A stretch of 64,000 nucleotides of DNA from Bacteroidota bacterium (lineage in GTDB: Bacteria; Bacteroidota; Bacteroidia; Chitinophagales; Chitinophagaceae): assembly GCA_018267545.1 (NCBI GenBank), contig JAFDYG010000466.1, forward strand, positions 1 to 64,000, in the 5' to 3' direction. This document shows, in pieces, positions 1 to 64,000 of the stretch; positions within the stretch are counted from its first letter, which is position 1; every line of letters starts with the position of its first letter. A model generated the notes under the pieces. It made no database searches, was not told the DNA's origin, and saw nothing but the letters and a program-made list of their open reading frames with translations. Made by a program: the position numbers and the translations under genes.

Positions 1-99
1 GAGAAGGCTCAAAGTAAACTGGACAAACCTGTTAAATTTCTGGATAAAAAGATTTTTAGGCGATATGGTAATGAACTAGCTTTGGATAGGTCGCATTAG
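1..99 (+). CDS. 3' end of an unidentified gene (partial)
   Basis: Frame 1 is open from the first base of the window to a TAG at 97-99 and gives a 32-residue Lys/Arg-rich tail ending in ELALDRSH. Its codons look like real coding sequence, and the next gene begins 17 bases later on the same strand, so the two are probably co-transcribed. The visible tail is too short to assign a family. What lies to the left of the window would decide whether it belongs to the defence-like island that follows. Confidence 0.5.
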   Translation, partial: EKAQSKLDKPVKFLDKKIFRRYGNELALDRSH

Positions 100-116
100 A
101 CCACGACCCCGAGACC

Positions 117-770
117 ATGCAACTATCAGCTTACAATGGCCTGATAAGCCATTTGCCTTATCTAGAACAGGCCTTTGAAACGAAGAAGGAGACCTGGGAC
201 CGGGAGCAGTACCAGGAGCATGAGGAATTTAATCAATTCCTGGCGGATATTTTCGCCAAGGACGATGTTGCCACCTTTTCCCGTCAGGACTTGTTTAACA
301 CGGTGGGCGGGAACATTAAGGCTACCATCTTTTCCATTATCTTTTGGGGTTACCCGCGGAATATGCGGGGAAACACGTTTGAATCCATTCTAAAAGTCCT
401 GCCTGATATCGAAAGGCTACTTTCAGGAAATCGGGCACTGGATATTGCAGCTTTGACCCAGATATGTCGTCAACTCAAAGGTTGTGGCATCGGGTTAAGT
501 ACTTTGACCAAGTTCCTTTATTTTTTCGGGTTCACTCTAAACGGCTATCGATGTTTGATACTGGATAGGCGGATTGTGGAGGTGCTTAACGCGGGAACAT
601 TTGCCGAGCTATCAATACTGGGTTCCATAACAGAATACAACAAGGAGAGAGCATATCCTGCCTATCTTCGAATAATGCACCAGCTATCGGAGAAAAACGG
701 CTATTCTGTAGATCAACTAGAACTATTTCTATTCCAATTCGGACGGAATCTGAAGGCAGCCGCATTGTAA
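117..770 (+). CDS. OGG-fold / helix-hairpin-helix DNA glycosylase-like protein
   Basis: This 217-residue protein resembles the compact OGG-fold (HhH-GPD-like) proteins. A helix-hairpin-helix with a GCGIG turn sits at about residues 118-138. It is followed by LILDRRI with Asp150, at the place of the catalytic aspartate of HhH-GPD glycosylases (the VD of PVDTHV). The position that carries the Schiff-base lysine in OGG1 (GVGTK) is a glycine here, so any glycosylase would be monofunctional, or the fold may only bind DNA. It starts at ATG 117, 17 bases after the partial gene, and is followed by a reverse transcriptase gene. The family call is from motif pattern only and is tentative; association with defence is inferred from the neighbours. 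Confidence 0.5.
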   Translation: MQLSAYNGLISHLPYLEQAFETKKETWDREQYQEHEEFNQFLADIFAKDDVATFSRQDLFNTVGGNIKATIFSIIFWGYPRNMRGNTFESILKVLPDIERLLSGNRALDIAALTQICRQLKGCGIGLSTLTKFLYFFGFTLNGYRCLILDRRIVEVLNAGTFAELSILGSITEYNKERAYPAYLRIMHQLSEKNGYSVDQLELFLFQFGRNLKAAAL

Positions 771-779
771 AAAACATAA

Positions 780-803
780 GATTTTTTCAAAAATCGTTTT
801 CTT
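780..803 (+). terminator. Possible weak hairpin terminator after the OGG-fold gene
   Basis: GATTTTT (780-786) and AAAAATC (789-795) are perfect inverted repeats, followed by GTTTTCTT and enclosed by a further ATAAG/CTTAT pair (776-780/801-805). The stem is AU-rich, so it may only attenuate transcription between the OGG-fold gene and the reverse transcriptase gene. Confidence 0.25.
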
Positions 804-826
804 ATTCCGGATGTGGGAGGATGTTT

Positions 827-889
827 ATGAAAACAAAACCACCAATAAACACACATGAAAACCCAACACATGACAAGTGTCACAAGTAA
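827..889 (+). CDS. Candidate leader peptide upstream of the reverse transcriptase
   Basis: A 20-codon ORF begins at ATG 827, six bases after a strong GGAGG (816-820), and stops with TAA at 887-889, three bases before the reverse transcriptase ATG at 893. The reverse transcriptase has no obvious ribosome binding site of its own. Translation of this short Lys/His-rich peptide could therefore bring ribosomes to the RT start by termination-reinitiation. An in-frame ATG at 821 lies too close to the GGAGG. It is too short to show homology; the support is the ribosome binding site and spacing alone. Confidence 0.3.
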   Translation: MKTKPPINTHENPTHDKCHK

Positions 890-892
890 CCA

Positions 893-2500
893 ATGAAACT
901 TCATGAAGCATCATATCAATGGTCTATCAGGCATCTTTTGAAGGAAAGCGACACTGACCTTTTCCCAATGCCGCCAGAACTGGCGATTATTCAATCGAAT
1001 GAAACTGATTTGATTGCCGAATTACTGAAGATCGATATAGGCGCTTACAAATGGAACTCCGCAAGACGATTTCTAGTTCCCAAAGATGATCTTGCGTATA
1101 GGGTTGCTACTCAGCTACATCCTATCGATAGTATAGTGTTGGGTGCGATTGTTTATGAATTTGGTCGCTTCATTGAAAGTAAAAGAGTTAACGAAGATAC
1201 AGTTTATAGCTATCGGTTCCGACCCTTGACCGATGGTACTATGTATGCCAACAAAAAAGCATGGAATAGATTTTGGAAGTCGTGCCAAGATAAAATAGTT
1301 ATAAATTCTAGAATCGTAAGAGTGGAAGACGATGATAATGATCAGACTCAGTCATATGTGTTTAGTGACGAGTATACACACATTGTAACGTGTGATATTT
1401 CGGACTTTTACAATCAAATCTACCTTCATACGATTGAGAATCAACTAGTAGCTTGCGGTTGTCCAAATCAGGTAAAAGTGGCAATAAAGAGTCTATTGTT
1501 GTCTTTGAATGAGGCAAGCTCAAGAGGTGTTCCGATTGGTCCTCACAGTTCGCATTTAATGGCGGAATTGAGCTTGATTCCGGTTGATAACAGTCTTAAA
1601 CTTCAAGGGGTCGTTTATAAAAGATATGTGGATGATTTTATTTTTTTCTGTAAGGACGAAAAAGAAGCTCGGATAAGAGTGCAACAGCTTGCTGAAATTT
1701 TGGACAAAGAGCAACGCTTAGTCCTTCAGAGGCAAAAAACGAAAATCTATTCCATAGAGAGTTTTTTTAAACATACTCAGAGGATGTTGATCGAAGAGCC
1801 GATTTATGATACGGAAAAGCAGATTATCGACATAATCAGTGAATACACAGACGGAAACGCATATACACGTATCAAGCTTGATGAAATTAGCGATGAAGAT
1901 CTCGCAATCTTGTCACAGGAGAAAATTGTCGAATTGCTTGAAGAATACGTAAGTCAAAAAAACTTCGAAAAACTGAGATGGATATACAGACGCCTCTCCC
2001 AGATAGGCATTCCCCATGCAATCGATTATTCAATAGACAATTTCGAACAAATTCTTCCCGCATTGAATGACGTGTGCTTATACTTGAACTCATGCGCGGA
2101 AAATTATAAATCGGACTGGAAAGATGTGGGAGACTATATCGTTGATGTTTTGGAAGACAAGATAATCCAATCAAATACGTTTTATCAAATATCTCTATTA
2201 AATCTATTTGTATACAATAGTAATCTAAATCATGCTTTCAAGCTAATCTCGCTGTTTAAGAAGTCGAATGAAGATGTTCGAAGAAAAATATTGCTTGCTT
2301 GTATACATTACGAAGCTGCGGCTTGGCTGTATGAACTAAAAGAAGAACAGAGTAGATTTAGCGAATGGACAAGGCGGGCATATCTAATCGCGACTAAATC
2401 TTTGCCTCCTGAACAGAAAAAGTTCTTACATAATTCTATTAGACAAAGCCTATCTAGCGATAGCATTTTGGAGCGACTTATATTGAACTGGGCAAAATAA
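893..2500 (+). CDS. Reverse transcriptase of the Abi/UG (defence-associated) type
   Basis: This 535-residue RNA-directed DNA polymerase has recognisable palm motifs: motif A CDISDFY at 167-173 (Asp168), motif B RGVPIGPHSS at 211-220 and the catalytic motif C YVDD at 245-248. After about residue 330 there is no maturase/X or HNH domain. The C-terminal half is Leu-rich, alpha-helical and repeat-like and ends in a W-T-R-R-A-Y block. Such C-terminal helical extensions are typical of the Abi/UG reverse transcriptases (AbiA, AbiK, DRT systems), which protect against phages by untemplated or templated DNA synthesis. Neither intron RNA nor retron msr/msd structure is evident nearby. The neighbours (OGG-fold protein, membrane protein, Mrr nuclease) and low GC support a defence role. 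The exact UG class cannot be set without a search. Confidence 0.75.
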   Translation: MKLHEASYQWSIRHLLKESDTDLFPMPPELAIIQSNETDLIAELLKIDIGAYKWNSARRFLVPKDDLAYRVATQLHPIDSIVLGAIVYEFGRFIESKRVNEDTVYSYRFRPLTDGTMYANKKAWNRFWKSCQDKIVINSRIVRVEDDDNDQTQSYVFSDEYTHIVTCDISDFYNQIYLHTIENQLVACGCPNQVKVAIKSLLLSLNEASSRGVPIGPHSSHLMAELSLIPVDNSLKLQGVVYKRYVDDFIFFCKDEKEARIRVQQLAEILDKEQRLVLQRQKTKIYSIESFFKHTQRMLIEEPIYDTEKQIIDIISEYTDGNAYTRIKLDEISDEDLAILSQEKIVELLEEYVSQKNFEKLRWIYRRLSQIGIPHAIDYSIDNFEQILPALNDVCLYLNSCAENYKSDWKDVGDYIVDVLEDKIIQSNTFYQISLLNLFVYNSNLNHAFKLISLFKKSNEDVRRKILLACIHYEAAAWLYELKEEQSRFSEWTRRAYLIATKSLPPEQKKFLHNSIRQSLSSDSILERLILNWAK

Positions 2501-2659
2501 GTTACTTTTTTAATGATAGAAAAGGTTTTGTTAAGAACTAGATGTCCGAATTTCGGTTGCCAATTATGGCCCAACTCTAAAATTCACCACAATAAGGCTT
2601 TTTAATTTCATGTTGAAATATAAATAAGCGAAGAAAAGATAATACAACGCGATGAACAT

Positions 2660-3133
2660 ATGAAAATAATTACTCACTTACCTAAATGGGTATATATTGG
2701 TTTAATTGCAACAGGTGCTTTAATGATGGTTAAGTTAATATTTAGCCATAATACGCTGATCGTTATTCTATTATTTCTTATGTCTACTTTAGCAATTGGC
2801 GTGTATTTATTTAGGAAAAGAATCAATATATCAAACCGAAATGGGAATTATTATCGAAATTTCATGGCAAGCGTAAGCATTTTTTTGGGGCTTTTAATTC
2901 TTGCTGATCATGATCAGATAGCAAAGCATTATTGTAAAATATTCATGGATAATCCTCGGTTTTATTATAGTGAAGAGGTAGATGATTATGGACAATCTAG
3001 CAGAGAACTGGATGTGGGGTCAGAAGGTGGTTTCTCTCTGGTCCCTACAATTATTCAATGGGGAATAGTTGGAGTAGGAATTGGGTTGCCATTTTTAGTT
3101 TGGCGACTTAGTAATGCATCATTCAAAAATTAA
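2660..3133 (+). CDS. Small membrane protein, unknown
   Basis: This 157-residue protein was not recognised. Hydrophobic segments are visible at about residues 11-29, 31-50, 68-82 and 130-149, so four membrane passes are likely, with a polar loop containing several acidic and Tyr residues (about 95-120) between the third and fourth. It starts at ATG 2660 in an AT-rich stretch shared with the reverse transcriptase and the Mrr-like nuclease. A small membrane protein in a defence island could be an effector that perturbs the membrane, but nothing in its sequence shows that. The 159 bases before it hold short palindromes (CCGAATTTCGG near 2545; ATTTCA/TGAAAT near 2605) and no other ORF. Confidence 0.55.
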   Translation: MKIITHLPKWVYIGLIATGALMMVKLIFSHNTLIVILLFLMSTLAIGVYLFRKRINISNRNGNYYRNFMASVSIFLGLLILADHDQIAKHYCKIFMDNPRFYYSEEVDDYGQSSRELDVGSEGGFSLVPTIIQWGIVGVGIGLPFLVWRLSNASFKN

Positions 3134-3207
3134 AGGGAAAGATAGCGGGAAAATTATCCTTAAAAAGATTATCTGAAAAGTTGAGCTGATATTATTACTA
3201 AGTAAAA

Positions 3208-4155
3208 ATGAAAAGCAAAGAACGATTAACAGGAAAACCCTTTGAAGATCTCATTTTTAATATTTACAAAGAACTTGAGCCACACGCCACCATCAAAAAA
3301 AACGATAGAATCAAAGGGATTGAAAGTGGAATAGAAAGAGAAATTGACATATCACTAAAGCGTGATTTCGGTGGACATGAAATCCTAATGATTATTCAGG
3401 CTAAAGACCATAAAAAAAAGGCTGATATTAAAATATTGGGAGAATTTGATTCAGTAATAAGAGACGTTAGAGCTTCGAGAGGTATATTAATTTGCAATGC
3501 GGGATTTACGAAGACGGCTAAAGAATATGCGAAAAATAGAGCCATAGATTTATGTAGTGCTCATGATGCAGCTAGTAAGGAGTGGGCAGGAGAGATCAAG
3601 ATCCCCGTTATTCGAAAGCAGACTATAGTAACATATGGTCTCATATTTCCATTTCGAGTAACCAAGGAGTATAAGGACAAGACAAAAGGAGTTGCTGGTA
3701 TTCAATTTAAATCTGGCCCCAACGGAATTATTTTAAAGGGCCTAGATGGGCGTGAAATTGAGTTTATAGAGTTATTTATAAATCTCTGGACTAGTAATAG
3801 AATTAACATGAAGCCTGGTGAATACAAAATAACATTAGACGCTTATGGGGATATCTTTGATCACAATTATACGGAAACTCCTCAGCTTGTTGAATTAAAG
3901 TATTCGGTAAAGACTAGACATTACTTAAAATTTTTGACACCAGTAGATTATCGGGGCATCAAGAGTTATATAACCGAAAAATTTAAACCTTCGTTTGTTA
4001 AAATTGATATTACGGATTCCATTCCGTTCTATGACGATAAGTCTTGGCAATATATCGAAGATCCACAAAAGATTCCTCTAGATATGGCAAGATTTGAAAT
4101 CGATGTTATACACATTGATAATGCAAAAATGGTACGGGGCATGTGGCAAGAATAA
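3208..4155 (+). CDS. Mrr-like PD-(D/E)xK restriction endonuclease
   Basis: The N-terminal 130 residues have the order expected of an Mrr_cat-like nuclease: Glu13 in an early helix, REID with Asp47, then the QAK signature (Gln64-Ala65-Lys66) that replaces ExK in this family, followed by a helix and RGILICNAGFT at 91-101. Enzymes of this fold cleave DNA, often modified DNA, or act as effector nucleases in anti-phage systems. The C-terminal about 180 residues are beta-rich and unrecognised, probably the targeting or sensing part. It is 315 residues long, AT-rich, and 74 bases downstream of the small membrane protein gene. No methyltransferase is present, which suggests a modification-dependent or effector nuclease instead of a classical restriction-modification pair. 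Confidence 0.7.
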   Translation: MKSKERLTGKPFEDLIFNIYKELEPHATIKKNDRIKGIESGIEREIDISLKRDFGGHEILMIIQAKDHKKKADIKILGEFDSVIRDVRASRGILICNAGFTKTAKEYAKNRAIDLCSAHDAASKEWAGEIKIPVIRKQTIVTYGLIFPFRVTKEYKDKTKGVAGIQFKSGPNGIILKGLDGREIEFIELFINLWTSNRINMKPGEYKITLDAYGDIFDHNYTETPQLVELKYSVKTRHYLKFLTPVDYRGIKSYITEKFKPSFVKIDITDSIPFYDDKSWQYIEDPQKIPLDMARFEIDVIHIDNAKMVRGMWQE

Positions 4156-4172
4156 TTGTGACTAATCTAGGA

Positions 4173-4200
4173 CTAAAATCGTTGAAACGCCCTAAAATCG
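4173..4200 (+). repeat. Short direct repeat at the end of the AT-rich island
   Basis: CTAAAATCG occurs at 4173-4181 and again at 4192-4200, just after the Mrr-like gene and before GC content rises. AAACG/CGTTT around the second copy could form a weak hairpin. It marks the compositional boundary, but nine bases are too few to call an attachment site. Confidence 0.25.
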
Positions 4201-4240
4201 GACGTTTTCATTTTCTGTATCGATAAATGACCCAGGCAAA

Positions 4241-5599
4241 CTAGTGACTATTCTTTTCCCTGCTATATATAATCCTCCCATCGGCCGTTTTCAGATCCAC
4301 GAACTGCACTTCGGATATGCCGTTGGATATAAAACCAAGTCCTGTGATCAGGCCGGCAGATTGGGTATAAGCGTTGGAGTAGGTGTGCTTACCGTTGATA
4401 ACGATGCTCACCTTTTTATCCCGCACCGTGAATTCCATGTCCTGCCATTCTCGGAGATCAGCGCCCAGTCCTGAAAGATCGTTGGTCCGACCGTTGAGCT
4501 CGTTCTCTCCAAATTGTGCAGTTAACATACCGGTGCAACCTTTTAAGGTGCTCTTGAAGTACATGAAATACTTTTGACAATAGACCTCGCACATCAGCAG
4601 TGGACAGGATTCATTGTTCACCGGCTTTATTCTGACCCTGCATTTTAGGGTGAAGTTATCGCTGCTATAGTCGATGTCGGAAGGAAACCATGTGTTGCAA
4701 TAGACATTGTCATTTTGCAGATTGATATTATTCGCCAGCAGTTCGTCGGTAGATAGCTTTAACATGCCTGTATCCCGGTGTGTAATATATTTTGGCCGAC
4801 TGCCCGGTTTGTTCTCTATCGTATAGAATAGCCAGCGGTCTGTAGGGATGCTGACAGGGAGGGTCCTGATGATCTTGTCGCCCGCTATAAGTTTAGCAGT
4901 ATGATAGCCCGGCTCGTAATAAATATCTGTCAGGGTATAATTATGTTTATAGACTTGTACCCTGCGGTTGCGATCCCAAGATTGCTGGATAAAAAAGCTA
5001 TCTGCCGATACCGAGTCCACATTGTATTTGAATATGACCGTATTAGGAATGTCGTTGCCTGTTGTTTTTGTGGCGGAAAAATAAGCTTTGTCGATATTGG
5101 CCGGTCCTGGCTTATGGGACATCAGGATGGCGAGGGTTCCCAGGAGGGCTAGTATAATGACTGCTCCGGCAATGAGGAAGCGGGGAATTGAGTAAGGCTT
5201 TGGCCCTGGTTGGGGGCTGCCGGGATTTTGTTCGAGGCCGGTGGGGTTTTGTTGACTGCCCGGCCTTTGTTCGGGCCCGTCGAGGTTTTGTTTGTCCTCC
5301 GGGCGGGCATGCTCCAGGAGAGCTTTTGCCTGAGTGAAATCCCTCCAATCTTTATAACCCGAAGACAAGGCGATGGCATTCAGGGTGGCTATTTGAGGAA
5401 TGCGGGCAAACTGTCCATTGAGGAGACGCTTGATGGTTGATAGACTGATTATTACGCCTGTGTTCGATTCGATAGTGTCGCATAATGCAATCATATCTCT
5501 TTGTATGAGGTCTTCAGGGCCGGGAAGGCCGGCTGTGGTACATAACTCGGCCAGGCAGATTTTGACCAGTTTATGTTCATTATGTGAATTTGACTGCAT
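4241..5599 (-). CDS. Membrane-anchored protein with cytoplasmic HTH-like domain and extracytoplasmic beta-sandwich
   Basis: The ATG at 5599 gives a 452-residue protein. The longer frame to 5677 begins with GTG directly against the next gene and is less likely. Residues 1 to about 95 form a helical domain resembling Bacteroidota regulatory domains that bear a helix-turn-helix (SLSTIKRLLNG). A Pro/Gln/Gly-rich linker (about 95-135) leads to one transmembrane helix (about 140-162). The remaining 290 residues lie outside the cytoplasmic membrane and end in a concanavalin-like jelly roll (MEFTVRDKKVSIVINGK). This layout suggests a one-component sensor that reads an extracytoplasmic ligand, but the ligand is unknown. 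It diverges from the membrane protein gene at 5679. Confidence 0.6.
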   Translation of the reverse strand: MQSNSHNEHKLVKICLAELCTTAGLPGPEDLIQRDMIALCDTIESNTGVIISLSTIKRLLNGQFARIPQIATLNAIALSSGYKDWRDFTQAKALLEHARPEDKQNLDGPEQRPGSQQNPTGLEQNPGSPQPGPKPYSIPRFLIAGAVIILALLGTLAILMSHKPGPANIDKAYFSATKTTGNDIPNTVIFKYNVDSVSADSFFIQQSWDRNRRVQVYKHNYTLTDIYYEPGYHTAKLIAGDKIIRTLPVSIPTDRWLFYTIENKPGSRPKYITHRDTGMLKLSTDELLANNINLQNDNVYCNTWFPSDIDYSSDNFTLKCRVRIKPVNNESCPLLMCEVYCQKYFMYFKSTLKGCTGMLTAQFGENELNGRTNDLSGLGADLREWQDMEFTVRDKKVSIVINGKHTYSNAYTQSAGLITGLGFISNGISEVQFVDLKTADGRIIYSREKNSH

Positions 5600-5678
5600 T
5601 TTTGAACCTGTTTTGGACGGCTTTTGATGGCGACTTCCAATGGAGACCGGATAGTTTTGAAGGTAAATATAAAACACT

Positions 5679-6149
5679 ATGAACAGATTTTTTAAGGCCG
5701 TGCTTTTGACGGGGCTTTTCGTTGGAACAACAGATTTGCTTTATGCCTTTACCACGCAATGGATGTCTTCTGGAAAATTTGCGGACAAGATGTTGAAGGG
5801 CATCGCATCGGTGGCTGTAGGGCGGGACAACGCCTTTCCAGGTAACGATTGGATAGCTTTCTTAGGCTTATTCTTTCATTATTTTATTGCCTTTGCGTTC
5901 ACCCTGTTCTTCTTCTGGGTCTTTCCCAGGTTTAGGTTCCTGCGTTTTAATAAGTACCTTATCGGCATACTATATGGGATCTTCGTCAATGTGGTATTTG
6001 AGCAGGCGATACTGCCTTTAATAATACCGAGATTTTCGTTCAGCCTTCCACGGGCTTATATCAATTGGATATGTTTTGGGATCTTGTTTGGGATACCGAT
6101 TGCCTGGAATGCATATAGGTATTATAAAGTACCTAAATATGAGATGTAA
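5679..6149 (+). CDS. Four-pass membrane protein, DUF1440/YagU-like
   Basis: This 156-residue protein has hydrophobic segments at about 5-24, 58-82, 92-112 and 128-148, a conserved-looking GTTDLLYAF in the first helix and FFHYFIAFAFTLFFFW in the second. Many Bacteroidota genomes carry such proteins of about 150 residues, often labelled DUF1440 or simply membrane protein; no biochemical role is known. It starts at ATG 5679, divergent from the anchored sensor-like gene, so both probably share the short region 5600-5678 for their promoters. Confidence 0.6.
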   Translation: MNRFFKAVLLTGLFVGTTDLLYAFTTQWMSSGKFADKMLKGIASVAVGRDNAFPGNDWIAFLGLFFHYFIAFAFTLFFFWVFPRFRFLRFNKYLIGILYGIFVNVVFEQAILPLIIPRFSFSLPRAYINWICFGILFGIPIAWNAYRYYKVPKYEM

Positions 6150-6256
6150 TCCGGTGGCAATATTGAGGGAGGATGTGAAGGGAAAGCCGGCGGCTGCGAC
6201 TGGAGCTGCTATCGGAACGAATTGCTATATTCGTCAATTAAACAAGACGAATAAGT

Positions 6257-7150
6257 ATGCAAACTACTATACGCGCCGGGGTGGCTGCTTTGCTGGCCAC
6301 GTTGTTGTCCCTGACGGTCGTTGCCCAATCCTGGGAGCAGCTCTACAATGGCCGGGCGCCGGGCAACCTGACCGACACGGTATCAGAGAAGAGAAATGGT
6401 ACCCCGGAGGCACCCGAGCTTTTTCGTTCGGTGATGACACCGATGGTCCAGGTCTTTCGGCCGGCTAAGCCAAATGGAACGGGGATATTGATTTTCCCGG
6501 GAGGCAGTTACAGTGTGCTCGTCTGGAAGTTCGAGGGGATCAATACCGCCCGGGCCCTTTGTGAAAAGGGGATTACCTGCTTTATTGTCAAGTACCGGCT
6601 GCCGGATCACCGCTACCAGGAACATGCAGAAGACGTCCCACTCGCCGACGCGGTAGCGGCCATGCGTTGGGTAAAGGCCCGATCGGCTGAATTCCAGCTG
6701 GACACCAACCGGATCGGCTGCATCGGCTTTAGTGCCGGGGGGCACCTTGCCGCTACCTTTGCCAACCTGGCCCCGCCCGATGCCCGTGCGAAATTTGCGA
6801 TCCTGGTATATCCCGTGATCAGCATGCAAGACGGACTGACGCACGCGGTCAGCCGGCAGCAGCTGCTAGGCCCCAATCCATCACCGGCGGCCGAGAACCG
6901 GTATTCCAATGAAAGACAGGTGACGGAGAATACGCCGCCTTGCTATATTACGCATACGCAGGATGACAAGGTTGTGCCGGTGGAGAACAGCATTCGAATG
7001 TACCAGGCCTTAACGGCCCATCATGTGACCGCCGAAATGCATCTTTATCCTACCGGGGACCATGGCTTCCTGCTAAAGCTGCCCATCCCGGAATGGCGGG
7101 ATCCGATGCTGAAATGGCTGCAGTCGATAAGTTACAATAAAAAAAACTGA
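6257..7150 (+). CDS. Secreted alpha/beta-hydrolase, acetyl (xylan) esterase-like
   Basis: This 297-residue protein has a signal peptide ending near residue 23 (VVAQ). The alpha/beta-hydrolase core shows an oxyanion-type FPGGSY, the nucleophile elbow GFSAGGH, an acid in HTQDDKVVP and the histidine in GDHGF, a complete Ser-Asp-His triad in the right order. The pattern is that of the BD-FAE/xylan acetylesterase-like enzymes that remove acyl groups from plant polysaccharides in the periplasm. The stop is 12 bases before the amidohydrolase gene, so the two are likely co-transcribed. Substrate cannot be read from the sequence. Confidence 0.8.
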   Translation: MQTTIRAGVAALLATLLSLTVVAQSWEQLYNGRAPGNLTDTVSEKRNGTPEAPELFRSVMTPMVQVFRPAKPNGTGILIFPGGSYSVLVWKFEGINTARALCEKGITCFIVKYRLPDHRYQEHAEDVPLADAVAAMRWVKARSAEFQLDTNRIGCIGFSAGGHLAATFANLAPPDARAKFAILVYPVISMQDGLTHAVSRQQLLGPNPSPAAENRYSNERQVTENTPPCYITHTQDDKVVPVENSIRMYQALTAHHVTAEMHLYPTGDHGFLLKLPIPEWRDPMLKWLQSISYNKKN

Positions 7151-7162
7151 CACTGACTAAAT

Positions 7163-8068
7163 ATGAAGAAAATTACAATTGGCCTCCTCGCGCTCGTTTT
7201 TCTCTTCCTGAAGAGCCAGGCTCAACAGCCCAAAATCATCGATGTACACATTCATTGCTATGACGATTCCAGGTTCGCGTATCCCGCGCCGGATGTAGCG
7301 GGTTGTACAAGCTCAAAAAATGCATCGGCACATTTTAGGGAAACTTATGCGGCTTTGAGAAAAGCAGGCGTCGTAAAGGCAGTAGTAAGCGGTTCACCCA
7401 CCGCTGTGGAGGAATGGATAAAAAAAGATACGTTTCACCTATTCATAAGAGGCTTGATGATAGATGGACCTGACGACTTTGGATTGGATCCGATCCGGTT
7501 TGAACAAATGGTAAAGAACAAACAGGTAGAAGTGTTTGGCGAGATAGGTCCGTACTATTCCGGCACCTCCCTCAGCGACAGCGTATGGCAGCCCTATCTT
7601 CGGATTTGTGAAAAATATGATATTCCCGTTTCTGTTCATGAAGGCGGAGGACCGCCTGAAACGCCTTATCATGGATCGCCCAAAGCCAGGCTCGCTCAAA
7701 GCGACCCATTTCTGATGGAGGATGTGCTGGTCCGGTATCCAAAGCTTCGGATAAACATGATGCATTCCGGTGAAGTGTGGTACGAACATGCGGTGAGAAT
7801 GATGCTGATGTACCCGCAATTATATTCCGATTTGGGTGTCATGTTATGGGTGTCGCCACTCACACAGCATTATACGATCGAGTTTTTGAAACAGGCAAAG
7901 CAGGCAGGTTGTCTCAGCCGCGTTATGTTCGGTACGGACCAGATGGTTTGGACAGGCGCTACCGAAAAATCATTGCAGTTTTTAAACGGTCTGACATTCC
8001 TCAGCACGAAGGAAAAGCAGGATATCCTGTATAACAATGCCGCTCGTTTCTTGCGGCTCAACAAATAA
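7163..8068 (+). CDS. Secreted amidohydrolase (Amidohydro_2 / TIM-barrel metal hydrolase)
   Basis: This 301-residue protein begins with a signal peptide (to about residue 20) followed by IIDVHIHCY, the HxH metal site of the amidohydrolase superfamily. Further conserved points are SVHEGGG, the MMHSGE histidine and the late FGTDQ aspartate, which match the beta-strand 5, 6 and 8 ligands. Members hydrolyse C-N or C-C bonds, for example decarboxylating or lactone-opening enzymes of the Amidohydro_2 group. It follows the esterase gene after 12 bases. The export signal points to a periplasmic substrate. Confidence 0.8.
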   Translation: MKKITIGLLALVFLFLKSQAQQPKIIDVHIHCYDDSRFAYPAPDVAGCTSSKNASAHFRETYAALRKAGVVKAVVSGSPTAVEEWIKKDTFHLFIRGLMIDGPDDFGLDPIRFEQMVKNKQVEVFGEIGPYYSGTSLSDSVWQPYLRICEKYDIPVSVHEGGGPPETPYHGSPKARLAQSDPFLMEDVLVRYPKLRINMMHSGEVWYEHAVRMMLMYPQLYSDLGVMLWVSPLTQHYTIEFLKQAKQAGCLSRVMFGTDQMVWTGATEKSLQFLNGLTFLSTKEKQDILYNNAARFLRLNK

Positions 8069-8131
8069 AAGGGCTAATTGCAGATATCTTCGCCTTGCGG
8101 GGTAAATTCGATCGCGTTGCATAGGATGGAC

Positions 8132-8854
8132 TCACGCCGATTCTTTGCTTTGCAGCCGTTCCATTACCGATTGCTTATATAATCGCCCGATGGGAATTTC
8201 ACAGGGGCCTATCTGCACTACCAATGCATTATAACCGGAGATTTTGCTGAGAGAAACTATATACGACCGATGCACCCGGATAAACTTGTGATCGGACAAA
8301 ATATTTTCGATCACACTAATCGCACGCTTTACCAGAAAATGCCTGCCTCCTGTAAGAAAAATCTTTACATAATCCTTCCAGCTTTCGATGTACTCGATTT
8401 CATTCAAAACAACTTTTTTCATATCCCTGTCCACTTTCAGGTAAATGAATGCAGCTGGGTCGGGCGCTTCATTTATTGTGGATACGGGCACCTCACGGCC
8501 CATCATCCGGTTTAATTTGGTGATGGCTTTGAAAAAGCGCTCAAAGGAAACAGGCTTGACCAAATAATCCACAGCATCCAGTTCAAAACCATCAATTGCA
8601 TATTCTCTGTAAGCCGTAACAAAAATTACTTTAGGCGGATGGGAAAGATTTTTTAAAAATTCAGTACCGATGATGCGGGGCATTTTGATATCGAGAAAAA
8701 TGACATCGACTGTTTTGCGCCGCAATACGCCCAGTGCTTCAATTGCATTTTTGCACTGGCCCACAATTTCCATGTCACTAAGGGAAGAAATATATTTTGC
8801 CAGCACTTTCAATGCCGGAGGCTCATCGTCTATAAGCAGGCAACGGAGCTTCAT
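8132..8854 (-). CDS. LytTR-family response regulator
   Basis: This 240-residue regulator has a receiver domain (residues 1-120) with the acidic pair DDE at 9-11, phospho-acceptor Asp55 in FLDIKMP, and the conserved Thr and Lys (VTAYREYA, YLVKPVSF). A LytTR DNA-binding domain (about 140-235) contains LNEIEYIESWKDYVKIF and FIRVHRSYIVSL. Its ATG overlaps the stop of the upstream histidine kinase gene by four bases (8851-8854), so translation is coupled and the two form one system. LytTR proteins bind paired 9-bp direct repeats one or two helical turns apart; a matching repeat lies upstream of the kinase gene at 10021-10051. Confidence 0.9.
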   Translation of the reverse strand: MKLRCLLIDDEPPALKVLAKYISSLSDMEIVGQCKNAIEALGVLRRKTVDVIFLDIKMPRIIGTEFLKNLSHPPKVIFVTAYREYAIDGFELDAVDYLVKPVSFERFFKAITKLNRMMGREVPVSTINEAPDPAAFIYLKVDRDMKKVVLNEIEYIESWKDYVKIFLTGGRHFLVKRAISVIENILSDHKFIRVHRSYIVSLSKISGYNALVVQIGPCEIPIGRLYKQSVMERLQSKESA

Positions 8855-9948
8855 GACGGAACAGTTTGAGTAGTTACAGCAAGGAAATGCGGCATTGTAT
8901 AAGCTGAGATACTATCGCTCAATTTAACCATTAATGCAACTGCAAAAAAATCTCCCTCATCATTTATCTTCAGCTCATGTTTTCCAGGGTAAAGGAATTC
9001 GAGACGTTTTTTTACATTGTCGATACCAATGCCATTATTGCTGTGCGATATATATTCGTTTTTGCTATTGGCGATATTGAATTTTAATATGTTGTTCTCG
9101 ACGGATATATCCACACCCATCCAGGGTTTTTCGATTTGCTCCGATGCGCCATGCTTAAAGGCATTTTCGAGAAAAGGAAGCATCAACAAGGGGGATATGA
9201 AATTGTCCGTGATGGTGCCTTCCACCGTCCAGGATATTTCTATCGTATTCCCGTAACGTTCTCTTTCCAGGTCGATATAATCTTTCATGATCTCCACTTC
9301 TTTCTCCAACCTCACTTGTTCAGCTTTGCAATCGTAAAGCATGTAGCTAAGCAATGATGAAAGTTTAAGAATAAGCTGCGGCGTTTTTGGCGACCCGTCG
9401 AGAGAAAAGGAATAAATATTGTTCAGTGTATTGAATAAGAAATGCGGATGCACCTGCGCTTTCAACAACTGCAGCTCTGCTGTTATTTTTTCCTGACGAG
9501 CCTGCAGAAAATCCCTTTGCTTCAATAACCACTGTTTCCCAAGAGATAAAGAAGAGAAACAAGCTGCGGTGGTTAGCACGCAAAGGAAACATTGCCATTC
9601 GTAATTATCACCGTGGCGTATTTTCATCAGGTCCAGCAAAGGAACGGATATATATTTAAGATAATAAACACTCAGGAACCACCCAAACATAAGCCAGAAA
9701 AAGACCGAGCCCAGGAAGACCAAGTAATTGCCTTTCAATAGCAGCTTTGGAATCGCAATGGATGAAATAGGATAGCTAAAGATTATGAACGCAGGAACCC
9801 AAATTCCGATGCGAATAACATTATGGATGAATACTGAGCCAATCATCGACAGGAAGCAGCTCCATCCCAAAAGCCATAGCAGCCAAAACGAGACATGCCT
9901 AAGCACACCGTATTTCGGGGAGAAAATAAACTCGTTTGTTTTGATCAT
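8851..9948 (-). CDS. LytS/YehU-type sensor histidine kinase
   Basis: The ATG at 9948 gives 365 residues; the longer frame to 9984 begins with TTG. Four hydrophobic segments fill residues 15-140, followed by a short coiled coil and the His_kinase domain with LKAQVHPHFLFNTLNNIY (phospho-acceptor His169). A HATPase_c region follows with LLMLPFLENAFKHG (N box) and NGIGIDNVKKRLE (G box). There is no extracytoplasmic sensor domain, so the membrane helices probably sense the signal. It is co-transcribed with the LytTR regulator gene through an ATGA overlap. The upstream region to 10276 is shared with the divergent haloperoxidase-like gene. Confidence 0.88.
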   Translation of the reverse strand: MIKTNEFIFSPKYGVLRHVSFWLLWLLGWSCFLSMIGSVFIHNVIRIGIWVPAFIIFSYPISSIAIPKLLLKGNYLVFLGSVFFWLMFGWFLSVYYLKYISVPLLDLMKIRHGDNYEWQCFLCVLTTAACFSSLSLGKQWLLKQRDFLQARQEKITAELQLLKAQVHPHFLFNTLNNIYSFSLDGSPKTPQLILKLSSLLSYMLYDCKAEQVRLEKEVEIMKDYIDLERERYGNTIEISWTVEGTITDNFISPLLMLPFLENAFKHGASEQIEKPWMGVDISVENNILKFNIANSKNEYISHSNNGIGIDNVKKRLEFLYPGKHELKINDEGDFFAVALMVKLSDSISAYTMPHFLAVTTQTVPS

Positions 9949-10020
9949 ATTCAGGCTGATACTTGCTTTCCCTAATTTAAGCAATTAAACTAAATGATCG
10001 TTTCATCCGAAAGTCAAATC

Positions 10021-10059
10021 GACAAACGACCTTGAATTGCGGACAAACGACATTTGTCC
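10021..10059 (-). promoter_or_regulatory. Candidate LytTR operator: 21-bp-spaced direct repeat
   Basis: GACAAACGAC occurs exactly twice, at 10021-10030 and 10042-10051, a period of 21 bases. Read on the minus strand each is GTCGTTTGTC, which matches seven of nine positions of the published LytTR half-site (W M M GTT N R K). The second copy is also part of a GGACAAA/TTTGTCC inverted repeat (10041-10047/10053-10059). Half-sites of LytTR proteins are usually repeated two turns apart, so this is a likely site for the regulator encoded at 8132-8854. It lies 70-110 bases upstream of the kinase ATG and could also serve the divergent gene at 10277. The rest of 9949-10276 shows no gene. Confidence 0.45.
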
Positions 10060-10276
10060 CTCCTGAAAGCCACAAACCTGTTTTAAGTGCCTTGTGTCTG
10101 AAATACGGTTCTGTTAAGCGATTAGAATTTAAAGTAGGCAAACCTATTTCTATTTTGCTTCTGCTTAAGCTGGTCGTCCATTTTCCCAGAACTGCCCGAA
10201 TAGTCCGCATCCGGTTTTCGGAATAACATCCTTCCCTGCTGGTAACACCTTGTTAACTAATACAAAACACTAAACA

Positions 10277-11644
10277 ATGAAACAAAAAATCGTTTCTGCA
10301 ATGCTGCTGCTTGCAATGGCATCGGTTATTATTTTTTCGTGCCGGAAACAGACCAATAGCCATCCGGAACAAACCAAGACTTATTCTTCGGATGTGGTAA
10401 AAAAATGGCTGGGCGTTCAATTACCTTTGTTGTATTCCCCCGCTGTTTCTTATGGGGTTAATGCCGGGAGATATATGGCTTATTGCGGCGTAGCGGCATA
10501 CGAGTCCGTCGTGCCCGGGATGCCTGGTTATCAAAGTCTCTACGGCCAGCTAAACGAAATGCCTCAAATGCCTGCAACGGAACCGGGTAAGGCCTATCAC
10601 TGGCCGACCTGTGCCAATGCCGCTTTGGCTGAAATGACCAGGAAGCTTTTTACCTTTAATCCTGCGACGAACGATTCAGTGCAAAAACTGGAAGATGAAT
10701 TGAATGGAGTCTATGAAAAGGAAATTGGCGACGCTGCCATCTTTGAACGGTCAAAGGCCTTCGGAAAGGCTGTAGCCGGACAAATCTTTAGCTGGTCCGC
10801 TACAGATCATCCCTGGTCTTCCTGGCCAGCCTTAGTGCTGACTAACAACAGTCCTGGCCTTTGGTGGCCGGAAAATAACAACCCTACCATAGCCAATGGT
10901 CTTGCCTACTGGGGTGATACCCGCACGATGGTTGCCGGCAGCATCGATAATGTAACGGCGACGCCTTATGCATATAATGATACAGATCCGGCCTCGCCTT
11001 ATTACAAGGATTTTAAGGAAATTTATGACGTCTCAAAAAGCCTGACTTATGATCAGAAGCGGCTGGCCAAATATTACGATGACCCGGCCGTGAATGGTTA
11101 TCCCTCCGGGGCAAGCTATATTCCCGTATTCAAACAGATTCTGGAACAGAAAAATCCGGCCCTGGATATAGCCGTATTTGCTTACGCCAAAACCGGTATG
11201 AGCCTGTTTGATGCAACTATTGGTTCCATGAAGGCGAAATTTCATTTCATGCAGGAACGACCCTTTCAGTTTATTCGAAGGGTGATAGAACCCTCCAAGG
11301 ACCCGGCTACCTGGTGGAAGCCTTTTATTGCCACACCGCCCCATCCTGATTTTCCCGCAAACCATGCAACTTTTAGTGGTGCATTCGCACAGGCGCTCAC
11401 CAGCATTTTCGGCGATCATGTGTCTTTCATAAACAGCACTTATAAAGGCCAAATGGTCGATTTGGGAACAGGTCCGGAGGACATGGGCAGCTATTCCTAC
11501 AATTCTTTTTATGAATTTGCCAATGCCATTGCGATCTCAAGAGTTTATGGCGGTATTCATACCCGTCATGCGGTGGAAGAAGGCTCAAAACAAGGACAAA
11601 AAATAGCGCAAAATATTGACAGCAAGGTAAAATTCCGGAGGTAA
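10277..11644 (+). CDS. Vanadium-dependent haloperoxidase / PAP2-like lipoprotein
   Basis: This 455-residue protein carries a lipoprotein signal with Cys22 in IIFSCRK, followed by an all-helical domain of the vanadium haloperoxidase/PAP2 superfamily. The oxyanion-binding signatures are present in order: KAKFHFMQERP (KxxxxxRP), NHATFSGA in place of PSGH, and SRVYGGIHTRH (SRxxxGxH). Such periplasmic or outer-membrane lipoproteins either oxidise halides with bound vanadate or act as acid phosphatases; the sequence alone does not decide. It is divergent from the LytS/LytTR operon and may be controlled by it through the repeat at 10021-10059. Confidence 0.8.
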   Translation: MKQKIVSAMLLLAMASVIIFSCRKQTNSHPEQTKTYSSDVVKKWLGVQLPLLYSPAVSYGVNAGRYMAYCGVAAYESVVPGMPGYQSLYGQLNEMPQMPATEPGKAYHWPTCANAALAEMTRKLFTFNPATNDSVQKLEDELNGVYEKEIGDAAIFERSKAFGKAVAGQIFSWSATDHPWSSWPALVLTNNSPGLWWPENNNPTIANGLAYWGDTRTMVAGSIDNVTATPYAYNDTDPASPYYKDFKEIYDVSKSLTYDQKRLAKYYDDPAVNGYPSGASYIPVFKQILEQKNPALDIAVFAYAKTGMSLFDATIGSMKAKFHFMQERPFQFIRRVIEPSKDPATWWKPFIATPPHPDFPANHATFSGAFAQALTSIFGDHVSFINSTYKGQMVDLGTGPEDMGSYSYNSFYEFANAIAISRVYGGIHTRHAVEEGSKQGQKIAQNIDSKVKFRR

Positions 11645-11749
11645 TAAGCATTAAGACTGGTATTGCGACAATACTTTCCCTATGGGATAAATTTCTCCCA
11701 TATTGTACGTTTCCGACATACTCCTCAATTTTGCCATAAATATTCAGAC

Positions 11750-12541
11750 ATGGCAATCAACAATTACAACGACGAGCTATACGGAAAGGTAGCCCTGGTC
11801 ACCGGCGGTACCAAGGGCGCTGGGAAAGCAATCGCACAACGGTTATTGGATGCAGGCGCTATCGTGATCGTAACCGCTCGAAACCTACCGGAGGGGAACA
11901 ACAACAGGATTAAATTTATCGCCGCCGACTTGAGTCTGCCGACCGGTACACAGCAAGTGGTGAATGAGGTCCTTTCACAATACGGAAAACTGGACATCCT
12001 CGTCAATAACCTCGGAGGTTCCGAAACACCCGGCGGCGGCTTCGACGCGCTAACAGACGAAGACTGGCAGCAGACGCTGCAGACCAACCTGCTGGCGCCG
12101 GTCCGCCTGGACAAAGGCTTTTTGCCTCAAATGGTGGCCCGGGGGGAAGGGGTTATCATCCATATCGCTTCAATCCAGGCCCGTCTGCCGCTCTATGATT
12201 CGACCCTGCCCTATGCCGCTGCTAAAGCGGGACTTGTCAACTACAGCAAAAGTTTATCGAACGAGGTGGCGGCCAAGGGTGTGCGGGTTTTGACGGTTTC
12301 GCCCGGCTGGATCATGACGACCGCCTCCGAACGCATGGTGGAGCGTATTGCGCAAAGCGGCGGGGTTAGCCTGGAGGAAGCCCGGAAGAGCATTATGGAC
12401 GGGCTGGGGGGTATACCCATGGGCAGGCCTGCAGAACCGCAGGAAGTGGCGGAGCTGGTAGGCTTCCTGGTTTCACCGAGGGCTAACTATCTGACCGGCG
12501 CCGAATTTACCATTGACGGAGGCACGATACCCACCATTTAA
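11750..12541 (+). CDS. Short-chain dehydrogenase/reductase (SDR)
   Basis: The ATG at 11750 gives a 263-residue classical SDR; the longer frame starts with TTG at 11663 and adds unrelated residues. Residues include the NAD(P)-binding TGGTKGAGKA, the structural NNLGG, and the catalytic Ser (IHIASIQ) and YAAAK Tyr/Lys pair, followed by VSPGWI and a C-terminal TGAEFTIDGG. It reduces or oxidises a carbonyl/alcohol of unknown identity in the cytoplasm. It heads a short run with an NTF2-like gene (12555) and an HxlR regulator gene (12891), spaced 13 and 12 bases apart, so one operon is likely. Confidence 0.88.
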   Translation: MAINNYNDELYGKVALVTGGTKGAGKAIAQRLLDAGAIVIVTARNLPEGNNNRIKFIAADLSLPTGTQQVVNEVLSQYGKLDILVNNLGGSETPGGGFDALTDEDWQQTLQTNLLAPVRLDKGFLPQMVARGEGVIIHIASIQARLPLYDSTLPYAAAKAGLVNYSKSLSNEVAAKGVRVLTVSPGWIMTTASERMVERIAQSGGVSLEEARKSIMDGLGGIPMGRPAEPQEVAELVGFLVSPRANYLTGAEFTIDGGTIPTI

Positions 12542-12554
12542 ACAACGATACTTT

Positions 12555-12878
12555 ATGCAGATACCACCAATCATAGAAAAGCTGATCAGCGCACAGAATA
12601 AACTTGACAGCCATGCATTTACGGCTTGTTTCGCGGCCGAAGCCACAGTAGTCGATGAAGGCAGGACGTACCAGGGAACCGCTGAAATCGAGCCCTGGAT
12701 AGCGGCGGCCAACCAGAAATACAATTCTCACATGAAGGCGCTCGACTATCTTGAAAATGAAGGCCGGGATACGCTTATTACCGAAGTTTCAGGCACCTTT
12801 CCAGGCAGTCCTATTGTTTTGCGCTATAACTTTGAGCTCAGGGACGGTTTGATTCGCTCGCTGCGGGTGAGCAGCTGA
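12555..12878 (+). CDS. NTF2-like (SnoaL-like) small protein
   Basis: The ATG at 12555 gives a 107-residue protein typical of the SnoaL/NTF2-like cone-shaped fold: an N-terminal helix pair with FTACFAAEATVVDEG, a central YQGTAEIEPWI and a C-terminal LRYNFELRDGLI strand pair. Such proteins bind or isomerise small hydrophobic molecules or act as non-enzymatic partners. The frame is open upstream to 12513 but overlaps the SDR stop and lacks support. It lies between an SDR and an HxlR regulator, so a shared substrate is plausible. Confidence 0.75.
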   Translation: MQIPPIIEKLISAQNKLDSHAFTACFAAEATVVDEGRTYQGTAEIEPWIAAANQKYNSHMKALDYLENEGRDTLITEVSGTFPGSPIVLRYNFELRDGLIRSLRVSS

Positions 12879-12890
12879 CCCGGCCAAAGC

Positions 12891-13268
12891 ATGAAAAGTA
12901 AAGCGCACCGCAAAATACCGCCCAATCTGCAATGCGGCCTCGACCTTGTAGGCGAAGTGCTGTACGGCAAATGGAAGATCCGTTTGTTATGGTTTATCAA
13001 CCAGGGCCATAAAAGACCCAGTGAATTGCACAAGAAAATACCCGACGCCTCGCGCCGGGTATTGACTATGCAGCTGAATGAGCTATTGGACCATGAACTG
13101 ATCACCAAAACCGTCTTTCCCGAAGTCCCTCCCCGGGTAGAATACGAATTAACTCCTTTCGGTCAAACCCTGATCCCCGTTATCCGTGCTATCGGCGAAT
13201 GGGGCGATGAGCATGAGGCGCGGCTGCGTGGGTTGATCGAGCATCCAAACAGATATGAAGACGTTTAA
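12891..13268 (+). CDS. HxlR-family winged-helix regulator
   Basis: This 125-residue MarR/HxlR-type winged-helix protein has the family pattern LVGEVLYGKWKIRLLWFI, RPSELHKKIPDASRRVLTMQL (recognition helix) and VEYELTPFGQTLIPVI. HxlR proteins act as dimers that sense electrophiles or aromatic compounds and control adjacent oxidoreductases. It is the third gene after the SDR at 11750. Its 3' end overlaps that of the convergent HxlR gene at 13265-13648 by four bases. HxlR family and SDR neighbours fit local control of redox enzymes. Confidence 0.87.
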   Translation: MKSKAHRKIPPNLQCGLDLVGEVLYGKWKIRLLWFINQGHKRPSELHKKIPDASRRVLTMQLNELLDHELITKTVFPEVPPRVEYELTPFGQTLIPVIRAIGEWGDEHEARLRGLIEHPNRYEDV

Positions 13269-13648
13269 CGTTTAGACAGCTTTAGACGCGCACGGTGATC
13301 TTTTCCCCATTTAATCATCTCCAGGATGATGTCGCCAAAAGAATGACAGTAGTCGGTTGGCGTATATTCTACCACGACGGGAAAACTGTCTATGACAGTC
13401 CGTTTGATAAGCTGGTTGGCCTCCATGTCCTTTAATTCCCGCGAAAGCATTCGGGTCGTTATTCCCGGAATGCTGCGTTCTATTTCCCGGAAGCGCTTGT
13501 TGCCGTTGCAAAGCGAATTGATGATCGGCAGCCGCCACTTGCCGCCCAGGACATAGATGGTGTCCTGTAAGGCCTGGACTTCCTGCTGCTGGTTACGCGT
13601 CGTTCCCAACACCTCTTCGATCAAGGCCGTTCTTTTTTCCTCTTTCAT
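13265..13648 (-). CDS. HxlR-family winged-helix regulator, second copy
   Basis: The ATG at 13648 gives 127 residues; the longer frame begins with TTG at 13717. The HxlR core shows IYVLGGKWRLPIINSLCNG, RFREIERSIPGITTRMLSREL and VVEYTPTDYCHSFGDII. It diverges from the SDR gene at 13729 across an 80-base region rich in TATACYWGGT-like half-sites, the usual arrangement of an HxlR repressor with its target. It is only distantly similar to the HxlR protein at 12891, so this is not a recent duplication. Confidence 0.87.
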   Translation of the reverse strand: MKEEKRTALIEEVLGTTRNQQQEVQALQDTIYVLGGKWRLPIINSLCNGNKRFREIERSIPGITTRMLSRELKDMEANQLIKRTVIDSFPVVVEYTPTDYCHSFGDIILEMIKWGKDHRARLKLSKR

Positions 13649-13698
13649 ACTGGTATACTTGGTGATACTGGTTACAAAGTTATACCAACTCCGGTATA
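13647..13698. promoter_or_regulatory. Cluster of operator-like repeats between HxlR and SDR genes
   Basis: ATACTGGT occurs at 13647-13654 and 13665-13672 (18-base period). A related ATACTTGGT lies between them, and inverted or direct relatives (ATACCAACT at 13682-13690, CCGGTATA at 13691-13698) follow. The cluster covers the start of the HxlR gene and abuts the promoter of the SDR gene, as expected for an autoregulating repressor that also controls the divergent gene. Confidence 0.45.
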
Positions 13699-13704
13699 AT
13701 TTTG
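13697..13704 (+). promoter_or_regulatory. Bacteroidota -7 promoter element for the SDR gene
   Basis: TAATTTTG matches the TAnnTTTG -7 consensus of Bacteroidota sigma-ABfr and lies 25 bases before the ATG at 13729. No convincing -33 TTG at 19-21 bases was seen. It overlaps the right edge of the operator-like repeats. Confidence 0.5.
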
Positions 13705-13728
13705 TCCCACGAATCAAAAAAATAAGAA

Positions 13729-14469
13729 ATGGAAAATTTACAAGGAAAAGTAGCGGTGGTCACGGGTGGAAATAGCGGCATCGGTTACGCTGCGGCAAAG
13801 GAATTGAAAACACAGGGTGCGGAGGTGATCATAACCGGTCGGCGTAAAGAAGCTCTCGATCGGGCAGCGGCTCAGCTCGGTGTTGCCGGGTTAGTGGCAG
13901 ACCAGGGGAAATTGGCTGCAATAGAGGAGCTTACTGCGGAGGTCAAAGCAAAGTACGGGAAAATAGATATCCTCTTTATCAACGCGGGCGTACTGGGCGG
14001 TGCGGACATCGAGAGCGCGACAGAGGACGTATTCGATACGGTCATGGGCATCAACTTTAAAGGGGCCTATTTCACCCTTAGCCGGTTTATCCCGCTTTTA
14101 CGGGACGGCGGGTCGGTGGTGTTTTTGTCGTCCAATACCGCCAGTATGAACCGCGCGAATTCATCGATTTACTCATCCAGCAAGGCTGCGCTGAATGCTA
14201 TAATGAAAATTGCCGCTGTCGAGCTGGCTCCCCGCCAAATTCGGGTTAATGCAGTAAGTCCCGGGCCGACACAAACCGAGATTCTTAATAAGCTCGGGCT
14301 GGATCCACAGGCCCGAAAAGGATTGGATGAGTGGATGATTCAGCAGATACCACTGAGAAAGATCGGAACTGCGGATGATGTCGCCAGGATGGTCGCTTAC
14401 TTTTGTAGCGATGCGGCCGGCTTTATTACCGGCGCAGAAGTGGTAATGGATGGAGGCATGAGCTTGTAG
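13729..14469 (+). CDS. Short-chain dehydrogenase/reductase (SDR)
   Basis: This 246-residue classical SDR has TGGNSGIGYA for the dinucleotide, an acceptable NADP-type ITGRRKE with basic residues after the second strand, NAGVLGG, the catalytic Ser (VFLSSNTAS), YSSSK (Tyr/Lys) and VSPGPTQTEIL, ending in GAEVVMDGGM. Enzymes of this subgroup are often annotated as general glucose/3-oxoacyl-type reductases, but the substrate is unknown. It is divergent from and probably repressed by the HxlR protein at 13265-13648. Confidence 0.9.
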   Translation: MENLQGKVAVVTGGNSGIGYAAAKELKTQGAEVIITGRRKEALDRAAAQLGVAGLVADQGKLAAIEELTAEVKAKYGKIDILFINAGVLGGADIESATEDVFDTVMGINFKGAYFTLSRFIPLLRDGGSVVFLSSNTASMNRANSSIYSSSKAALNAIMKIAAVELAPRQIRVNAVSPGPTQTEILNKLGLDPQARKGLDEWMIQQIPLRKIGTADDVARMVAYFCSDAAGFITGAEVVMDGGMSL

Positions 14470-14496
14470 CAAAGTACAGGCCCCCATCCGAGGTTT

Positions 14497-15015
14497 CTAT
14501 TGAAGAGATTCTTTCACGAATTGCAGCTCACCGGCTAACTGTACTTCTTCACCAATCAGCACCCCGCCTGTTTCAAGAGAGGCATTCCAGGTCAGGCCAA
14601 AATCTTTCCTGTTTATTTTTCCCTCGAAAGAGAAACCTGCCCTGGTATTTCCGTATGGATCGACCTTGGTTCCATTAAAATCCATGTCGAGCGTAACAAC
14701 TTTTGTAATGCCCTTGATGGTTAGGTCGCCGGTTACCTTGTTATTTACGGCATGAGATTCGAAAGTGATAATCGGATAATCCTGCGTGTTGAGGAAGTCT
14801 GCTGATTTGAGGTGGTTGTCGCGATCTTCGTTATAGGTCGAAATTGAATTGGTCCGGATGGTGACGGTTGCTTTTGCGTGGGTAAAAGTGTCATCTTCTG
14901 TCTCAATCTCTACGTTAAAATCGGTAAAGCTTCCTTTTACATTGGAGATCATCATGTGTCTTACTTTGAAAGTAAAATCGCTGTGCGTTGGGTCCAATTT
15001 CCATTTTGTTGCCAT
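14497..15015 (-). CDS. YceI-family lipid-binding protein (no signal peptide)
   Basis: This 172-residue protein matches the YceI lipocalin-like family: WKLDPTHSDFTFKVRHMM at the start, the SADFLNT motif, ITFES and FEGKINRKDFGLTW near the end. YceI proteins bind amphiphilic or isoprenoid molecules and respond to stress. Most are periplasmic, but this one lacks a signal peptide, so it is probably cytoplasmic, as in many Bacteroidota. It is the last gene on the minus strand in a block with a nitroreductase, DoxX, a VOC-like protein and a Crp/Fnr regulator. The 46-base gap before it could hold its own promoter. Confidence 0.88.
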   Translation of the reverse strand: MATKWKLDPTHSDFTFKVRHMMISNVKGSFTDFNVEIETEDDTFTHAKATVTIRTNSISTYNEDRDNHLKSADFLNTQDYPIITFESHAVNNKVTGDLTIKGITKVVTLDMDFNGTKVDPYGNTRAGFSFEGKINRKDFGLTWNASLETGGVLIGEEVQLAGELQFVKESLQ

Positions 15016-15061
15016 TGCGGTTAAATTTTAATTGTTATTTGTATGAGTTTTAGAAAATTTA

Positions 15062-15670
15062 TTATTCAAGACGACAAGCCTCGTCGAAGGTCAATCTCGG
15101 ATCGCGCGGGTAGAGCTTCGAATCGTCACCATAGCCGATGGTGCAGATAAAGTTTGCTTTCCAGCTTGTCCCCTTGAAGAATGCTTTATCCAGAATATCA
15201 TTGTTGAAGCCTGACATCGGACAAATATCCAGTCCTAATCCACGTGCGGCAACCATCAAATACGCGCCTGTCAATGAACTGCTCCTATAGGCGATAGATT
15301 CGGCAAAGACGAGATTGTTTTCAAACAACGTCCTGAGATTCATGCGGGGAAACAGCTGGGGGGCTTTTTTCCAAAACAATTCGTCCTGCGCTATGATTGC
15401 CGCTACGGGCGCTGATCTTACCTGATTTAAGTTGCTTCCCATCCCTTCCAAAGCCGGATAAAGCTTTTCTTTGCCTTCCTGGCTTCGAACGAATACGATA
15501 CGGGCAGGCTGAAGATTACCGCTAGTCGGACCGTATTTTATAATTTCATAAAGAGCTTTCAGGTCTTCGTCGGGTACCGGCTTGTCTCTCCAATGATGAT
15601 GTGATCTTGCTTCGGTAAAAAGTTGATCGAAGGCTTCTTTGGGAAGCGGGTTTCGCGTGTAATTTTTCAT
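15062..15670 (-). CDS. Nitroreductase-family flavoprotein, RutE-like
   Basis: This 202-residue protein fits the RutE/HadB subgroup of nitroreductases, named malonic semialdehyde reductases: ARSHHHWRDKPVPDEDL at the start, the flavin-site YGPTSGNLQPARIVFV, SLTGAYLMVAARGLGLDICPMSGF and IGYGDDSKLYPRDPRL near the end. The family reduces 3-oxopropanoate or other electrophiles using FMN and NAD(P)H; with no rut pathway genes here, a general electrophile or quinone role is more likely. Its ATG overlaps the DoxX stop by four bases, so the two are translationally coupled. Confidence 0.85.
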   Translation of the reverse strand: MKNYTRNPLPKEAFDQLFTEARSHHHWRDKPVPDEDLKALYEIIKYGPTSGNLQPARIVFVRSQEGKEKLYPALEGMGSNLNQVRSAPVAAIIAQDELFWKKAPQLFPRMNLRTLFENNLVFAESIAYRSSSLTGAYLMVAARGLGLDICPMSGFNNDILDKAFFKGTSWKANFICTIGYGDDSKLYPRDPRLTFDEACRLE

Positions 15671-16119
15671 TTGTTATCTTTAAAGAGATTGTCTAAAGCG
15701 AATTTGCCCGATCCATAAACTGCCAAAACCAGTAATACACCGATAGCCAAAATATGATATTCATAACCTTCGCCTTTCAAAGTGCCGGCCCAGTTCATAA
15801 AAAAGCCGACCTGGAGGTGGGCCTTGAATATCATCCCCAGGAACAATATGATAGAAGCTATCGAAGCCAGGCGAGTAAAGAGGCCGGCTAAAATCAACAG
15901 ACTTCCGAAGAACTGTATGATGATGACTAAAAAAGCGATTATCGGTGACAGACCAAAAGCTTCGAACATGGTCATCGAGCTGGTGTAGCCAGGTCCGCCG
16001 AACCAGCCCACCAGCAATTGTGCGCCGTGCGGCCATAAGACAATGCCAAAGGTTAACCGTAAAATAAGCTGCGTATAAGATGATTCCGATTTCGTGATTT
16101 TTTGAACGAGAATTTTCAT
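15667..16119 (-). CDS. DoxX-family membrane protein
   Basis: This 150-residue protein has four membrane helices (about 15-35, 55-78, 83-103 and 115-137) and the DoxX pattern RLTFGIVLWPHGAQLL, GLFTRLASIASIILFLGMI. DoxX proteins are quinone-pathway or thiosulfate/redox-linked membrane proteins that often pair with a soluble reductase, here the RutE-like nitroreductase whose start overlaps its stop. Two FNR-type palindromes lie about 60 and 84 bases before its ATG, which indicates control by the neighbouring Crp/Fnr regulator. Confidence 0.87.
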   Translation of the reverse strand: MKILVQKITKSESSYTQLILRLTFGIVLWPHGAQLLVGWFGGPGYTSSMTMFEAFGLSPIIAFLVIIIQFFGSLLILAGLFTRLASIASIILFLGMIFKAHLQVGFFMNWAGTLKGEGYEYHILAIGVLLVLAVYGSGKFALDNLFKDNK

Positions 16120-16173
16120 GATTTATCTTTTGATGATTTAAAACAAAATTGCGGCGAGTGTAATTGGTGGTGA

Positions 16174-16210
16174 ATGATGTTTGTCAAGAAATGCGATTGA
16201 TGTTAGTCAA
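16174..16210. promoter_or_regulatory. Two Crp/Fnr-type palindromes upstream of the DoxX operon
   Basis: ATGAT-GTTT-GTCAA (16174-16187) and TTGAT-GTTA-GTCAA (16197-16210) both fit the FNR-type layout TTGAY-N4-RTCAA. They are 23 bases apart, and the second overlaps the stop codon of the VOC-like gene. They are centred about 61 and 84 bases before the DoxX ATG. A third, TTGAC-ATTT-GTCAA, lies upstream of the VOC-like gene. Confidence 0.6.
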
Positions 16211-16577
16211 TCTGGTGAAGCCCTATTATCTGTCCTTCATCGAGAAGAAGATGACAATAGGCGAACGTTTCACATGTTCTTGTGATTCCGTCCAGCAATT
16301 GTGCGCCGGCGCTCAACATTTGCCTTGCAGATAAATCGACGTCTTTAACCAGAAAGCTCAAGACAACGTTTCCCTTATCGAATATTTTTGGCGAATGAAA
16401 GGAGCCTGCCCCATAAACTTCGAGCACCGTTCCGTCGGAAAGCTTGTACAGTCTTAGCCCCGGATCACTAAGTAGGTTTTTAGCGCCCAGTACATCGACA
16501 GCCAGCTTTTCCAGTAAGGATCCGGCGGCAATCTTGCTGTTAATGGAAATGCGGGCTGCGTTATTTTTGCTTTTCAT
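16203..16577 (-). CDS. VOC-superfamily (glyoxalase-like) small protein
   Basis: The ATG at 16577 gives 124 residues; the open frame to 16619 starts with TTG. The layout resembles a single vicinal-oxygen-chelate module: an N-terminal Ala/Lys-rich strand and helix, LRLYKLSDGTVLEVYGAG, then VVLSFLVKDVDLSARQML and a C-terminal CHLLLDEGQIIGLHQI with a terminal metal-type residue pattern. Such proteins are lyases, dioxygenases or resistance proteins. The family call is from pattern only. It sits between the Crp/Fnr gene and the DoxX operon, with an FNR-type palindrome about 65 bases before its ATG. Confidence 0.6.
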   Translation of the reverse strand: MKSKNNAARISINSKIAAGSLLEKLAVDVLGAKNLLSDPGLRLYKLSDGTVLEVYGAGSFHSPKIFDKGNVVLSFLVKDVDLSARQMLSAGAQLLDGITRTCETFAYCHLLLDEGQIIGLHQID

Positions 16578-16635
16578 GATAGCAAAGGTGCTATGCCCGA
16601 AATGCCTGTCGAATGACAATCATCAGGAAATTGAC

Positions 16636-16649
16636 TTGACATTTGTCAA
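16636..16649. promoter_or_regulatory. Crp/Fnr-type palindrome upstream of the VOC-like gene
   Basis: TTGAC-ATTT-GTCAA lies in the 109-base gap between the Crp/Fnr gene and the VOC-like gene, centred about 65 bases before ATG 16577. The flanking C and G extend the perfect arms to seven bases (CTTGACA/TGTCAAG). Arms and N4 spacer are the same as in the two sites before the DoxX gene. Confidence 0.65.
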
Positions 16650-16686
16650 GACTGTACACTAAATGGAGGAGAACTTAGAAAATGCC

Positions 16687-17271
16687 TTAATTGGATAAGG
16701 CATTCTTTCTGATGCGGCTAAGGGTTTCAGGCGATATGCCCAAATAAGACGCAATCATATTTTGTGGAAAGCGTTGTATAAAAGCGGGGTAGGCTTTAGC
16801 CAATTCGTCGTAGCGCTCTTCGGCGGTTAAGCTGATTGCCGAATGAATTCTTTTCTGACTTGCTATAAAACTTTGCTTATCCATGTCTTTGGTTGCGGCG
16901 GCAACGGCAGGGATAGCCGCAATCAGCTCCTGGAAATGGTCCCAGGTGATCAACAGCAGTTCCGAATCCTCGATCATTTCAATGTTGAATTTAGAAGGAG
17001 TCTGCTGTGTGTAGCTTTCGGGATCTCCCAGCCACCAGCCTTCTATACCGAATCGAACGATATGTTCGTGACCTTTTTCGTCTACAGAGAACATTCGCGC
17101 TGCTCCAGCTGCAATAAAACCCGCGTATTTGCAAGTATCGCCTTCTTGCAAGAGATATTGCTTTTTGCGAAACCGTTTGGATTTGAAATTTTCTTCGATG
17201 AGGCTTTTTTCGTCTTGCAACAAGGTCAAGCCGGATTTTTGCTCAAAATATTTGAATAGTATGTCGAACAT
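16687..17271 (-). CDS. Crp/Fnr-family transcription regulator
   Basis: This 194-residue protein has a cNMP-binding-type beta-barrel (about 30-115: LQEGDTCKYAGFIAAGAARM) and a C-terminal helix-turn-helix (about 170-192). The recognition helix reads PETLSRIRK, containing E182-x-x-S185-R186, the arrangement that in FNR reads TTGAT/ATCAA half-sites. It lacks the N-terminal cysteine cluster of FNR, so it is not an iron-sulfur oxygen sensor; the ligand is unknown. Three palindromes of the predicted type lie between it and the DoxX operon on the same strand, making the VOC-like, DoxX, nitroreductase and perhaps YceI genes its likely targets. Confidence 0.88.
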   Translation of the reverse strand: MFDILFKYFEQKSGLTLLQDEKSLIEENFKSKRFRKKQYLLQEGDTCKYAGFIAAGAARMFSVDEKGHEHIVRFGIEGWWLGDPESYTQQTPSKFNIEMIEDSELLLITWDHFQELIAAIPAVAAATKDMDKQSFIASQKRIHSAISLTAEERYDELAKAYPAFIQRFPQNMIASYLGISPETLSRIRKNALSN

Positions 17272-17327
17272 ATTTTTTTCTTATGACAAAGATATAATAA
17301 CAGAAAATAATATTTTTAATCATTTTT

Positions 17328-17570
17328 ATGGAACAAACAGTGGATATTCCGGTGACGATTCGAGGCGTTGAACGCAGCTTTATGGCTCGGGTACAGGCTT
17401 GGCGATACGGGATACGGTTTCTCGTAGATATAGACGGCGTTGAAATGACGTTGGAACGGGATGACGCCGGGGAATTTCGGGCGATCCTGCCCGAGAAATT
17501 TTCTGGTAAACTGCCCGATAAAGAACTGGTGACAGCTATCATAGAGGTGCTGCAATCCTTAACTTCTTAA
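17328..17570 (+). CDS. Small conserved-looking protein, unknown
   Basis: This 80-residue soluble protein was not recognised. It has alternating beta-strand-like segments (DIPVTIRGVERSFMARVQAW, IRFLVDIDGVEMTLERDD, EFRAILPEKF) and a C-terminal amphipathic helix (KELVTAIIEVLQSL). The good codon pattern and ATG suggest a real gene. It diverges from the Crp/Fnr gene by 56 bases. Confidence 0.5.
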   Translation: MEQTVDIPVTIRGVERSFMARVQAWRYGIRFLVDIDGVEMTLERDDAGEFRAILPEKFSGKLPDKELVTAIIEVLQSLTS

Positions 17571-17599
17571 AGATTTTGTCAAAGAAAATAACATTAAAA

Positions 17600-17858
17600 A
17601 TGCACGCTGGAATAAAGATTACTATGATTTGGGCCGAGTCGGCTGGCGCTGACGAATTTGGTGAGTTTATTATTCAGGCTTGCAATGGCTCGTGTATGGC
17701 TTCCCAACAGTTAGATGGAGACGCATTTCGTCGAACCTCATTATAATAAGTCGGAGTTTTTTATAATTTGTTATCCCGCGGCCCTAAATATACTTGGCGA
17801 ACGGCTATTTAACTGGGATCCTTTTAAAGAAAGTATGTTTGAGTGGCATTCGGACTAG
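17600..17858 (+). pseudogene. Frameshifted remnant of a small protein gene
   Basis: Two overlapping short frames look like one broken gene. The first runs from ATG 17600 to TAA 17746 (48 codons, with an acidic FGEFIIQAC strand). The second, in another frame, is open from 17715 to TAG 17858 and reads convincingly as protein (KSEFFIICYPAALNIL, LFNWDPFKESMFEW). A single frameshift around 17700-17745 would join them to about 85 residues. No family was recognised, though small barstar-like or immunity-type domains have similar strand content. This fills the 305-base gap between 17570 and 17876. Confidence 0.35.
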
Positions 17859-17875
17859 TTATTTTATTTCTTGAA

Positions 17876-18643
17876 CTATTCAGAAGCATCTTTCTCATCC
17901 TCCTCCCACTGCCAATCTTCCTCCGGAGAAGATCGCCAGGCCCGCTCCCCATAATCCAAATGGCAGATTTCGTTGAGCGAGGGATCGAGTTTCGTCAGCT
18001 CTTCCAGGCAGACAAGCATAGCATCCTCAATCTTTGGTTTGTCCGATGTATGGAACTGCCAGTCGCCGTCGCTGTTGTGATAGACATAGAGAATCGGGTT
18101 ACCGGCGAATGCCTGCCTGGTGGTGTATACTCCCAAATTCCTCTCTTCATAGAATTTAAAATCAGTATTTCGATCCAGCAGAGGTTGTTTGTGTTTCCAA
18201 TCGGGATTGAATCCTTCCTGCCAGGGGAAGAGATGCTGTTTGTCGGGCCAAACCAGCTGGTAGAGCGGAAAGTCGAAAGTTCTATCATAGAACCAACCAC
18301 CATAACCGACATAATTGGGATAGAAAGCTTTATCTACTACTATAAATTGGATGTCATAACCCTGCAAAAATCCCGGATATGATTTGCCAGGTGTTAATAC
18401 TTCTCCTTCCTTGATCAGATCACGGGCATGATTAAGTACAGCACCCAATACGTCCGGGTGCAGACCGAAGCATATGATCTCCGGCGAACCCAATTGCTTG
18501 TATAGACCAATGGTATAGGCAAAGCCGGGCAAATACTTCGTAGGGGAAAGCAGCGCGATGTGGCAGTCATATTTTTCAATGTTGGCGAGAATGGCCTCTT
18601 TTGCTTCGGCATCGTGTGTGGCGTGTTGTTCTGGGGTTGGCAT
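17876..18643 (-). CDS. DUF4262-domain protein
   Basis: The ATG at 18643 gives 255 residues; the frame to 18724 starts with GTG and adds residues unlike the family. The N-terminal 150 residues fit DUF4262: HIALLSPTKYLPGFAYTIGLYKQLGSPEII, CFGLHPDVLGAVLNHARDLIKEG and FYPNYVGYGGWFY, FPLYQLVWPDKQHLFPWQEGF. DUF4262 proteins are cytoplasmic, common in environmental bacteria and without known activity. The C-terminal 90 residues include a second small domain (VYHNSDGDWQFH) and an acidic Trp/Glu-rich tail, not part of DUF4262. Confidence 0.8.
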   Translation of the reverse strand: MPTPEQHATHDAEAKEAILANIEKYDCHIALLSPTKYLPGFAYTIGLYKQLGSPEIICFGLHPDVLGAVLNHARDLIKEGEVLTPGKSYPGFLQGYDIQFIVVDKAFYPNYVGYGGWFYDRTFDFPLYQLVWPDKQHLFPWQEGFNPDWKHKQPLLDRNTDFKFYEERNLGVYTTRQAFAGNPILYVYHNSDGDWQFHTSDKPKIEDAMLVCLEELTKLDPSLNEICHLDYGERAWRSSPEEDWQWEEDEKDASE

Positions 18644-18868
18644 GATAGTAAAGATAATATTTGTCGGGCATTTCAATAGATCGCTAGTGAAAAACGGCTG
18701 CTTGAACCCTATAAATTTTGGCACATTATTTAGTCAACCGCGAGAAGAAAAAATAATTTTCAACTTATAAATTTATAGCTTCGCTTTTCATTCTGTTCTT
18801 TCTCTTCTTGATATGATTGGATGATTTGGTAACAGGTACCATAATTATCAACTATTAAAGTAACAATC

Positions 18869-19864
18869 ATGGAGAAGAAAGGAGAAATCATTTTCTATCA
18901 AGTTAAATCCGATAGCACCCAGATCGAAGTAAAACTGGACAACGATTCAGTTTGGCTTTCCCTCAATCAGATGGCGATATTATTTGACAGAGACAAGTCT
19001 GTGATATCCAGGCATTTGGGGAATGTATTTCGTGAGGGAGAACTGGAGAAAGAAGCAACTGTTGCAAAAAATGCAACAGTTCAGGATGAGGGCGGGAGAG
19101 AGATCCGCCGGGATATCGAGTATTATAATTTGGATGCCATCTTATCAGTCGGCTACCGCGTCAACTCACTGCGTGGGACCCAATTTCGCATCTGGGCGAA
19201 TAAAGTCTTAAAAGACTACCTGGTCAAAGGATACGCCATCGATCAGAAACGTTTCCAAGACCAATCCCGTCAGCTCGAAGAACTAAAGCGCACTGTCAAA
19301 CTTCTCGGTAACGTCGCCGAAAGCAAAGAGCTCAACTCAGACGAAGCCACCGGCTTATTAAGAATAGTCACGGACTACGCCTATGCGCTCGACGTATTAG
19401 ATCGCTACGACCACCAGGTACTGGAAATTGAAGCAACCACCCCCAGGGAACTCTTTCAAATCACCTATCCAGCTGCCATAAACGCCATCAAAGGATTAAA
19501 GGACCGATTCGGCGGCAGCTTCCTTTTCGGCAACGAAAAAGACCAATCCTTCCAGGGCTCTCTCGCCGCCATCTACCAGACCTTCAACGGCAAAGATATA
19601 TATCCCAGTGTCGAAGAAAAGGCCTCCAACCTCCTTTATTTCGTCATAAAGAACCATTCCTTCTCCGATGGCAACAAGCGGATCGCCGCATTTCTGTTCG
19701 TATGGTTCATGGAAAAGAATGGAATTCTATACCGGGAAGACCACTCCCGGAAGATTGCCGATAATGCGCTGGTCGCTCTTACGCTGATGATCGCCGAAAG
19801 TAAACCAGAGGAGAAGGATATGATGACTAAAGTCGTGGTCAACCTCATCAATTTAAAGAATTAA
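18869..19864 (+). CDS. RhuM/Fic (DOC-type) fusion protein
   Basis: This 331-residue protein joins two known units. Residues 1-140 match the RhuM family (IIFYQVKSDSTQIEVKL, VWLSLNQMAILFDRDKSVISRHL, YYNLDAILSVGYRVNS), which carries a helix-turn-helix. After a helical linker, residues 180-330 are a Fic/DOC domain whose active loop is NHSFSDGNKRIAAF (HxFxDGNKR). DOC-type enzymes phosphorylate, and Fic enzymes AMPylate, cellular targets. The Lys-Arg after GN and the missing final Arg resemble DOC. Such genes are widespread orphan toxin-like modules. The only candidate for an antidote nearby is the DUF4262 gene on the other strand. Confidence 0.82.
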   Translation: MEKKGEIIFYQVKSDSTQIEVKLDNDSVWLSLNQMAILFDRDKSVISRHLGNVFREGELEKEATVAKNATVQDEGGREIRRDIEYYNLDAILSVGYRVNSLRGTQFRIWANKVLKDYLVKGYAIDQKRFQDQSRQLEELKRTVKLLGNVAESKELNSDEATGLLRIVTDYAYALDVLDRYDHQVLEIEATTPRELFQITYPAAINAIKGLKDRFGGSFLFGNEKDQSFQGSLAAIYQTFNGKDIYPSVEEKASNLLYFVIKNHSFSDGNKRIAAFLFVWFMEKNGILYREDHSRKIADNALVALTLMIAESKPEEKDMMTKVVVNLINLKN

Positions 19865-20079
19865 GATCCTTTAATCCTTCCCAAAAATACCCGCCTGTCT
19901 CTTTTTGGGAACATTCCTATGCCGGGGCACGTGACCTCGAAGGAAACTCGCCTGAGTTTCGCTATGTAATATATTGACAATCAAATAAAAACGAATACTA
20001 AAAAGCTCTCTTCATCATAGGGCCGCATTGGTATACCCCTTGTTTTAGATATAAGCACCTATTATCCAAATATCTTATA

Positions 20080-21288
20080 ATGAAAGCCCTTAAACCCTTA
20101 ATCATTCTTTTAACCCTCGGCCTCCATACCGCTGCCCAGGCTCCCACGCATACGCAAACCAAAAGCGTCACCACCAGCAGCTCTACCACTACCATCAGCG
20201 TTACCTTCAACACTCCGAGCACAGCCGGCCACCTCGTTGTCGTACACATCACCTGGGACAAACAAAACCGCGACATCAGCTCGGTCTCCGATACCAAGAA
20301 TACGTATTATCTCGTCCCCGGCTCTACCATGAATTTTGGCCAGGGCTCCAACAAATACCGATCGGCACTTTACTATGCCTATAACATCACGGTCACTCCC
20401 GGTCCCCTGACCATCAAGGCGACCCTCGACGGCGCTAATCAAACCTTTGCCGAGATCTATGCCAGCGAATACGCCAGTGTCCTGACGACAGCCGACCCGC
20501 TGGACGTAACCAGGACGACCGTTAGCAGCGGCACTACGATTAGCAGCGGCGCCGTGACGACCACCCAGAACAACGAACTTATTTATGGAGTTTCGATCGG
20601 TGCTACCGATGCAATCCATGTAGGATCAGGGTTTACCGCCCGATCGGTGGCCCAGGATAATATTGTCGAAGACAAAACCGGTACTACCGCCGGCTCTTAT
20701 AGCGCGACGTTTACGGGAGCGAATGATTGGATTGCTACGGTCGCTACTTTCAAACCCCTGGTGACCTTGCCGGTAACCCTAACTTCTTTTGCGGCCAAAC
20801 AATTAAAGGATAAAAAGGTAGAGCTGGATTGGACCACCGCTTCCGAATCCGGCAGCGACCATTTCGAAGTGGATCGTTCGAATGACGGCGAGACCTGGAG
20901 TGCGATCGGACAGGTTGCAGCAGCCGGCAGCCTCGCGGCAATGCAGCAATATTCTTTTGTAGACGATGCCCCCTATTCCGGGCTCTCCTACTACCGACTA
21001 AAACAGGTGGACCGGGATGGCAGCGCGACGATCTCCAAGACGCTGACGATCCATATAGAAGAAATCGCAGCGCCGACGATGCACGTTTACCCTAATCCCG
21101 CGGCAAGCTATTTAGTGGTGGAGGGAGCAATACAGACTGTCAGCATCTTCAACACGGCTGGTCAGCAGCTGCTTGTCCGGAGCGTTCCCGCTGGCGAACG
21201 GAAGACAACGATCGATCTCGGAACCCTGCCGAGGGGCGCATATTTTGTCAAAGCAGGTGAGCGAAGCATGATGTTCTATAAGAGATAG
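20080..21288 (+). CDS. Secreted surface protein with type IX secretion C-terminal sorting domain
   Basis: This 402-residue protein starts with a Sec signal (to about residue 19, TAAQA). A Thr/Ser-rich beta-domain (about 20-225) resembles the VCBS/FN3-like repeats of surface proteins, and a second domain begins at TLPVTLTSFAAKQLKDKKVELDWTTASESGS (about 227-325), the usual module before sorting signals. The last 75 residues form a type A sorting domain (YPNPAASYLVVEG, VSIFNTAGQQL, GAYFVKAG). The T9SS moves such proteins across the outer membrane and removes this domain. Function beyond export is unknown; there is no catalytic motif. Confidence 0.85.
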   Translation: MKALKPLIILLTLGLHTAAQAPTHTQTKSVTTSSSTTTISVTFNTPSTAGHLVVVHITWDKQNRDISSVSDTKNTYYLVPGSTMNFGQGSNKYRSALYYAYNITVTPGPLTIKATLDGANQTFAEIYASEYASVLTTADPLDVTRTTVSSGTTISSGAVTTTQNNELIYGVSIGATDAIHVGSGFTARSVAQDNIVEDKTGTTAGSYSATFTGANDWIATVATFKPLVTLPVTLTSFAAKQLKDKKVELDWTTASESGSDHFEVDRSNDGETWSAIGQVAAAGSLAAMQQYSFVDDAPYSGLSYYRLKQVDRDGSATISKTLTIHIEEIAAPTMHVYPNPAASYLVVEGAIQTVSIFNTAGQQLLVRSVPAGERKTTIDLGTLPRGAYFVKAGERSMMFYKR

Positions 21289-21329
21289 ATTAAATTTCTG
21301 CTCAATGAGCTGCGTTTAAAGTATATTGG

Positions 21330-21866
21330 ATGAACGAAAGGGGAGGGGGATCGGAAAACAGCAGAAATAAAATGAACGACCTGACATTCAAAATAACCTT
21401 TTCCAGACAGCTAAGTCAGCTAAGCCATCTATTGACAGTATATTCAATAATAGCATTTGCTTATATATACATGGGCCTTAAATTGGACCGGTTCCTTGTT
21501 GGGATTATCATCTTCTTTATGATTATCGACATTGTGCCCACACTCATTGCGCATGTCCAGTACTGCCTGGCGAATTGGGGCAGCGCATTAATTATCGATA
21601 AGCAGGCCCGGATGATTCGATATATTTCGAAAGCCGGAGACCTATCTTATCACTTTGGGGATATCGAACGATTAGAACATACCGCTTCTTATGGTGGCGG
21701 CTCCTGGTGGTATTCTTTTAGCGAATACCGATATTTCAGGATTAAATTCAAAGATCAAAAGGAGATCATCGTAACCAGTCTCATGATGAAAGACATTAAA
21801 TTCGTATTAGAGCCATTGCTGGGTATCAGCGCTCACAAGAAATTAAAGCTCGTTGCCTTTATATAG
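21330..21866 (+). CDS. Membrane protein with PH-like C-terminal domain
   Basis: The 178-residue frame starts at ATG 21330; a second in-frame ATG at 21372 is also possible. Two hydrophobic segments (about 38-52 and 56-77) are followed by a beta-rich half (ALIIDKQARMIRYISKAGDLSYHFGDIERLE, YFRIKFKDQKEIIVTSLMM) that resembles bacterial PH-like domains of the YcxB/bPH type. Nothing ties it to its neighbours. It precedes the exporter block by 36 bases on the same strand. Confidence 0.55.
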   Translation: MNERGGGSENSRNKMNDLTFKITFSRQLSQLSHLLTVYSIIAFAYIYMGLKLDRFLVGIIIFFMIIDIVPTLIAHVQYCLANWGSALIIDKQARMIRYISKAGDLSYHFGDIERLEHTASYGGGSWWYSFSEYRYFRIKFKDQKEIIVTSLMMKDIKFVLEPLLGISAHKKLKLVAFI

Positions 21867-21908
21867 CTCAAAATGTTGTTAATTTTTGATTAGAAAACGG
21901 CGTTGCAG

Positions 21909-21939
21909 TTGTTTAAGCCCTTCATAATCATTAAATTTG
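21909..21939 (+). promoter_or_regulatory. Bacteroidota promoter inside the apparent 5' end of the 21945 gene
   Basis: TTG at 21909-21911 and TAAATTTG at 21932-21939 are 20 bases apart and fit the -33/-7 consensus. Transcription would start near 21945, where a GTG begins the coding region. This makes the earlier TTG at 21903 an unlikely start. Confidence 0.5.
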
Positions 21940-21944
21940 CGGCA

Positions 21945-22283
21945 GTGAGAAAAGAGAAAACATTAAGATCGGCCCTAAAATGCGTAACCTGGATACTTCT
22001 ACTATCAGTGTTCACCATACGAGGCTACCATTTATTTGTCGATCACCTCTCTTCCCCCAAGTCTCACGATATCGAAAATACAAGCGACGAAAATCAGGAC
22101 TCGAGCTCAGAAGAAGAAGCCATCAAGAAAGACGCTAAAGAATTCGTCTCTATCTTCGAGGACATGACCCCCAGCACACTGGCACGGTCAATTCATCCCT
22201 CACAACACTGGAGCATCTACAGCCTTGTTGTATTTAAAGAACCGCTAAGAGACGTCCTTACTCCTCCCCCCAATTTCATTTAA
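21945..22283 (+). CDS. Small single-pass membrane protein at the head of the exporter operon, unknown
   Basis: The GTG at 21945 gives 112 residues with a short positively charged start, one hydrophobic helix (about 12-28), then an acidic Ser/Glu-rich stretch (SSSEEEAIKKDAKEF) and a hydrophilic tail ending in PPPNFI. No ATG is available, and the promoter at 21909-21939 argues against the longer TTG start. It was not recognised. Position before the transporter genes and the small size could mean a regulator, accessory subunit or cargo, but no leader with a double-glycine site is visible. Confidence 0.45.
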   Translation: MRKEKTLRSALKCVTWILLLSVFTIRGYHLFVDHLSSPKSHDIENTSDENQDSSSEEEAIKKDAKEFVSIFEDMTPSTLARSIHPSQHWSIYSLVVFKEPLRDVLTPPPNFI

Positions 22284-22297
22284 TCCCGAAATTATTG

Positions 22298-22340
22298 GAC
22301 GCTAAAACAAGCGTCTTGGGTAGACTATTGTCATACCCAA
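22298..22340 (+). promoter_or_regulatory. Two tandem hairpins before the exporter genes
   Basis: GACGCT/AGCGTC (22298-22303/22310-22315, six-base loop) is followed at once by TTGGGTA/TACCCAA (22316-22322/22334-22340). Both arms are perfect. They lie between 22283 and the ATG at 22369 and could be a processing or attenuation site; the second is not followed by a T-tract, so a strong terminator is unlikely. Confidence 0.4.
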
Positions 22341-22368
22341 TCTATTCCCCATCATAACATGTTTTTTT

Positions 22369-23361
22369 ATGAAGAAAAAAAAGCATGCAAATTCGCTCAC
22401 GCCCTGGCAAAGGCTGGTGAGTCTATTGCATCATGAACGTACTTCCATCAATTACATTTTTGTCTACGCGATACTAATAGGCATCATCGGCCTTACCCTG
22501 CCATTGGGCACTACGGCCGTATATAACCTGCTTTCAAATGGAGCCATTTACAGCTCTACCTATATACTGATAGCCGTCGTGCTGATAGGCGTAGTCGTCG
22601 CAGGCGCGCTTTTGATCGGACAGCTGACATTGGTGGAGTTTCTCGAGCAGAAGATTTTTACCACGGCCTCGATGGATTTTGCGTTTCGGCTGCCGCGGAT
22701 TAAACCACAAGAATTACATGGTGAACGTCCGGCAGAGCTGGTCAACCGCTTTTTCGATATCCTTACTATCCAAAAGGGACTGACCAAATTGCTGGTCGAT
22801 ATCGTCGCGGCCTGCGTCCAGATCTTTTTTAGCGCCATATTGCTTTCTTTCTACCATCCCGTATTTATGGCGGTTGGCCTTTTTGCGCTGCTAGCCATAT
22901 CCCTGGTGCTATTTCTTTATTATAGAAGGGGCGTGGAAACGAGCATGGATGAATCGAGCCATAAATATGAACTGGTGGCTCATTTTGAAGAAGTGGCCGA
23001 GGACCTCGACAATTACCGCGGCAACCCGGAAATGATGGAAAAAGTGGTCAGGAAGGCCGACGAAATTACATCCCGATACCTGATCTCCCGCAACGAGCAC
23101 TTTTCTATCCTGAAAAAGTTTTTTATCAGCGCCGTTGCGATGCGGACTATCCTGATGGGCGGCCTGCTGCTGCTGGGAGCATTTTTCGTAGTAGAACGGG
23201 AAATGACCTTCGGACAATTTGTGGCCGCGGAGGTGATCGTCGTACAAATAAGCTACGCGGTCGAAAAACTGATGACAAATCTCAATACCGTATTTGACAT
23301 GGTTACCAGCAGCGAAAAGCTGGCCGTCGTAACCGATCTTGAAATAGAGGAGGGAAAATAA
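22369..23361 (+). CDS. ABC exporter membrane domain lacking a nucleotide-binding domain
   Basis: This 330-residue protein is a type I ABC exporter transmembrane domain (ABC_membrane fold) with six hydrophobic segments between about residues 25 and 290 and the helical cytoplasmic extensions between them (LVEFLEQKIFTTASMDFAFRLP, HFEEVAEDLDNYRGNPEMMEKV). It ends right after the last helix (VTDLEIEEGK) with a normal stop. No Walker A, signature or Walker B motif exists here, and the next bases begin the HlyD gene, so the domain was not lost to a frameshift. It would need an ATPase from elsewhere or may work without one. HlyD and TolC genes follow directly, which makes this a tripartite export operon. 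Confidence 0.75.
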   Translation: MKKKKHANSLTPWQRLVSLLHHERTSINYIFVYAILIGIIGLTLPLGTTAVYNLLSNGAIYSSTYILIAVVLIGVVVAGALLIGQLTLVEFLEQKIFTTASMDFAFRLPRIKPQELHGERPAELVNRFFDILTIQKGLTKLLVDIVAACVQIFFSAILLSFYHPVFMAVGLFALLAISLVLFLYYRRGVETSMDESSHKYELVAHFEEVAEDLDNYRGNPEMMEKVVRKADEITSRYLISRNEHFSILKKFFISAVAMRTILMGGLLLLGAFFVVEREMTFGQFVAAEVIVVQISYAVEKLMTNLNTVFDMVTSSEKLAVVTDLEIEEGK

Positions 23362-23362
23362 A

Positions 23363-24730
23363 ATGACTAGATTATTAAATAGAAACCAATACAACAGACA
23401 CCTGGATGCCCTGGCTGTACAGTCACAATCGGAGCTTGTAAGGGTGAAAGGTTCGTTCAAGCTGGGCCGCATCATGGCCTTTTGCCTTATCGTATTCGTT
23501 ATTCTCTTGTTTCTGCCCTGGCGCCAGACCATCCCCGCCAGAGGAACGGTAACGGCTTTGACGCCGGAAGACCGGCCCCAAACCGTCCAAAATCAAATCG
23601 GAGGCCGTATCGAACACTGGGCGGTACGCGAGGGACAGGAAGTAAAAAAAGGGGACACGATACTGGTCATCTCGGAAACCAGTCAGTCCTACTTCGACCC
23701 CGAGCTGCCTTTGCGCCTGGACGAACAGCTGGAGGCCAAAAAAGGCAGCGAATCCGCAGCGGTCCAAAAGATGGAAGCAACCAACGCGCAGATAGAGGCG
23801 CTTAACAGCGGGCTGCGGTATCAGCTCTCGTCCGCAGAAAACAAAGTAAGACAGTCGGAGAACTACGTCAGCATCGACAGCGCAGACCTCGTAGCCGTTC
23901 AGAATTTTTATGAGACTTCAAAAGCGCGTTTAGTGCGGTATGAGTCGGGCTACCAGAATGGGTTGTTCTCTCTCACGGACATCGAGACGCGCCGGCTGAA
24001 GCTGCAGGAAGATAACGCTAAGGTCGTCAGCCAGCAGAATAAACTCAGCAATTCCAAGCAGGCGCTGTTGAACGCCCGGATTGAATTGGACAACATTCGG
24101 GCAAAGTACCAGGAATCGCTGGCCAAAGCCCAGTCGGACCTGAGCTCGGCCGTTTCAAGCCGCGCAGGCGTACGCGCCGAGATCGCCAAATTGCGGAACG
24201 ATATTTCGAATATTGCTATACGGCGCGGTCTTTATATCGTACGTGCACCCCAGGATGGATTTGTCGTAAAAACGCTCAAGGCCGGTATAGGAGAAAATAT
24301 TAAAGAAGGGGAGTCCATCGCGACTCTTCAACCTCTGCATCCACAAGTAGCCGCTGAGCTTTATGTCAATGCCATGGACGTCCCGCTAATCCTGGATACC
24401 AGCGACGTCCGTTTACAATTCGAAGGATGGCCCTCCATTCAATTTTCGGGCTGGCCGTCGGTGGCCGTAGGCACTTTCGCGGGAAAGGTATGGGCCATCG
24501 ACAAGGTGAGCAGCAGCGGCGGTAAATATCGCTTGCTGATTAAGCCATCGGTTCCGGTGCCAGTAAATGACGAGCCATGGCCGATACAGCTCCGGCCAGG
24601 CTCTGGTGTTTATGGCCGGGTCATCCTTCGCTCGGTACCCGTGTGGTACGAAATCTGGCGGCAGCTAAACGGCTTCCCGCCAAGCCTGGAAAAAGAACCT
24701 TCTGACGCAAATTCAAATGGTAAGAAATGA
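23363..24730 (+). CDS. HlyD-family membrane fusion protein
   Basis: This 455-residue periplasmic adaptor has one N-terminal membrane helix (about 34-52), a biotinyl-lipoyl-like strand pair (GGRIEHWAVREGQEVKKGDTI and IRRGLYIVRAPQDGFVVKTL), long coiled coils between (about 120-300) and a beta-barrel region. It links an inner membrane transporter to the outer membrane TolC. The ATG comes one base after the TAA of the exporter gene, and its TGA overlaps the TolC start by four bases, so all three proteins are coupled in expression. Confidence 0.88.
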   Translation: MTRLLNRNQYNRHLDALAVQSQSELVRVKGSFKLGRIMAFCLIVFVILLFLPWRQTIPARGTVTALTPEDRPQTVQNQIGGRIEHWAVREGQEVKKGDTILVISETSQSYFDPELPLRLDEQLEAKKGSESAAVQKMEATNAQIEALNSGLRYQLSSAENKVRQSENYVSIDSADLVAVQNFYETSKARLVRYESGYQNGLFSLTDIETRRLKLQEDNAKVVSQQNKLSNSKQALLNARIELDNIRAKYQESLAKAQSDLSSAVSSRAGVRAEIAKLRNDISNIAIRRGLYIVRAPQDGFVVKTLKAGIGENIKEGESIATLQPLHPQVAAELYVNAMDVPLILDTSDVRLQFEGWPSIQFSGWPSVAVGTFAGKVWAIDKVSSSGGKYRLLIKPSVPVPVNDEPWPIQLRPGSGVYGRVILRSVPVWYEIWRQLNGFPPSLEKEPSDANSNGKK

Positions 24731-26157
24731 CGAAACTGAAAAGATATGTTTTCGCCGGTCTGTTGATGCTGGTTACGGCTAGTGGATTCGCACAACCAGC
24801 CGACACCGGCAGGACCTTCACCTTAAACGACCTCGAAGAAATCGTCTTTGGTCATCACCCTATCGTAAAACAAGCGGCATTATTAAGCGATATAGCCAAA
24901 GCCGAGGTTTTGCAATCGTTGGGTTATTTTGATCCCACGCTAAAAGCAGGCTTCGAGCGCAAGTTATTCGGCAACACCGAGTATTACAATAACTGGAGCA
25001 GCGAGCTCAAAGTCCCGTTATACGTCGCCGGCGCCGACCTAAAGGTTGGATACGACAGGAATGTCGGCGTTTACACCGCGCCCGAAAAACAAACGGGCTC
25101 AGCCGGCCTCGCAGCCGTAGGTCTGAGCATCCCCCTAGCCCAGGGTATGCTGATCGATGCCCGACGGAGCACCCTCTGGCAAGCCAGGGTCATGGTAAAC
25201 TACGCCGAAGCCGATAAGGTAAAGCAGATCAACAGCGTCTGGTACACCGCTGTTAAAGACTACTGGGCCTGGTATTACGCCTATAAAGAATACCGGCTGA
25301 TAAAGGAAGGCGTCGATCTGGCCATGAAGCGTTTCCAAGCCGTAAGCAGACAGACCCTGATGGGCGACAAGCCTCCTATCGACTCTGTAGAGGCGGGCAT
25401 CACCGTACAGGACCGGCAGATCCAGCTGGCAAAAAGCAACATAGAAGCCCAAAACGCCATGCTTGTGCTTTCTAATCACCTTTGGAACGAACAGGGGGCT
25501 CCCCTGGAACTGCCGATGGACGCCGTTCCACAACAGGTGGACCAAAACATGACTCTCCCGGACCGAAGTCTACTCGATACCCTACTGACTCTCGCCGGTA
25601 ACCAGCATCCCGAACTGGTCAAGCTTCGGGCAAAAGGCGACCAGCTCGACATCGAACGGCGCTACCGCCGGGAAATGCTCAAGCCCAAGATCAATCTCTC
25701 CGGGTCGCTTGTCTCCGCCCGCACCGACTTCGGGTATGTGCCCGGCTACTACGACTTTAACTGGAGCAATTACAAGGTGGGGTTCGATTTTGCCTTCCCT
25801 CTTTTTCTGCGTTCCGAACGGGGTAAGTTAAAAGCGATACGAATCAAACAGGAACAGGTACACTATGACCTGCTCCAGTCGGGCCGCGAGATCAACAATG
25901 CGGTTATGGCATCGTATAATAGCCTGGAGGCTTACCAATCGCAATTGTCCGTACAGATTCAAAGCATCAATAATCAACAGCTGCTGCTCACCGGCGAGCT
26001 GCAGAAATTCGATCTTGGAGAAAGCACCCTCTTTTTGATCAATAGCCGGGAAAGCAAGCTGATAGACATGAAGGTGAAGCGGGAGAGTTTGATAGCCGGC
26101 TATCAGAAAAGTCTTGCGGAATTATACTATAAGGCAGGAACTAGACAACGACGGTAA
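24727..26157 (+). CDS. TolC-family outer membrane efflux protein
   Basis: This 476-residue protein has a signal peptide (ending near residue 22, GFAQP) and the two-repeat helical/beta pattern of outer membrane efflux proteins: FGHHPIVKQAALLSDIAKAEVLQSLGYFDP early, and HPELVKLRAKGDQLDIERRYRREMLKP before the second repeat. TolC trimers form the outer membrane duct of type I secretion and RND pumps. It completes the export chain with the NBD-less exporter and HlyD, and could also serve the lanthipeptide exporter encoded from the other strand 2-4 kb away, which has no TolC of its own. Confidence 0.88.
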   Translation: MTKLKRYVFAGLLMLVTASGFAQPADTGRTFTLNDLEEIVFGHHPIVKQAALLSDIAKAEVLQSLGYFDPTLKAGFERKLFGNTEYYNNWSSELKVPLYVAGADLKVGYDRNVGVYTAPEKQTGSAGLAAVGLSIPLAQGMLIDARRSTLWQARVMVNYAEADKVKQINSVWYTAVKDYWAWYYAYKEYRLIKEGVDLAMKRFQAVSRQTLMGDKPPIDSVEAGITVQDRQIQLAKSNIEAQNAMLVLSNHLWNEQGAPLELPMDAVPQQVDQNMTLPDRSLLDTLLTLAGNQHPELVKLRAKGDQLDIERRYRREMLKPKINLSGSLVSARTDFGYVPGYYDFNWSNYKVGFDFAFPLFLRSERGKLKAIRIKQEQVHYDLLQSGREINNAVMASYNSLEAYQSQLSVQIQSINNQQLLLTGELQKFDLGESTLFLINSRESKLIDMKVKRESLIAGYQKSLAELYYKAGTRQRR

Positions 26158-26215
26158 AAGATCATACTTTTTAACGATTGACCGGCTTCTTTCGATCGGC
26201 TACTTTTATTCAAAA

Positions 26216-26827
26216 ATGAAAGTAGCCTTTCTTTATTTATGCACCTTCGTTTTTGTTTGTAGCAGCTATGCCCAGACCAAAACCCCGGAAAGCATAGAAA
26301 CAATCCGCAAAATTCAATCAGTAAAAAGCTCCAACACTTTTTTAAATGCAAAAGCGGCTTTCGAGCTGTATAAAAGAACAAATAAATCCCCCCTTACCGC
26401 TCCCGTCACCGCAGCGCCGGCCAGCAACCCCAGAACCTACTCGTTTATCTGGCCCCAAATGAAAGATGGGGATAATAGCATTTACTTTGTATCGCCGATT
26501 ACCAATGTAAGCAGCGGCGCTATAACGCTTACCGACGGGGACTTTATCATCTGGCTAAAGGGATGCGAAGCGCCAGGGTTTTATATGTTGCAAATCAATT
26601 GCAGCTTTCAGCAGGCTGGCACCCCTGAAATAAAAGTAATTGGAAGTTTGCCGACAGCGCCTTATTCTTATCAGGAAGTCGCTTCTGCGTCTATGACGGT
26701 AACAGCCGGCCAGGAAACGAATTTCGTGTTAGGGGTGAACCTGACAAGGGGAGAGAATATTTTTAGGCTCAATTGTTTGAATAATGGGAAATGGAACTTC
26801 TATTCGTTAAAGATTGTGCCTTTATAA
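26216..26827 (+). CDS. Small secreted protein downstream of TolC, unknown
   Basis: The ATG at 26216 gives 203 residues; the longer frame from 26114 overlaps the TolC gene. It starts with a clear signal peptide (MKVAFLYLCTFVFVCSSYAQ). Residues 25-65 look helical and charged; the rest is a beta-sandwich-like domain (YFVSPITNVSSGAITLTDGDFIIWLKGC, NCSFQQAGTPEIKVIG, NFVLGVNLTRGENIFRLNC) with three Cys. Last gene of the exporter operon, so it may be a periplasmic partner or an exported product; the Sec signal argues against direct type I export. It converges with the lanthipeptide operon 11 bases away. Confidence 0.6.
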   Translation: MKVAFLYLCTFVFVCSSYAQTKTPESIETIRKIQSVKSSNTFLNAKAAFELYKRTNKSPLTAPVTAAPASNPRTYSFIWPQMKDGDNSIYFVSPITNVSSGAITLTDGDFIIWLKGCEAPGFYMLQINCSFQQAGTPEIKVIGSLPTAPYSYQEVASASMTVTAGQETNFVLGVNLTRGENIFRLNCLNNGKWNFYSLKIVPL

Positions 26828-26838
26828 GGCATGGCTAC

Positions 26839-28179
26839 CTAACGCCGATCATTCATGCTCCCGATGATACGCTCGAAAAGCCGTTGCAGGATACTTTTGT
26901 TCTCTGTTAATATTTCCCCCAGGGCCTCCACTTCAGGCTGCGGCGGGATGGTCTTCCCGGTATTAGTGGTCAGGTCGTTGTCCAGCTTAATCTCCAGCGA
27001 GAAATTTCCATCCATCGCTACTACCGACCGGCCGGCAACGTGACCATTGAGAACGCCATATTCCTCAAAAGGATAGGCCGGCAACTTCATGATCACGCGC
27101 TGCCCGACTTTTATCTTTCCCGTATTGTCCAGGCCAACGGTGCCGTGGACAATGTATGCCTGAATCGGGGGCGTGACCATCATAATGCCTTCGCCGGCGG
27201 TGACGTATTGGTTTTCTTTCCAGAACTTGAAGAAGGTGACTTTCCCATTGGTGGGACTGCTGATCACGTAGGCTTGCTCCCATTGTGCGTATTGGCCTTT
27301 GAGACGGCGGACGGCATCTTTTACTTTTTCTTGGAGGTTATTTTCTTCGCTTTGTTTTTGCAGCGTCAGCTGGGCAATATCTTTTTGATAGCCGATCTGC
27401 TGGAGGTTGTTTTGGATGATGGAGCTTTTGTTATTTCCCATGCTCATCTGCTGGTCGAGCATCTTCTTTTTGGATTCTTCGTATTCCAGTGGAGAGATGA
27501 CCCTATCCGTAACCAGCGAGGAGTCGGCGGTAAATCGATTGTGCTGGAGGCTTAGCTGCTCCTGAAGCATTTTTTCTTTAGTGCTTAGCTCTTTTTGCAA
27601 CTGCCCGTTGTAGGTGACCTGTTTGGCAAGATGGCCGATCGTAGCCTGGTAGGTATTGTGGCGGATGAAAAATAAATACGCCTGGATGGCGACGCATAGA
27701 TCGGTATATCCTCCCTGCAGGTCGCCCAGCTGCAGCGCTCCGGGAATTTTGACATTGAGAAGGCTGGCGGCCAGGTCGAGGCTCGTATCCAATTGCGTAA
27801 CCAGGGTGTTTATTTTTTGGATATCCCCATAGACGGCGGAATTGGCGAGGACGCATAGGGTCTCGCCGGACGTAACCTGTTCGTCGTTAGCGACAAAAAT
27901 CTGTTGGATAGGCAGGCTGCTCCGCGCTACCAGTTTTACCGGCGGATTCCCGGACGAAATGACGATCTTCGACGCGATGACGTCGGGGAATTTAAAGAAC
28001 CAGGCCGCGATCAGGATACCCAAAAGGATAATGCCGGTTAGCGAAATGCCGCGTCGGATGAGCCAGGAAGGCATCCGCCCGATGATTTCCGTGACTTCTT
28101 CGCTCCGGTGATCGGCTAAGCCCGCAGGCTCCGGGTAACGATCATGCACCCCATTGCTGCTAAATATTTGTTCTGGCAT
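26839..28179 (-). CDS. HlyD-family adaptor of the lanthipeptide exporter
   Basis: This 446-residue membrane fusion protein has one membrane helix (about 46-66), a lipoyl-type pair (RSSLPIQQIFVANDEQVTSGETL and VISSPTNGKVTFFKFWKENQYVTAGEG) and coiled coils between (about 120-310). It is the last gene of the lanthipeptide operon and begins six bases after the stop of the C39-peptidase ABC exporter gene, so it most likely couples that exporter to an outer membrane channel such as the TolC encoded at 24727-26157. It differs clearly in sequence from the other HlyD at 23363-24730. Confidence 0.88.
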   Translation of the reverse strand: MPEQIFSSNGVHDRYPEPAGLADHRSEEVTEIIGRMPSWLIRRGISLTGIILLGILIAAWFFKFPDVIASKIVISSGNPPVKLVARSSLPIQQIFVANDEQVTSGETLCVLANSAVYGDIQKINTLVTQLDTSLDLAASLLNVKIPGALQLGDLQGGYTDLCVAIQAYLFFIRHNTYQATIGHLAKQVTYNGQLQKELSTKEKMLQEQLSLQHNRFTADSSLVTDRVISPLEYEESKKKMLDQQMSMGNNKSSIIQNNLQQIGYQKDIAQLTLQKQSEENNLQEKVKDAVRRLKGQYAQWEQAYVISSPTNGKVTFFKFWKENQYVTAGEGIMMVTPPIQAYIVHGTVGLDNTGKIKVGQRVIMKLPAYPFEEYGVLNGHVAGRSVVAMDGNFSLEIKLDNDLTTNTGKTIPPQPEVEALGEILTENKSILQRLFERIIGSMNDRR

Positions 28180-28185
28180 CGTATT

Positions 28186-30366
28186 TTATTGACCAAGTTC
28201 CAACTGGTTTTTCACCAGCTCATAATATTTACCCTTGCACGCCGCGAGCTCCCCATGCGTACCCGTTTCGACGATCTCCCCTTTATCCAGCACGACGATC
28301 TGGTCCGCGTTTTTTACCGTGCTGAGCCGGTGCGCGATGACCACGACGGTTTTGCCTTCAAAGAATCGATCCATATTCTTCATAATGACCCGCTCGTTGT
28401 TGGCGTCGAGGGCGCTCGTGGCTTCGTCGAAGAAAAGATACTCCGGGTCTTTATAAACGGCTCGCGCGATTTGGATCCGTTGCCGCTGACCCGCGCTGAT
28501 GCCGTTGCCGGAGTTGCCGATCTTGGTGCGATAGCCGAGCGGCAGCCCCTCTATAAATTCCCGGATGTTTGCTACTTCGCAGGCGTATAGAAGGCGGACG
28601 GTGTCTGTGGACGCAGCGCTGACTGTGATATTGCCGGCAATGGTGTCGGAAAAGATAAACCCGTCCTGCATGACGCAGCCGACCTGGCTTCGCCACCACT
28701 TAGGGGAAAACTGCTCCAGGTCCCGGGAATCGACATAGATCTTCCCCGCCGTTGGCTCGTAGAATTTGAGCAGGAGCTTGAGCAGGGTGGTTTTTCCGCT
28801 TCCGCTGGTCCCGACGATCGCCGTTACCTTTCCTTTTGGTATGTGGAGGTCGAGATTTTTGAGTATGTGCGGAGACCCCGGACCGCCATAGGTAAAGGAA
28901 ACGTCTTTCAAGTGGATGTCGCCGCTTTGCTGAACGGGAGACTCAGAAGCGACCTCTTCCTCCTCCCTAGTATGGATCTCTCCCAACCTGTCCAGGCTAA
29001 TCCTCGCGTCCTGCGCCGCCTGGACAAAACCCAACAGCTGATCCAACGGACCATTCATCTGCCCGATGATATAACTAACCGACAACAGCATCCCCAGTGT
29101 CATATTCCCACTCATCACCTCCCTGGCGGTTATATAAGCGACCAAAATATTCTTAAGCTGCGTAAAGACACTAAAGCCCAATTGCTGATACTGCCCCAAC
29201 GCCAGGCTCTTGATATTGATCTTATAAAGCCTTGCCTGAACCCTCTCCCAACCCCAGCGCTTGGCCGTTTCGCAATTGTTCAGCTTGATCTCCTGCATCC
29301 CGGTGATCAGCTCGAAAAGGACGTTCTCATTGTCGCTCATCCGCTGAAACCGCTTATAGTCCAGCTCTTTTCTCTTCTTCAAAAAAAAGAAAATCCACGC
29401 AACGGCCATAATGCTAAACACCACAAAGACCGTCAGCAGCTTCCAGCTGTAAACTCCCAATACAACCGAAAATACCAGCAGGTTGACAAAGGAAAACAAT
29501 GTTGACAACGCCGTGCCGGTGAGAAAATTCTGTATCCGGCTGTGGTCCCCAATCCGCTGCGTAATATCCCCGATCATTTTCGTGTCGAAGAACCGGATCG
29601 GCAGCTTCATCAATTTGATCAAAAAATCGGAGATGATGCTGATATTAATCCGGCTATTGATATGGAGCAGAATCCAGCTTCGGATGATTTCGATCGCCGT
29701 ACTACCCGCAAATAACAGCAGCTGCGAAAACAGGATGAGGTTGACGAAGCTCGGGTCCCGATGATTGATGCCATAGTCTACCAGCCCTTGAGTCAGGAAA
29801 GGCGCGATAAGAGAAAGTATACTCGCGATGAGGACGCTCAACACCAACTGGATGATATATTTTCGATAGGGCCTAAGATACCGGAACAGGAATCCAAAAC
29901 CTGCCGGCTTGCTTTCCTTGCCGTTCTGTTCGTAAAACGAATCCGTGGGCTCCAGCATCAGGACGATCCCCTCGTTTCGGTGATCGGCCCAACATTGGAG
30001 AAAGGTCGTCCGGTCCACCTTGACGAGACCATGTGCGGGGTCGGCGATGAGAATCTTGTCGTTTTTACTACGGTTATAGTTTTGCGGAGGTAGAACGACA
30101 AAATGATTCTGGTTCCAATACAAGATACAAGGCAGCGTCGCCTCTTCGTCCAGCGCGGCAAAGGACAGCCGGGCGGAAAAGGTCTTGAACCCGATATTTT
30201 CTGCGGCTTCGCTGATGCCCATCAGACTCACCCCTTCCCGGGTGATATAGGAATGCTCCCGCAGGTATTCCAGGGAAACGCTTCGCCCGTAATATTTGGC
30301 GATCATCCGCACACAGGTCGGACCGCAGTCCATGGCGTCCAATTGTCTATAATACGGAAACGGCAT
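28186..30366 (-). CDS. lanT: C39 peptidase-containing ABC exporter (LanT / PCAT)
   Basis: This 726-residue protein carries three units. An N-terminal C39 peptidase (1-130) has Cys14 in DAMDCGPTCVRM, His88 in WNQNHFVVL and Asp109 in IADP. An exporter membrane domain follows (about 160-450), then a complete ATPase (about 480-720) with VGTSGSGKTT, SAGQRQRIQIARA and LFFDEATSALD, and the H loop VVIAHRLSTVK. Such proteins cut leaders after a double glycine while exporting the modified peptide. The precursor at 34664-34906 has AGG at the expected place. The start overlaps the LanB stop by 20 bases. This is the only nucleotide-binding domain in the window. Confidence 0.93.
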   Translation of the reverse strand: MPFPYYRQLDAMDCGPTCVRMIAKYYGRSVSLEYLREHSYITREGVSLMGISEAAENIGFKTFSARLSFAALDEEATLPCILYWNQNHFVVLPPQNYNRSKNDKILIADPAHGLVKVDRTTFLQCWADHRNEGIVLMLEPTDSFYEQNGKESKPAGFGFLFRYLRPYRKYIIQLVLSVLIASILSLIAPFLTQGLVDYGINHRDPSFVNLILFSQLLLFAGSTAIEIIRSWILLHINSRINISIISDFLIKLMKLPIRFFDTKMIGDITQRIGDHSRIQNFLTGTALSTLFSFVNLLVFSVVLGVYSWKLLTVFVVFSIMAVAWIFFFLKKRKELDYKRFQRMSDNENVLFELITGMQEIKLNNCETAKRWGWERVQARLYKINIKSLALGQYQQLGFSVFTQLKNILVAYITAREVMSGNMTLGMLLSVSYIIGQMNGPLDQLLGFVQAAQDARISLDRLGEIHTREEEEVASESPVQQSGDIHLKDVSFTYGGPGSPHILKNLDLHIPKGKVTAIVGTSGSGKTTLLKLLLKFYEPTAGKIYVDSRDLEQFSPKWWRSQVGCVMQDGFIFSDTIAGNITVSAASTDTVRLLYACEVANIREFIEGLPLGYRTKIGNSGNGISAGQRQRIQIARAVYKDPEYLFFDEATSALDANNERVIMKNMDRFFEGKTVVVIAHRLSTVKNADQIVVLDKGEIVETGTHGELAACKGKYYELVKNQLELGQ

Positions 30367-33300
30367 CTTGCTTTGCTTTTTTGGCTATTGCCATACTGGA
30401 GACGTAATATTTTTCAAGGAAATGATAAACGACCAGCTCGTACTTCCGCTGCTGACCGGGGAACAGCCGGTTGATGAACATATGAATGTAATGGTTTAGG
30501 AAGCCTGGGTTTAGCTCCCGGACCAGGTCTTTATTCATCTCCGAGCGGATATTCAATACCTCGATCGCCTCGTCGATCTCATTGGCGACGTCTTTTTCCG
30601 CATTCATATGATCGGCGATAAATCGCTGGTGTTTTCTATAACGTTCGTTCAGCGACTTTTGGAGTGCGGGGCTGCCGCCAAATTCTTTAAAGAAGGTAGC
30701 CTGCTGCGCTTTTAGATAGGTCAGCGTTTGCTCCGGGGACAAATCAAAGTCAACCAGCAGCGCGGCAATCCCGCGCATGGCAAGAATCAGCCGGTATCGT
30801 CCGTCGCTCACGCCGTCCAGTAACGATAAGACCCGAAGCACGGCCAGGCTGTCGTTATAAAATAAGGTCTCAGTTGGGTCCATGAGCCCGGGCGTATAGC
30901 GTTCCAGCTCGCGCTTGTAGGTGTCGAGCATCACCCTATCGATAGCTCCGTTATCGACCCAGGGTTGAAGGGCTTGCGCCAGCTTTTGTGCAATCGCCCA
31001 CTGCCGGTCCTTGTCCTGGTTGAAGAAACGGATGCGCAGGTGCCCGCCCGCTTCGTCCCGGAAACGAAGAAAGAAGAAGCGTTCGAACAGTCCCTGCTCC
31101 AAACTTTCTTCCACCAACGGTGAAATGACGGATGAAAGGAGGTGCTCGATGGTCTTCGTCCCTGCATACACTTTGAAATAGAGCCACTCGCTATATGGTA
31201 AGAAGACACGCTGAACCGTGGTCTCGGCCGGGGCAGCAAGGTCCATAGAAACACCGGCTGCTTCGCGATGGACTGGGATGATTAGCTCATTCGTATATGG
31301 CGCCCCATCAACATCCCTTACAACAGAATTTTCCTCCGTAAAAAGAAATTCTTCGAGGCTTATATTCTTGTACCGTCTGATATAGTGAAGGAAAAGCTCC
31401 ATTCCCTCGGGCCGGTCGAAGTCGATCAGCAGCTCGTTGTCTCCTTCCTTGTAAACCACGCGCGGGGGTAGCTTAAACCGCTCCCTGACCCAGGCTGAAG
31501 TGGGCGCATCGACCAGGTCCTCTTCCCTGATCTTCCATACAGCTTTATGGATGATCAGGTTTTTGTAGCTGACGCGGGGCAGATGATTCAAGACGGAGAG
31601 ATTCCCCCAGTCCCATACATTCGACATGGCCAGTCCCTGGAATTGCAGGTCGCAAAGGAATTTGTACACCGGCAGGCTCCTGCTCGAAAAATTATGCGCC
31701 GTCGTCAGCCGTGGCAGCACGCGCTTATTCAGCTTCCTGCTTCGAAGCACTACTTCGTTATTGCGGATGGAAACAAATAGGTCATCGATAGGAAGCTGAT
31801 GGTCTGCATCGGCGCCTGAAAATCCTACGTATGGTATTTCATATTCCCTCAGCACGGGCCGCAACAGAATATTGCCCAACCGCGGTTGCGGCAGGTGTGC
31901 TATTTCCGCATAGACGACCTCGGGATGCTCCCGCTCTTCCAACTTCAAAATGTCTTTGACGAAGTCACCAATACCGGCGTCGCCCTGCGCAAAACGGCCC
32001 AGCAGGTTGCCCCCTGAGGAGCCCATGAATCCGGCCAGATCGAAGGTAAAATGTTCCGCATCCAGCTTTCCATCTTCCCCCAGCAGGCTGCCCATCAGAC
32101 TTATATTTCCGGGTAGCCGAAGCGGCAAAACATGCTTTTCGAATTTGGCGAGCTCCTCTTCGCGGATGACGATTCCGTCCCCTCCGGCTAGCAGCCAGTC
32201 GTTGTATTTCTCCAGCGTAAACTGCTGGATATAGTCGAAGTCGCCTCCTCCCTGTCCCTGTCCCACGGCCACCGGCAGGTCGTCGATCAATTCTCCTCCT
32301 CCCGCCAGCTCGTCTCGTAACCCGGCATAGCCAACGCCCAGGTCTGCGTCCAGGGCCAGACAAAGCGGTACCTCCGCGTGTTCATATCGGGTGAAGAACC
32401 TTGTCTTGAAATCCTGGAGGTCCGGGTTGGTGATGGGCCGGGACAAGGCTTTGAGCTCGCTGGCTTGCTTTAGGAGGACAGCAATGAGGTGTTTGTTGAT
32501 ATGTCCCTCACCCATGGCAAGGAACAGGTCAGCCTGTAGCACGTTTTTGGGAACGGCTATATCCAGCCCGAGCTTTTGAAGCTTCTCTTCTACTTTTATA
32601 TAAAACGCAACCCCCGCTTCCGGCGAAGCGAGAAGGTCCCGTATTTCAACCAGCTGGTCGACCAAACCGGTTAGGTCTGGTATGCCCTGCAATCCGCCGA
32701 TTAATTGGTCCAGGGGATTGGCGCCAGTGACGGAGGGCTCCAGCCCCGCGATCAGGAGCTGGGATTCGCACAGATCGCCGATAAAAGCTTCGGCTTCTTC
32801 CCGGTCGACTTGCTCCTCTGCCATCAGCGTATCTACCAGTTCCTGGATTGGGGTCCCGCGCGATGCCCGGGCAAGAATATTGGAGAGGTAGGGTGACTTA
32901 CTGATGGAAGTAAGGCGGTAGTGCCGGGCGTGGTCGGCTCCGGAAGCCTCCGCATAGCGATATCTATCGGGTGTTTCGTAAATACTATTGTTCGTATAAA
33001 AGGTCAATCGCTTCCGTACCGCCGGCATCCGCACCAGCGCCTGAACGATCGCCGAAAGATAATTCATGTCGAGCCGCAGACTGCGTCTGTGTCGCTCATT
33101 TGGCTGTAGCTCCAGCCGGGAAGCCCCTTCTGTAATTGGAACAAGCGCCGAACCCGCAAACGTACCGAAAGGCGTACAGCGGCTGCTGCTCCGCAGCCAA
33201 TACTTCGCGAAGCTCAGCTCCAGCTTCTTCCGGTCCTTCTCCGATAACGAATCTTTTCGGGACAGCTCTTTATAAAACTCTGGAGAAGAAAGGTAAATCC

Positions 33301-33400
33301 CCTCCTGAAATACAGTATTGCCATCGGCGGGAAACGTGTAGGCGTCCCGCAGATTTTGTAACGGCGTTCTCAGCTGAACGTATGAATAGGGTTGGAACAT
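30347..33400 (-). CDS. lanB: Class I lantibiotic dehydratase, full length (LanB)
   Basis: The ATG at 33400 gives 1017 residues, with the sequence MFQPYSYVQLRTPLQNL at the start. The open frame runs on to 33718 inside lanC, but that extension is not a normal LanB start. The N-terminal about 680 residues are the glutamylation domain (LRSSSRCTPFGTFAGSAL, LRLDMNYLSAIV), and about 720-1000 are the SpaB_C elimination domain (YSEWLYFKVYAGTKTIEHLL, FFLRFRDEAGGHLRIRFF). LanB uses glutamyl-tRNA to dehydrate Ser and Thr of the precursor. Both domains are in one polypeptide, unlike split LanB enzymes of pinensin-type clusters. The gene starts four bases after lanC ends. Confidence 0.92.
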   Translation of the reverse strand: MFQPYSYVQLRTPLQNLRDAYTFPADGNTVFQEGIYLSSPEFYKELSRKDSLSEKDRKKLELSFAKYWLRSSSRCTPFGTFAGSALVPITEGASRLELQPNERHRRSLRLDMNYLSAIVQALVRMPAVRKRLTFYTNNSIYETPDRYRYAEASGADHARHYRLTSISKSPYLSNILARASRGTPIQELVDTLMAEEQVDREEAEAFIGDLCESQLLIAGLEPSVTGANPLDQLIGGLQGIPDLTGLVDQLVEIRDLLASPEAGVAFYIKVEEKLQKLGLDIAVPKNVLQADLFLAMGEGHINKHLIAVLLKQASELKALSRPITNPDLQDFKTRFFTRYEHAEVPLCLALDADLGVGYAGLRDELAGGGELIDDLPVAVGQGQGGGDFDYIQQFTLEKYNDWLLAGGDGIVIREEELAKFEKHVLPLRLPGNISLMGSLLGEDGKLDAEHFTFDLAGFMGSSGGNLLGRFAQGDAGIGDFVKDILKLEEREHPEVVYAEIAHLPQPRLGNILLRPVLREYEIPYVGFSGADADHQLPIDDLFVSIRNNEVVLRSRKLNKRVLPRLTTAHNFSSRSLPVYKFLCDLQFQGLAMSNVWDWGNLSVLNHLPRVSYKNLIIHKAVWKIREEDLVDAPTSAWVRERFKLPPRVVYKEGDNELLIDFDRPEGMELFLHYIRRYKNISLEEFLFTEENSVVRDVDGAPYTNELIIPVHREAAGVSMDLAAPAETTVQRVFLPYSEWLYFKVYAGTKTIEHLLSSVISPLVEESLEQGLFERFFFLRFRDEAGGHLRIRFFNQDKDRQWAIAQKLAQALQPWVDNGAIDRVMLDTYKRELERYTPGLMDPTETLFYNDSLAVLRVLSLLDGVSDGRYRLILAMRGIAALLVDFDLSPEQTLTYLKAQQATFFKEFGGSPALQKSLNERYRKHQRFIADHMNAEKDVANEIDEAIEVLNIRSEMNKDLVRELNPGFLNHYIHMFINRLFPGQQRKYELVVYHFLEKYYVSSMAIAKKAKQDAVSVL

Positions 33401-33404
33401 TGGG

Positions 33405-34601
33405 TTAAACGTTGGTTTGAAAAATGATATCCCAGTCGGGAAGCACACCCGCGTCGCAGGATAGAAACACCAGCCCGATTCCGGTGATTCCCTCCAAAAG
33501 GCCATAGCTGGGAACGTCGGAATACGACCCGGTTGATTCGTCGTATTTTCTATGCGCATAACCGCCAGGGTAAGCATCAGGCCGGTAATATTTTTCCTGC
33601 ATGAAGGACAGCCACCGGTCCGCCGCATCCTTGAACCGGATGTCGCGTGTCGACCGAAAAAGCCTGTAGTATTGATGGACGAGACCAACGGCGCCGTGAC
33701 AGAAAGAAGCGTCACCACAGCCGGCGGCTTCGAATGGGATCTGCGTCGTCTTCAAAGCGATTTCGGTCCCCAGCAGCACCCAGTCTCCGCGCGTCAATGC
33801 CCTGCCGCAATGAATCAGCGCGATGGCCACGCCGAGATCGCCATAGCACCAGCCATTCCTCGAGGGCAGCGGTGTTGGCTCCGGCTTTAATTGAATAGAG
33901 GCGGGGAAGCCGTAGTGTTCGCCGTCTATCTGGTAATGGTCGAGCAAAAAAGTACAGCAGGAGGTAACCAGGTCTCCGATGACGTTCCTGCGGATGCCCA
34001 AGGTGTAAACCTCTGCGAGAAAGCTAAGCAGGCCGGGCATGCCGTGCGCCATCCCGAAATTATAGTTGTCCACGCTGTAGTGCCGGTACCCCGGAGTGAC
34101 CCACACCTTGCCGCTGTCTTCATCGACGGCAAGAGCGCTGAGCTGGTCGACGATTCTTTCAAGGTATTTACTCTCGCCCGTTTCTTTGTATCGTTCGAGG
34201 AAGTAAATCCCCAGGCCGACCAGTCCGTGCAGCGGGTCCCAGTTGCCGACGGAAAAATCCTGCTCGGCCCCATTCATGATCGACTCATCCAAAACGTCAA
34301 GACCGATATCCTCTGAGCCGTCCAACAAACCGATATTGCGGAGATGCTGGAAGACAAAGCCGATACCGGCGACACCGCTCGACAGATAATGCGGCAATTG
34401 CTGATGAGCCAGCGCATCGCTTAGCTTTTCGAGGTATTCCAGGGTAATCTCTTCATAGGGGCTTTCGGGATAGGCGATCGCCAGATAGGCGAAAAACAGT
34501 GCCACACCGGCGTCTCCGCTCAATAGTCCGCTTACCTTGACCGCGGTATCCCTGTCCTCGTAAACCGAATGGGCGATCGCCCTGATCTTTTCGTGTAGCA
34601 T
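33405..34601 (-). CDS. lanC: Lanthionine cyclase (LanC)
   Basis: The ATG at 34601 gives 398 residues; the longer frame to 34724 runs back across the terminator and the precursor gene and is not credible. Repeated helical hairpins with GxxG-type turns (GIGFVFQHL, HGLVGLGIYFLE, HGMPGLLSFLAE, EGITGIGLVFL) form an alpha/alpha toroid. The zinc ligands are visible as Cys in NGWCYGDLGVAI and Cys-His in FCHGAVGLVH. LanC adds Cys thiols to dehydrated residues to make (methyl)lanthionine rings. It lies 60 bases downstream of the precursor, after the terminator hairpin, and four bases ahead of lanB. Confidence 0.92.
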   Translation of the reverse strand: MLHEKIRAIAHSVYEDRDTAVKVSGLLSGDAGVALFFAYLAIAYPESPYEEITLEYLEKLSDALAHQQLPHYLSSGVAGIGFVFQHLRNIGLLDGSEDIGLDVLDESIMNGAEQDFSVGNWDPLHGLVGLGIYFLERYKETGESKYLERIVDQLSALAVDEDSGKVWVTPGYRHYSVDNYNFGMAHGMPGLLSFLAEVYTLGIRRNVIGDLVTSCCTFLLDHYQIDGEHYGFPASIQLKPEPTPLPSRNGWCYGDLGVAIALIHCGRALTRGDWVLLGTEIALKTTQIPFEAAGCGDASFCHGAVGLVHQYYRLFRSTRDIRFKDAADRWLSFMQEKYYRPDAYPGGYAHRKYDESTGSYSDVPSYGLLEGITGIGLVFLSCDAGVLPDWDIIFQTNV

Positions 34602-34613
34602 AGCATTAAATTG

Positions 34614-34651
34614 AAAAAAGAGAATTGCCCGCCAGGTGGGCAATTCTCTTT
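34614..34651 (-). terminator. Intrinsic terminator/attenuator between lanA and lanC
   Basis: AGAGAATTGCCC (34619-34630) and GGGCAATTCTCT (34638-34649) form a perfect 12-bp stem with a seven-base loop, extendable by two A-U pairs. On the minus strand it is followed by a run of T (A-tract at 34614-34619). It is placed 13 bases after the precursor stop and 13 bases before the lanC ATG, so partial read-through would give more precursor than enzyme, as known for other lanthipeptide operons. Confidence 0.85.
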
Positions 34652-34663
34652 GTAGAGCATCGA

Positions 34664-34906
34664 CTAGAACGGGTTGCAATAAGACGTCTTGCCGGGTATG
34701 CAATCGGCTTTCGTCCGGATACATCCGCAGTCGCTATTCTGTTGTGTTACGTTCGGGTCTGTCGTTGGGGGCGGGTTCGTGCAATAGGTATTCGTATGCT
34801 GGTTGTAACCGCCCGCCAGCTTGGCCTGCTGATCAGGTGTGAGATTAGCGATCGTTTCCTTGCTGAGGACCAGTTTCTTCTTGAGGTCCAACTGCTTCTT
34901 TTTCAT
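34664..34906 (-). CDS. lanA: Class I lanthipeptide precursor (LanA)
   Basis: ATG 34906 gives an 80-residue precursor (an upstream in-frame GTG/ATG context adds only two residues). Residues 1-33 are a Bacteroidota-type leader: LDLKKKLVLSKETIANL, acidic/Gln-rich TPDQQAKL and the double-glycine site AGG at 31-33. The 47-residue core starts with YNQHTNTYC and has five Cys (core positions 9, 27, 29, 36, 44) and ten Ser/Thr, in a Pro-rich NPPPTTDP stretch and a Cys-dense C-terminal half (DCGC, ADC, SYC). Five Cys allow up to five (methyl)lanthionine rings or some disulfides. It is the first gene of lanA-lanC-lanB-lanT-HlyD. Confidence 0.92.
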   Translation of the reverse strand: MKKKQLDLKKKLVLSKETIANLTPDQQAKLAGGYNQHTNTYCTNPPPTTDPNVTQQNSDCGCIRTKADCIPGKTSYCNPF

Positions 34907-35031
34907 AACCAATAATTAAAGTGCCTACTCTGTAATAGGGTTTTCGGCTACCCCCTATAAAAATGTTGAATAAACCGGACGTAAAAGCCGGTACATTTGA
35001 ATGGTAGATTTTAGCAGGCTGGGAATTGCGA

Positions 35032-35130
35032 CTAACTGGTTGTTACGTTCTTACCGTTGGGTAAATAGTCCATGCCGGTGGTTGGATTGGCATAGTTGTT
35101 GGGAGCCGCAAACTTAAATTCACGACTCAT
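35032..35130 (-). CDS. Candidate small ORF upstream of lanA, unknown
   Basis: A 32-codon ORF on the minus strand runs from ATG 35130 to TAG 35032-35034. It is rich in Asn, Pro and Thr (MSREFKFAAPNNY at the start, GMDYLPNG later) and looks more like protein than random sequence. It has no Cys and no lanthipeptide leader, so it is not a second precursor. It could be a remnant of a longer gene or a small leader. The rest of 34907-35139 carries the shared upstream region of lanA and the divergent kinase gene; no clear promoter was seen. Confidence 0.25.
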   Translation of the reverse strand: MSREFKFAAPNNYANPTTGMDYLPNGKNVTTS

Positions 35131-35139
35131 ATCAGGTTG

Positions 35140-37260
35140 ATGGAACAAACTTCAGGCAAAAACACTAGCGCTTATACACCATCTATTAGGTGGCGGAAAA
35201 TTTCGGATAGATGGCTGCTTTTCCGTTTTTTTTGTCTGTCGATTACTTTCTTTGCTACTGGTAAATGTGTAGCGCAAGACACCGCCAGCATTCGGCAGAT
35301 GAACGAAATTTCCTACGAGTACCGGCTTAAACAGGTTGATAGCGGCATAGCTTATGGACGGCGTGCGCTGGCGTTGGCGGAAAGAGTCCGCTGGAAACCC
35401 GGCGTCGCCCGATCCTACAATTGTATCGGGATCAATTATTATATGATGGCGGACGCGGATAGCTCCCTAAAATACCATCAGCAGGCGCTCGACATGTACC
35501 GCGGGCTCGGTGACAGTGCCGGGGTCGGATGGAGCCTATGCTATTTAGGCTCCGTATATGTCAACGTCCTCAATGACTACCCAAAAGCGCTGAGCAGCCT
35601 GGAACCGGCCCTGCAATTGTTATCCAAAGCAAACGACCGGAAAGGAATGGCCAGGACCCTCGATATCCTCGGCGTTGCCTACCTGGACCTGGGACAAGCC
35701 GCCAAAGCGCTCGAACACTTTCAAAAGTCGGAAAAGCTCAGCGAGTCGCTGGGGGACCTGGCCGCAACGGGCAGCAGCGACCTGCATATAGGAAACCTAT
35801 ACACGCAGATGGGACAATATCCGCAGGCCCTCGACTATTCGAAAAAGGCGCTGACCCTTTTTAAAAGGGTGGGCAGCAAAGTGGGGATTTCGAGCGCGCT
35901 TGGGTCTTTGGGGGAAATTTCCTGCGTCACACGAAAGTATGATGAAGGTATCGACTATTACCGGCAGGCGGCTGTCGTAGACAAAGAAATCGGGCAGAAA
36001 TTGGGTGTGGCCCAGGACATCGCCAACATCGGGGCTGCTTACCTGCTCCTGAAAAAATACGCCGAAGCGCTCAGTGCCTTCCAGGAGTCCTTTGCCATCG
36101 AGAAAGCGCTTGGATATAAGTCGGGGATGTCGAACTGTCTCGCGAATATGGCGAGCATTTATGCCAATGCACCGGACTCGTTTTTGAACAGACTGGGGAA
36201 AAGGCGCGAGATCGCCGAGACGACCGCACAGGAAGCTTTAAGGCTCGCCAATGAAATCCACACCATCTCCGACCAGAAACTGGCGTTGGAAACGCTGACC
36301 TCCATTTATGCAAAAGAAAAGAATTTCGAAAACGCCTATCGATACCAGCGGGATTTGGTCGCCCTAAACGATAGCATGGTTGGCGACGAGAAGCAAAAGG
36401 AAATAGCAAAACGAGAGGTTCAGTACCAGTTTGAAAAGAAAGAAGACTCGTTACGGGCTGTGCAGGAGAAACGGGACGCCCTCGCTTCCGCGGAGATCAA
36501 GCGGCAGAAGCTCATTCGGAACTACACCGTTAGCATCGTCCTGATCGCCGGCGCTTTTTCCTTCCTGATGATCGTATTTAATAGCCGAAGAAAGAAGCTG
36601 ATCTCCGACAAGCGCGTATCGGAGTTGGAGATGAACGCCTTGCATTTACAGATAAACCCCCATTTTATCTTCAACTGCATGCAGTCTATCAATAAATATA
36701 TGATAGACAATGAGGGAAAGCTGGCTTCGCAGTACCTGATCCGGTTCTCGAATTTAATGCGGCTTACGCTGGAAAATTCGCGTGAGAAGGAAGTCTCTCT
36801 TTCGCGGGACCTGTCCGCCCTCGAGCTCTATATGCAGCTGGAAGCTTTGCGGTTTAAAAATAAGTTTCAGTACGTCATCGAAGTGGACCCCGAAATCGAT
36901 GGGGAGACTACCTTGATACCGCCGATGCTTTTACAGCCATTTGTCGAAAACTCGATTATCCATGGCATCAGCAATAGAGAGGGCGGCATTATAAAGATCA
37001 TTGTCAGCAAAGAAGAAAATATGATCCGTTGTGTGGTAGAGGACAACGGGGAAGGCCGGAAATCCTCGGTCGAACATAAATTGTCCCCCGACGTAAAACG
37101 AGAGTCCCTTGGTGTGAAGATCACCCAGGAACGCCTCGAGATTATCGGTAAAATTAAAAAAGTAGCAACGGCTATGTTTATTACCGACCTGGCGGACGCA
37201 AACAATGGCTTAAGCGGTGTACGGATTGAATTGTTATTGCCCTTCGAAAACGAGTTTTAA
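35140..37260 (+). CDS. TPR-domain sensor histidine kinase (LytS-type)
   Basis: The ATG at 35140 gives 706 residues; the TTG three bases earlier is less likely. After an N-terminal signal/anchor (about 24-45, ending CVAQ), six or more TPR motifs fill residues 55-420 (for example SLKYHQQALDMYRGLGD and ALDYSKKALTLFKRVGS). A coiled coil and a membrane helix (about 468-488) follow, then His_kinase with LQINPHFIFNCMQSIN and the HATPase region (LLQPFVENSIIHGI, GVKITQERLEIIG). TPRs outside the cytoplasmic membrane read a protein or peptide signal in this Bacteroidota kinase class. It is divergent from lanA and followed three bases later by its LytTR regulator, so control of the lanthipeptide operon is possible. 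Confidence 0.88.
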   Translation: MEQTSGKNTSAYTPSIRWRKISDRWLLFRFFCLSITFFATGKCVAQDTASIRQMNEISYEYRLKQVDSGIAYGRRALALAERVRWKPGVARSYNCIGINYYMMADADSSLKYHQQALDMYRGLGDSAGVGWSLCYLGSVYVNVLNDYPKALSSLEPALQLLSKANDRKGMARTLDILGVAYLDLGQAAKALEHFQKSEKLSESLGDLAATGSSDLHIGNLYTQMGQYPQALDYSKKALTLFKRVGSKVGISSALGSLGEISCVTRKYDEGIDYYRQAAVVDKEIGQKLGVAQDIANIGAAYLLLKKYAEALSAFQESFAIEKALGYKSGMSNCLANMASIYANAPDSFLNRLGKRREIAETTAQEALRLANEIHTISDQKLALETLTSIYAKEKNFENAYRYQRDLVALNDSMVGDEKQKEIAKREVQYQFEKKEDSLRAVQEKRDALASAEIKRQKLIRNYTVSIVLIAGAFSFLMIVFNSRRKKLISDKRVSELEMNALHLQINPHFIFNCMQSINKYMIDNEGKLASQYLIRFSNLMRLTLENSREKEVSLSRDLSALELYMQLEALRFKNKFQYVIEVDPEIDGETTLIPPMLLQPFVENSIIHGISNREGGIIKIIVSKEENMIRCVVEDNGEGRKSSVEHKLSPDVKRESLGVKITQERLEIIGKIKKVATAMFITDLADANNGLSGVRIELLLPFENEF

Positions 37261-37263
37261 AAA

Positions 37264-38004
37264 ATGATCAGAGCGGTGCTTTTGGACGACGAGCAGCATA
37301 GCCGGCAGGTATTGTGCGAAATGCTGACCGAACATTTTAAGAATATAGAAGTGCTGGCGGTATGCGAAAACATAGCAGAAGCTGTTACCGCCATTACCCA
37401 ACATCATCCGGACCTTGTCATTACCGACATCGAATTGGACAGTAGCTCCGTGTTCGATATGCTGCAGGGGCTGCCGGGCATTGACTTCGAAGTCATTTTC
37501 ACCACGGCACACGAAAAATACGCGTTACAAGCGATAAAGTTTTCCGCGCTCGATTACCTGCTCAAACCCTTTAGCCTGGAAGATTTGTCCCGCGCCATCG
37601 ATCAGTGTCAGACCAAATTGAACGAAAGACAATCCGCGCGTCAATTCGAAGTACTCTTCCACAACCTCAAAAAGGATACGAAAAAGATTGTCGTCCCAAC
37701 CTCGAATGGTTTGCAGGTCGTCTCTCTAAAAGATATCATTCGCTGCCAGGCCGAAGGCAACTATACCTTGTTTTTCTTTGCCCTGGACAAGAAAATGCTG
37801 GTCACTAAAACCCTTAAAGAATTCGAAGACCTATTAAACGGCTATGACTTCATCCGGGTCCACAACTCTCACCTGATCAATTTGAATCATATCGTAAAAT
37901 ATACAAAGGGAGAGGGTGGGGTAGTAGCCATGTCCGATGGTTCCGAAGTAGATGTCTCGCGCAGAAAGAAGGAAGAGTTTTTGCAGCGCCTCGCAAAACT
38001 TTGA
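37264..38004 (+). CDS. LytTR-family response regulator
   Basis: This 246-residue regulator has a receiver with DDE at 8-10, Asp55 in VITDIELD, TTAHEKYALQAIKFSALDYLLKPF, then a LytTR domain (about 140-240) with IIRCQAEGNYTLFFF and FIRVHNSHLINLNHIVKY. It starts three bases after the TPR kinase stop, so the two form one operon and probably one phosphorelay. One good half-site (ACCGTTGGG at 35053-35061) lies in the intergenic region before lanA and the kinase gene, but no properly spaced partner was seen. Confidence 0.9.
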   Translation: MIRAVLLDDEQHSRQVLCEMLTEHFKNIEVLAVCENIAEAVTAITQHHPDLVITDIELDSSSVFDMLQGLPGIDFEVIFTTAHEKYALQAIKFSALDYLLKPFSLEDLSRAIDQCQTKLNERQSARQFEVLFHNLKKDTKKIVVPTSNGLQVVSLKDIIRCQAEGNYTLFFFALDKKMLVTKTLKEFEDLLNGYDFIRVHNSHLINLNHIVKYTKGEGGVVAMSDGSEVDVSRRKKEEFLQRLAKL

Positions 38005-38111
38005 AACTACCCAGTCTCCCCGAAGGCGCGGCTCCCGTCAACGGCTAAGTCATTTCTGTCAACTACTCAGTGACGGACTCGCCGCTTCACATGAACTTCT
38101 AGATTGCGGCT

Positions 38112-38996
38112 ATGAAATTCACTACATCTATCCTTGCTATTGTTGTTTTCCTCTCGGCCTGCAAAAAGAACGGCGGTTCGGGCGGAGGCGGAGGGACCAA
38201 CAACACCAACGTCATGTACCCTGCTACGCTTTCCTATTATGAAGGCAACAATAGCGCTTATCCTGCCAAATCCACTTTTAAGTATGACGACAAGCACCAT
38301 CTCACGTATTACGGAAACGAGGGCCGGTGGACGAGCCTCTCCGGAAACGGAGTACAGCTGGTCGTCCCTGGGGGCTATGATACCACTATTTTAGTATATA
38401 ATTTTTCCGGGAATATTTATACCGGGGAGGTAGGACAGGTGGAGTCTTATTATATCAATAAAATAAATGGAGGCAGTACCACCGGCCCCAAAAGCACCTA
38501 CTCTTTAATCGGTATGACCGCGGCTAAAAATACGTCGGCCATCGCTAATCTCGGCAAGGTTAGCCAATACCTGAAATTCGATGGCAATGGCGATGTCGCT
38601 TCTTCTTATTTTATTACCAATGCATGGGGCTCACCCAATAGCACCCAATACGATCCCGGTGGGTTGATCTATGACAGGCTGACCTTTACGGGATACGATA
38701 CTAAACCCTCTCCTTACAGCGCGATTCCCGAATACAAGTTTACTGATTTTCCCTGGAGCTATCCCGAGCGGATGTCGTTTGATTTCAGCCAGCACAATCC
38801 CGGTAAGATAGTGGAGGAAAGCCTCAACCAAACTACGATGACGTGGAGCACTTATCGTGAAACGACTTTCACCTACACCTATACGGATCAGGGCTATCCG
38901 AGCCAGGTCAAGATAACGACTTATTATCCTAGCTCACAGGGACCTTCGGGGCAGAACACCTACTACGCGACGTATAATTTCACTTACGCGAAATAG
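38112..38996 (+). CDS. Lipoprotein, DUF4595-like, unknown function
   Basis: This 294-residue protein has a lipoprotein signal (LSACKKNGG, Cys17) followed by a Gly-rich linker (GGSGGGGG), as in exported Bacteroidota lipoproteins. The body is beta-rich with repeated Tyr/Gly/Thr strands (YPAKSTFKYDDKHHLTYYG and TFTYTYTDQGYPSQVKITTYY), resembling DUF4595/YD-like proteins such as the one at 59497-60297. No catalytic motif is visible. It is 107 bases after the LytTR gene and probably has its own promoter. Confidence 0.6.
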   Translation: MKFTTSILAIVVFLSACKKNGGSGGGGGTNNTNVMYPATLSYYEGNNSAYPAKSTFKYDDKHHLTYYGNEGRWTSLSGNGVQLVVPGGYDTTILVYNFSGNIYTGEVGQVESYYINKINGGSTTGPKSTYSLIGMTAAKNTSAIANLGKVSQYLKFDGNGDVASSYFITNAWGSPNSTQYDPGGLIYDRLTFTGYDTKPSPYSAIPEYKFTDFPWSYPERMSFDFSQHNPGKIVEESLNQTTMTWSTYRETTFTYTYTDQGYPSQVKITTYYPSSQGPSGQNTYYATYNFTYAK

Positions 38997-39049
38997 GCAT
39001 TAGCTACTGAATTTACAATTTCATAACCTACCCTTTTTTCCCCGGCTAG

Positions 39050-39057
39050 TAACTTTG
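39050..39057 (+). promoter_or_regulatory. Bacteroidota -7 element for the ECF sigma gene
   Basis: TAACTTTG matches TAnnTTTG and lies eight bases before ATG 39066, so the message would have almost no 5' leader. No good -33 TTG at the expected distance was found. Confidence 0.4.
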
Positions 39058-39065
39058 GCCGCACA

Positions 39066-39617
39066 ATGGAAGTTGTTGAGGCCATAAAGAGGGGGGACCA
39101 AAGGGTATTCACTGAAGTTTTCGATGCATTTCATGGAAAAGTCTTCGGGTTCTTTCTGACGCGCTTCCATGGCGACCGTGATCTCGCCATGGAGCTCACT
39201 CAGCTCACCTATATTAAATTATGGCAGTCCCGCCATACGCTGTCCCTGCTCCACCCGCTGGATAAGCAATTGTTTATCATTGCCAAGTACACGCTGATCG
39301 ACCACCTCCGCAAAGAAGCCCGTTTTAGCAAATTAAAGCAGAAAGCCGCGGCAGGCGCGGGCCCCGAGGGCACGGAAGCCCAGCACACCCTGTTCGAGGG
39401 ACAAGACTATGTCATGACCCGGCTGCGCGGTCTGCCGCCTACGCGAAGGAAAGTACTCCAGCTAAAGGTCCTGCAGGGCTACTCCAATAAAGAGATCGCC
39501 TCCCACCTCTCCATCTCCGTCAAGACCGTCGAAGACCACGTCACCAAAGGGCTTAGCGAGCTCAGGACGGCCAGCCTGGCGTCGGTTTCCCTGACCTTTT
39601 TCTACCTTCTACTGTAG
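39066..39617 (+). CDS. ECF RNA polymerase sigma factor (SusC/D-linked type)
   Basis: This 183-residue sigma-70 family protein has region 2 (VFDAFHGKVFGFFLTRFHGDRDLAMELTQLTYIKLW) and region 4 (LPPTRRKVLQLKVLQGYSNKEIASHLSISVKTVEDHVTKGL). It belongs to the Bacteroidota ECF group that is paired with FecR-type anti-sigma factors and controls SusC/SusD genes. FecR (39680), SusC (40788) and SusD (44072) follow on the same strand, so the sigma factor is predicted to drive the downstream nutrient uptake genes in response to substrate binding at SusC. Confidence 0.92.
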   Translation: MEVVEAIKRGDQRVFTEVFDAFHGKVFGFFLTRFHGDRDLAMELTQLTYIKLWQSRHTLSLLHPLDKQLFIIAKYTLIDHLRKEARFSKLKQKAAAGAGPEGTEAQHTLFEGQDYVMTRLRGLPPTRRKVLQLKVLQGYSNKEIASHLSISVKTVEDHVTKGLSELRTASLASVSLTFFYLLL

Positions 39618-39679
39618 CCGTATGTTACCAAATTGTTTCCAACAGGGGAGAATCCTTCCAGCACGCGTACATCTTTTGA

Positions 39680-40708
39680 ATGCAAATATCTGAAGCGCTC
39701 ATACAGAAATTCTTTGACGGCCGATGCACCTCGGAAGAGGCCAAAGCCGTGCAGGCATATTTCTATGCGAATCCGGAGTCGCTGGAAGGATATTTCAATG
39801 AGGAATGGAAGGAGCAGGAGCTGTCGGAAGCTGAGAGCAGCCAGCTGCGCCATAATATTACCACGCATGTTTGGCAGGATGCGAGCCGGGCGAGAAGGTT
39901 ATGGAACTGGTCGATTGCCGCTGCCGCAGTAACGATAGGCGCGCTGCTGATGCTGACCATCCGAATCCCGGACGCAAAAAAAACGATAGAGGGCCAGGAG
40001 GCTGCGTCTGCCTGGATGGGGGCAAGCAATACGAGCAGCCGGAACAAAACGATGTACCTCCTCGATGGTTCTATGGTGGAGCTGTATCCGGGGGCGCAGA
40101 TCAGGTATCGGCCTTTCGACAAGTCGGAGAACAGGGCCGTATATCTGAATGGTAAAGCCTTTTTCAGAGTTGCACAAAATGCGTCAAAGCCATTTATCGT
40201 CTATGACCGGGAACTGGAGACCACCGTGCTTGGAACACAATTCACGGTTCAGGATACGGCGAATAAAGTAGTCGTTGCGCTATATGATGGAAAGGTATCA
40301 GTGAAACCCACCCTGCCGATGCAGAAATGGGAGAAGCCGGTGTATCTGACTCCCGGGCAGACGCTGCTATTCGACAGAAGCATCGCTTCCTTTAAAATAA
40401 CAAACCCGGCGAGACGCGCAGTGGAGAAGCATGAGACTAAAGATACGCTCAATACCTGGATGGCCAGCAATGGAACCAACTGGTACATGTTCAATAACCA
40501 ATCCTTATCCACGGTCTTTGAACAGCTGGAAGAGCTTTATAACATTCGGATCATCTACAATCAGTCCGACGTAAACAATGTTTACTTCATCGGACGATTC
40601 GAGAAAACCGATTCGGTAGAGGAGATTCTAAACAGGATCGCCCTGCTCAAGAAGCTGCATATTCGGCGCCAGGGAAAAACCTTCGTAATCACCAAAAGCA
40701 AACACTAA
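39680..40708 (+). CDS. FecR-type anti-sigma factor
   Basis: This 342-residue protein has an N-terminal cytoplasmic anti-sigma region (ISEALIQKFFDGRCTSEEAKAV), a membrane helix at about 76-94 and a periplasmic FecR domain (YLLDGSMVELYPGAQIRY, VYLNGKAFFRVAQNASKPFIVY, TTVLGTQFTV) followed by the C-terminal STN-like DUF4974 domain (LSTVFEQLEELYNIRIIYN). It holds the ECF sigma factor until the SusC-type receptor signals substrate through its N-terminal extension. It lies 62 bases after the sigma gene and 79 before the SusC gene. Confidence 0.92.
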   Translation: MQISEALIQKFFDGRCTSEEAKAVQAYFYANPESLEGYFNEEWKEQELSEAESSQLRHNITTHVWQDASRARRLWNWSIAAAAVTIGALLMLTIRIPDAKKTIEGQEAASAWMGASNTSSRNKTMYLLDGSMVELYPGAQIRYRPFDKSENRAVYLNGKAFFRVAQNASKPFIVYDRELETTVLGTQFTVQDTANKVVVALYDGKVSVKPTLPMQKWEKPVYLTPGQTLLFDRSIASFKITNPARRAVEKHETKDTLNTWMASNGTNWYMFNNQSLSTVFEQLEELYNIRIIYNQSDVNNVYFIGRFEKTDSVEEILNRIALLKKLHIRRQGKTFVITKSKH

Positions 40709-40787
40709 CCTCACAACCTTTTAATCCTCAAAAATTGATTCACCTCGGTGGAGAGGGCCTTTTATTGCCAAAAATTTAATTCTTTAT

Positions 40788-43700
40788 ATGAGAAAGACGC
40801 TTTTTCGACAGTCGCTCGTACTGGTTCTGATTGTCGCTTTGTTTTCTATTTCCGCCTACGCTCAAGACCCCGTCAGCAGCGTATCCGGCGTGGTGCAGAA
40901 CGAAAAAGGAGAGCCTTTTAGCGGGGCCTCCATTGTCGTAAAAAATACCAAGACTAATTTTACCGCGGGCACTCAAACCGACAGCTCCGGCGTATTTACC
41001 TTTTCAAAGCTCCCCGCCGGCGGTCCTTACTCCTTTCAGATCTCCGCGATCGGCTATGAATCCCAGACCCTGGCCGGTTATACCATCAAGCCAAACGCAA
41101 CGACCCTGCTGACGCTAAAGCTAAACCCACAGGCCAATAATATCAATGAAGTGGTCATCGTCGGTTACGGCACGGAGAAGAAGGTAAACCTGACGGGTGC
41201 GATCAGCCAGGTTGACGGCAAAATATTCACCGACAAGCCCGTCGCCAACGTCGCCCAGTCGCTCCAGGGCGTTATTCCCAATCTCAACATTACCTTTAGC
41301 GACGGTCACCCCGGCAGCACCGGTACTTTCAATATCCGCGGGATGGCCTCTCTTAACGACAACACGGGTTCCCCGCTGGTCCTCGTCGATGGCGTGCCCG
41401 GCGATATCAATAAGATCAATCCCACCGACGTCGAATCCATCTCCGTGCTGAAGGACGCTGCTTCGGCGGCTATCTACGGCGGCAGGGCGGCCTTTGGCGT
41501 CATCCTGGTTACCACCAAACAGGGTAAATCGGGAAAGATGCAGGTCACCTATAACGCCAATTACGGCATCCAGCAGCAGACCTCGAGAACGGACTATGTC
41601 ACCGATGGATTCCTGATGGACTCGCTGGTGGACGTCTCCTTTTCCCGGCACGGCGGCAGCAGCTACACCGGATTCAATGACCAGGACTATGCCCAATTGA
41701 AGGCAAGACAAACGGACAAGACCCTCCCGTCCGTCGTTACACAAAACCGTAACGGCACCAATCAATTTGTATACTACGGAAGTACTGACTGGTATCACTG
41801 GCTCTACAGCAACAGCCAGCCGTCGATGTCCCACAACCTATCGCTGACGGGCGGCACCGACAAAGTGCGCTTTCTGATCTCCGGCCGCTATTTCGACCAG
41901 AAGGGGATGTATCAAAAAGACCTTCATACCGACGTGTATCACGGCTATAATTTTCGCGCGAAGATCGACGCGAAGCTGACTCCGTTCTTGTCCGTATACA
42001 GCAATACACAATTTGCCGCCAACGACTATACCTGGCCGGGCTGGGGATATAACTCTAATATCTTCAACTTTGCCGTTCACGCGCTGGCTTCCTACGTGCC
42101 CCAAAACCCCGACGGGACCTATACTTATATCACCAACCTGAACAACTACCAGATCGGGAACGGGATCTTCGCCGACCTTCAAAACGGTAAATCGAAAGGC
42201 GGAAACAACAACTATGACCTGTCCAATACGATCGGCTTCAACATCAACGTCATCAGGGGCCTGGTCATCACCGGAAACTATACCTATGATATCCAGCCTT
42301 ACAATGACTACCAGAGACGGACGATGATTCCTTATTCTATTTTTCCCGGTGTGCTGAGCTATACCGGTTCCGACTATCTCACGCGGAACACCCACCTGGA
42401 CCAGCACCATACCGTCAACCTATTCGGCACGTATCAGCAGGACTTTTCCCAGCACCACTTCAAGCTGGTAGCGGGCTATAACCAGGAACTGCAAAAATAT
42501 TCCCTGACCACGGGCACCCGTTACAACCTGCTCAGCCAGGACCTCAATCAGCTCGACCTGGGAACGGGTCAGCAACAAACCGGCGGCAATGCCAACGAGT
42601 GGGCATTGTTGGGTTTCTTTGGACGGGTCAATTACGATTTTGCTAACCGCTATCTACTGGAGCTCGATGGACGCTACGATGGAACATCCCGTTTTCCCGC
42701 CGGCAGCCGTTTTGGATTTTTCCCCTCTGTCTCCGGTGGATGGCGTATTAGCGAAGAAGATTTCTTTAGCTCGATTCGTTCGACCGTCTCCCAGCTAAAG
42801 CTGCGTGCGTCCTACGGCTCGCTGGGCAACCAGAACGTGGGCTCCGGCAGCGCCAACTACTATCCCTATATTCCGGTGATGGGCAATAGCCTGACCAACT
42901 GGATCAACAATGGAAACCAGACACAGGCGCTGAGCTCGCCCGCACCGGTTACGCCCAACTTTACCTGGGAAAAGGCGGCGACCATCGACTTCGGCGCAGA
43001 CATCAATTTCTTCAAGAACCGCCTGCAGCTGACTTATGACTGGTATACCCGCCGAACCACCAATATGCTGATCAACGGAACCACGTTGCCCGGCGTCTTT
43101 GGCGCTTCTTCGCCCAAACAGAACGCGGGTGATTTAAGGACCAACGGCTTCGATTTCTCCGCGATGTGGAGCGATCACTTTCCGCTGGCGGGAAAGCCCT
43201 TCAGCTACTCGATCGGCGTAGCGCTGTCGGACTATACGGCTAAGATCACCCGGTTCGACAATCCCACTTATCTGCTGAGCAATCACTACGTCGGGGAGCA
43301 GATCGGAACGATCTGGGGATACACCGTAGACGGATATTTCAAAACCGACGAAGAAGCGCAGGGATATGCGATCAATCAGTCCTATGTCAATTCCCAGATC
43401 AAGGCGTCTCCCGGCGTATGGAACAAGCTGCATGCGGGTGATATGAAGTTCGTCGATATCAGCAAGGACGGGGTCATCAATAACGGCCAAAACACCCTCG
43501 CCAATCATGGGGACGTAAAAAAGATCGGTAATACGCTTCCTCGCTACTCCTTTGGCATCAACGGCAGGTTCAGCTGGAACAATATCGACCTGGCTATCGC
43601 CCTGCAGGGCATCGGAAAACAAAACTGGTATCCGCCCAGCGAAGCCAATAAGTTTTGGGGACCCTACGGCCGGCCCTATTCCTCCTTTATCCCCAAGACT

Positions 43701-44060
43701 ATGCTGGGGCAGATGTGGACGCCGCAGAATCCGAATGCTTACTTTCCGCTGCTGAGAGGCTATGAAGCGTACAGCGGCGGCGGCGAGCTGAACTCGGTCA
43801 ACAACAAGTACCTGCAGAACCTGGCGTACCTGCGCGTTAAAAATATAACCGTAGGCTATTCCGTACCCAACTCGATCGTCTCGCGGATGAAGATGCAGAA
43901 CGTTCGGGTGTATTTCAGCGGACAAAATCTCTTTACGTTCACAAAGCTAAAGAACGACTACCTCGATCCAGAACAAGTCGCTTCCGGTTCCCAGGACACC
44001 AATGGCAACGACTATCCTTTCTTTAAAAACTTCGCCTTTGGCCTGGACGTAACCTTCTAA
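40788..44060 (+). CDS. SusC/RagA-type TonB-dependent outer membrane transporter
   Basis: This 1090-residue protein has a signal peptide (to about residue 25, SAYAQ), a CarboxypepD_reg-like domain (about 30-115: VSGVVQNEKGEPFSGASIVV), the plug domain (VIVGYGTEKKVNLTGAI, SISVLKDAASAAIYGGRAAFGVILVTTK) and a beta-barrel ending in FFKNFAFGLDVTF with the terminal Phe needed for barrel assembly. SusC proteins import oligomers of glycans or peptides with a SusD lid. The conserved TTxQGK and VLKDAAS motifs are typical. The gene follows a sigma/FecR pair and is 11 bases before the SusD gene. No STN domain is visible at the N-terminus, so signalling may use a different contact. Confidence 0.93.
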   Translation: MRKTLFRQSLVLVLIVALFSISAYAQDPVSSVSGVVQNEKGEPFSGASIVVKNTKTNFTAGTQTDSSGVFTFSKLPAGGPYSFQISAIGYESQTLAGYTIKPNATTLLTLKLNPQANNINEVVIVGYGTEKKVNLTGAISQVDGKIFTDKPVANVAQSLQGVIPNLNITFSDGHPGSTGTFNIRGMASLNDNTGSPLVLVDGVPGDINKINPTDVESISVLKDAASAAIYGGRAAFGVILVTTKQGKSGKMQVTYNANYGIQQQTSRTDYVTDGFLMDSLVDVSFSRHGGSSYTGFNDQDYAQLKARQTDKTLPSVVTQNRNGTNQFVYYGSTDWYHWLYSNSQPSMSHNLSLTGGTDKVRFLISGRYFDQKGMYQKDLHTDVYHGYNFRAKIDAKLTPFLSVYSNTQFAANDYTWPGWGYNSNIFNFAVHALASYVPQNPDGTYTYITNLNNYQIGNGIFADLQNGKSKGGNNNYDLSNTIGFNINVIRGLVITGNYTYDIQPYNDYQRRTMIPYSIFPGVLSYTGSDYLTRNTHLDQHHTVNLFGTYQQDFSQHHFKLVAGYNQELQKYSLTTGTRYNLLSQDLNQLDLGTGQQQTGGNANEWALLGFFGRVNYDFANRYLLELDGRYDGTSRFPAGSRFGFFPSVSGGWRISEEDFFSSIRSTVSQLKLRASYGSLGNQNVGSGSANYYPYIPVMGNSLTNWINNGNQTQALSSPAPVTPNFTWEKAATIDFGADINFFKNRLQLTYDWYTRRTTNMLINGTTLPGVFGASSPKQNAGDLRTNGFDFSAMWSDHFPLAGKPFSYSIGVALSDYTAKITRFDNPTYLLSNHYVGEQIGTIWGYTVDGYFKTDEEAQGYAINQSYVNSQIKASPGVWNKLHAGDMKFVDISKDGVINNGQNTLANHGDVKKIGNTLPRYSFGINGRFSWNNIDLAIALQGIGKQNWYPPSEANKFWGPYGRPYSSFIPKTMLGQMWTPQNPNAYFPLLRGYEAYSGGGELNSVNNKYLQNLAYLRVKNITVGYSVPNSIVSRMKMQNVRVYFSGQNLFTFTKLKNDYLDPEQVASGSQDTNGNDYPFFKNFAFGLDVTF

Positions 44061-44071
44061 ATAGTACAAGT

Positions 44072-45838
44072 ATGAAAAAATATTCGATTTTAATTTTTGC
44101 CGGTGTAATGCTTCTCTCAGGCTGCTCCAAGTTCCTGGACAGGCAACCCCTTTCCCAGATCTCTCCTTCCACCGCGTTCAATTCCGAAAACGAGCTGCAG
44201 CTTTATGTCAATTCGTTTTACAATGCGATGGTGCCCAACGCCGATAACGACAACAACGGATTTACCAGTCTGTATAATGAAGATGCGGATAACATCGTAA
44301 AGAACGCGCCGAGCGTCACTTCGAACCCCAGCAGCCGTACCGTGCCGGTTTCCGGCGGAGGCTGGTCCTGGTCGAATTTGAGGAACATCAACTACTTCCT
44401 CCAGAACTACCAGAACGGCGGTCTGCCTCCATCCATCACCGCCAAGTACGTGGGTGTGGCGAAGTTCTTTCGGGCTTATTTCTACTTCGGTATGGTCGCG
44501 CACTTTGGAGACCTTCCCTGGTATTCTACCGCTATTGCGGCGAATGACTCTGCGCTGCTTCATTTACCGCGTGTCTCTCGTGTCGTGATCATGGATTCGG
44601 TGGTGAGGGACCTGGATAGCGCGATAGCTTCGCTGCCCACCACCAAGGACGTGGCTTCTATTACAAAGTACACGGCGCTGGCCCTCAAGTCCAGGATTTG
44701 TCTTTTTGAAGGAACTTTCCGTAAGTATCATACCGAGTTTAGTCTTCCCGATGCCAACACGTTTCTTCAGAAATGCGTGGATGCCTCAGAGACGCTGCGG
44801 CAGTCGGGTGCGTTTCAGGTCTATACCAGTACGCCGGGTAGCGCTTATCGCGATCTGTTTTCTTCCTATAACCCGGTTGCGTCTGAAATCATCCTGGCCA
44901 GACAGTACAGCAATTCTTTGAGCATTTACCATAACGTAAACTACTACACCCTTACGGCTTCTTATGGTAAACCGGGCCTGGAAAAGAAGCTGGTGAACAG
45001 CTACCTGATGGCGGACGGAAGCCGGTTCACCGATAAGCCGGGTTACGAAACCATGCAGTTCTATTCGGAGATGCAGAACAGGGACCCGCGGCTGTCTCAG
45101 ACAATTCGTACGCCTGGGTACAAGCGGATTGGCGGTACGACTACGATGGTGCCTTCTTTTGTCGGTACCACTACAGGTTACCAGCTGACCAAGTTCGTTA
45201 CCGGTACGGTGGATGACGCCTACGCCAAATGCTACAACGCCCTTCCCGTGTTCCGGTATGCGGAAGTGCTGCTGAATCTTGCGGAGGCCAAGGCCGAGCT
45301 GGGCACCCTCGCACAGGCGGACATCAACAATACCATCAAGCCGCTGCGGGATAGGGTGGGCATGCCGAATATGGATATGGCCGCGGCGAACGCCCAGCCG
45401 GACGCGTACCTGGCGGGACAATATACAAACGTCTCCGGCGCGAACAGTGGCGTCATCCTGGAGATTCGCCGGGAGCGCAGGATTGAGCTCATCATGGAAG
45501 GGGTCCGGTGGAATGACCTGATGCGTTGGAAGGAAGGCCATTTGCTGGCGTTGCAATTCAAGGGAGAATATTTTCCGGGGCTTGGGAACTATGACCTCGA
45601 TGGTGACGGGGTGACTGACCTGGTTATTTATGCCGCGTCTAAACCCTCTACTCCCGGTGTACAGTTCCTCCTGCTGAATACGGACGTGATCCTGGAAAAG
45701 GGCGTCAGCGGAGGCAATATTCTTATCAGCAATAATATCACGAAGACCTTCGATGAGAAGCGCGATTACTTCTACCCGCTGCCTACGCAGGAACTTTTGC
45801 TTAATCCGAATTTAAAACAGAACCCAGGATGGCAATAA
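44072..45838 (+). CDS. SusD/RagB-type nutrient-binding lipoprotein
   Basis: This 588-residue lipoprotein (LLSGCSKF, Cys18) has the TPR-like SusD scaffold: FLDRQPLSQISPSTAFNSENELQLY at the start, FRAYFYFGMVAHFGDLPWY, ALALKSRICLFEG and RYAEVLLNLAEAKAELG near residue 395, then RRERRIELIMEGVRWNDLMRW at about 470. It is anchored on the cell surface and closes the SusC barrel. It is 11 bases after susC, and its last 10 bases overlap the metallophosphoesterase gene. Substrate specificity cannot be read from the sequence. Confidence 0.93.
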   Translation: MKKYSILIFAGVMLLSGCSKFLDRQPLSQISPSTAFNSENELQLYVNSFYNAMVPNADNDNNGFTSLYNEDADNIVKNAPSVTSNPSSRTVPVSGGGWSWSNLRNINYFLQNYQNGGLPPSITAKYVGVAKFFRAYFYFGMVAHFGDLPWYSTAIAANDSALLHLPRVSRVVIMDSVVRDLDSAIASLPTTKDVASITKYTALALKSRICLFEGTFRKYHTEFSLPDANTFLQKCVDASETLRQSGAFQVYTSTPGSAYRDLFSSYNPVASEIILARQYSNSLSIYHNVNYYTLTASYGKPGLEKKLVNSYLMADGSRFTDKPGYETMQFYSEMQNRDPRLSQTIRTPGYKRIGGTTTMVPSFVGTTTGYQLTKFVTGTVDDAYAKCYNALPVFRYAEVLLNLAEAKAELGTLAQADINNTIKPLRDRVGMPNMDMAAANAQPDAYLAGQYTNVSGANSGVILEIRRERRIELIMEGVRWNDLMRWKEGHLLALQFKGEYFPGLGNYDLDGDGVTDLVIYAASKPSTPGVQFLLLNTDVILEKGVSGGNILISNNITKTFDEKRDYFYPLPTQELLLNPNLKQNPGWQ

Positions 45839-47025
45839 AGAAATACGACCGAAGGAGTTTTATAGGTGATGTAGCGAAAATGGGGGCTGCTGGATTGTTG
45901 CCAGTCCCGGAGTTTTCTTTGGGGAGCACTGGTTTGTTTGCAACGAAACCCTATCTTCAGAATGTCACGCCGCAGGGCGCTACTATCATGTGGATTACTG
46001 CGAAGCCCTGTAAAAGCTGGGTGGAGTACGGACCGTCGGAGGCTGCCGATCATCAGGCGGTGACCGCGCACCTGGGGCTGATCGACGCGAACAACCTGAT
46101 CAATAAGATCAAGCTGACCGGCCTGCAGCCGAATACGAAGTACTATTATAGAGTTTGTTCGCAGGAGATTACGGAGTTCAAGCCCTATCAGCTGCAGTGG
46201 GGGGAGACGGAGAAAAGCGACCTGTTTCACTTCACCACGCCGGAAGCGAATCCCGATACGGTTTCCTGGGTCGTGCTCAACGATATCCATGACCGGCCGG
46301 CATCTTTTCCGTTGTTGATGTCGCTGGTGAAAGACGTGCCGCGTGAATTTGTCTTTTTGAATGGAGACATGTTCGACTATGAAACGGACCAGCAGCAGAT
46401 GATCGATCACCTGCTGAATCCGTTGGGGGAGTTGTTTAGTACAGAGACGCCGTTTTTGTTTGCCCGCGGGAATCACGAGACCCGGGGTAAGGGAGCGCGG
46501 GATCATACGCTATACTTCGAGAACCTGGATGACCGGTATTATTTTTCCTTTACGCGAGGCCCGGTGCATTTTGTCGTATTGGATACGGGCGAGGACAAAG
46601 AAGACTCACACAAAGAATACGGTGGACTCGTCGCCTTTGACGCCTATCGCGAGGAGCAGGCCCGCTGGCTGGCGAAGGAGATCGAAACGCCGGCCTTTAA
46701 AAAAGCGCCTTTCCGTGTGGTCATGATGCATATCCCGCCTTTTGAATCGGGGGACTGGCATGGGACCATGCACTGCCGTGAGCTTTTCAATCCGCTCTTT
46801 AATAAGGGTAAGATAGACCTGATGATCTGTGGGCATACGCACCGATATGGTGTGTTTGCCGCGGACCCCGCGACGCATAATTATCCGTTGGTTATCGGCG
46901 GGGGACCGTTGGTGACGAAGAGGACGGTTATGACGGTGAAGGCGGATAGGAAGGAGCTTCGGCTTTTGATGATTCGGGAGGATGGGGTGAATGTGGGGGA
47001 TGTGAGGATTAAGAGCCGGCTTTAG
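45829..47025 (+). CDS. Metallophosphoesterase with FN3-like N-terminal domain (purple acid phosphatase-like)
   Basis: This 398-residue protein starts with a twin-arginine-like DRRSFIGDVAKMGAAG stretch, followed by a FN3-like domain (about 35-125: YLQNVTPQGATIMWITA, LTGLQPNTKYYYRV) as in purple acid phosphatases. The calcineurin-like core has the five metal motifs in order: NDIHD, FLNGDMFDY, RGNHE, VVMMHIPPF and ICGHTHRYG. It should hydrolyse phosphate mono- or diesters in the periplasm. The start lies inside the last codons of susD (10-base overlap), so it belongs to the same operon; a phosphorylated substrate for the SusC/SusD system is a reasonable inference. Confidence 0.88.
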   Translation: MAIKKYDRRSFIGDVAKMGAAGLLPVPEFSLGSTGLFATKPYLQNVTPQGATIMWITAKPCKSWVEYGPSEAADHQAVTAHLGLIDANNLINKIKLTGLQPNTKYYYRVCSQEITEFKPYQLQWGETEKSDLFHFTTPEANPDTVSWVVLNDIHDRPASFPLLMSLVKDVPREFVFLNGDMFDYETDQQQMIDHLLNPLGELFSTETPFLFARGNHETRGKGARDHTLYFENLDDRYYFSFTRGPVHFVVLDTGEDKEDSHKEYGGLVAFDAYREEQARWLAKEIETPAFKKAPFRVVMMHIPPFESGDWHGTMHCRELFNPLFNKGKIDLMICGHTHRYGVFAADPATHNYPLVIGGGPLVTKRTVMTVKADRKELRLLMIREDGVNVGDVRIKSRL

Positions 47026-47278
47026 CGGGCCGGTGTCCAAAACCGGCGCGTACTATAATGGGATGGGGGGAGCGGTAAGGATAGTACCTGAAGGCGCTTA
47101 TCCAGTTAAAGTAGTCCGGCTGGTAAGCGTAAAGGTATGGGTCTGCGATGGGACAGGAATTGGTCGAATCGGGGGCGTCGCCTTCGTAATAAACGGGGTC
47201 CTGCTGATACAGGGGTTTGTTGCAAGCCGCCAGGGCAGCGGTGATGAGGACAAGCTGGATGCAGGCGGTCTTTTTCAT
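47009..47278 (-). CDS. Small lipoprotein, unknown
   Basis: This 89-residue protein has a lipoprotein signal with Cys19 in ITAALAACNKPL and a Tyr/Pro-rich body (DPYLYAYQPDYFNWISAFRYYPYRSP) ending in a basic tail. It is convergent with the metallophosphoesterase gene and overlaps its last 17 bases. No family was recognised. It may be an outer membrane-anchored accessory, or may not be expressed. Confidence 0.5.
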   Translation of the reverse strand: MKKTACIQLVLITAALAACNKPLYQQDPVYYEGDAPDSTNSCPIADPYLYAYQPDYFNWISAFRYYPYRSPHPIIVRAGFGHRPAKAGS

Positions 47279-47396
47279 GACGGTTAGAGGGGATAAGTGG
47301 TTGATAAAGTTATGTTAACGATATACGATCTGTCGTTATCAAACCGTTATTTAGGGGTTATTGAGTTGTTATCCCCTTAAACCCTTCTAGCCTGCC

Positions 47397-48299
47397 ATGT
47401 ACTACCTTTTTTACGGTTTTCTCTACCTCGTGTCGCTTCTTCCGATGCGCGTGCTGTATTTGATTTCAGATCTCATTTATGGGATTGTTTACTACGGTTT
47501 TGGCTATCGTAAGAAGGTCGTGATGGATAATTTGCGGCAGGCCTTCCCGGGTAAAACTGAAGCCGAGCTCGTCCTCGTTGCGAAAAAATTCTATCATAAT
47601 TTTATCGACTCATTTGTCGAAGTGGTCAAGCTGGTATCTGCCAGCGATAAGTGGCTGCATAAGCGGTTTACCGTGGATGTGCGGGCTTTGGACGAAATAT
47701 ATGCCACGGGTAAGAGCTGTCAGATGCACCTGGGGCATACTTTCAACTGGGAGTGGGGCCAGCTGGTGATGACGGAGCTGACGCGGTATCAGATATTGGT
47801 CGTCTATATGCCGATCGGAAGCAAGATGTTCGAGAAGTTGTTTTATCGGCTTCGGACTCGTAGCGGCAATGCGTTTCTACCGGCTCCGAAGATGAAGGAA
47901 GCGATTGAGCCCTATCTTTCTTCTCAGTACCTGCTGGGGCTCGTCGCCGACCAGTGTCCGGGGAATTTGCAAAATGCGTACTGGATTGACTTTATGGGAC
48001 GTCCCACGCCGTTTGCGAGCGGCCCGGAAAAGGGTGCGAGGAATGGGGCGCTGCCGGTGGTTTTTGCTTCGATTGAGAAGCCGCGGAGGGGATATTATCA
48101 TGGAAAGGTGCAGCTGGCTTGTATGGATGCTTCGGCGCTGCCGGAGGGGGAGTTGACGAGGAGGTATGTGAGGTATTTAGAGGAAGTGATTCATGCCCGG
48201 CCGGATATGTGGTTGTGGAGTCATAGGAGGTGGAAGCACAAGTGGAAGGAGGAGTATGAGGCGATGCGGATTGGGGAAGGCGTCGCGGCGACGGCTTGA
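47397..48299 (+). CDS. LpxL/HtrB-type lysophospholipid (lipid A) acyltransferase
   Basis: This 300-residue protein has an N-terminal membrane segment (about 3-35) and the acyltransferase motif H(X)4E as His114 to Glu119 in LGHTFNWEWG, followed by PIGSKMFEKLFYRLRTRSG, VADQCPGNLQNAYWIDFMGRPTPFASGPEKGAR and a C-terminal RPDMWLWSHRRWKHK. Enzymes of this family transfer a secondary fatty acid to the lipid A precursor on the inner membrane. It fits the Bacteroidota homologues in length. It is a single gene with no clear operon partner; the HipBST operon follows after 84 bases. Confidence 0.88.
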   Translation: MYYLFYGFLYLVSLLPMRVLYLISDLIYGIVYYGFGYRKKVVMDNLRQAFPGKTEAELVLVAKKFYHNFIDSFVEVVKLVSASDKWLHKRFTVDVRALDEIYATGKSCQMHLGHTFNWEWGQLVMTELTRYQILVVYMPIGSKMFEKLFYRLRTRSGNAFLPAPKMKEAIEPYLSSQYLLGLVADQCPGNLQNAYWIDFMGRPTPFASGPEKGARNGALPVVFASIEKPRRGYYHGKVQLACMDASALPEGELTRRYVRYLEEVIHARPDMWLWSHRRWKHKWKEEYEAMRIGEGVAATA

Positions 48300-48329
48300 A
48301 ATAAGCAAAAGAGGCTATAAATTGCACTT

Positions 48330-48364
48330 TTTGCCTGTAATTTCTATTGTTTTATATATCTTTG
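48330..48364 (+). promoter_or_regulatory. Promoter of the hipBST operon
   Basis: TATCTTTG (48357-48364) matches the -7 consensus TAnnTTTG, with TTTG at 48330-48333 upstream. The spacer of 23 bases is slightly longer than the usual 19-21. The last base of the -7 element is the first base of the operator palindrome, so a repressor bound there would block RNA polymerase. Confidence 0.5.
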
Positions 48365-48387
48365 CATTAAATGGAGCAGTTTAATGC
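48364..48387 (+). promoter_or_regulatory. HipB operator: palindrome with 8-bp spacer over the hipB start codon
   Basis: GCATTAAA (48364-48371) and TTTAATGC (48380-48387) are perfect inverted repeats separated by eight bases; the right arm contains the ATG of hipB (48384-48386). E. coli HipB binds TATCC-N8-GGATA, so the N8 spacing is the same. GCACTTT appears next to the right arm (48386-48392) and again at 48324-48330. Autoregulation by the encoded HipB is likely. Confidence 0.65.
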
Positions 48388-48596
48388 ACTTTCAAGATGT
48401 TATAAAAACCGTCAAATCAAGGCGTGAATCACTCAAAGTGACACAAGAGACCTTAGCTGAACTCTCCGGAGTCGGGTTAAGGACGTTAAAACAATTTGAA
48501 AGCGGGAAGGGAAATCCTACCTTAAAGACCCTGCAAAAACTGGGAGAGACCCTTGGTCTTGAAATAAGCATTTCAGTAAAGGGGGGTAATCAATGA
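48384..48596 (+). CDS. hipB: HipB-type helix-turn-helix antitoxin/repressor
   Basis: This 70-residue Xre/HTH_3 protein has the HipB pattern IIKTVKSRRESLKVTQETLAELSGVGLRTLKQFESGKGNPTLKTLQKLGETLGLE. It should bind the palindrome over its own start as a dimer. It overlaps the next gene by four bases (ATGA, 48593-48596), as does that one with the kinase gene, so the three proteins are co-translated. In HipBST systems HipB is mainly the DNA-binding regulator and HipS carries the toxin neutralisation. Confidence 0.9.
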   Translation: MHFQDVIKTVKSRRESLKVTQETLAELSGVGLRTLKQFESGKGNPTLKTLQKLGETLGLEISISVKGGNQ

Positions 48597-48922
48597 GAAA
48601 GGCAAGGGTATTATTCAAAGGAGAAGAAGCTGGCGTCCTGACACAATCGGACGATGGCTCTTTCCTGTTTCAGTATACTCCTTCCTGGACGGCTGACAGC
48701 AGTAAACCTTCGATCAGTCTTACCTTGCCTAAAACGGAAAAGACCTATCATTCACGTTCTTTATTCCCTTTCTTTTATAACATGTTGCCAGAGGGTTCTA
48801 ATAAGCAGATCGTGAGCAAGCTTAACAGAATCGATAAAGACGATTACTTCGGGCTGCTGATGGCGACGGCCAAAAGTGATACTATTGGAGCGGTAACCGT
48901 ACTTAAAATGGAAGACGAATGA
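48593..48922 (+). CDS. hipS: HipS-like small protein (N-terminal subdomain of HipA)
   Basis: This 109-residue protein equals the separate N-terminal subdomain-1 of HipA (VLFKGEEAGVLTQSDDGSFLFQYTPSW, SISLTLPKTEKTY, LFPFFYNMLPEGSNKQIVSKLNRIDKDDYFGLLMATAKSDTIGAVTVL). In E. coli O127 the equivalent HipS is the antitoxin of the HipBST system. The start overlaps the hipB stop, and the stop overlaps the hipT start, both by four bases. The split of the HipA N-terminal unit from the kinase is not a frameshift, because both frames have correct starts and stops in the ATGA arrangement. Confidence 0.88.
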   Translation: MRKARVLFKGEEAGVLTQSDDGSFLFQYTPSWTADSSKPSISLTLPKTEKTYHSRSLFPFFYNMLPEGSNKQIVSKLNRIDKDDYFGLLMATAKSDTIGAVTVLKMEDE

Positions 48923-49905
48923 GCTTGCCTGAAATAAAATATTGTCCCGGTACTTTGGCGCCTGGCTATAGCACATATAGCCGGACTTGTCTGGTTAGGG
49001 TTTTTCAGGGTAAGAAGGTCAGCCATATCCTGCCTTACGATTCACCCGCTTCGGACCCTGAAACGGATGAGCTATTTGAAGAAAACGTAAGGAGAATATC
49101 CATCTCCGGAGTGCAGGAGAAGTTTTCGGTATTACTGGAGAAGAACAAGCTCAGACTGATCAATGAGGGAGAGCGCGGGAGTTATATACTAAAGCCGATT
49201 CCCAACGGGGGTAGAAAACCCGACCAGATGCCCGCAAACGAACATTTGACCATGCAAATCGCACGGCAGGTATATCACATTGAAACTGCCGAGAATGCAT
49301 TGATCTTTTTTAACAATGGAGCAGCTGCTTACATTACCAGGCGTTTCGATGTTTTGGAAAACGGAGAAAAGCTGGCCCAAGACGATTTTGCCTCACTGGC
49401 AGGGCGCACATCGCAAACGCATGGGGAACATTATAAGTACCAGGGAAGCTACCTCGAGCTATTTCAGCTAATGAAGAAATATGTCCCCGCTTATAAAATT
49501 GAAGCTCCAAAGTTGCTTAAGCTTATTATGTTCAACTATTTATTATCTAACGGGGACGCACATTTTAAAAATTTTTCGATTCTTGAAACGCCTATGGGCG
49601 ATTATCGTTTAAGTCCTGCCTATGATTTGCTCAATAGCCGTATTCATATCAAGGACAAAGATTTTGCTTTGGACGATGGCCTTTTGCCAAAAAATCTGAC
49701 ACAGGGCAAAATCATACAGCAGTTTTCAGTGTTGGCCGAGCATGCCGGCATTCCTAAGAAATCATTCGCCGATATTACAGAACTCATGTTTTCAGGCGCT
49801 GAGAAGGTTGAAAAACTTACCTTTTCATCCTATCTGGATGAAAATACTCAAAGGAATTATTGGCAATCTTATCAAGGACGTTTACGGCAATTGATGAAGT
49901 TGTAA
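48919..49905 (+). CDS. hipT: HipT-type serine/threonine kinase toxin (HipA C-terminal)
   Basis: This 328-residue kinase has the HipA fold without the N-terminal subdomain: RRISISGVQEKFSVLL with Ser61 and Ser63 in the SIS motif, an ATP lysine in YILKPI (Lys92), the catalytic loop LLSNGDAHFKNFSI (Asp213, Asn218) and the metal site SPAYDLLNS (Asp236). HipT of E. coli phosphorylates tryptophanyl-tRNA synthetase, and its two SIS serines are autophosphorylation sites. The same two serines are present here, so the control mechanism is probably similar; the target is unproven. It is the last gene of hipB-hipS-hipT. Confidence 0.9.
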   Translation: MSLPEIKYCPGTLAPGYSTYSRTCLVRVFQGKKVSHILPYDSPASDPETDELFEENVRRISISGVQEKFSVLLEKNKLRLINEGERGSYILKPIPNGGRKPDQMPANEHLTMQIARQVYHIETAENALIFFNNGAAAYITRRFDVLENGEKLAQDDFASLAGRTSQTHGEHYKYQGSYLELFQLMKKYVPAYKIEAPKLLKLIMFNYLLSNGDAHFKNFSILETPMGDYRLSPAYDLLNSRIHIKDKDFALDDGLLPKNLTQGKIIQQFSVLAEHAGIPKKSFADITELMFSGAEKVEKLTFSSYLDENTQRNYWQSYQGRLRQLMKL

Positions 49906-49999
49906 GCGCACGGAAGTTTCCCCCGGCCGATCGGTAATCTGGCTCTTCCCGGGATGGCGGAAATATCTATCTTACCCGCTTCAGAAAACTTTATCAACC

Positions 50000-50452
50000 A
50001 TGCAAAACGTAACTTCCACGATCACAAACCTGTTCGCCAGCGCTGACAAAAGAGACTGGAACCAGGTACAGAGCTCCTTCGATCACCTCGTGCTGATCGA
50101 CTATGCCTCCACGACCGGCGAGGCGCCCAATTGGCAGACGCCAAAACAGATCAGGGACAGCTGGGCTGGCATGCTGCCGGGATTCGACAAAACCCAGCAC
50201 CAAATCTTCGACCTGGAAGTCAAGGAAGACGAGGCCTCGGCGACGGCCCAGTGCAGGGGAATCGCGGAGCACGTGTTGGGCAATGAGACCTTTATCGTCG
50301 AGGGAGTGTATGAGGCGACGCTGTTGAAAAAAGCCGCGGGTTGGGTCATTTCGAAATTCAAATTCAATCTGAAAGATTGGATGGGCAATACACAGCTGCC
50401 GGTAATGGCGATGCAGAGATGCGCACAGCGGGAAGGTCGTTCTGGCCGTTAG
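50000..50452 (+). CDS. NTF2-like (SnoaL-like) protein, copy 1 of a tandem pair
   Basis: This 150-residue protein of the NTF2-like fold has an N-terminal helix (ITNLFASADKRDWNQVQSSF), WQTPKQIRDSWAGMLPGFDKTQHQIFDLEV and the C-terminal strands VEGVYEATLLKKAAGWVISKFKF. The final residues are basic and poorly matched to the second copy. It is a tandem paralogue of the protein at 50518-50958 (shared SWAGxLPGFDKTxHQxFDxE), so the pair comes from a duplication. Possible roles are small-molecule binding or isomerisation; no active site is evident. Confidence 0.75.
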   Translation: MQNVTSTITNLFASADKRDWNQVQSSFDHLVLIDYASTTGEAPNWQTPKQIRDSWAGMLPGFDKTQHQIFDLEVKEDEASATAQCRGIAEHVLGNETFIVEGVYEATLLKKAAGWVISKFKFNLKDWMGNTQLPVMAMQRCAQREGRSGR

Positions 50453-50517
50453 GTAATTTTGGTGATTATGCAGATGGCAGTGTTCGTACTTTTGGGGTCG
50501 AAACCACTGAAAGAAAA

Positions 50518-50958
50518 ATGGATACCGTATCATCTGCAATTGCGCGCTTGTTTAGAGCAGCAGACCAAAGAAATTGGAAGAGGGTAGAAAGCTACTTTGA
50601 CGACACCGTACTGGTGGACTTCTCGTCAGCAAAGCGGAAAGCCCGGGCCTGGCAGACTCCACAGGAGATCTCCCATAGCTGGGCCGGCATATTACCCGGA
50701 TTCGATAAGACACATCATCAACTCTTCGACTTCGAGATTAACGAAAGTATAGGTTCCGCCACTGTCCATTATGGGGCAAGGGCGGAACATTTTATTGATG
50801 AGGAAGTTTGGGTAGTCGAGGGAACCTATGACGCCACCTTGCTAAAGAAGGGGAGGGACTGGGTTATTTCCGAGCTTAAATTTATCTCCAAGAATTGCTG
50901 GGGGAATGCGGAGCTGCCTAAGATTGCTATGGAGAGGGCCAGGCACTACTCTACGTAG
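50518..50958 (+). CDS. NTF2-like (SnoaL-like) protein, copy 2 of a tandem pair
   Basis: The ATG at 50518 gives 146 residues; an open frame from 50341 extends into the first copy and is not real. It shares the same blocks as the first copy (AWQTPQEISHSWAGILPGFDKTHHQLFDFEI, VEGTYDATLLKKGRDWVISELKFISKN) but has diverged in between, so the duplication is old. It converges on the Fpg-like gene and overlaps its 3' end by 13 bases. Confidence 0.75.
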   Translation: MDTVSSAIARLFRAADQRNWKRVESYFDDTVLVDFSSAKRKARAWQTPQEISHSWAGILPGFDKTHHQLFDFEINESIGSATVHYGARAEHFIDEEVWVVEGTYDATLLKKGRDWVISELKFISKNCWGNAELPKIAMERARHYST

Positions 50959-51683
50959 AGTTTTTGACACTTCTCACAAAAGAATGCCCGGCGTTTTCTT
51001 TTGCCAAGGTGCTGAACCTTGATAAAAGGAATGTGATCGCGCGGGCAGACATTTTTAGCGTGAGCCAGCCAGTGCTTTCTGAGCACAAACGCTTTCTTCC
51101 ATTTCAGGAAGTCGAAGCTATAGTTGCGCGCTTCTTTGATCAGCTCCGTGAGCTTACGGGGAGGGATTGAACCGACCCGGCTTTCGGGGTGGATGCGTAT
51201 TCGAAACAGGACTTCGTTTTTTATGATATTACCCACTCCGGCAAAGATATCCTGGTCGAGCAATGCGTCCGCGGCTAGCTCGTCCGGGTGGGCTTTTAGC
51301 TTCTTACGGGCTTTCTTCGGGTCCCAGGCGTCGTTCATCACGTCGCCGCTCCAGTCGTAGTGTGAATTGATATCTCCCGGGAGGAGTTTCACCGAGCAGG
51401 CGTAGAAATATAAGTCCCCGTTTTTGAACCGAAGGTGTAGCCTGGGTTTGGCTTTTGTCTTTTCATCGATGCTATAGGAACCGAAGAGCATGAAGTGGAT
51501 GCGGATGGTCAGCTTGGGCAGGATGATCAAAAAATGTTTCCCCCAGCTTTTGAAGGCCGTTACCTTGCTCCCGGCAATGCCTGCGAGGTCGATCTTTGTA
51601 TTGCCGCCGGCCTCCAGGATTTTCTTGCCGGAGAATTGCTGCACTTCTTCTTTCAATATGACAATCGATGGGCCTTCGGGCAT
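50946..51683 (-). CDS. Fpg/Nei-family DNA glycosylase (endonuclease VIII-like)
   Basis: This 245-residue protein starts with MPEGPSI, where Pro2 is the nucleophile and Glu3 the acid of the Fpg/Nei family. The helix-two-turn-helix lies at about residues 145-175 (LDQDIFAGVGNIIKNEVLFRIRIHP), and a C-terminal zinc finger is formed by C-P-R-D-H and C-E-K-C. It removes oxidised bases and cuts the abasic site. It is slightly shorter than typical Fpg and closer to Bacteroidota Nei-like enzymes. No operon partner is evident; the next gene at 51724 is on the same strand 40 bases upstream. Confidence 0.9.
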   Translation of the reverse strand: MPEGPSIVILKEEVQQFSGKKILEAGGNTKIDLAGIAGSKVTAFKSWGKHFLIILPKLTIRIHFMLFGSYSIDEKTKAKPRLHLRFKNGDLYFYACSVKLLPGDINSHYDWSGDVMNDAWDPKKARKKLKAHPDELAADALLDQDIFAGVGNIIKNEVLFRIRIHPESRVGSIPPRKLTELIKEARNYSFDFLKWKKAFVLRKHWLAHAKNVCPRDHIPFIKVQHLGKRKRRAFFCEKCQKLYVE

Positions 51684-51723
51684 ACCATCATGTATGCAAA
51701 AGCCGCACCAGGGCTGGGGTGGG

Positions 51724-52896
51724 CTATAGATAGCTTAGCCACCACTTGTCTTTGTGCGTGGACTTATACCCATCATACCACTTGCTGATCGGATACATTA
51801 CGAACACGATCAGCACCCAGATCCCATAAACGGCGGCTAGCGAATAACCCTCGCCCGGCATGACAAACTTGAAAGGCATCATCGGGAGGCCCTTCATGCC
51901 TTCCGCCAAGGTGTGCCCCCTGCCGAGATAGGTGATTGCCGTCGCGATATGTAGAATCAGGAAATGCAGCGCAAAATAGAAAAGCGGAACACGGCCGAAG
52001 ATGGTGATGGCCTTGGGGAGCTTTGAGTCGCTGTTTTTTAATAGGCCGAGCGCGATAAGGACAGGGCCCATGGTTGCGAGCAGGTAGAGGAGGGAGGGGG
52101 GATATTTTTGCACATTCATAAAGGAAAAGATCGTGGCCATCGTAGTCTTCTGCGGCTGCCAGCGGACTGGGTCGCCGTAGACGTTGATGCCGCGAATAAT
52201 AAAGAATAGCACGATGGCAGCAAAGCCGATACGAACCAATAGCCGCTTGTTTTCCATAAAGAGTTTGCCACAGCAGTAGCCGAGCAATGTGAGCCCTGCC
52301 CAGGAAAGAAAGGGATAGAAGACAAATAGATTATGGCTTCCCCATAACGGAACGATCCCCGGCTGGTGCAGCAGCTTCCACCAAACCGGCAGACCATTCT
52401 TAGCCGCAGCCTCGGGAATGTCGAGGAGATTATGACCAAAAAGAATGACCAGCCCGATGATCAGGATATACCGATACGGCAGGCCGATCAACAGTCCCAG
52501 GACCACGAGCCCCATGCCGATCGACCACAGCGTTTCCAAAATAAACATATCGAATCGAACGTCCAGCGTAAAGCAAAACGTCATGATCGTTAGATCGAAG
52601 ACGACCAGCCACAACCCGCGCGTGATGAGGAAACGGCGCAGCTCCGCCTTCGACTTGCGCTGGGACTGCAGCCAGGACGACAGGCCCGACAAAAAGACAA
52701 AAGTCGGTGCGCAGAAATGTGTTATCCAGCGGGTGAAATACAGTAGGGGATAACTGGTTGCGGGGTCTAAGGGATTACCGGTAAACGCGTCCTTATGAAA
52801 GAAGTCCCGCACGTGGTCGAGGCTCATGATAACCATGATGATTCCCCGAAGCAGATCGACGGATTGGATCCGGGGCTTGTTGATAGCAGTCGGCAT
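51724..52896 (-). CDS. DUF1624/HGSNAT-like membrane protein
   Basis: This 390-residue protein has ten or so membrane helices and starts with the DUF1624 pattern SVDLLRGIIMVIMSLDHVRDFF, with the conserved His-Asp region in helix 1, then THFCAPTFVFLSGLSSWL and RRFLITRGLWLVVFDLTIM. The family is related to the heparan-alpha-glucosaminide acetyltransferase fold and is thought to acylate extracytoplasmic sugars. It could modify surface glycans. It diverges from the S41 protease gene at 52960. Confidence 0.85.
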   Translation of the reverse strand: MPTAINKPRIQSVDLLRGIIMVIMSLDHVRDFFHKDAFTGNPLDPATSYPLLYFTRWITHFCAPTFVFLSGLSSWLQSQRKSKAELRRFLITRGLWLVVFDLTIMTFCFTLDVRFDMFILETLWSIGMGLVVLGLLIGLPYRYILIIGLVILFGHNLLDIPEAAAKNGLPVWWKLLHQPGIVPLWGSHNLFVFYPFLSWAGLTLLGYCCGKLFMENKRLLVRIGFAAIVLFFIIRGINVYGDPVRWQPQKTTMATIFSFMNVQKYPPSLLYLLATMGPVLIALGLLKNSDSKLPKAITIFGRVPLFYFALHFLILHIATAITYLGRGHTLAEGMKGLPMMPFKFVMPGEGYSLAAVYGIWVLIVFVMYPISKWYDGYKSTHKDKWWLSYL

Positions 52897-52959
52897 TGGT
52901 CCTGGTTTGTATACAAGATAATAAATTCATTATATTAGTGTTCCATTAACCAAAGAGCT

Positions 52960-55900
52960 ATGAGAAAAACACTTACGCCCCTCCTGCTGGCTTTTACGCT
53001 AAAGGCCCTCGCTATCGACACCAAGGATACCCGGATGCTTGCCTCCCAACCCACCATCAGCGCCACCAAGATTGCGTTTGTATACGCCGAAGACCTTTGG
53101 GTGGCCAACCTGGACGGGTCTCAGCCGCGCAGGCTTACCGTAGACGAGGGCGTAGAGTCGAATCCTAAATTTTCCCCCGATGGCAAATGGATTGCCTTTA
53201 GTGCACAGTACGAAGGCAATACGGATGTATATATTATACCGACCGAAGGCGGAGTGCCCAAGCGGCTTACCTGGCACCCGTATGCGGACATCGTCCGCGG
53301 TTTTACCCCCGACGGCAAGAACGTGCTGTTTGCCTCGCAGAGAGCGGTCTTCACGCGGCGATATCTGCAGTTCTTCACCGTTCCCGTCAACGGCGGCAAC
53401 GAAACTCCGATCGAGCTGCCCAATGCCGTCGACGGGACCTATTCGCCGGACGGTAAATTTATGGCGTATACTCCGCTGGGAGACGCCTCCGTGCAGTGGA
53501 AGCACTATCGGGGCGGGATGATCAGCCGGATCATGATCTATTCGTTTGCGGACAAAAGCACCGTCCAAATCCCCCAGCCCGAAGGCGGATGTAACGACAT
53601 GCAGCCGATGTGGCAGGGCGGGACCATTTATTTCCGAAGCGACCGTAATGGGGAATACAACCTCTTCTCTTATGATATCGCGAGCAAACAGGTGAAGCAG
53701 CTGACCAGCTTTGCCGATTTTCCCGTCATGGGTTCCGGCATCGCCGATGGGAAGATCGCCTTCGACCAGGCCGGACATATCCATTTGTATAATACGTCGA
53801 CCTCTACCGATACCCGGCTCGTGGTGGGCATCGCGGCGGACCTGCTGGAACTTAGGCCGCGATTTGTCAGGGGTTCCAACCACAACTATATCCGCAACGC
53901 GGACATTTCTCCTACCGGCGCGAGAGCGGTATTCGATTTCCGCGGCGAGATCGTCACCGCCCCTGCTGAAAAGGGCGATTACAATAATATCACCCAGACC
54001 ATGGGGATTCATGAAAAGTCACCCGTCTGGTCGCCGGATGGGAAATCCATCGCCTACTTCTCCGACGCTTCCGGTGAATACGAATTGCATATCAAATCCC
54101 AGGACGGAAAGGGCGCGGTCAAAACATTCAAGCTAAACGGCGCTGGTTTCTACGCCTATCCCAGGTGGTCGCCCGACAGCAAGAAAATATGTTATGTAGA
54201 CAACTCCCGCTCCATCTTTATCCTCGACGTCGCAACCGGCGCTATTACTAAGATAGACAGCGATGAGCTGTATACCCCGGATACCTTCCGGTCCATCTTT
54301 GGCGACTGGTCCTATGATAGCAAATGGATCGTTTACACAAAGATTACCTCTACACAGTTCAAAAGAGTCTATCTCTATTCACTCGACAGACAGAAGTCCT
54401 ATCCCGTTACCGACGGTCTGAGCGACGTCAGCGAACCCGTCTTCGACAACAGCGGCAAGTATCTCTTCTTCTTTGCCTCGACAGACGCGGGTCCGGTGAT
54501 CAACTGGTTCGACCAGAGCAATATCGACATGCGCAAGACCAATTCGATCTATTTGGTAACGCTGCAGAATAAAACCATCTCTCCATTTATCAAAGAGAAT
54601 GACGAAGAAGTCAAGCCGAAAGAAGATACGGCCAAGAAACCGGCAAACATCACCATCGACCTCGAAGGAATGGAAAATCGAATCATCGACGTAGCGGTCA
54701 AAGCCGGGAATTATTCGCAGCTGGGATTTGCCGGTGACGATCTGTTATTGTTCGTAGAAAACCCAGCCTCCGGAGAAGGGCCCGGCAAGCTGCACAAGTT
54801 CAGCATGAAGAAGCGAACCGACGAGGAAGTGATCGATATGAACGGATATGTCCTCAGCGCGAATGGCAAGAAGATGCTGTATGCGGCGAATGGCGGCTGG
54901 TTTATCAGCGATGCGGGCGACAAACCTGCACCCGGCAAGGGCCGCGTCGACGTCGGCTCCATCCAGGTCAAGATTGACCCGCCGGCAGAATGGGCCAATA
55001 TCTTCGACGAAGCATGGCGCGTCAACCGCGACTATTTCTACGACCCCGGTATGCATGGCGCCAACTGGCCCGCGATCAAGAAGAAATACGCCGTCTTCCT
55101 GCCCGACCTGTCCTGCCGTCGGGACCTGAACGTGATCTTCCAGATGATGTTTAGCGAACTGGTAATCGGTCACCATTTCATCCTCGACGCCGGCGAACGG
55201 TACACCTATCCGGGGAACGTCAGCGGCGGCCTGCTTGGCGCGGACTACAGCATCGAAAACAATCACTATAAGATCAAAAAAATCTACGGCGGTCTCAACT
55301 GGAACCCCAACATGAAGTCGCCGCTCACCGAGCCGGGCGTCAACGCCAAAGTGGGCGACTATCTCCTGGCGGTCAATGGCAAGCCGGTAACGGCCGAAGC
55401 CAACCTCTACCAGTATTTCGAGAACACGGCAGGCAAGCTCACCGAGCTGACCATCGGACCCAATGCCAGCGGCGAGGGCAGCCGTATCGTCAAAGTAACC
55501 CCGATCACCAATGAAGTAGAGCTGCGCAACCGGGACTGGGTCGAAGGCAACCTGCGTAAAGTCACCGAAGCGACCAAGGGCCAGGTCGCCTATGTTTATG
55601 TCCCCAATACGGCCGAAGAGGGACACGACTACTTCAAGCGATACTTCTTCCCGCAGGCGGACCGCAAGGCGATCATCATCGACGAGCGTTTCAACGGAGG
55701 CGGATCGCTTGCCGACTATTATATCAACCTCTTGCAAAATCCCTATCAGGCTAACTGGCACATGCGCTATGGCAAAGACCTTAAATCTCCCACGGCTTCT
55801 ATCCAGGGGCCCAAGGTCATGCTCACCGATGAAACGGCGGGTTCCGGCGGCGATATGCTGCCGTGGATGTTCCGGAAGTTCAAGGTGGGGACGCTGGTGG

Positions 55901-56184
55901 GTAAGCGCACCTGGGGCGGGCTGGTCGGTATTCTGGGCTTTCCCGAGTTTATCGACGGAGGGAGTGTAACGGCGCCAAATGTCGGCATCTGGACGAAGGA
56001 TGGGTTTATCGTTGAAAATGTTGGCGTCGCTCCCGATATCGAAGTAGAGCAGACACCCGCCGACGTTATCAATGGCAAGGACCCGCAGCTGGAGAAGGCG
56101 ATCGAGATCGTGCTGAAACAGCTGAAGGAAAATCCGGAAACGGAGCCGGTTCGGCCGCCGTTCCCGGTGAAGGTGAAGAATTGA
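52960..56184 (+). CDS. Tricorn-like S41 peptidase with WD40/TolB beta-propeller
   Basis: This 1074-residue secreted protein (signal to about residue 19) has TolB/WD40-type propeller repeats in the first 600 residues (FSPDGKWIAFSAQYEGNTDVYIIP, WSPDGKSIAYFSDASGEYELHI), a tricorn-like helical part, a PDZ domain (about 740-840: GDYLLAVNGKPV) and the S41 core with DERFNGGGSLADYY, MLTDETAGSGGDM (nucleophile Ser962) and the late FPEFIDGGSV. Tricorn proteases degrade peptides, using the propeller as a gate. The order of domains matches bacterial tricorn homologues; it probably acts in the periplasm. The 5' region is shared with the divergent DUF1624 gene. Confidence 0.92.
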   Translation: MRKTLTPLLLAFTLKALAIDTKDTRMLASQPTISATKIAFVYAEDLWVANLDGSQPRRLTVDEGVESNPKFSPDGKWIAFSAQYEGNTDVYIIPTEGGVPKRLTWHPYADIVRGFTPDGKNVLFASQRAVFTRRYLQFFTVPVNGGNETPIELPNAVDGTYSPDGKFMAYTPLGDASVQWKHYRGGMISRIMIYSFADKSTVQIPQPEGGCNDMQPMWQGGTIYFRSDRNGEYNLFSYDIASKQVKQLTSFADFPVMGSGIADGKIAFDQAGHIHLYNTSTSTDTRLVVGIAADLLELRPRFVRGSNHNYIRNADISPTGARAVFDFRGEIVTAPAEKGDYNNITQTMGIHEKSPVWSPDGKSIAYFSDASGEYELHIKSQDGKGAVKTFKLNGAGFYAYPRWSPDSKKICYVDNSRSIFILDVATGAITKIDSDELYTPDTFRSIFGDWSYDSKWIVYTKITSTQFKRVYLYSLDRQKSYPVTDGLSDVSEPVFDNSGKYLFFFASTDAGPVINWFDQSNIDMRKTNSIYLVTLQNKTISPFIKENDEEVKPKEDTAKKPANITIDLEGMENRIIDVAVKAGNYSQLGFAGDDLLLFVENPASGEGPGKLHKFSMKKRTDEEVIDMNGYVLSANGKKMLYAANGGWFISDAGDKPAPGKGRVDVGSIQVKIDPPAEWANIFDEAWRVNRDYFYDPGMHGANWPAIKKKYAVFLPDLSCRRDLNVIFQMMFSELVIGHHFILDAGERYTYPGNVSGGLLGADYSIENNHYKIKKIYGGLNWNPNMKSPLTEPGVNAKVGDYLLAVNGKPVTAEANLYQYFENTAGKLTELTIGPNASGEGSRIVKVTPITNEVELRNRDWVEGNLRKVTEATKGQVAYVYVPNTAEEGHDYFKRYFFPQADRKAIIIDERFNGGGSLADYYINLLQNPYQANWHMRYGKDLKSPTASIQGPKVMLTDETAGSGGDMLPWMFRKFKVGTLVGKRTWGGLVGILGFPEFIDGGSVTAPNVGIWTKDGFIVENVGVAPDIEVEQTPADVINGKDPQLEKAIEIVLKQLKENPETEPVRPPFPVKVKN

Positions 56185-56209
56185 TACCGAAAAGCGTTAA
56201 ATTCGTCGC

Positions 56210-57610
56210 ATGTCCCCCAAAACCTTTTTGGCGATTATCCTTGTGCCCTGTATTCTTTGGTCTTGCAAAAAGGACAAGACTCCTTCTGCACCGACCAATC
56301 TTATCATCTCCAATATTTCGGACACAGGCGCTACGATCAGCTGGAATCAAGCGTCGTACGCCAGCAGCTACGACGTGTATATCTCGACGGACGCGGGCTT
56401 TAAGTCAGACTTCGTGGTAGACTATACGCCCGCCCAGGTACAGGGATTTAGTACGAGCACCACCCGATTGAGACCCGGGACTCACTATTTTGTTCGGGTA
56501 ATTGCAAAGGGCAAGGGAGAAAGCAGCCCGGTAAGCGCTGAATTTACGACCGTAGATGGCGACGGGCTTGTCATTATCGGCAGCGATGATAACGCCATTT
56601 ATGCCTTGAACGCCCGCAACGGCGATGGGGTTTGGACCGTTCATACGGGAGGGCCTGTTTCGGCCACGCCGATAATACAGGATAGTTTATTGTATATCGG
56701 CAGCCAGGATGGCAAATTATATGCGATGAATGTATGGACGGGTATTCCAAAATGGACGACAAGTAAGGTTTCCTCAGGGTCCTTTATCTCTGCGGCGGTT
56801 AATGTATACAAGGGTACGGTTTATGTTGGCGATTATGGCGGATGGGTATATGCCTTCGATGCAAAGACCGGCTTCCGGAAGTGGTGGTCGGTGCTGCCGA
56901 CGCCATACCGGAACATAAATACGGCCCCTATCGTACCCGATGATACTACTCTTTACGTAGCCAGCTATGACGGTATGATCTATAACCTGGATGCAACGAC
57001 CGGTCTTCGGAGATGGTCGACCGGCAATACAGGAAACCCACTGGTTTCTGGTCCTGCCCTGGTAAACAACACACTCTATGTCGGTGCATTTCCAAAAGTC
57101 TATGCATTCGACGCAAAAACGGGCGCGCAGAAATGGAGGACCACCACACCGGTATATGCTTATTATGATGTGAGCCCGACGATCAGCGGGGACAATGTGC
57201 TTATCGGCGATGGCGATGGAATTTTTTACTCCTATAGTACCGCCGACGGCACGATGAAATGGTCCCGGACCCTGTCTCAGGGATCGATCGAAACCAACCC
57301 GGTTGTCTCGGGGAACATCGTCTATACCGGTGGAGGCATGGGGACATTTTACGCGCTCGATGTAGCTACCGGGAATATCATCTGGCAGAAGACCGATCTC
57401 AGCAAAACGGTTATTTATGGTGGGCCTGTCGTAACCGATAAATACATTTATCTGGGCACTTTGGAGGGCATATTTTACTGTCTGGAAAAGTCAAGCGGCG
57501 TGATAAAATGGTCCAAGACTATTGACGGAGCAAGCTTCGACTCGAGTCCAAGTGTAATTACGAATGGGGGAAAGACCTTCTTCCCAGGCTCCGCCGGGAC
57601 GGTACAGTAA
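56210..57610 (+). CDS. Lipoprotein with FN3 domain and PQQ-type beta-propeller
   Basis: This 466-residue protein has a lipoprotein signal (LWSCKKDK, Cys19), a FN3 domain (about 26-115: APTNLIISNISDTGATISWNQASY) and a BamB-like PQQ propeller with about seven blades (repeated YALNARNGDGVWT, YAFDAKTGFRKWW, YALDVATGNIIWQ). BamB-type propellers bind proteins or scaffold complexes. There is no pyrroloquinoline-quinone dehydrogenase active site. It starts 25 bases after the S41 gene, so it may be co-expressed with it. Confidence 0.85.
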   Translation: MSPKTFLAIILVPCILWSCKKDKTPSAPTNLIISNISDTGATISWNQASYASSYDVYISTDAGFKSDFVVDYTPAQVQGFSTSTTRLRPGTHYFVRVIAKGKGESSPVSAEFTTVDGDGLVIIGSDDNAIYALNARNGDGVWTVHTGGPVSATPIIQDSLLYIGSQDGKLYAMNVWTGIPKWTTSKVSSGSFISAAVNVYKGTVYVGDYGGWVYAFDAKTGFRKWWSVLPTPYRNINTAPIVPDDTTLYVASYDGMIYNLDATTGLRRWSTGNTGNPLVSGPALVNNTLYVGAFPKVYAFDAKTGAQKWRTTTPVYAYYDVSPTISGDNVLIGDGDGIFYSYSTADGTMKWSRTLSQGSIETNPVVSGNIVYTGGGMGTFYALDVATGNIIWQKTDLSKTVIYGGPVVTDKYIYLGTLEGIFYCLEKSSGVIKWSKTIDGASFDSSPSVITNGGKTFFPGSAGTVQ

Positions 57611-57618
57611 ACCCGTGG

Positions 57619-59442
57619 TTAGAGATCCGGGTCCTTTACCCTGACCACCTGAAAAGAACACTGCAGGTGATGCATAGCTCCAAGATTGTCGTTGTAATAA
57701 AAATCGGCTGAACCGATGATAAGACCGCCATTTATCAGATCATAGCGATCGAAGGTCACGCGCATCGGCTTACCCGGAATATAATTATAATATTTGCCGT
57801 CGATGATGAAGGAAGAAATGCCGCTGCCGGTGCGAACGCCTGTCGTAGTTCCGTAGGTCGCGAATTGCAGTCCTTTTGTGGAGGTGCCGGCGGTGATGAA
57901 GGTTTGATCGTTTCTTATGAACCCTTGCAATAAGGGGCTTTGCGAATTGGACCGGTTGCCGGTAATGGTCTGCGCAACGCCGTCTACGCTATAATTCATG
58001 TAAAGATTGGTAATGGCGGGACAGGTATTCAACATATAGCTGGGGCTGCCGCCTGCCGGAATGGAAACGGCCGTGTCCGCACCCGTTACACGAGTATCCT
58101 TGTCGACGGCGGTTAGGGTATAGATCATCGGCTCGTACGAGCCGTCCACGAGAGCAGATTTAAACGCACCGTTTACGACCTTTAGATACCATATCCCGCC
58201 TGTATACGTGTTTTTTACGATAACCATCCCGTTCTTTATCGCCGAACCGTCGCAGTTGTTGGCCGTACCGGACAAGGTGCAGATCAAAGAAGGACTTTGT
58301 ACGTTGACGGTAAGGGTCGCTGGTAGATTGGCCGTATTGATCCCGCCCGCGGCTATCATATTCGCCGGCGTCGTACCACCTCCTGCATACTGAATCTCCA
58401 GATTGGCGGAAACGCCGGAGGGCAGGAACATAAGCGCATTTCCTTCCCAGTCGGTCTGTCCTTCCAAAAGAACCAGGTTGTTTGCCTTTACCCGGAATGT
58501 TGCGTTGATCAAGGGCACATTATTGCTAGTCCTGAGCTGCAGGGTCGTGTATGCTCCTTTTAGCGGTTGCGCAAAATTAAAAACGCCAAACTCGTGGATA
58601 GTTGCGACATAGCTGTCTCCCGATTTATGTGCCATTCCCGACCGGGTCCATTTTCCTGCCGTCAGGCGCCAGTAAGGAATGGAATCCGGGGCCGTAATAC
58701 CGGATGCAATCGGCATTTTTAGTGTGCCGGTGTAGGTCGGGTAGAACTGGTAGCCTGACCTTGCCGAACTAGAGCCGCCGAAATCGGCTTCTATGATACC
58801 GGCGGAAGACAGATACCAGCGCTGCCCATCCATATCGGCTGCCGGGTAGCCGGGATTGCTAAGGCCAAATTCGGGCGAAAGAGGAGAAAGGTAGCCTGTC
58901 TTTATCTCATCCTTGATGTCTGGCCCGTAATAGGGGTATTGGATAGTGGGATTGGCGGGCACCGTCATGATGGCGTTGGGAGGAAGCGTTAGCGTTCCGG
59001 TGGCCGCTGTTCCAAAAGTGCCGCCCGTGCCGTTGACCCAGTTCCCTACAATGTTCAACCGAATGGGTTTTATCCGGACATAATTCAAGCCGCTAGGGGT
59101 TAGGGTAATGGTTTTACTTCCTTCTTCATCCGAAGCTGTACCCAGCATCATCCACGCGAAATACTTATCCGTAGTCAGGGTATCTATTGAAAAATCGCCG
59201 CCTTTGACAGGCCAGTACGTATAGCCAGGTAGAATGCCGACATACTGGACTACACTGGGATTACCGGCGTAAGTCTTGGCGACACCGATGATTTGAGTGG
59301 GTACGATTTCGGGCTTGAGCGTCTGAGAGTCCTGCGGATTTTGGGGTGTAGGATTACCGCCTCCATTGGGGCTATCGTTATGCCTGGAACAGCCTATGAA
59401 CAGGAAGGATAAGATAATACAAATGAGGCGGGTAGGGGTCAT
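57619..59442 (-). CDS. Lipoprotein with carboxypeptidase-regulatory-like domains
   Basis: The ATG at 59442 gives 607 residues with a good lipoprotein signal (LSFLFIGCSRHN, Cys18); the longer frame begins with TTG at 59472. The body is built of beta-sandwich modules: an N-terminal part with SGLNYVRIKPIRLNIVGNW, a region (about 320-470) with TTLQLRTSNNVPLINATFRVKAN and GTANNCDGSAIKNGMVIVKN that fits carboxypeptidase-regulatory-like folds, and an unassigned C-terminal part. It probably sits on the outer membrane. It converges with the PQQ-propeller gene with eight bases between. Confidence 0.65.
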   Translation of the reverse strand: MTPTRLICIILSFLFIGCSRHNDSPNGGGNPTPQNPQDSQTLKPEIVPTQIIGVAKTYAGNPSVVQYVGILPGYTYWPVKGGDFSIDTLTTDKYFAWMMLGTASDEEGSKTITLTPSGLNYVRIKPIRLNIVGNWVNGTGGTFGTAATGTLTLPPNAIMTVPANPTIQYPYYGPDIKDEIKTGYLSPLSPEFGLSNPGYPAADMDGQRWYLSSAGIIEADFGGSSSARSGYQFYPTYTGTLKMPIASGITAPDSIPYWRLTAGKWTRSGMAHKSGDSYVATIHEFGVFNFAQPLKGAYTTLQLRTSNNVPLINATFRVKANNLVLLEGQTDWEGNALMFLPSGVSANLEIQYAGGGTTPANMIAAGGINTANLPATLTVNVQSPSLICTLSGTANNCDGSAIKNGMVIVKNTYTGGIWYLKVVNGAFKSALVDGSYEPMIYTLTAVDKDTRVTGADTAVSIPAGGSPSYMLNTCPAITNLYMNYSVDGVAQTITGNRSNSQSPLLQGFIRNDQTFITAGTSTKGLQFATYGTTTGVRTGSGISSFIIDGKYYNYIPGKPMRVTFDRYDLINGGLIIGSADFYYNDNLGAMHHLQCSFQVVRVKDPDL

Positions 59443-59496
59443 TGCGTCTTTATTGATATAAAGATGCATCAAAAAATCAGATCATGCAAGCGTTTG

Positions 59497-60297
59497 CTAA
59501 CCTTTTCCATGCACTGGTTTCGTCTGAGGCTGAGCGTCACAGGCATAGTAAAGCCAGGCCTCTGTTATATACACGGAAAGTACAGGGCTATAATAACCTG
59601 TTAAAACTTTGAAGTGGGTGGGCAGCCTGGCGTCGTTATACGAGTCGATCTGTATATTCGTCGTAGAGTTGTTCTGGCTGTAGTCCTGCGTGATGAATTG
59701 CAGGATGGGGCAGGCGCGCCGCCAGTTGATCATGCTGTCGTAGGTTCGGCCGATAATATTTCCCCGATTGTCGTATGTATAATTGTTGATTACTGAATCG
59801 TACGGGTAGCCTCCGCCGTTTTCGACCTGGGCGGATTGGGTGAGCCTCTTTTGGCCGTCGAATTGGTAAAGGGTGATATCAGAGGTGATAAATCCATCGC
59901 CGAAGACGCCGGAGTAGGTGGAGTCGCTGGCGGGTAGGTCGCTCCCGGGTGTATAAAAATAGATTTTCTTGAAACCGAGGGTGGTCGTGTCCGCGGGAGC
60001 AAATAGGTTGTAAAATTCGGCTAGTCTGCCCTGGTTGTCCCAGCGGAATAAGAAGCTCATGTCTTTTGGAAAGGTGCCCGCGCGTTTGAGGAAGGTGGGA
60101 CGGCCGGCAGAATCGTAGCTGAAGACGATGGAGTCCATGTAAAAACTGGGGTCCTTCCAAACGATCTTGGTGAGCTTGCAGTGGACCTGGTCATCGCCGT
60201 GGTGAGGAGGAGGTAGGTGTCCTTTGACGCAGCTGGAGAGATAAATGAGGGTGAAGGCGAGGAGACTCGCTGTTGACAACGTGAATTTGTATTTCAT
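59497..60297 (-). CDS. DUF4595-like lipoprotein with YD-type repeats
   Basis: This 266-residue protein has a lipoprotein signal (LIYLSSCVKGH, Cys23). The body carries YD-like strands (IVFSYDSAGRPTFLKRAG, FRWDNQGRLAEFYN, YQFDGQKRLTQSAQVE, YTYDNRGNIIGRTYD), the sort of short beta-hairpin repeats of DUF4595 and RHS-related proteins. Compare the lipoprotein at 38112-38996. Function is unknown. It diverges from the SIMPL gene at 60393. Confidence 0.7.
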   Translation of the reverse strand: MKYKFTLSTASLLAFTLIYLSSCVKGHLPPPHHGDDQVHCKLTKIVWKDPSFYMDSIVFSYDSAGRPTFLKRAGTFPKDMSFLFRWDNQGRLAEFYNLFAPADTTTLGFKKIYFYTPGSDLPASDSTYSGVFGDGFITSDITLYQFDGQKRLTQSAQVENGGGYPYDSVINNYTYDNRGNIIGRTYDSMINWRRACPILQFITQDYSQNNSTTNIQIDSYNDARLPTHFKVLTGYYSPVLSVYITEAWLYYACDAQPQTKPVHGKG

Positions 60298-60392
60298 ACT
60301 TAAAGGTTTGCTGGCTAAGAACGGTAGGAATGGGGGAGAAGTGGCTTAGAAGAGAATATGTATATTGTAAATCTAAAGATAAAACTGCAATT

Positions 60393-61066
60393 ATGAAAAT
60401 AGTATTTACTATCGCTGGCTTTTTCGCCCTACTGACTGTCAAAGCGCAAACGATTGCGCTCGATAAGCTTGCTCCGCAAAGGCCGTTTATCGAAGTGACG
60501 GGTACGGCGATGAAAAACGTTGCTCCGGATAAGATTTTTATCTCCATTACTCTTAGTGAAAGGAACAGCGATGTTCAGGCGCAGGAAGTGAGTCTGAAGA
60601 AAGTGCTGACTGAAATGAATGTCAGTCAAAGCCAGCTGTCTCTTTCGGACGCCACGTCGGAGATTATAAAGGACAAGAAGCGCGATGTTGGGGTGAAGCA
60701 ATCCCAGGAATATACGCTTGAATTGAAAAGCGCCGATCAGGTCATTACCTTATTCAAGAAGCTGTCGGAGGTGAATATAAAAGAGGCTTCGTTTTAAGAG
60801 TCGAGCACTCTAAAATTGATAGCCTGCGAAAAGAAGTCCGCATCACAGCAATAAAAGCTGCAAAGGACAAGGCGGAGTATTTGCTTGCTGCCGTCGGGGA
60901 GCAGATTGACAAGGCGCTTGAAATTCGGGAAGAGGCCGAGCCGATGTATCGATCGTTTTTGGCAAATAATGTACAGGTTTCGGACCCGGGCGATCTCGCA
61001 AAGTCGACTGAGTTCAAGACAATGACGATCAAGTTTTCTTATTACATCAAATATGCGATAAGATAG
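60393..61066 (+). pseudogene. SIMPL-domain (DUF541) protein gene split by a frameshift
   Basis: ATG 60393 gives a signal peptide (MKIVFTIAGFFALLTVKAQ) and a SIMPL/DUF541 domain (FIEVTGTAMKNVAPDKIFISITLSERN) that stops at a TAA at 60795-60797. The family continues in the -1 frame right after the stop (RVEHSKIDSLRKEVRITAIKAAKDKAEYLLAAVGEQ) to a normal end at 61066. Adding one T to the TTTT at about 60793-60796 restores a complete protein of about 225 residues. Either the gene is inactive, or the assembly lost one base of a homopolymer. Its 3' end overlaps the convergent FG-GAP gene by 25 bases. Confidence 0.7.
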
Positions 61067-64000
61067 TCGCCGTTGATGCCGAAGAGCAGGGTTCCGTTGA
61101 TATTCAGCACCGAGCGTACGTCGCCGCGGAGGTGAAAGCCCGACCGGCGCTGGTCGATGTATTCGAAGTGGCCTTTGCCGTCGCCTTTTAGGAGTATGCC
61201 GTAGTTGGCGTCCTGTCTGCCGAAGCGGAGGCGTGCGTGATTCATGTTGCCGCAGAATAGCAGGTCGTGTCCCAGTGGAGTAATGGTAAAGACGGGAGAG
61301 TATTGGACCTGGATGGGGAGAGGGCGTTCGTGGAATTTTTTGTCTTTGCCTTGGGCCAGATAGACGGTGCGGAGGCAGTTGGCTTGCAGGTGACCCGCGC
61401 CTTCGGTAGAGACGACGTCGCTTAGCTTTGCGCCGGCGTAGCTGGCGTAGGTGGGGAACTTGCGGCTCATATTGGAGATTTGCTGGACCAGCTCGTCGCG
61501 GCTCATAAAGGGGTAGGAGCTGTCGCCGATGTATAGACAGAGCATCGGGTCGATCGTGCCGTTGCCGTCGAAGTCTTTGTAATAGAGTTCGACCGGTTTG
61601 TTTTCGCTGGCGGTGCATTGACTGTTGAGGCCCTGGTTGCCGACGAATAGCTCGGGTTTTCCGTCGCCGTCCATGTCTGCGATGGTTAGCTTGTTCCACC
61701 ATCCGGTTAAGGGGGTGTCGAAGTACTCGTTTGTTTTGTTTTCCAGCCGTCCGTCTTTATTGATGAATATGGTGATCGGCATCCATTCGCCGACTACGAT
61801 CAGGTCTTTTTTGCCGTCGCCGTCCAGGTCCGTCCATGCGGCGTCGGTGACCATGCCGATCTTCATGGTATCGACGGTGAAATGGCCATTGCCATCGTTG
61901 GTAAGCAAATAGCTTTTGGGCGTTTGTGGATATTGTCCGGGTATTGCGCGGCCTCCGACGAATAGGTCGAGGTCTCCGTCTCCGTCGATGTCGGCGGCGC
62001 GGACGCAGCTTTTGGGGCCGACTGGCAAGGCGTCCGGGGTTTTTGTGAAATGCCCTTTGCCGTCGCCGATGTACAATATAGCTTGTACGCCGACGGTGTA
62101 TAGGTCGAGGTGTCCGTCTCCATTGGCATCGAAGAAAGCTGCGTCGGTTATGGCGTGAATGCTGTCAAGAGTTTGTTTTATATAATGACCATTTTTCTGA
62201 CCAAGGTATAGCGTGCCGCCGGCGCAAATATCTGCGTAGCCATCTTCGTTTATATCGGCCGATATCAGGCTGGGGCCGGTATAGGATAGGGGGCTTAATA
62301 GCTGGGGTTGGAGCTTGAAGTCGTTGATGGATGAACCCGGGTGCCGGTAGTCGATGGGAGGGGCGGTTTCGTGGTAAATGGGGGTGGGTGGTGCTGATGG
62401 GGCCGCGGTGAGGGTCGCATTGGCTTCTTCGAGCTGTAGGGTTTGGTCGGGTTTTACGTTGGTCAGCACTTGTTGCTTGCCGCTTAGCCAGGTGATGACG
62501 AGGGAATCGATGGTTGGATTGGCGCCAAGTCCAAAGTGGAGAATGGGCGAGACAGAAGACTGATACCCCTGCGCGGGCATCTGCTCCAGGTATTGATGGC
62601 GGCCTTTCTGGTAGAGGGCCAATTTCGTCCCGATACCGTTGCCGTGGAGCTTGACTTGTAAATAGTGGTGGTTCGGCCGCTGGCTGGCGGTGTTCTCATA
62701 GATAAAGGCGGAGATATTTATGTTGTTTACGACAAGATCCAGGTCGCCGTCGTTGTCCAGATCGGCCCAGGCGGCTCCGTTGCTGTTGGATGGGAGCGTG
62801 ATGCCCCATTGCTTGCTCATGTCGGTGAAGTGGGTTGTGCTGTCGTTTCTAAAAAAATAGCTCGATACGTTCGAAGACGGCATATGGTCTACGATGTCCA
62901 GCACGTCCTCGCGGCGCAGCCGTCCCTTTGTTTGTGTGTAGCCCTCCATAAACTTGATAAAGTCCATATTGGTATAATCCCGAACGTACCCGTTCGTAAC
63001 GAACAGGTCCTTCCATCCATCGTCGTCGAAGTCGGCAAAAAGCGGGGCCCAGCTCCAATCCGTATGTGAAAGCCCCGCCAATTGACCGATCTCGCTGAAG
63101 CTGCCGTCTCCATTGTTTAGCTGCAGCATATTGCGCATGTATTGATAGTGAAAGCCCGACCGGACGTTCAGGTCGAATTTTTCGTAGTTGTCGGGGGCGA
63201 AGAGCAGCTTCTGGCGGCGATTGGTTTCGGGCAGCATGTCCAGCGTAAAAATGTCGGGGAGTCCGTCGTTATTGACGTCTGCTACGTTGTTGCCCATCGA
63301 GAATTGAGAGGTATGACCGAAGCTTTTTGCGAGCTGGTTCGTAAAGCCGCCGTGCTGGTTATTGACGTAGTAATAGTCGGGGACGTTATAGTCGTTGGAG
63401 ATATAGATGTCGGGCCAGCCGTCGCCGTCGATGTCAGAGATGGCTGCACCAAGTCCATAGGTGAGGGAGGAGTTGCTGATGCCCGATTGTACGGTTACGT
63501 CGTGGAAATGGTTGTTATCGTTACGGTATAGTTTTATTCCACAGAGGGAGTCAGGTTTTTTTAGAATTTCGGCGGTGAGCTTTTCATTTAATATAGGAAG
63601 AGAGTTTGGATTGTGGTTGAGCTCCAAGAGGTCGAGGTCTCCGTCTCTGTCGTAGTCGAAGAAATAGGCCTGCGTGGTGTAGGATGAATCGGCCAGTCCA
63701 TAGGCTGCGGCTTCGTCGGTAAACTTGTCGTTCCCCTGGTTGATAAATAATTGCTTGACCCGATGAGCCGGCGACACCTTACCCGAGTAGCAAAGAAAGA
63801 TATCCGGCCGGCCGTCGCCGTTGACGTCGGCGATGCTGACGCCCGTTTTCCAGGGGCCTGGTCTTCCGGCTACGCCGGCTTCTTCGGTGATGTCCTGGAA
63901 TTGCATGTGACCCTTATTTATATAGAGTTTATTCGGAGACATATTTGCAGAGAAATAAATGTCCTGCAAGCCGTCGCCATTGAAGTCCGCGATGGCCACG
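61042..64000 (-). CDS. FG-GAP/VCBS-repeat ASPIC/UnbV protein (CRTAC1-like), partial
   Basis: The frame is open to the right edge of the window, so the N-terminus is missing; 985 residues are visible. It consists of many FG-GAP/VCBS calcium-binding-type repeats (IADFNGDGLQDIYFSAN, VADVNNDGLPDIFTLDMLPE, WADLDNDGDLDLVVNNI, AADIDGDGDLDLFVGG) forming an integrin-like propeller. An ASPIC/UnbV module lies in the middle (about 450-530: GNGIGTKLALYQKGRHQYLEQ, PTIDSLVITWLSGKQQVLTNV). Such secreted or surface proteins are common near SusC/SusD genes in Bacteroidota and are thought to bind glycans or calcium. It converges with the SIMPL gene. Confidence 0.9.
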   Translation of the reverse strand, partial: VAIADFNGDGLQDIYFSANMSPNKLYINKGHMQFQDITEEAGVAGRPGPWKTGVSIADVNGDGRPDIFLCYSGKVSPAHRVKQLFINQGNDKFTDEAAAYGLADSSYTTQAYFFDYDRDGDLDLLELNHNPNSLPILNEKLTAEILKKPDSLCGIKLYRNDNNHFHDVTVQSGISNSSLTYGLGAAISDIDGDGWPDIYISNDYNVPDYYYVNNQHGGFTNQLAKSFGHTSQFSMGNNVADVNNDGLPDIFTLDMLPETNRRQKLLFAPDNYEKFDLNVRSGFHYQYMRNMLQLNNGDGSFSEIGQLAGLSHTDWSWAPLFADFDDDGWKDLFVTNGYVRDYTNMDFIKFMEGYTQTKGRLRREDVLDIVDHMPSSNVSSYFFRNDSTTHFTDMSKQWGITLPSNSNGAAWADLDNDGDLDLVVNNINISAFIYENTASQRPNHHYLQVKLHGNGIGTKLALYQKGRHQYLEQMPAQGYQSSVSPILHFGLGANPTIDSLVITWLSGKQQVLTNVKPDQTLQLEEANATLTAAPSAPPTPIYHETAPPIDYRHPGSSINDFKLQPQLLSPLSYTGPSLISADINEDGYADICAGGTLYLGQKNGHYIKQTLDSIHAITDAAFFDANGDGHLDLYTVGVQAILYIGDGKGHFTKTPDALPVGPKSCVRAADIDGDGDLDLFVGGRAIPGQYPQTPKSYLLTNDGNGHFTVDTMKIGMVTDAAWTDLDGDGKKDLIVVGEWMPITIFINKDGRLENKTNEYFDTPLTGWWNKLTIADMDGDGKPELFVGNQGLNSQCTASENKPVELYYKDFDGNGTIDPMLCLYIGDSSYPFMSRDELVQQISNMSRKFPTYASYAGAKLSDVVSTEGAGHLQANCLRTVYLAQGKDKKFHERPLPIQVQYSPVFTITPLGHDLLFCGNMNHARLRFGRQDANYGILLKGDGKGHFEYIDQRRSGFHLRGDVRSVLNINGTLLFGINGDYLIAYLM

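Follow-up and report, generated by a model that had tools for sequence, protein, structure and literature searches.

A complete and ordinary Bacteroidota class I lanthipeptide operon (L1a leader type) whose five-cysteine core is apparently new

Does a compact block of genes in a Bacteroidota (Chitinophagaceae) assembly encode the making and export of a class I lanthipeptide and, if so, what about it is new: the peptide, the enzymes, or neither? The block lies on the minus strand at positions 26839-34906 of the window (the whole 64,000-nucleotide stretch of DNA that was analysed) and consists of lanA, lanC, lanB, a C39-ABC exporter gene and hlyD, in that order and all unbroken (Table 1). The original prediction had read this block as a complete class I lanthipeptide operon, and the five genes are indeed present, with profile matches far from chance. 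Two of the gene starts are our own choice: lanC was started at the first in-frame ATG after lanA (34601), where the mechanically called ORF reaches 34724 and overlaps lanA, and lanB at the ATG just past the lanC stop (33400), where the mechanical GTG at 33718 falls inside lanC. With these starts, lanA and lanC are separated by 62 bases, lanC and lanB by 4, and the exporter gene and hlyD by 6, while lanB and the exporter gene overlap by 20; such tight packing is as expected of one operon. None of the five operon genes is an immunity gene, and the operon itself contains no outer-membrane channel.

Table 1. Features of the lanthipeptide locus and its surroundings, in window coordinates.
Feature	Coordinates	Strand	Description
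lanA precursor	34664..34906	-	ATG start, 80 aa; 33-aa leader + 47-aa core; NCBIfam NF038153.1 lant_leader_L1a
lanC cyclase	33405..34601	-	398 aa; PF05147 148.2 bits; alignments to NisC 2g02 and 8byk
lanB dehydratase, full length	30347..33400	-	1017 aa; PF04738 476 bits + PF14028 204.6 bits; NisB alignments
C39-peptidase ABC exporter, PCAT type	28186..30366	-	726 aa; PF03412, PF00664, PF00005
HlyD-type membrane-fusion protein (hlyD)	26839..28179	-	446 aa; PF13437 32.1 bits
DUF805b cis-regulatory element (Rfam RF02914)	34922..34957	-	46.2 bits vs gathering score 35.6
Terminator-like hairpin, lanA-lanC gap	34617..34651	-	14-pair stem, then T run
TPR/His_kinase sensor, divergent	35137-37260	+	Pfam; candidate regulator
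LytTR response regulator, divergent	37264-38004	+	Pfam; candidate regulator
TolC-type outer-membrane protein, neighbouring genes	24727..26157	+	PF02321 106.4 bits; candidate outer-membrane partner

The modification enzymes are identified by profile and by alignment to solved structures (for the Pfam scan, LanC was entered as a 439-aa ORF and LanB with 50 extra N-terminal residues). LanB carries Lant_dehydr_N (E 2.1e-142) and Lant_dehydr_C (E 4e-60) in its single chain, and the solved structures closest to it in sequence are the thiopeptide-type bacteriocin biosynthesis protein 9g04, the lantibiotic dehydratase 5ehk, and NisB. In the alignments it shares with NisB the residues R83, R87, T89, R786, E823, R826 and H961, a selection of the positions that matter in that enzyme; D299 and R14 are also important in NisB. 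LanC matches LANC_like (E 2.9e-43) and is nearest by sequence to 8byk and NisC (2g02); in its WCYG and CHG stretches, the Cys and the Cys-His that align with the zinc site of NisC are conserved, and NisC can also be aligned with its GMAHG and NWD stretches. A search for PF13575 (LanM) matched no genome, and the controls were likewise without a match, hence this search is uninformative.

The exporter has a Peptidase_C39 domain (111.7 bits, E 3e-32) together with ABC_tran (E 1.9e-30) and ABC_membrane. It aligns with the bacteriocin transporter 4ry2 and with ComA across nearly its whole length, and its top scores, to P-glycoproteins, come via the ABC part. Every Pfam domain named here for LanC, LanB, the exporter and the HlyD protein exceeds its cut-off. 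The HlyD protein exceeds the cut-off of HlyD_3 (E 2.1e-07; cut-off 22.2) and reaches 107.4 bits against TIGR01843, under the 208.65 cut-off of that model. The components named in the original prediction, namely a LanB with both dehydratase and elimination domains, a LanC with zinc ligands, a C39-peptidase exporter and an HlyD protein, are thus all found.

The precursor places the operon within a defined family. LanA scores 48.2 bits (cut-off 22, E 8.6e-13) against lant_leader_L1a, a class I lanthipeptide model that describes the leader only, and is matched over all 32 leader positions. The leader contains LVLSKETIANL, an exact instance of LxLxKx5L, and ends in LAGG; together with the C39 domain in the cluster, this bears out the double-glycine leader that had been proposed. 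Translation of lanA likewise returns the predicted 47-residue core with Cys at positions 9, 27, 29, 36 and 44, among eight Thr and two Ser. With four of the five Cys at 27-44, a concentration of rings in the C-terminal half of the core is a reasonable prediction. The calculated monoisotopic neutral mass of the core is 5207.26 without modification, and would be 5117.20 after five and 5027.15 after ten dehydrations. Kinship of the enzymes to NisB and NisC might suggest a nisin-like or mersacidin-like lantibiotic that binds lipid II, but a pattern search of the core found no SxxxCTP(G/S)C, the motif of nisin, and no TxTxEC, the motif of mersacidin (both as defined in PMC7268733), and we regard this reading as very improbable.

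Is the core new, as had also been claimed? A contig scan with the window precursor returned two loci, in a Marinifilum MAG (47% identity over query residues 4-49) and in Hymenobacter coccineus (46%, residues 2-42); both matches are mainly to the leader and the cores differ from the one in the window, so these two were ruled out as close core relatives. The core was further compared with 102 precursor-like ORFs (103 from the fetched loci, minus the window gene itself, L001), which were picked by a regular expression on leader shape and may include some false genes. The best local alignment scored 52, a value that 59 of 500 shuffled cores attained (95th percentile 55; null without the window's own row), as did 71 of 500 shuffles in which the Cys stayed in place; these 102 ORFs, then, yielded no core relative, the best score being no higher than chance. 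As a consequence, conservation of the Cys pattern is unusable as evidence of selection. Across the same ORFs the Cys count runs from 0 to 12, with five Cys in nine of them, and ten have a CxC plus two further spaced Cys, as in the window core. The core is thus a new sequence as far as compared, but of a make that is usual in its family.

L1a matches were found in 5 of 58 genomes in a search of relatives and in 21 of 395 in a search of the class, the genome of the window being counted in both. LanB (PF04738) was present in 17 of the 20 other L1a genomes of the class search, with 27 matches in all; 18 of these are no more than 10 kb away from an L1a match, and an open frame longer than 950 aa is present in 16 of the 18 (24 of 27 overall). 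These counts took all 27 PF04738 matches and 58 of the 78 L1a matches; the three L1a matches of genome G000 were set aside, as were 17 of 19 in genome G109, which has no LanB match. The original prediction had contrasted the full-length LanB with the split LanB of the pinensins; since full-length LanB is the rule in L1a-linked clusters, that contrast carries no weight, and an unsplit LanB is no distinguishing feature of a cluster in this group. Of the earlier interpretation, the class I operon, the Gly-Gly leader and (as far as compared) the new core stand, while the LanB contrast as a novelty mark was rejected.

The pinensins also supply a possible identity for the product, namely an antifungal lanthipeptide of their type. 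They share the phylum and class I chemistry with the present cluster, and according to PMC7268733 no other lanthipeptides had been isolated from the phylum by 2020; their biosynthesis, however, uses a split LanB (Mohr 2015, via the available parts of PMC7268733 and PMC9248904) whereas LanB here is one chain of 1017 aa, and we consider a pinensin-type cluster extremely improbable.

A further alternative concerns not the chemistry but the substrates: LanB and LanC could also serve precursors elsewhere in the genome, so that the linked core would be one of several. A different contig of this genome does carry two more L1a precursors, and in another genome from the family (G033) there are 46 L1a matches to two LanB matches. 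Both additional precursors of the window's own genome adjoin their own LanC and LanB, however, and that genome yields no further L1a match at E up to 1, which leaves a shared use of the enzymes unlikely. The whole is best explained by an operon that makes and exports one class I lanthipeptide, which we judge very likely.

Several features around the genes bear on their expression. The hairpin between lanA and lanC has a folding energy of -21.4 kcal/mol (z -5.1; none of 200 shuffles as stable), and among the 16 sites found by a terminator pattern scan of the region (10.0 expected) it has the most pairs; an excess of LanA is its probable effect. A sigma-70 promoter scan gave one match (6.7 expected), and none before lanA. 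The divergent sensor kinase and LytTR pair may possibly regulate the operon; with 40 LytTR matches in the same genome, the presence of the pair is weak evidence for a dedicated regulator.

A second candidate for control is the DUF805b element, which ends 15 nt upstream of the lanA ATG and is the sole Rfam match over gathering score in the window. The window's own genome has at least three DUF805b matches, at least two of them over gathering score, among the 150 of 3097 first-look candidates that were scored. We scanned 60 further stretches, retrieved through matches to L1a or to the window precursor; they total 201,505 bases with some overlap, and 23 of them come from genome G033 and two from the window's own genome. 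In three batches of 20, the element was found in 0, 3 and 2 stretches: six rows, which represent five distinct elements from four other genomes, one element seen in both L059 and L077 being counted once. Each of the five precedes the ATG of an L1a-type precursor, at a distance of 21 to 35 nt, with no DUF805b elsewhere in the 60 stretches and none in the 23 from G033. In the class as a whole, a match was found in 243 of 395 genomes and was over the cut-off in 161 (at most 17 candidates scored per genome), and at 33 DUF805b loci the downstream genes were very different, though often encoding secreted or Gly-Gly-leader proteins as judged by eye from their first residues (one locus, L108, ended before any gene was readable). 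An element restricted to lanthipeptides is therefore ruled out, given its spread and its place ahead of many kinds of genes; yet its position before L1a genes recurs. When folded alone, the 66-nt stretch around the element is of ordinary stability (z 0.18; 117 of 200 shuffles as stable) and its best fold is not the hairpin, which speaks against this copy having a strong RNA fold. Among literature titles retrieved with the term DUF805, none dealt with this RNA element or with lanthipeptides. We tentatively suggest, as an idea that is on balance doubtful, that DUF805b, sitting 15 to 35 nt before start codons, controls translation or transcription of several unrelated Bacteroidota class I precursors and of other exported products, the lanthipeptide being one output of such a secreted or Gly-Gly-leader set. 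If true, DUF805b would mark when these peptides are made; its recurrence before some L1a precursor genes is a possible handle on their expression.

Taken from gene to product, the proposed pathway would run as follows. The hairpin after lanA would limit read-through into the enzyme genes, giving an excess of LanA; LanB would glutamylate Ser and Thr of the core from glutamyl-tRNA and then eliminate the glutamate; and LanC would join Cys to the dehydrated residues, with at most five (methyl)lanthionine rings as the result; four of the Cys involved belong to the C-terminal half. The exporter would then cut after Gly-Gly with its C39 domain, and the peptide would leave through the exporter, the HlyD protein and an outer-membrane channel, for which the neighbouring TolC-type protein, encoded on the plus strand, is a possible partner. 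Once secreted, the peptide probably acts as an antagonist or as a signal. We infer these chemical steps, the ring pattern, the export route and the activity from the genes, domains, motifs and order described above.

The locus is thus a complete class I lanthipeptide operon, ordinary for Bacteroidota with L1a leaders, in which only the peptide's own sequence seems to be new. A large and little-characterised group gains by it one intact cluster and one five-Cys core that is so far unmatched. Its closest parallels, at the level of the leader, are the precursors that Walker et al. 2020 obtained by genome mining: in that article (PMC7268733), LxLxKx5L is reported for various class I precursors of Bacteroidetes, often with a leader that ends in GG, and a C39 peptidase is often found in the cluster, so that leader motif, GG, C39 peptidase, LanB and LanC are all shared with the operon described here. 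The likeness to the class I lanthipeptides of Pedobacter lusitanus (PedA15; Bothwell 2021, cited in the available part of PMC12328550), of which PedA15.2 is cut by the GG protease LahT150, extends to phylum and class. The systems of Chryseobacterium OV715 and Runella limosa share the phylum and the LanA/LanB/LanC set; as far as the available text of PMC9993889 goes, their expression in E. coli with producer-type tRNA-Glu and GluRS supplied gave sevenfold dehydrated peptides as well as glutathione adducts, and each product carried three thioether rings, whereas up to five are predicted here.

A cis-regulatory element of the Rfam family DUF805b (RF02914) precedes the ATG of class I lanthipeptide precursor genes matching the leader profile L1a (NF038153) at a distance of 15-35 nt, as found by an Rfam scan for the window's precursor gene and for five genes in four other genomes. 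The same element is also found upstream of many other kinds of gene.

DUF805b elements located by the Rfam scan (L-numbers are fetched genomic stretches; the five rows outside the window are five distinct elements, one of which is seen in both L059 and L077)
Feature	Stretch	Coordinates	Strand	Evidence
DUF805b	window	34922-34957	-	Rfam match
DUF805b	L059	1438-1474		Rfam match
DUF805b	L062	1443-1477		Rfam match
DUF805b	L067	1612-1643	-	Rfam match
DUF805b	L077	1449-1484		Rfam match
DUF805b	L034	8722-8752		Rfam match

The window's own genome carries further matches to lanthipeptide biosynthesis families. A second class I cluster (L036, contig C485, 2290-11006) encodes a LanC, a full-length LanB and two L1a precursors rich in Cys (73 aa and 112 aa), together with divergent genes whose products, judged by eye, resemble an exporter of the C39 type and an HlyD protein. 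A third LanB is encoded by a 1034-aa open reading frame (L128, contig C382, 5998-11617) and adjoined by a LytTR regulator; this stretch also holds a 37-aa open reading frame preceded by a DUF805b match that falls short of the gathering score, and the own-genome profile search returned no L1a match on contig C382. Away from the LanB genes of this genome, a weaker and partial LANC_like match (47.5 bits) lies within a 632-aa open frame (L003, contig C438, 1501-2160). In the window itself, three consecutive genes, coding for an ABC membrane-domain, an HlyD and a TolC protein (22369-26157, + strand), are convergent with the lanthipeptide operon; a Pfam scan found no ATPase domain in the ABC membrane-domain protein.

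Among the other genomes searched with the L1a profile, G399 (incomplete, at 62%) has eight L1a matches and one LanB match, and G109 has at least 19 L1a matches (19 candidates were scored), with no LanB match in the profile search of a genome 72% complete. In G033, a member of the same family as the window's genome (stretches L040 and L041), 46 L1a precursor matches were found alongside four LanC matches and only two LanB matches, one of them split. All but two of these precursors (44 of 46) lie more than 10 kb from a LanB on the same contig or have none there, 41 of the 46 have no LanB or LanC of any kind within 10 kb, and some sit amid what appear by eye to be housekeeping genes. The G033 set gives the impression of a prochlorosin counterpart within class I, in which a few enzymes would serve many scattered substrates.
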